DNA of 12,030 bases from Mariprofundaceae bacterium. GTDB taxonomy: Bacteria; Pseudomonadota; Zetaproteobacteria; Mariprofundales; Mariprofundaceae. Positions 1-12,030 of the stretch are shown piece after piece; position 1 is the stretch's first letter, and each line of letters starts with the position of its first letter. The stretch is from the NCBI GenBank assembly GCA_030950875.1, contig JAUZQS010000094.1, forward strand, positions 1-12,030, read 5' to 3'. Under the pieces are notes generated by a model, which searched no databases, was not told the origin of the DNA, and saw nothing but the letters and a program-made list of their open reading frames with translations. The translations under genes were made by a program, and so were the position numbers.

Positions 1-137
1 CAACCATAAAATAGCTGTAGCTGTTCAGATTACCTCTAATTTTTCAGATGGCAAGGCGAAAAAGCGGAGTTTACTACTGTAAATGAGCACTTTTCAACGC
101 CGCTATCGGGGAAATGAGGGGTGAGCTGAATAGTTAC
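1..137. repeat. MITE-like repeat, left copy (left end outside window)
   Basis: This stretch matches the reverse complement of the element at 11571-11654 in two blocks. Bases 1-30 match 11611-11640 at 29 of 30 positions. Bases 99-137 match 11571-11609 at about 33 of 39, with no gaps. It ends with the terminal repeat GCTGAATAGTTAC at 125-137. Bases 31-98 are extra here and absent from the other copy; they contain an imperfect hairpin (GGCG near 54 pairing with CGCC near 98, with A-rich and T-rich arms between). TTCAGAT occurs twice (24-30 and 43-49), which could explain the shorter copy by deletion. No transposase is encoded. The left terminus lies beyond the window. It abuts the 3' end of the HAD gene. 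Confidence 0.75.
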
Positions 138-164
138 AAAATAACATTCATTTGGCTGGTGTAT

Positions 165-1010
165 TCAGCCTTGATAACTACTCGCAGACAGAGCAATTCT
201 TTCTGCCAAGCTACGCACTGCCATGGAAAGGAAATTGGTTAAATCCGAGCCTTGCCGATAGTTAGCTGAATGCAAATTCGACACACGGCCATCTGCAACG
301 AATTGGAATGCACTCCCCCATTTTTCAGTATGACGCTGATCATACACTGCAATTGGAATGCCCCCATTTTGCTTAATCAATGAAAAACATGGAATATCAG
401 TATAACCATCACCCACAAATACCATTTGATCCAACGGAATCCGCACCTGATCGGCAGGTACACGCTTATTCACTGCAAAAGGTTCGCCGCGTGATTCTTT
501 GCCAACAATACCTTTCTGAACTTGAAAGATATAACGTGTCTTATCTGTAAAACTGATAATTTTACGTGGTGTCACTGCATTTCCGTCCTCATTATAATGG
601 AACTCCGACGCCCAAATATCAGTAAACTCATGGGCAATATGCGTATGTCTTAAGACATCACCGATACCACTACTAATAAGATAGAACTCTAGCGTCACCT
701 GTGGGTTTGCTTCTTTTACCACTTGCCTTAAGTGTGGAAAAATATCTTCAACACCATCAAATAACGGTAGTTCTCCACCCCATTTCGCCAACGATTTTTG
801 CGTCAACGGTCTAATATGTTTCTGCCGAGCGGCATCAATCATATGCGTTAAATATGCTGGCACAGGATCCCAATCTTCAGCCATCATATTGCCAACATGT
901 TTCCAAAACCCGTCCAGGTCTTTTAAGCCTGCATGCTCGAGAAACCCTGTGGTGCTATCAGGGCCCAAGGTGTCATCAAAATCAAAAATAACTGCGATTC
1001 TTTCCTGCAC
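165..1010 (-). CDS. HAD-superfamily phosphatase (phosphoserine-phosphatase-like)
   Basis: A 281-residue soluble hydrolase of the haloacid dehalogenase superfamily, probably cytoplasmic. Motif I is DFDDT at residues 10-14, giving the nucleophile D10 and acid/base D12. Motif II is LISSG (111-115), with a Ser for phosphate binding. K157 is a possible motif III lysine. Motif IV is GDGYTD (200-205), with Mg-binding Asp. A helical cap lies between motifs I and II, as in phosphoserine-phosphatase-like members. The substrate cannot be read from the sequence; the protein is longer than typical SerB catalytic domains and is not clearly SerB. The start is GTG; GGAG six bases upstream (GGGAGAGGATA-GTG) supports it. 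It is the last gene of a minus-strand cluster, 11 bp after the acidic unknown protein, so it is probably co-transcribed with it. The family call is firm; the specific function is open. Confidence 0.85.
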   Translation of the reverse strand: MQERIAVIFDFDDTLGPDSTTGFLEHAGLKDLDGFWKHVGNMMAEDWDPVPAYLTHMIDAARQKHIRPLTQKSLAKWGGELPLFDGVEDIFPHLRQVVKEANPQVTLEFYLISSGIGDVLRHTHIAHEFTDIWASEFHYNEDGNAVTPRKIISFTDKTRYIFQVQKGIVGKESRGEPFAVNKRVPADQVRIPLDQMVFVGDGYTDIPCFSLIKQNGGIPIAVYDQRHTEKWGSAFQFVADGRVSNLHSANYRQGSDLTNFLSMAVRSLAERIALSASSYQG

Positions 1011-1021
1011 TATCCTCTCCC

Positions 1022-1843
1022 TTATGTTAATTTATCAGGTACTTGTAATTCATCCGCTTCAACATACACACAGGCTGGATAAACTGGTCCAATATCAACC
1101 ATTATCCATTGCCCACCACGCTTACCCAACTCCACATCCAATACATCTCCTTCACATAAATAGGAAATAATTTCCAAAGGCAGGCTGACAGGGCCAATCA
1201 ATTTATCTTGATCATCAAAACCCATAAACACATGTTTGGCATTTATATCAATCGAATCAATACGCGCATGCCCTTCAACAAATGATTCAAAACGTTTACC
1301 TCGCAAACGTGGCGAAACGCCACCTCCCAAACGTACAAAATATAATAATAAATGCGCAACTTTGGTGGCACGCGATGAATCAGGCACAACATCATCCAAA
1401 ACATCAACAAATGTTTCATGTTTCACATCATCCAGCCAAGCTTTATGATGCATAAAATCAATCCAAGCACGCAACACTTTCGCAAACAGTTCCACGCCCA
1501 AACTATCTATGGCTGGTTCACGCAATAAATACCAACCAAGAAAGTCTCTGACATGCTCGGCATCGATCTGTGATAGTAACAAACCTCCCAACTCTGCCGT
1601 TCGCTCCATATCTCCCTCAAACAACTTCTCAATATAGCCTTCCAGAGCTGCTTCCCACTCATCCAATAACACATCATCCATTTCCGCTTCATCTTGAAAT
1701 AAATCAGAGTAATATAATAGATAATCTGCAAACATTTCCGTGCAGGTTTCAGCATCATCTGTTTTCAGTGCATCTTGATGATCAAGGCTCATTACAAACT
1801 GATCCATAGCCTCTTGTACTTTAATGTTCGTATTCCTGGCCAC
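1022..1843 (-). CDS. Acidic protein of unknown function
   Basis: I do not recognise this 273-residue protein. It has no signal peptide, transmembrane segment or catalytic motif that I can see. Residues 1-170 are predicted helical and very acidic (DEAEMDD and DEWEAALEGY near 51-70; DVLDDVVPD near 147-155). Residues about 190-265 look beta-rich, ending in a small barrel-like stretch (LIGPVSLPLEII, then DVLDVELGKRGGQW, then PACVYVEADEL). The GTG start at 1843 directly abuts the TAA of the cytochrome gene and has no good ribosome-binding site, so coupled translation is likely. An in-frame ATG at 1807 (residue 13), preceded by AAGAGG at very short spacing, is an alternative start. It lies between a c-type cytochrome and a HAD phosphatase and is presumably co-transcribed, but this does not define its role. 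Confidence 0.75.
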   Translation of the reverse strand: MARNTNIKVQEAMDQFVMSLDHQDALKTDDAETCTEMFADYLLYYSDLFQDEAEMDDVLLDEWEAALEGYIEKLFEGDMERTAELGGLLLSQIDAEHVRDFLGWYLLREPAIDSLGVELFAKVLRAWIDFMHHKAWLDDVKHETFVDVLDDVVPDSSRATKVAHLLLYFVRLGGGVSPRLRGKRFESFVEGHARIDSIDINAKHVFMGFDDQDKLIGPVSLPLEIISYLCEGDVLDVELGKRGGQWIMVDIGPVYPACVYVEADELQVPDKLT

Positions 1844-2305
1844 TTATTTCACGCCAAGAATAAACGCGGCAATCTGCCTTAACGCATCGGCATTCACATC
1901 CACACTTGGCATATTTGACAATCGACCACTCGTCGCCCGTCGTAATTGTGGAATAATTTCTTCAACCGTTGCTGGAAACTTGGTTTTCTGATTGACTGCC
2001 AAAGCCCCCAACCCCAATTTATCTTTCTTATCCCCACCCACTGTATGACACGATGCACACTTAGCCAACCAAACTGCTGAACCCAAGCTTTGGGATTTAT
2101 GCTGCACACCCTCACTACCGCCTGAAACCTGTAGCTTACTGACCTTGCGCTTTGCAGTTTTGCGGTATTTTTCTGGAACATTCATTGCATCATCCGTAAA
2201 ATGGGTGATACCACTAACATCTTTCCACTGATAAATATCTGCTGCCGATGCCACCCACACAGAACAACATGCCATCAATAAAGCTCCTACCATCAATCGT
2301 AGCAT
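1844..2305 (-). CDS. Secreted DUF4124-cytochrome c fusion protein
   Basis: A 153-residue exported monohaem cytochrome. Residues 1-22 form a signal peptide ending ASAA, probably cut before DIYQW. Residues 23-48 are a DUF4124-type module (IYQWKDVSGITHFTDD, a Trp/Asp-Gly-like periplasmic motif). A linker (50-75, rich in Lys and Ser) leads to a small class-I-like cytochrome c domain. Its haem-binding CASCH is at 83-87 and the likely axial Met is M132 in SNMPS. The haem should be attached in the periplasm. C13/C14 within LLMACC could be read as a poor lipobox, but the sequence after it stays hydrophobic up to ASAA, so ordinary signal peptidase cleavage is preferred. The ATG has a good ribosome-binding site (AAGGGAG, six bases before the start). 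It is first in the minus-strand cluster. The electron-transfer partner is unknown. Confidence 0.87.
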   Translation of the reverse strand: MLRLMVGALLMACCSVWVASAADIYQWKDVSGITHFTDDAMNVPEKYRKTAKRKVSKLQVSGGSEGVQHKSQSLGSAVWLAKCASCHTVGGDKKDKLGLGALAVNQKTKFPATVEEIIPQLRRATSGRLSNMPSVDVNADALRQIAAFILGVK

Positions 2306-2409
2306 GGCAATCTCCCTTGAACCTCTTTAAATATTCGTAAATTTCGTCCGCACCTTGTCGTAGGCACAGCGCAAAGCTATCGTTGCGTAAACTTTAGCAT
2401 AGAATATCT
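2306..2409. other. Divergent intergenic region, cytochrome gene / efp side
   Basis: This separates the minus-strand cytochrome cluster from the plus-strand efp operon. It holds the cytochrome ribosome-binding site (minus strand, 2311-2318) and a small inverted repeat CGCAA/TTGCG (about 2372-2387). I see no convincing -35/-10 pair for the cytochrome gene. On the plus strand TAGAAT (2400-2405) could be a -10 element. Confidence 0.4.
2400..2405 (+). promoter_or_regulatory. Candidate -10 element upstream of the structured region and efp
   Basis: TAGAAT matches five of six bases of the sigma-70 -10 consensus. A start about seven bases downstream would fall at roughly 2411-2413, almost exactly the first base of the 21-nt terminal stem that begins at 2410. 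No good -35 is present at 16-18 bp spacing; TTGCGT (2383-2388) is too close. The call rests mainly on this coincidence. Confidence 0.3.
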
Positions 2410-2655
2410 TAACCCGCATTATTCATGAATCCCCCAGAGGATACTCTCTTGCTGCGCAATTCACCTGATCGGCATGATGATTGCCCAGAGGCTTTGTTTG
2501 CAACAACTTCTGAAGAAGAAGTTCGTGGCAATGCATACGAACGACTGACTAGGTGAATGCGCTCTGCGCAGAGAAGGTGCCCTGGGGTAAGAAAGATTTG
2601 CTGCGGACAAAGGAACCAGCAAGGCCGCGGTAGCATTTGTGAACAATACGGGTTA
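2410..2655 (+). ncRNA. Candidate structured RNA or efp leader (or palindromic element remnant)
   Basis: Bases 2410-2430 can pair with 2635-2655 over 21 nt: 17 Watson-Crick pairs, two G-U pairs and two A-C mismatches. Further nested pairings are CCCCAG (2432-2437) with CTGGGG (2582-2587), GCGCAATTCACCT (2454-2466) with AGGTGAATGCGC (2551-2562), ATTGCC (2480-2485) with GGCAAT (2527-2532), and an apical hairpin AACTTC/GAAGTT (2505-2523). Local hairpins AGAG/CTCT (2437-2448), CTCTGCGCAGAG (2562-2573) and TTGCTG/CAGCAA near 2598-2622 are also possible. This is a long rod, in outline like 6S RNA, but I cannot match known 6S, SRP, RNase P or tmRNA signatures. It ends 38 bases before the preferred efp start, so it may be a 5' leader. 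A MITE or insertion-sequence remnant is the main alternative. Confidence 0.4.
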
Positions 2656-2693
2656 GAAGGCTTCCCAAGCCGAACATTACACAGGAGAATATG

Positions 2694-3254
2694 ATGCAGA
2701 TCAATTCAACAAGCATTCGCGTAGGCCATGTCCTAGAAGTGGATAGTATCTTATGGCGCGTTATGAAAACACAGCATGTCACACCGGGTAAGGGTGTGGC
2801 TTGTATGCAAGTTGAAATGCGTAATATTGAAACAGGCAACAAAACCAACAAACGTTTCAACTCAACTGAACGCGTTGAACGTGCTGTATTATCACAAGTT
2901 AAAATGCAATACTTGTATTCAGATGGTGAAGATTATCACTTCATGAACACTGAAACCTATGACCAAATCACCTTGGGAAAAGATATGTTAGAGAATGCTT
3001 TGCCATATCTATTACCAGAGATGGAAGTTGTCGTAGAATTTCATGAGGAGCGGCCTCTTAATGTTCAAATGCCTAAAACAGTTATTCTTGAACTGGTCGA
3101 ATGTGATGCTTCTATCAAAGGGCAAACAGCAACCAGTTCATACAAACCTGGCAAGCTGGAAACAGGTGCTTCCATCATGGTTCCTCCATTTGTTGAGTCA
3201 GGGATTAAAATCAAAGTCAACACAGACAACGGCGAATATATCGAGCGCGCATGA
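2694..3254 (+). CDS. efp: Translation elongation factor P
   Basis: EF-P binds ribosomes stalled at consecutive prolines and stimulates peptide-bond formation. The protein (186 residues from the preferred start) has the three-barrel EF-P layout: an N-terminal KOW-like domain (about 1-62), a central OB domain (about 64-128) and a C-terminal OB domain ending GEYIERA. The tip loop TPGKG places K33 at the modified position. A lysine fits EpmA-type lysylation or no modification, rather than the EarP arginine rhamnosylation route. Two ATGs occur in a row. AGGAG (2683-2687) is only three bases from the ATG at 2691 but six from the one at 2694, so 2694 is preferred. It heads an operon: its TGA overlaps the ATG of the TolC-family gene (ATGA). 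No modification enzyme gene is in view. Confidence 0.96.
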   Translation: MQINSTSIRVGHVLEVDSILWRVMKTQHVTPGKGVACMQVEMRNIETGNKTNKRFNSTERVERAVLSQVKMQYLYSDGEDYHFMNTETYDQITLGKDMLENALPYLLPEMEVVVEFHEERPLNVQMPKTVILELVECDASIKGQTATSSYKPGKLETGASIMVPPFVESGIKIKVNTDNGEYIERA

Positions 3255-4723
3255 TGCGGCTGGCATGCCTTTTGGCACTCACTGCCACATTGCTATTCAC
3301 CGCCCCTGCATGGGGCGGTGAATCAAAGTTATCACTCAACAGTGTCTTACATATCGTATTAAATAATCATCCAGATTTGGCATTGGCGCGTATTCAGGAA
3401 CAAAGCTTACACATTGAGCGGCAGAATATTGAAGGCATACTGGATCCTAGGATTTCCTTAGCTGGCAGCCTATCCGATGAGACAACACCAACCACAAGCC
3501 CCTTTGCGCCATCAGGAAACAGCATTCGACTCCTCTCTGGTAATATTACAAAACTTCTGACTGATGGTGCCACATTAAAAGGAAGCTTTAATTATAGTCG
3601 TACAAAGGTCAGTTATCCAGGCAGTGTCCCTACCTTTTTTCAAGCAACTATTAATCCAACATATCAGCAACAAATTGATTTAATTTATCGTTACCCATTA
3701 TTGCGGGGTCATGGAAACCCTACCTATAACGAACAAATTACCAGCAATCAATTCAATGAACAAGCCGCACGTTGGCAAGTTGCCATCCAGCAAGAACAGT
3801 TAGCTGCCCAAGCTATTCGCCTTTATTACCAAATAGCATCCAATGTTATTGCCAAAAAACTTGCTAAAGAAGCAGTGCTTCGTGCAAATAAGTTGTTAAA
3901 TTATCAAAAAAAACGTCAACAATTCGGGCTTATTGATGACACAGATCGCCGCCAAACAGAGGCCTTGCTTGCCAGTCATAAAATGACCCTTGCCAATGCT
4001 AAGGCAACACTAAATAGTAGCATAACCGCCCTTAATCGCTTAATGCTACGTGATGCCACACAACCGATTCAACCTAATATTAACGTCACATCACAGACTT
4101 TTAAAATAGCTCCCATCCAAACATGGTTAGAGCAAGCCAAGCAACAGCGCCCCATCTTCCATATGCTGGATGCCCAATTGGCAGCCAATGATGCCACATT
4201 AATACTCAATCACGATCAACACGATACACAGGTAGATCTGATTGCCCAAGTTGGTAGCCGTTCGTTATCGGGTTCCGCAGGTTATACCTTTGGCCAAGGT
4301 TTCACCCTTAATGACCGTTTTATATCTATTGGCGTTGAATTAAACGACACCTTGGGTGGAAAAAGCACCCAAGCAGCGATTCTAAAAACTGAATTAGAAC
4401 GTGAACGTATTCACTTACTACGCAAGCAAGCCATCGAAAATATTGAGACTGCGTTAAGCAATGCCCTTACCTTTTATCATAATGGTAAAATGATAAAGGC
4501 TGCTTCCAAACTACATGAGCAAGCTGAACAAATAAAATTCACAACCGAACTAAAGCGTTACCGTGATGGTCGCTCTGATACCGCTACGCTTATCCAATTT
4601 GAGGGTGACTTGCGTAATGCTGAATTACAGGCTGCATTACAAGACATCCAAATTCAACTTTCAAAGCAACAGATTGAACTGGCTACGGGCAATCTTCTGA
4701 AGGATTTGGATATTACCCCATGA
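3251..4723 (+). CDS. TolC-family outer-membrane efflux channel
   Basis: A 490-residue outer-membrane factor that would form the trimeric exit duct for a tripartite exporter. An N-terminal signal peptide (about residues 1-22, ending APAWG before GESKLSL) has no lipobox cysteine, so it is TolC-like rather than an OprM-type lipoprotein. The family's two repeats are visible: helix-rich stretches with NEQ, QAARWQVAIQQEQLAAQAIRL and Gln/Ala-rich coiled-coil runs in the first half, and LEQAKQQRP, then ALSNALTFYHNG and RYRDGRSDTATLIQFEGDL in the second. The start overlaps the efp stop (ATGA) and a second in-frame ATG follows at 3254; either may be used by translational coupling. Its own stop overlaps the RND start the same way. 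The tight coupling implies it is the outlet of the RND pump downstream. The substrate is unknown. Confidence 0.9.
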   Translation: MMRLACLLALTATLLFTAPAWGGESKLSLNSVLHIVLNNHPDLALARIQEQSLHIERQNIEGILDPRISLAGSLSDETTPTTSPFAPSGNSIRLLSGNITKLLTDGATLKGSFNYSRTKVSYPGSVPTFFQATINPTYQQQIDLIYRYPLLRGHGNPTYNEQITSNQFNEQAARWQVAIQQEQLAAQAIRLYYQIASNVIAKKLAKEAVLRANKLLNYQKKRQQFGLIDDTDRRQTEALLASHKMTLANAKATLNSSITALNRLMLRDATQPIQPNINVTSQTFKIAPIQTWLEQAKQQRPIFHMLDAQLAANDATLILNHDQHDTQVDLIAQVGSRSLSGSAGYTFGQGFTLNDRFISIGVELNDTLGGKSTQAAILKTELERERIHLLRKQAIENIETALSNALTFYHNGKMIKAASKLHEQAEQIKFTTELKRYRDGRSDTATLIQFEGDLRNAELQAALQDIQIQLSKQQIELATGNLLKDLDITP

Positions 4724-7700
4724 CAGCACTGATTGCCTTTTTTGTGCGGCGTGGTTTGGTCGTCAACCTACTATCGTTAATGTTACTTTTTGGTGGTGTC
4801 TTTGCGGCCTTTCATATTCAACGTGAAGCCTTTCCTAGTGTTAATTTTGATGTCATTGTCATCTCTGCGGTATACCCAGGAACATCGCCACATGAGGTCG
4901 AGAACCTTCTGCTTACCCCTATTGAGCGTGAGTTAAAAGGCATTGATGGTATCAACACCATTTATGCTACCGCCTATGCAGGAAGCATGCAGGTAACCAT
5001 TAAAGTTGATCCAAACTATCACGATCGATCACGTCTGGTTTCCGACATTCAACAGGCCATTAACCGAGCCTCTTTACCCAGTGATTTACCCAGTGACCCA
5101 GTCATTTCTGAAATCAAATCCGAACAAGCTCCAGTTTTAAGCTTTACTGTTTTTGGTGATGTGTCACCACTTAAGTTAAAACACCTTAGCACCCAAATTA
5201 AAGATGACGTTTTAAACCTTAAAGGTGTATCACACGTATTTGTGCAGGGTGATTTAAAAGAGGAAATTCGCATCACCCTAGACCCTGTACGCATGCGTAA
5301 AAATCGCATTGCCATTAATGACGTTGTTCGTTTAATTCAAGGCTGGAACATCAATGCGCCTGGTGGTCGTCTTAAAAGTTCTAAAGGGCAACGTGTTATT
5401 CGTATCACAGGTGAATTCAGTTCGGCTGAAGATGTTGGCAACCTAGTACTGCGTTCCAATGACCAAGGTCAAAGCCTTTATTTAAAAGATATCGCTGATG
5501 TCAAAAACGCATTAGAGCGCCCGCATCGTATTGTTGCAGCACAAGGTGAACCCGCTGTAAATATGATTGTAATGAAGAAAGGCAATGAAGATATTATCAG
5601 TCTTGTCGACCGTGTTCGCAGCTATTTGGATACGGTGCCTGAGACATACCATATGCAAGTTCGCACCTACCATGATCTGTCCATTGTCACACGCTTGCGC
5701 TTGGGTGTATTAACCAGTAATGGTGCGATTGGCCTAGCTCTTGTGATGTTAACACTATTGCTTTTTCTGCGCCCTGCAGTGGCTTTAACAACGGCTTGGG
5801 GCTTGCCGATTATATTTTTCTCTGGTTTAGCTCTCTTATATTTTTCAGGTGTAACACTGAACCTTCTTACCATGTTCGGCTTTATTATGGTGTTAGGGCT
5901 AATGGTCGACGATGCCATTATTATTGGGGAAAATGCCACGTGGCATATGGAGCGAGGTCTTTCCCCAGAACAAGCCGCCATTAAAGGCACAGCTGAACTT
6001 GCTGGGCCTGTAACAGCCACAGTACTTACCACTATCGTAGCATTTTTGCCTCTCATGTACATGGATGGCATTATTGGCAAGTTTATCTATTCCATTCCCG
6101 TGGTTGTCATTGTTTTATTAGGTTTTTCACTCATTGAAGCACTTTTTATTCTCCCCAATCATATTAGAGACTTTGCTCGTGCTGATGTTCACCCTAGAAA
6201 ACGAGTGATTTTCAATTGGTTCAACAACATTTACGGGAAAGTTCTAGAAACTGCCGTAAAACTTCGCTATTTAACCATTCTGCTGACTCTTTTGGCGTTG
6301 GCAGCAACGGGCCTACTAGCCAGCCAAATGAAATTTCAATTGTTTCCATCCGGTGCTGAAAGTGAGTTTTATCTACGCGTCAATGCTCCCATTGGCACAA
6401 GCTTAGAAAGCACCTTTAAAAAACTTGTCAAACTAGACAAATTCGTGCGCTCCCACATTGACCCTACATTACTCGAAACCACAACGCTTGTGGCTGGAGA
6501 AAACAGTGCAGACCAACGCGAGGCCTTAAAGCAAGTAGGCGATCGCTTTGGTTTTGTGCGCGTTATTCTTACGCCCTTTACCAAACGGACAACATCGGCT
6601 TATGAGGTTATGGCTGATATCGAAAAAATCGTGCCACAAAAATTCCCGAAATTAGCCATAAGCTTTGCGATGCAATCATCCGGACCACCTGTTGGCCGCG
6701 CTTTGCAAGTTGAAATAAGCGGCTCAGATACCACAACAAAAAAACGTGTCGCCAAACGACTCGAAGCATTGCTTCATACTATCCCTGGCGCAACTGCTAT
6801 TGAAAGCGATTTACAACCAGGGCAGCGAGAACTGCACATTGTCCTAGATCGACCCAAGGCCGCATACGTTGGCATTGATTTGAAGACTGTCGCCTTTCAT
6901 ATCAAAGCAGCCTTTGATGGTATTCGTGTTTCCACTTTAAAACATGGTAAGGAAGAAATCGATATCACTATTCGCTATCCTGAAGCTGCACAGCATAGTA
7001 TAAAAACCCTTATGCAGCTTGAAATTCCCAATCAGCGCAATGGACTCATCCCACTTTTTCGTATTGCACATGTAGAAGAAACCGCTGGTAGTAGCAGTAT
7101 TCGACACAAAGACGGCAACCAAATTATTAATGTCTCGGCCGAAGTAGACTTGAAAACCATTACATCCAAAGAGTTAAATGCACAGGTTCAAGATCGTCAG
7201 AATGAATGGCTGGGTGATGATGCAGAACACATCCATTATCACTTGGGCGGCGAGCAAGAGCGTAGCAAAGAATCCGTGCAAGGATTAATTTATAGTTTTC
7301 TTTTCGCACTGATCGGTATTTTTATTATTCTGGCTATTCAGTTTAATCGTATCAGCTACCCATTCTTAGTCATGATGGCCATTCCTTTCGGTGCTATCGG
7401 TATTGTCATTGGTTTCTTTGTACACGGCCAACCCATTTCATTTATGGCCATGATGGGTTTTGTTGCACTTACAGGCGTCGTTGTTAATGCATCGTTGGTG
7501 CTAGCAGTGTTTATTCAGCGCGAACTCGAACAAGGCGTCGCTTGGCGTGAGGCTATTGTTGAGAGTAGCAAGCGCCGCTTAAGGGCAGTGCTTCTCACCA
7601 CAATCACCACGGTCGTCGGACTTTTACCCACCGCCTATGGTTGGGGTGGTCTGGATCCCTTTGTTGCCCCTATGGCATTAGCATTGTCTTGGGGTTTGCT

Positions 7701-7794
7701 CTTCTCCACATTTATCACCTTATTCTCTATTCCCGCAGCCTTGGGTATCGGCATGGACATCAAGCAACTCTTTTCGCGCCCATCCAAGGTATAA
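4720..7794 (+). CDS. RND-family efflux permease (AcrB/HAE-like)
   Basis: A 1024-residue inner-membrane, proton-driven exporter of the resistance-nodulation-division family. The layout is typical: TM1 near residues 10-30, a large periplasmic loop, TM2-6 near 330-480, TM7 near 515-540, a second loop, then TM8-12 near 855-1010. The N-terminal signature QREAFPSVNFD and the periplasmic AVYPGTSPHEVE are family hallmarks. TM4 carries the proton-relay pair D397-D398 in GLMVDDAII. In TM10 the position aligning with the AcrB relay lysine (K940) is N923 in GVVVNAS. This occurs in other RND subgroups but sets it apart from AcrB/MexB. ATGA overlap couples it to the TolC-family gene. No membrane-fusion (HlyD/AcrA-type) adaptor lies in the operon or window, which is unusual for an RND system. 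The substrate cannot be inferred. Confidence 0.94.
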   Translation: MTALIAFFVRRGLVVNLLSLMLLFGGVFAAFHIQREAFPSVNFDVIVISAVYPGTSPHEVENLLLTPIERELKGIDGINTIYATAYAGSMQVTIKVDPNYHDRSRLVSDIQQAINRASLPSDLPSDPVISEIKSEQAPVLSFTVFGDVSPLKLKHLSTQIKDDVLNLKGVSHVFVQGDLKEEIRITLDPVRMRKNRIAINDVVRLIQGWNINAPGGRLKSSKGQRVIRITGEFSSAEDVGNLVLRSNDQGQSLYLKDIADVKNALERPHRIVAAQGEPAVNMIVMKKGNEDIISLVDRVRSYLDTVPETYHMQVRTYHDLSIVTRLRLGVLTSNGAIGLALVMLTLLLFLRPAVALTTAWGLPIIFFSGLALLYFSGVTLNLLTMFGFIMVLGLMVDDAIIIGENATWHMERGLSPEQAAIKGTAELAGPVTATVLTTIVAFLPLMYMDGIIGKFIYSIPVVVIVLLGFSLIEALFILPNHIRDFARADVHPRKRVIFNWFNNIYGKVLETAVKLRYLTILLTLLALAATGLLASQMKFQLFPSGAESEFYLRVNAPIGTSLESTFKKLVKLDKFVRSHIDPTLLETTTLVAGENSADQREALKQVGDRFGFVRVILTPFTKRTTSAYEVMADIEKIVPQKFPKLAISFAMQSSGPPVGRALQVEISGSDTTTKKRVAKRLEALLHTIPGATAIESDLQPGQRELHIVLDRPKAAYVGIDLKTVAFHIKAAFDGIRVSTLKHGKEEIDITIRYPEAAQHSIKTLMQLEIPNQRNGLIPLFRIAHVEETAGSSSIRHKDGNQIINVSAEVDLKTITSKELNAQVQDRQNEWLGDDAEHIHYHLGGEQERSKESVQGLIYSFLFALIGIFIILAIQFNRISYPFLVMMAIPFGAIGIVIGFFVHGQPISFMAMMGFVALTGVVVNASLVLAVFIQRELEQGVAWREAIVESSKRRLRAVLLTTITTVVGLLPTAYGWGGLDPFVAPMALALSWGLLFSTFITLFSIPAALGIGMDIKQLFSRPSKV

Positions 7795-7823
7795 AAAGAA
7801 CAACCATCATAAATATACTTTAA

Positions 7824-7829
7824 TATAAA
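7824..7829 (+). promoter_or_regulatory. -10-like element of sRNA unit 1
   Basis: TATAAA (with overlapping TAATAT at 7821-7826) lies in an A/T-rich block conserved in both copies. No TTGACA-like -35 is found 16-18 bp upstream, so an activator or an alternative sigma factor may be needed. Predicted RNA start is about 7835-7837. Confidence 0.5.
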
Positions 7830-7835
7830 ATTCAC

Positions 7836-7947
7836 AGTGCCATCATATTGAAGCTGTAGAGTTTGGCTTGTCTGGTGTCGCCCTCCTCCCCCCTCCCTTA
7901 GACATCAGACGACAATTTAAAAGGCTCCGCATTGCGGGGCCTTTTTT
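7836..7947 (+). ncRNA. Candidate small RNA 1 with CCUCC-rich loop
   Basis: Predicted to be about 112 nt. After a 5' segment (7836-7869) comes a 10-bp hairpin, GTCTGGTGTC (7870-7879) with GACATCAGAC (7901-7910), including one G-U pair. The 21-nt loop 7880-7900 is pyrimidine-only apart from its first and last base and contains CCCTCCTCCC and CTCCCTTA. A short A/T-rich linker leads to an intrinsic terminator. There is no convincing reading frame. CCUCC-rich single-stranded loops are a known anti-Shine-Dalgarno device in bacterial trans-acting sRNAs, so base pairing to ribosome-binding sites is the likely mode of action (inference). It could be made from its own promoter or processed from the 3' end of the efflux operon mRNA, whose stop is at 7794. 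RNA ends are estimates. Confidence 0.72.
7921..7947 (+). terminator. Intrinsic terminator of sRNA 1 (and efflux operon)
   Basis: The stem AAGGCTCCGC (7921-7930) pairs with GCGGGGCCTT (7934-7943) through one G-U pair, with loop ATT and a six-T run ending at 7947. It is the first terminator after the RND gene, so it probably also ends efp-operon transcripts. Confidence 0.92.
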
Positions 7948-7993
7948 GTTTCTTCATTTACCCAACATAAAAAGTAACATAAATGTGTTTTAA

Positions 7994-7999
7994 TATAAA
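7994..7999 (+). promoter_or_regulatory. -10-like element of sRNA unit 2
   Basis: TATAAA lies in the same conserved block as in unit 1 (170 bp away). Upstream bases 7978-7990 are similar to 7808-7820 but again lack a -35. Its preservation right after the unit 1 terminator supports independent transcription of the second RNA. Predicted start is about 8005-8007. Confidence 0.5.
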
Positions 8000-8005
8000 A
8001 TTCAC

Positions 8006-8122
8006 AGTGCCATCATATTGAGGCTGTAGAGTTTGCCTTGTCTGGTGTCGCCCTCCTCCCCTCCCTTCCCCTTAGACATCAGACAACAACTTAAAAGGCT
8101 CCGCAATGCGGAGCCTTTTTTT
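8006..8122 (+). ncRNA. Candidate small RNA 2, sibling with longer C-rich loop
   Basis: Predicted to be about 117 nt. It has the same architecture as the first RNA: a near-identical 5' segment, the same 10-bp stem (8040-8049 with 8075-8084), a 25-nt loop (8050-8074) and a terminator. The loop has CCCTCCTCCCC, CTCCCTT and CCCCTTA, so it grew by extra C/T bases while keeping the CCUCC and CUCCCUU cores. Such sibling RNAs often act redundantly or additively on shared targets. Selection on stem and loop rather than on a protein is suggested because the length change falls only in the loop. RNA ends are estimates. Confidence 0.72.
8095..8122. terminator. Probably bidirectional intrinsic terminator (sRNA 2 / hflKC operon)
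   Basis: A perfect 10-bp stem, AAGGCTCCGC (8095-8104) with GCGGAGCCTT (8108-8117), has loop AAT and is followed by T at 8116-8122. A's at 8093-8096 supply a short U run on the minus strand, where it would end the hflK-hflC-DUF2065 transcript. Confidence 0.88.
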
Positions 8123-8170
8123 ATTCGTCTATATTATTCTTAAGAATAGGGGGAAGCAGCCGAAATAAGC

Positions 8171-8356
8171 CTAACCACGCACCATATGAACCACTAACCA
8201 ACCAAGTGCTACAGCAACAATTCCCATCACGCGCAAAACTGCTGGAGGAACCTCCGGCAGCTTACGCATCATTTCGATCATGTGATTAGGAAACAACGCA
8301 TAAAGCGTGCCTTCCAAAAGCATCACCAAACCAAGGGCTACCCATAAATCCTGCAT
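8171..8356 (-). CDS. DUF2065 small inner-membrane protein (YjeT-like)
   Basis: A 61-residue protein with two hydrophobic segments (about 4-22 and 41-58) around a short polar stretch, FPNHMIEMMRKLPEVPP. The pattern LEG.LYALFP...RVMGIVAVALGW is that of the DUF2065/YjeT family, which in many proteobacteria sits directly after hflC. Its function is not established; a link to the HflKC-FtsH complex is suggested only by its conserved position. It begins 12 bp after the hflC stop with a weak AGGG ribosome-binding site, so it is the last gene of the hflK operon. Confidence 0.9.
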   Translation of the reverse strand: MQDLWVALGLVMLLEGTLYALFPNHMIEMMRKLPEVPPAVLRVMGIVAVALGWLVVHMVRG

Positions 8357-8368
8357 AAAGCCCTGACC

Positions 8369-9241
8369 TTATTTTTTTGACTGCTCAAAGAAACGGAAAA
8401 ACTCCGAGGTTGGTGAAATAACCAAACGTGTACCTGCACCAATACTCGTTTTATAAGCCTCTAATGAACGTCTAAAAGCATAAAACTGAGGATCGCGTTG
8501 ATACGCTTTGGCATATATTTTTGTTGATTCAGCATCCGCATGACCACGAATAATCTGAGAGTTTTTATATGCTTCGGCTAATAGAATCTTACGCTCTTTG
8601 TCTGCTGTCGCACGAATTTCTTTGGCTGCTTCCTCACCTTGAGATCGGTACTCTTTGGCAATTCGTTGACGCTCTGCTTTCATACGCTCAAATACTTTTT
8701 GTGAGTTTTCAGGTGGTAAATCCGCATGTTTAATACGCACATCTACAATCTTAATCCCTAAACTTCTCACATCTTTATCAGCATTATCACGAATACTAAG
8801 CATCAACTCACGGCGTAAATTTTCGTCCTTTCCACCAGAAACAATCTCACTTAACGTATGCTGCCCTAATACTTCACGCACTTTACCACGCACCACATCC
8901 TGCATACGTGCAGCCACCCCCACTTGTGTACGGGCAACCTGAAACACCAATAACGGATCAATAATCTTCCAACGGGTATAATTATCCACATTAATGGTTT
9001 TTTTATCTTTGGTAATCACTTCATTGGGAAGCGCATCACTCAGCAATAAACGCTTATCAAAATATGTCACTGTTTGCCAAGGTAATTTAAAATGCAACCC
9101 AGCATCCGTCTGAACGGCTTTGGGATTACCAAACTGCAAGACCAATGCTTGTTGACGTTCATCAACAGAAAATGTACTCATGCCAATCAGCACAACAACC
9201 ACCGCAACGATTAAACCTATGACTGTTTGTTTAGGATTCAT
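8369..9241 (-). CDS. hflC: FtsH protease modulator HflC
   Basis: A 290-residue SPFH/prohibitin-family membrane protein. HflC and HflK assemble on the periplasmic side of the inner membrane as a large cage around FtsH and modulate its degradation of membrane proteins. A single N-terminal membrane anchor (about residues 7-24) is followed by the SPFH domain starting SVDERQQALVLQFGNP. The long Lys/Glu/Ala-rich coiled coil (about 185-245, ERMKAERQRIAKEYRSQGE) comes next, then the C-terminal RDPQFYAFRRSLEAYK, typical of HflC. SEFFRFF near the end is also characteristic. The length fits the family. The ATG overlaps the hflK TGA (ATGA), which implies coupled, stoichiometric synthesis. Confidence 0.97.
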   Translation of the reverse strand: MNPKQTVIGLIVAVVVVLIGMSTFSVDERQQALVLQFGNPKAVQTDAGLHFKLPWQTVTYFDKRLLLSDALPNEVITKDKKTINVDNYTRWKIIDPLLVFQVARTQVGVAARMQDVVRGKVREVLGQHTLSEIVSGGKDENLRRELMLSIRDNADKDVRSLGIKIVDVRIKHADLPPENSQKVFERMKAERQRIAKEYRSQGEEAAKEIRATADKERKILLAEAYKNSQIIRGHADAESTKIYAKAYQRDPQFYAFRRSLEAYKTSIGAGTRLVISPTSEFFRFFEQSKK

Positions 9242-10338
9242 TTTTTCACCTCCACTTTACTGGATACTCGATCCAACGGTAAATACGGCAACACGCTGCC
9301 CGCAATTTTACTATCTATAATGACTTTGTCTGCCTTTGCCAATACTTCTTCCATCGTTTTCAAATACATACGCTTGCGTGTTACCTCTGGCGCAAGACGG
9401 TAAGCATTTAAGACACTAGTAAAACGATCCGATTCACCCTGAGCGCGATCCACAATTTCCTTCCCATAAGCTTCGGCATCCAAGACCATCTTCTTGGCTT
9501 CACCTCGTGCGTTTGGAATGATGCCATTGGCATAGGTTTCAGCTACATTTTTCTCACGCTCTCTATCTTCCTTCGCGGCTTGCACATCTTTAAACTCATG
9601 CTCTACCGCTGCGGGTGGCTTCACATCTTGAAGATTCACACTGGTAATAGAAATCCCCGCACCATAGCCATCAAGAATCGACTGGATAAGCACCTGCGTT
9701 TCAACCTCCACTTCAGCTTTTTTGGTCGTCAATACGTCATCAATCTTGGTACGGCCAATGACCTCACGAATCGTCGCTTCCGCCGCATCACGCACCGTTT
9801 TTTCAGGCGCATCAATATCAAAAATGTAATCATCTATTGACTTAATTTTATACTGCACCACAAATGATATATCAATAATATTTTCATCTTGGGTTAGCAT
9901 CAATGACTCATGCGCACGCTGACGCCTACGGCCATCTCCCATATCACGCACGCCAATCGCTAATCGTTGAACACGTGTTACGGGTATTTTTATCACATCT
10001 TCAATGGGATAAGGTAAATGCCAACGTAACCCAGGGCCTTTGGTCGCGACATGCTTACCAAACTGCAAAACAACAGCTTCTTCATCGGCAGCTACGGTAT
10101 AAATTCCCGATGCTCCCCAAAGCAAAAATGCCACGGCAAAAATAGCCACAAAAGCCCCTCCACTTAAATTGGGACCACCTTTATTTCCACCACCTGAACC
10201 GCCAAAAAGACCACCAAAACGTTCTTGCAAACGTTTCATGAGTTCATCAAGATCGGGAGGTGTCTGATTTGAGCCACCACCTGAAGGTTTCTTTCCCCAT
10301 GGGTTTTTATCATTGTCTTGGTTCTGATTCCAGGGCAT
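9238..10338 (-). CDS. hflK: FtsH protease modulator HflK
   Basis: The partner of HflC in the FtsH-associated SPFH cage. The N-terminal cytoplasmic tail is Gly/Pro/Asn-rich, starting MPWNQNQ with NPWGKKPSGGG and PPDLDELMKRL, as usual for HflK. A membrane segment lies at about 61-82. The SPFH domain begins YTVAADEEAVVLQFGK and includes GPGLRWHLPYPIEDV. A coiled coil (AAKEDREREKNVAETYAN) and a C-terminal LPYLPLD follow. The reading frame is open to an ATG at 10362, but the ATG at 10338 has GGAG six bases upstream and gives the conserved M-x-W-N start, so 366 residues are preferred. It is first in the minus-strand operon hflK-hflC-DUF2065, divergent from lptG. The tail is simply low in complexity; nothing looks broken. 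Confidence 0.96.
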   Translation of the reverse strand: MPWNQNQDNDKNPWGKKPSGGGSNQTPPDLDELMKRLQERFGGLFGGSGGGNKGGPNLSGGAFVAIFAVAFLLWGASGIYTVAADEEAVVLQFGKHVATKGPGLRWHLPYPIEDVIKIPVTRVQRLAIGVRDMGDGRRRQRAHESLMLTQDENIIDISFVVQYKIKSIDDYIFDIDAPEKTVRDAAEATIREVIGRTKIDDVLTTKKAEVEVETQVLIQSILDGYGAGISITSVNLQDVKPPAAVEHEFKDVQAAKEDREREKNVAETYANGIIPNARGEAKKMVLDAEAYGKEIVDRAQGESDRFTSVLNAYRLAPEVTRKRMYLKTMEEVLAKADKVIIDSKIAGSVLPYLPLDRVSSKVEVKK

Positions 10339-10508
10339 ACAGTTCTCCATATTCTCGCACATCTAATTACAATCCGCGCAGTGTAGCATCTCATTTGAGC
10401 AATGCACCATTGCCTATCATAAAATCTCACTTACAACTTGAATCCACGGAGGCCTACAAAATCAAAAAGCAGATATGCCTTATATGCTTTCAATGCTAAG
10501 CTTGCTGC
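10339..10508. other. Divergent intergenic region hflK / lptG
   Basis: About 170 bp between divergent starts. On the minus strand TACACT (near 10379-10384) could be a weak -10 for hflK, without a good -35. On the plus strand TTGAAT (10438-10443) has no matching -10 at standard spacing. The lptG frame is closed upstream by TAA at 10497-10499, so its ATG cannot move upstream. No RNA gene or repeat is seen. Confidence 0.35.
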
Positions 10509-11567
10509 ATGTCAATTTTATTTCGCTGGATGTTCTATGGCTGTCTAAGCCGTGCTACAGGTACGATGTTGGCACTTTTGGCTGTTTTTTTAATTATAGA
10601 AGTCTTTGATAAGTCTCGTTACCTTGGTCATGGCATGGATGCGGCTCTGCTGGTTGAGTATTTACTTCTTAAAACACCCTTGATGATTGCCAATTTTATG
10701 CCTATTATTTTACTCATTGCAACAAGTATTTACATTACCGAAATATCTCATCACCACGAAATTGTTTCCATGCGAGCCGCTGGTTTGGGTATAGAGAAAA
10801 TTATTGCTCCCATAGCATGTGTTGGTCTTATTGGTGCAGGGTTAATGCTGATCATTGGAGAATGGATTACCCCAACCACCAATAGCCGTCTGGATATTAT
10901 GGAACGTGTTATTATTCACCATCAAGCCCCACCACATCAAGGTGTTCAGTGGCTAAAAGACGGCAATCGTTTTTATCAGCTAACCCCACTCGATGACCAA
11001 AGCTTTAAAATGATGATGCTAGAAACGAATGATCAAGGTGCTTGGGTAAAACGCATGGATGCCAGTCATGCTACATTTAAAAACCAGCAATGGCACTTAC
11101 AAGATGTGTATATCAGCACCCCAGACAAACAGGCAGGCATGTTATTAAAACATCAAGATAATGCTCGTTTTGCATCCAATATCGGGCCCGGCACCGCAGA
11201 TCCACCCAGTGCTAATCACATGACGTTCATGCAACTGTATCATTATGCTCATAACTTACAGCAAGCGGGGCTCAGCTCCTCTAGCTTTGTTTTTACATTG
11301 AATCGCAAACTCGCAGCTCCCAGTAGCTGCCTCATCATGGTTTTGTTAGCGATGGCGCTTACCATGAATATGGGCAGCCGTATTGCAGCAAGGTCTTGGG
11401 GCTTGATTGCGGCCATAACGCTTGGCTTATTTTTTTATGTATTGGGCAATGCCAGCGGGTTGTTGGCAAGTAGCGAACAGTTACCAGCGGCCTATGCTGC
11501 TTGGTTACCCTTACTTTTTTTCGGAGGCATTACTGGTTTTCTATTGTTGCGCAAGGAAGGTAAATAA
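10509..11567 (+). CDS. lptG: LPS export permease LptG (YjgP/YjgQ family)
   Basis: A 352-residue inner-membrane subunit of the LptB2FG transporter, which extracts lipopolysaccharide and passes it to the LptC/A bridge. The family layout is present: membrane helices at about 15-35, 55-77 and 99-117, a periplasmic beta-jellyroll domain (about 125-260), then helices at about 268-287, 296-315 and 328-346. The motifs IGEWITP (116-122) and WLKDGNRFYQL (148-158) match LptG rather than LptF, and the cytoplasmic HHEIVSMRAAG is the coupling region. Length is normal. The ribosome-binding site is weak. LptF, usually the gene just before it, is absent: upstream lies divergent hflK. A small repeat element is inserted exactly at its stop codon without changing the protein. 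Confidence 0.92.
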   Translation: MSILFRWMFYGCLSRATGTMLALLAVFLIIEVFDKSRYLGHGMDAALLVEYLLLKTPLMIANFMPIILLIATSIYITEISHHHEIVSMRAAGLGIEKIIAPIACVGLIGAGLMLIIGEWITPTTNSRLDIMERVIIHHQAPPHQGVQWLKDGNRFYQLTPLDDQSFKMMMLETNDQGAWVKRMDASHATFKNQQWHLQDVYISTPDKQAGMLLKHQDNARFASNIGPGTADPPSANHMTFMQLYHYAHNLQQAGLSSSSFVFTLNRKLAAPSSCLIMVLLAMALTMNMGSRIAARSWGLIAAITLGLFFYVLGNASGLLASSEQLPAAYAAWLPLLFFGGITGFLLLRKEGK

Positions 11568-11570
11568 AAC
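11563..11570. repeat. 8-bp target-site duplication, left
   Basis: AATAAAAC is identical to 11655-11662. It includes the lptG stop codon (TAA 11565-11567), so the stop was retained when the element inserted. Confidence 0.8.
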
Positions 11571-11654
11571 GGAACTATTCAGCTCACTATTTATTTTCCC
11601 GATAGCGGCCATCTGAACAGCTATAGCTATTTTATGGTTGTGCTGAATAGTTAC
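11571..11654. mobile_element. 84-bp MITE-like element with 13-bp inverted termini
   Basis: The ends GGAACTATTCAGC (11571-11583) and GCTGAATAGTTAC (11642-11654) are inverted repeats with one mismatch. The direct repeat AATAAAAC flanks it exactly on both sides (11563-11570 and 11655-11662), an 8-bp target duplication. It encodes nothing. It is an inverted, internally deleted relative of the copy at 1-137. An 8-bp duplication and termini of the form 5'-GTAA fit mobilisation by an IS66-type transposase, from family knowledge; none is in the window. The left duplication spans the lptG TAA. Confidence 0.85.
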
Positions 11655-11662
11655 AATAAAAC
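11655..11662. repeat. 8-bp target-site duplication, right
   Basis: AATAAAAC directly follows the right terminal inverted repeat and is identical to 11563-11570. Confidence 0.8.
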
Positions 11663-11693
11663 ACGCCTACCCAACCCCATTATTTATGATGTG

Positions 11694-12030
11694 TTAAACC
11701 TTCAATAAAGATACGAATTTTTGATGCAATACACCATTGGCACACAAAATATTGCCCTTTTCGAGGTCAATCGTTGCGCCTTCTAAGTCGGTCACAATGC
11801 CGCCAGCTTCCTGAACCAAAAGGATGCCTGCGGCAATATCCCAAGAGCATAAACCTGCTTCCCAATAGGCATCTAGGCGTCCTGCAGCAACATAGGCCAA
11901 ATCCAATGCGGCAGAGCCACCACGACGATAACCTTCTGCTTCACGCATGCAGGCATCCATACGCTTCATAAAATCATCCATATGCGTACGGCGGCGATAA
12001 GGCGGTAAGCCCGAAGCAAAAATAGCATGT
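11694..12030 (-). CDS. Inositol monophosphatase family protein, C-terminal part
   Basis: The frame is open to the right edge, so the 5' part of the gene is outside the window; 111 residues and the TAA are visible. It matches the C-terminal half of IMPase-family sugar/nucleotide phosphatases: YRRGGSAALDLAYVAAGRLDAYWE, then WDIAAGILLVQEAGG, whose Asp is a Mg-binding and catalytic residue, then a closing LCANGVLHQKFV. These Mg-dependent, Li-sensitive enzymes include SuhB, which hydrolyses inositol phosphate and also acts in rRNA transcription. SuhB is a reasonable identity but cannot be separated from CysQ-like or other paralogues from this fragment. It converges on lptG, with the repeat element between them; no clear terminator is visible. 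Confidence 0.9.
   Translation of the reverse strand, partial: HAIFASGLPPYRRRTHMDDFMKRMDACMREAEGYRRGGSAALDLAYVAAGRLDAYWEAGLCSWDIAAGILLVQEAGGIVTDLEGATIDLEKGNILCANGVLHQKFVSLLKV

Follow-up and report, generated by a model that had tools for sequence, protein, structure and literature searches.

A previously undescribed family of predicted CU-loop small RNAs with phased-repeat promoters in Zetaproteobacteria

Two similar units of DNA, each closing with a predicted intrinsic terminator, follow an RND permease gene in the window (i.e., the whole 12,030-nt stretch that was analyzed, one contig of a draft genome of 1.7 Mb and 68.5% completeness). An earlier note on this DNA had read them as tandem sibling small RNA (sRNA) genes with anti-Shine-Dalgarno (SD) loops, from a family that it did not recognize. 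The locus raises the question of whether the units belong to a conserved RNA family and, if so, how its members are controlled and what their pyrimidine-rich loops do.

Two tandem units behind an RND permease gene

The units occupy positions 7809-7948 (copy A) and 7979-8122 (copy B), and each consists of a promoter, a hairpin with a C/U loop and a terminator. They are offset by 170 bp, and 58 of 60 bases are identical between 7820-7879 and 7990-8049; the reading as tandem siblings, predicted as it is, stands. The predicted response-regulator site of copy A, at 7809..7856 (+), consists of direct repeats, four in number and phased at 11 bp (ATAAAT.. / TTTAAT.. / ATTCAC.. / CATCAT..), and a 10-nt spacer. 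It was located with a profile of 96 upstream regions and a match to a promoter model, R2 (G000:C332:7809-7865, 35.9 bits; R2 was trained on a nearly identical sequence). The -10 box, TAGAGT, lies at 7857..7862 (+), at the fixed distance of the family profile (TAnnnT). The repeats and spacer of copy B span 7979..8026 (+; R2 match at G000:C332:7979-8035, 35.1 bits, itself a training sequence), and its -10 box, again TAGAGT by the family profile, is at 8027..8032 (+).

Folding gave a 12-bp hairpin in both copies, at 7868..7912 (+) with a 21-nt loop at 7880-7900 (GCCCUCCUCCCCCCUCCCUUA) in copy A, where covariation also supports it, and at 8038..8086 (+) with a 25-nt loop at 8050-8074 (GCCCUCCUCCCCUCCCUUCCCCUUA) in copy B. 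Both were matched by a covariance model of the family, R1, of which each is itself a training sequence (copy A, 7867-7948, 92.4 bits; copy B, 8037-8122, 94.5 bits). The "same 10-bp stem" noted earlier holds for the part conserved across the family and falls short of the 12 bp in the window. Each loop has one purine per end and between them nothing but C and U, over 19 or 23 nt, and CCUCCUCCC is part of both runs. The terminator hairpins with their U runs lie at 7919..7947 (+; fold and helix 2 covariation) and 8093..8122 (+; fold and covariation); as noted earlier, they differ in the loop (AUU/AAU) and in a U-G versus a U-A pair. Since the -10 boxes are at 7857-7862 and 8027-8032, RNA starts are expected near 7869 and 8039, which would give RNAs of ~80-85 nt. 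The earlier proposal of 112- to 117-nt transcripts from 7836 and 8006 has to be revised, the promoter profile placing the starts ~33 nt later.

The units sit between the RND permease gene (4720..7794, +; Pfam ACR_tran), directly upstream of copy A, and DUF2065/HflC/HflK genes on the minus strand. A TolC-like gene (3251-4723) precedes the permease gene, and no membrane-fusion protein was found among the ten window frames scanned with Pfam. Elsewhere in the family, a tex-like frame lies downstream of some further copies, with Tex/S1 domains by Pfam at L217 and, by eye, also 3' of copies L203, L204, L208, L209, L212, and L218.

Distribution, structure and promoter of the family

Of 41 genomes compared by BLAST, 16 contained related DNA, and 25 units from these loci, from which three false units had been removed, were aligned (A1) and used to build R1. 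At E <= 1e-3, R1 matched 73 of 78 Zetaproteobacteria genomes (a count that, like that of R2 below, includes genomes that supplied training sequences) and all 39 class genomes that were >=90% complete and <=5% contaminated. Because R1 also matched 77 of the 320 non-class genomes (147 of 398 overall; the phylum sample includes the 78), this threshold is too loose and not class-specific. At E <= 1e-6, R1 matched 65 of 78 class genomes, including the three of a second family (f3), and none of the 320 outside (best 39.6 bits, E 5.3e-6), a control that is somewhat less sensitive since 11 candidates were scored per genome versus 57 in the class search; it missed the class genome G026 (5.8e-7 in the class search). 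Some of the weaker R1 matches are antisense terminators. An exact gapped pattern, searched over a collection of 84,980 species, was found on 24 contigs, of which 20 are from Zetaproteobacteria/Mariprofundaceae/Mariprofundus and two are recorded merely as proteobacteria; the two alphaproteobacterial matches (L065, L066) were rejected as chance, their loops not being C/U-only. Among the Mariprofundus carriers of the family are M. micogutta ET2 and strain EBB-1.

Two copies lie in the window and three stand in tandem at L012; the closed genome G018 has four and G063 has five, with one or two of these resting on weaker matches. Rfam 15 gave no family at its gathering score, in keeping with the earlier note, which did not recognize the family. 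The best matches, Phe_leader (33.5 bits vs. 55) and GcvB (20.6 vs. 42), were the only ones at E <= 1 and were rejected as identities, their sub-threshold scores resting largely on terminators. The search gave no sequence homology to LhrC, a Listeria RNA family discussed below, which has an Rfam entry. No sRNA described from Zetaproteobacteria turned up among the open-licence papers searched. By these comparisons of sequence and predicted structure, the window units belong to a previously undescribed family found throughout Zetaproteobacteria.

The earlier note had proposed that structure is kept between the copies, and the model built from the copies and their relatives agrees, with both stem and terminator covarying. 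In A1 (25 sequences), 99.4% of cells were paired and two-sided changes occurred at 8 of 21 pairs; the observed value was attained in 0 of 500 shuffles for four of five measures and in 11 of 500 for the fifth, the number of further pair types. In A4 (103 members), two-sided changes occurred at 19 of 21 pairs with 98.3% paired, values that lean toward the model to which this alignment was fitted and that include seven non-canonical members. Stem sequences vary between genera, and members folded better with their own arms than with arms swapped between members (mean -18.8 vs. -13.3 kcal/mol). Across the class genomes, stem and terminator showed covariation and not the decay that, by the earlier note, would have spoken against its reading.

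Promoter profile and loop counts were restricted to 96 canonical members, eight of the 104 listed being left out: seven without the repeat promoter by eye (five of them TAGAT-type siblings) and L145, a 33-bit match. The loops differ in length family-wide, as they had been noted to do in the window, with the conjecture that this could tune target choice. Their C/U run is 10-29 nt long, with a median of 20, and 71% of it is C. All 96 contain CCUCC, while CCCUCCC occurs in 91/96, CCCCUCCC in 73/96 and exact CCUCCUCCC in 33/96. Genus g9 (Mariprofundus) also carries a second, divergent CU-rich hairpin RNA with CTTCCC motifs and, by eye, no repeat promoter (L118:296-379, L053:993-1066, L143:3080-3161, L059:1308-1389, L051:1695-1776). 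Its 5' starts are TAGATCTGGC, TAGATCCGGC, or TAGATTCGGC, and it adjoins a canonical copy in four of the five loci.

The repeat promoter, like the class-wide multicopy distribution, goes beyond what had been noted before. Upstream regions of the 96 canonical members aligned without gaps after small shifts, and their information content is periodic, the autocorrelation reaching 0.90 at a lag of 11 bp. Four 11-bp direct repeats (~ATnAA, TTAAT, TTCAY, nTCAY) are followed by 10 nt, a TAnnnT -10 box and, a few nucleotides 3' of the box, the hairpin; no prominent -35 box appeared in the profile. Activators of the OmpR/PhoB family work with this geometry, for example at phoA of E. coli, where 11-bp repeats likewise end 10 nt from the -10 box. 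R2 is a sequence-only model of the 57-nt promoter; A3 left out L086 and near-identical rows and then nine of 76 rows, so that 67 were used. At E <= 1e-3, R2 matched 69 of 78 class genomes. In a phylum sample of 299 the same 69 were its sole matches, with none among the 221 genomes from outside the class. G011 (99% complete) and G022 had neither a promoter match nor a strong sRNA match and are possible natural losses.

In a first set of promoter sites, taken from outside the initial collection, a CU-loop hairpin lay directly 3' in 21 of 23 (13/13 at E <= 1e-3 and 8/10 weaker), the two without one being the weaker matches L215 and L219. The first 68 nt folded clearly better than shuffled sequence in 18 of these 21 (z -2.6 to -7.6), while L206, L207, and L218 (z -0.7 to -1.0) did not, their stems being present. 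A second set gave the hairpin at 20 of 20 sites, among which L302 has the same letters as member L138, L299 and L307 are alike, and the loop of L292 lacks CCUCC. Combined, and with L302 excluded, 40 of 42 distinct sites, and 32/32 at E <= 1e-3, precede a CU hairpin; R1 also matched weakly at no fewer than four of these 42, and the count leaves out other R2 matches, mostly beside weak R1 matches. Because of this linkage the promoter appears, among the sites examined, to be private to the CU-loop RNAs. At L219:2423-2674, a weak promoter match (16.7 bits) precedes an 83-aa frame with no Pfam match, possibly a protein-coding gene under the same regulator.

Loop function and comparison with known systems

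CCUCC is the anti-SD core of 16S rRNA, and by analogy with the LhrC loop in Listeria the CU loop should cover purine-rich ribosome-binding sites. The target search with loop sequences that the earlier note had called for did not bear out this function. The scan covered two 400-kb stretches of closed Mariprofundus genomes with crude gene calls of our own (379 and 366 genes), and loop complementarity at starts did not stand out against shuffled leaders (G018, 379 genes, p=0.10). Several top matches were nuo genes; the signal for the nuo/atp region was weak (16 pairs, p=0.049), and correcting for the strength of the ribosomal anti-SD abolished it (p=0.36). Among 253 orthologue pairs, complementarity was less conserved for the loop than for the ribosomal anti-SD (rho 0.53 < 0.65). 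Neither Hfq (PF17209) nor ProQ (PF04352) was detected in 16 class genomes, 15 of them >=90% complete, while the same searches found them in 5 and 1 (E. coli), respectively, of 14 well-known genomes; co-immunoprecipitation with these proteins, proposed earlier, is therefore not promising.

LhrC of Listeria is the closest functional analogue, and by architecture the family described here is not a member of it. LhrC1-5 of Listeria monocytogenes are multicopy RNAs whose expression depends on the two-component regulator LisR; they carry redundant CU-rich motifs with UCCC, a CU loop pairs with an AG-rich SD region, and Hfq was dispensable for the tested target (PMC4132741, PMC5880928). The present family shares the multicopy state (two copies in the window, up to five in G063), and the geometry of its repeats suggests a like dependence on a two-component regulator. 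LhrC, however, has three separate CU motifs, spread across two loops plus a linker, in five Listeria-conserved copies of 111-114 nt (PMC4132741, PMC5880928), whereas a single CU loop on one hairpin is seen here, in RNAs predicted at ~80 nt, behind four 11-bp repeats and in Zetaproteobacteria. The likeness has the appearance of an LhrC-type design reached independently by an unrelated lineage.

Among the cuckoo/CcsR RNAs of Alphaproteobacteria, SmelA075/SmelA099 carry the anti-SD motif CCUCCUCCC in the loops of their hairpins, and related RNAs lie in clusters (CcsR1-4; PMC3927594, PMC10253847). The same motif is in both window loops and, exact, in 33 of the 96 canonical members. Three motif hairpins are found in SmelA075 and four in SmelA099, and CcsR RNAs are processed from a single ccaF1(DUF1127)-CcsR precursor under an RpoHI/RpoHII promoter (PMC3927594, PMC10253847). 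Here one CU hairpin is predicted per RNA, and each canonical copy has its own terminator and its own promoter, by profile four 11-bp repeats and TAnnnT. No DUF1127 neighbor was seen in the window, where RND, DUF2065, and HflC were identified and, among frames of <80 aa, DUF2065 was the one scanned. NmsRA/NmsRB of Neisseria, the analogy drawn in the earlier note, do resemble the family as tandem siblings with UC-rich anti-SD regions, which repress translation there; they are described as a pair, RelA-linked, with a sigma70-like promoter (TTGACA -35 in NmsRA) and three predicted stem-loops, the anti-SD being placed in a linker and in the loop of SL2 (PMC5362039), unlike the two conserved hairpins and single CU loop found here. 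The analogy thus holds in part, with LhrC nearer. The CU-loop family differs in at least one architectural feature from each of LhrC, cuckoo/CcsR, and NmsR. OmrA/OmrB of enterobacteria are sibling sRNAs under an OmpR-family regulator; they are Hfq-dependent and differ in structure and pairing region. What is new is, as read from the upstream sequences, the four-repeat phased promoter.

Alternative explanations and the candidate regulator

The explanation that we hold to be probable is a class-wide, multicopy, Hfq-independent family of trans-acting anti-SD sRNAs, predicted at ~80 nt. Each gene would have its own promoter, at which an OmpR/PhoB-type activator would bind the four 11-bp repeats and replace the -35 box, a TIGR01387-type regulator (below) being the candidate. 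The RNA would consist of a 10-12 bp hairpin with a C/U-only loop run of 10-29 nt, then the terminator; CCUCC, repeated in the loop in several registers, would pair with purine-rich SD regions and block translation without Hfq or ProQ, and tandem and dispersed copies would raise the dose. We infer that the genes are transcribed and activated in this manner, and that their RNAs repress by such pairing.

Rho favors C-rich RNA, and the CU-rich loop could conceivably be a decoy for Rho or for an RNA-binding protein, with no mRNA pairing. Such a role would suit the negative target scan, the repetition of the motifs and a C/U purity that is kept while loop length varies, as expected of a protein that reads composition. 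We consider it unlikely, since the near-universal CCUCC and CCCUCCC show more order than C/U content alone requires, and since LhrC, a multicopy CU-motif RNA, pairs with mRNA, in one case at an SD region (PMC4132741, PMC5880928). The elements might instead be 3'-UTR or attenuator structures of an RND operon, for an RND relative just upstream on the same strand is the commonest neighbor (53 of 104 members and 43 of 66 genomes, with contig and locus ends hiding some), 62-184 nt from the nearest copy in 41 of 42 genomes measured and 547 nt in one. This is very improbable for structures that have a conserved promoter at each of 96 canonical copies and retain promoter and terminator in every tandem copy; moreover, about half of the members had no RND gene directly 5' of them in the search, and tex-like frames follow some of the further copies. 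That the units are chance repeats or functionless degenerate duplicates we regard as close to negligible, contradicted as it is by class-wide conservation and covariation and by the promoter-hairpin linkage at sites found from the promoter alone.

Which protein reads the repeats is a separate matter. A census of 16 class genomes gave 2-8 OmpR-type regulators per genome at E <= 1e-6. One kind, of 227-228 aa, is present in 16/16, ~78% or more identical and with an invariant HVWDMNFDPESNVIDVY stretch, and the two of these scanned both exceeded the cut-off of TIGR01387 (heavy-metal response regulator). A ~480-aa frame follows it in six of seven loci, the seventh being cut by a contig end, and the two such frames tested are histidine kinases. 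Six of the 16 genomes, drafts of 91-98% completeness of which G014 has the promoter at E 0.0016 only, have just two OmpR-type regulators at E <= 1e-6. The second was read as PhoB-like in three of the six, and one second regulator had PhoB as its best NCBIfam match, below the PhoB cut-off. PhoB, or a non-OmpR regulator, could read the repeats with the conserved regulator uninvolved, which would be compatible with the RNA part of our preferred explanation: PhoB-like regulators occur in Zetaproteobacteria, and the promoter geometry equals that of E. coli Pho-box promoters. We think this possible, if doubtful. Among 23 pstS loci, in mixed orientation so that many upstream stretches are not promoters and the weight falls on L167 and L168, CTGTCAT-type boxes were seen by eye at those two and the sRNA promoter profile matched at none. 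These observations make PhoB unlikely and leave non-OmpR regulators untouched. By elimination, given the six genomes with two OmpR-type regulators, the conserved TIGR01387-type regulator, with its neighboring kinase, becomes the candidate activator of the promoter. Against this assignment, CusR/CopR-type boxes are palindromic and do not resemble the direct repeats of the family; among genomes covered by both searches, R2 also had no match at the gene of the conserved regulator itself.

A speculative proposal is that, in Zetaproteobacteria, a class-conserved heavy-metal-type two-component system may act via this promoter almost only through one multicopy anti-SD sRNA family. If true, its regulon would be one at the RNA level, perhaps tying the metal or envelope stress that goes with iron oxidation to repression of translation on a global scale. 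The private promoter also turns the matter into a testable question, i.e., which regulator serves a single sRNA family. The CU-loop family would offer a naturally occurring example of regulation by sRNA in bacteria where neither Hfq nor ProQ is detectable, and it would provide a first handle on post-transcriptional control in the iron-oxidizing Zetaproteobacteria.
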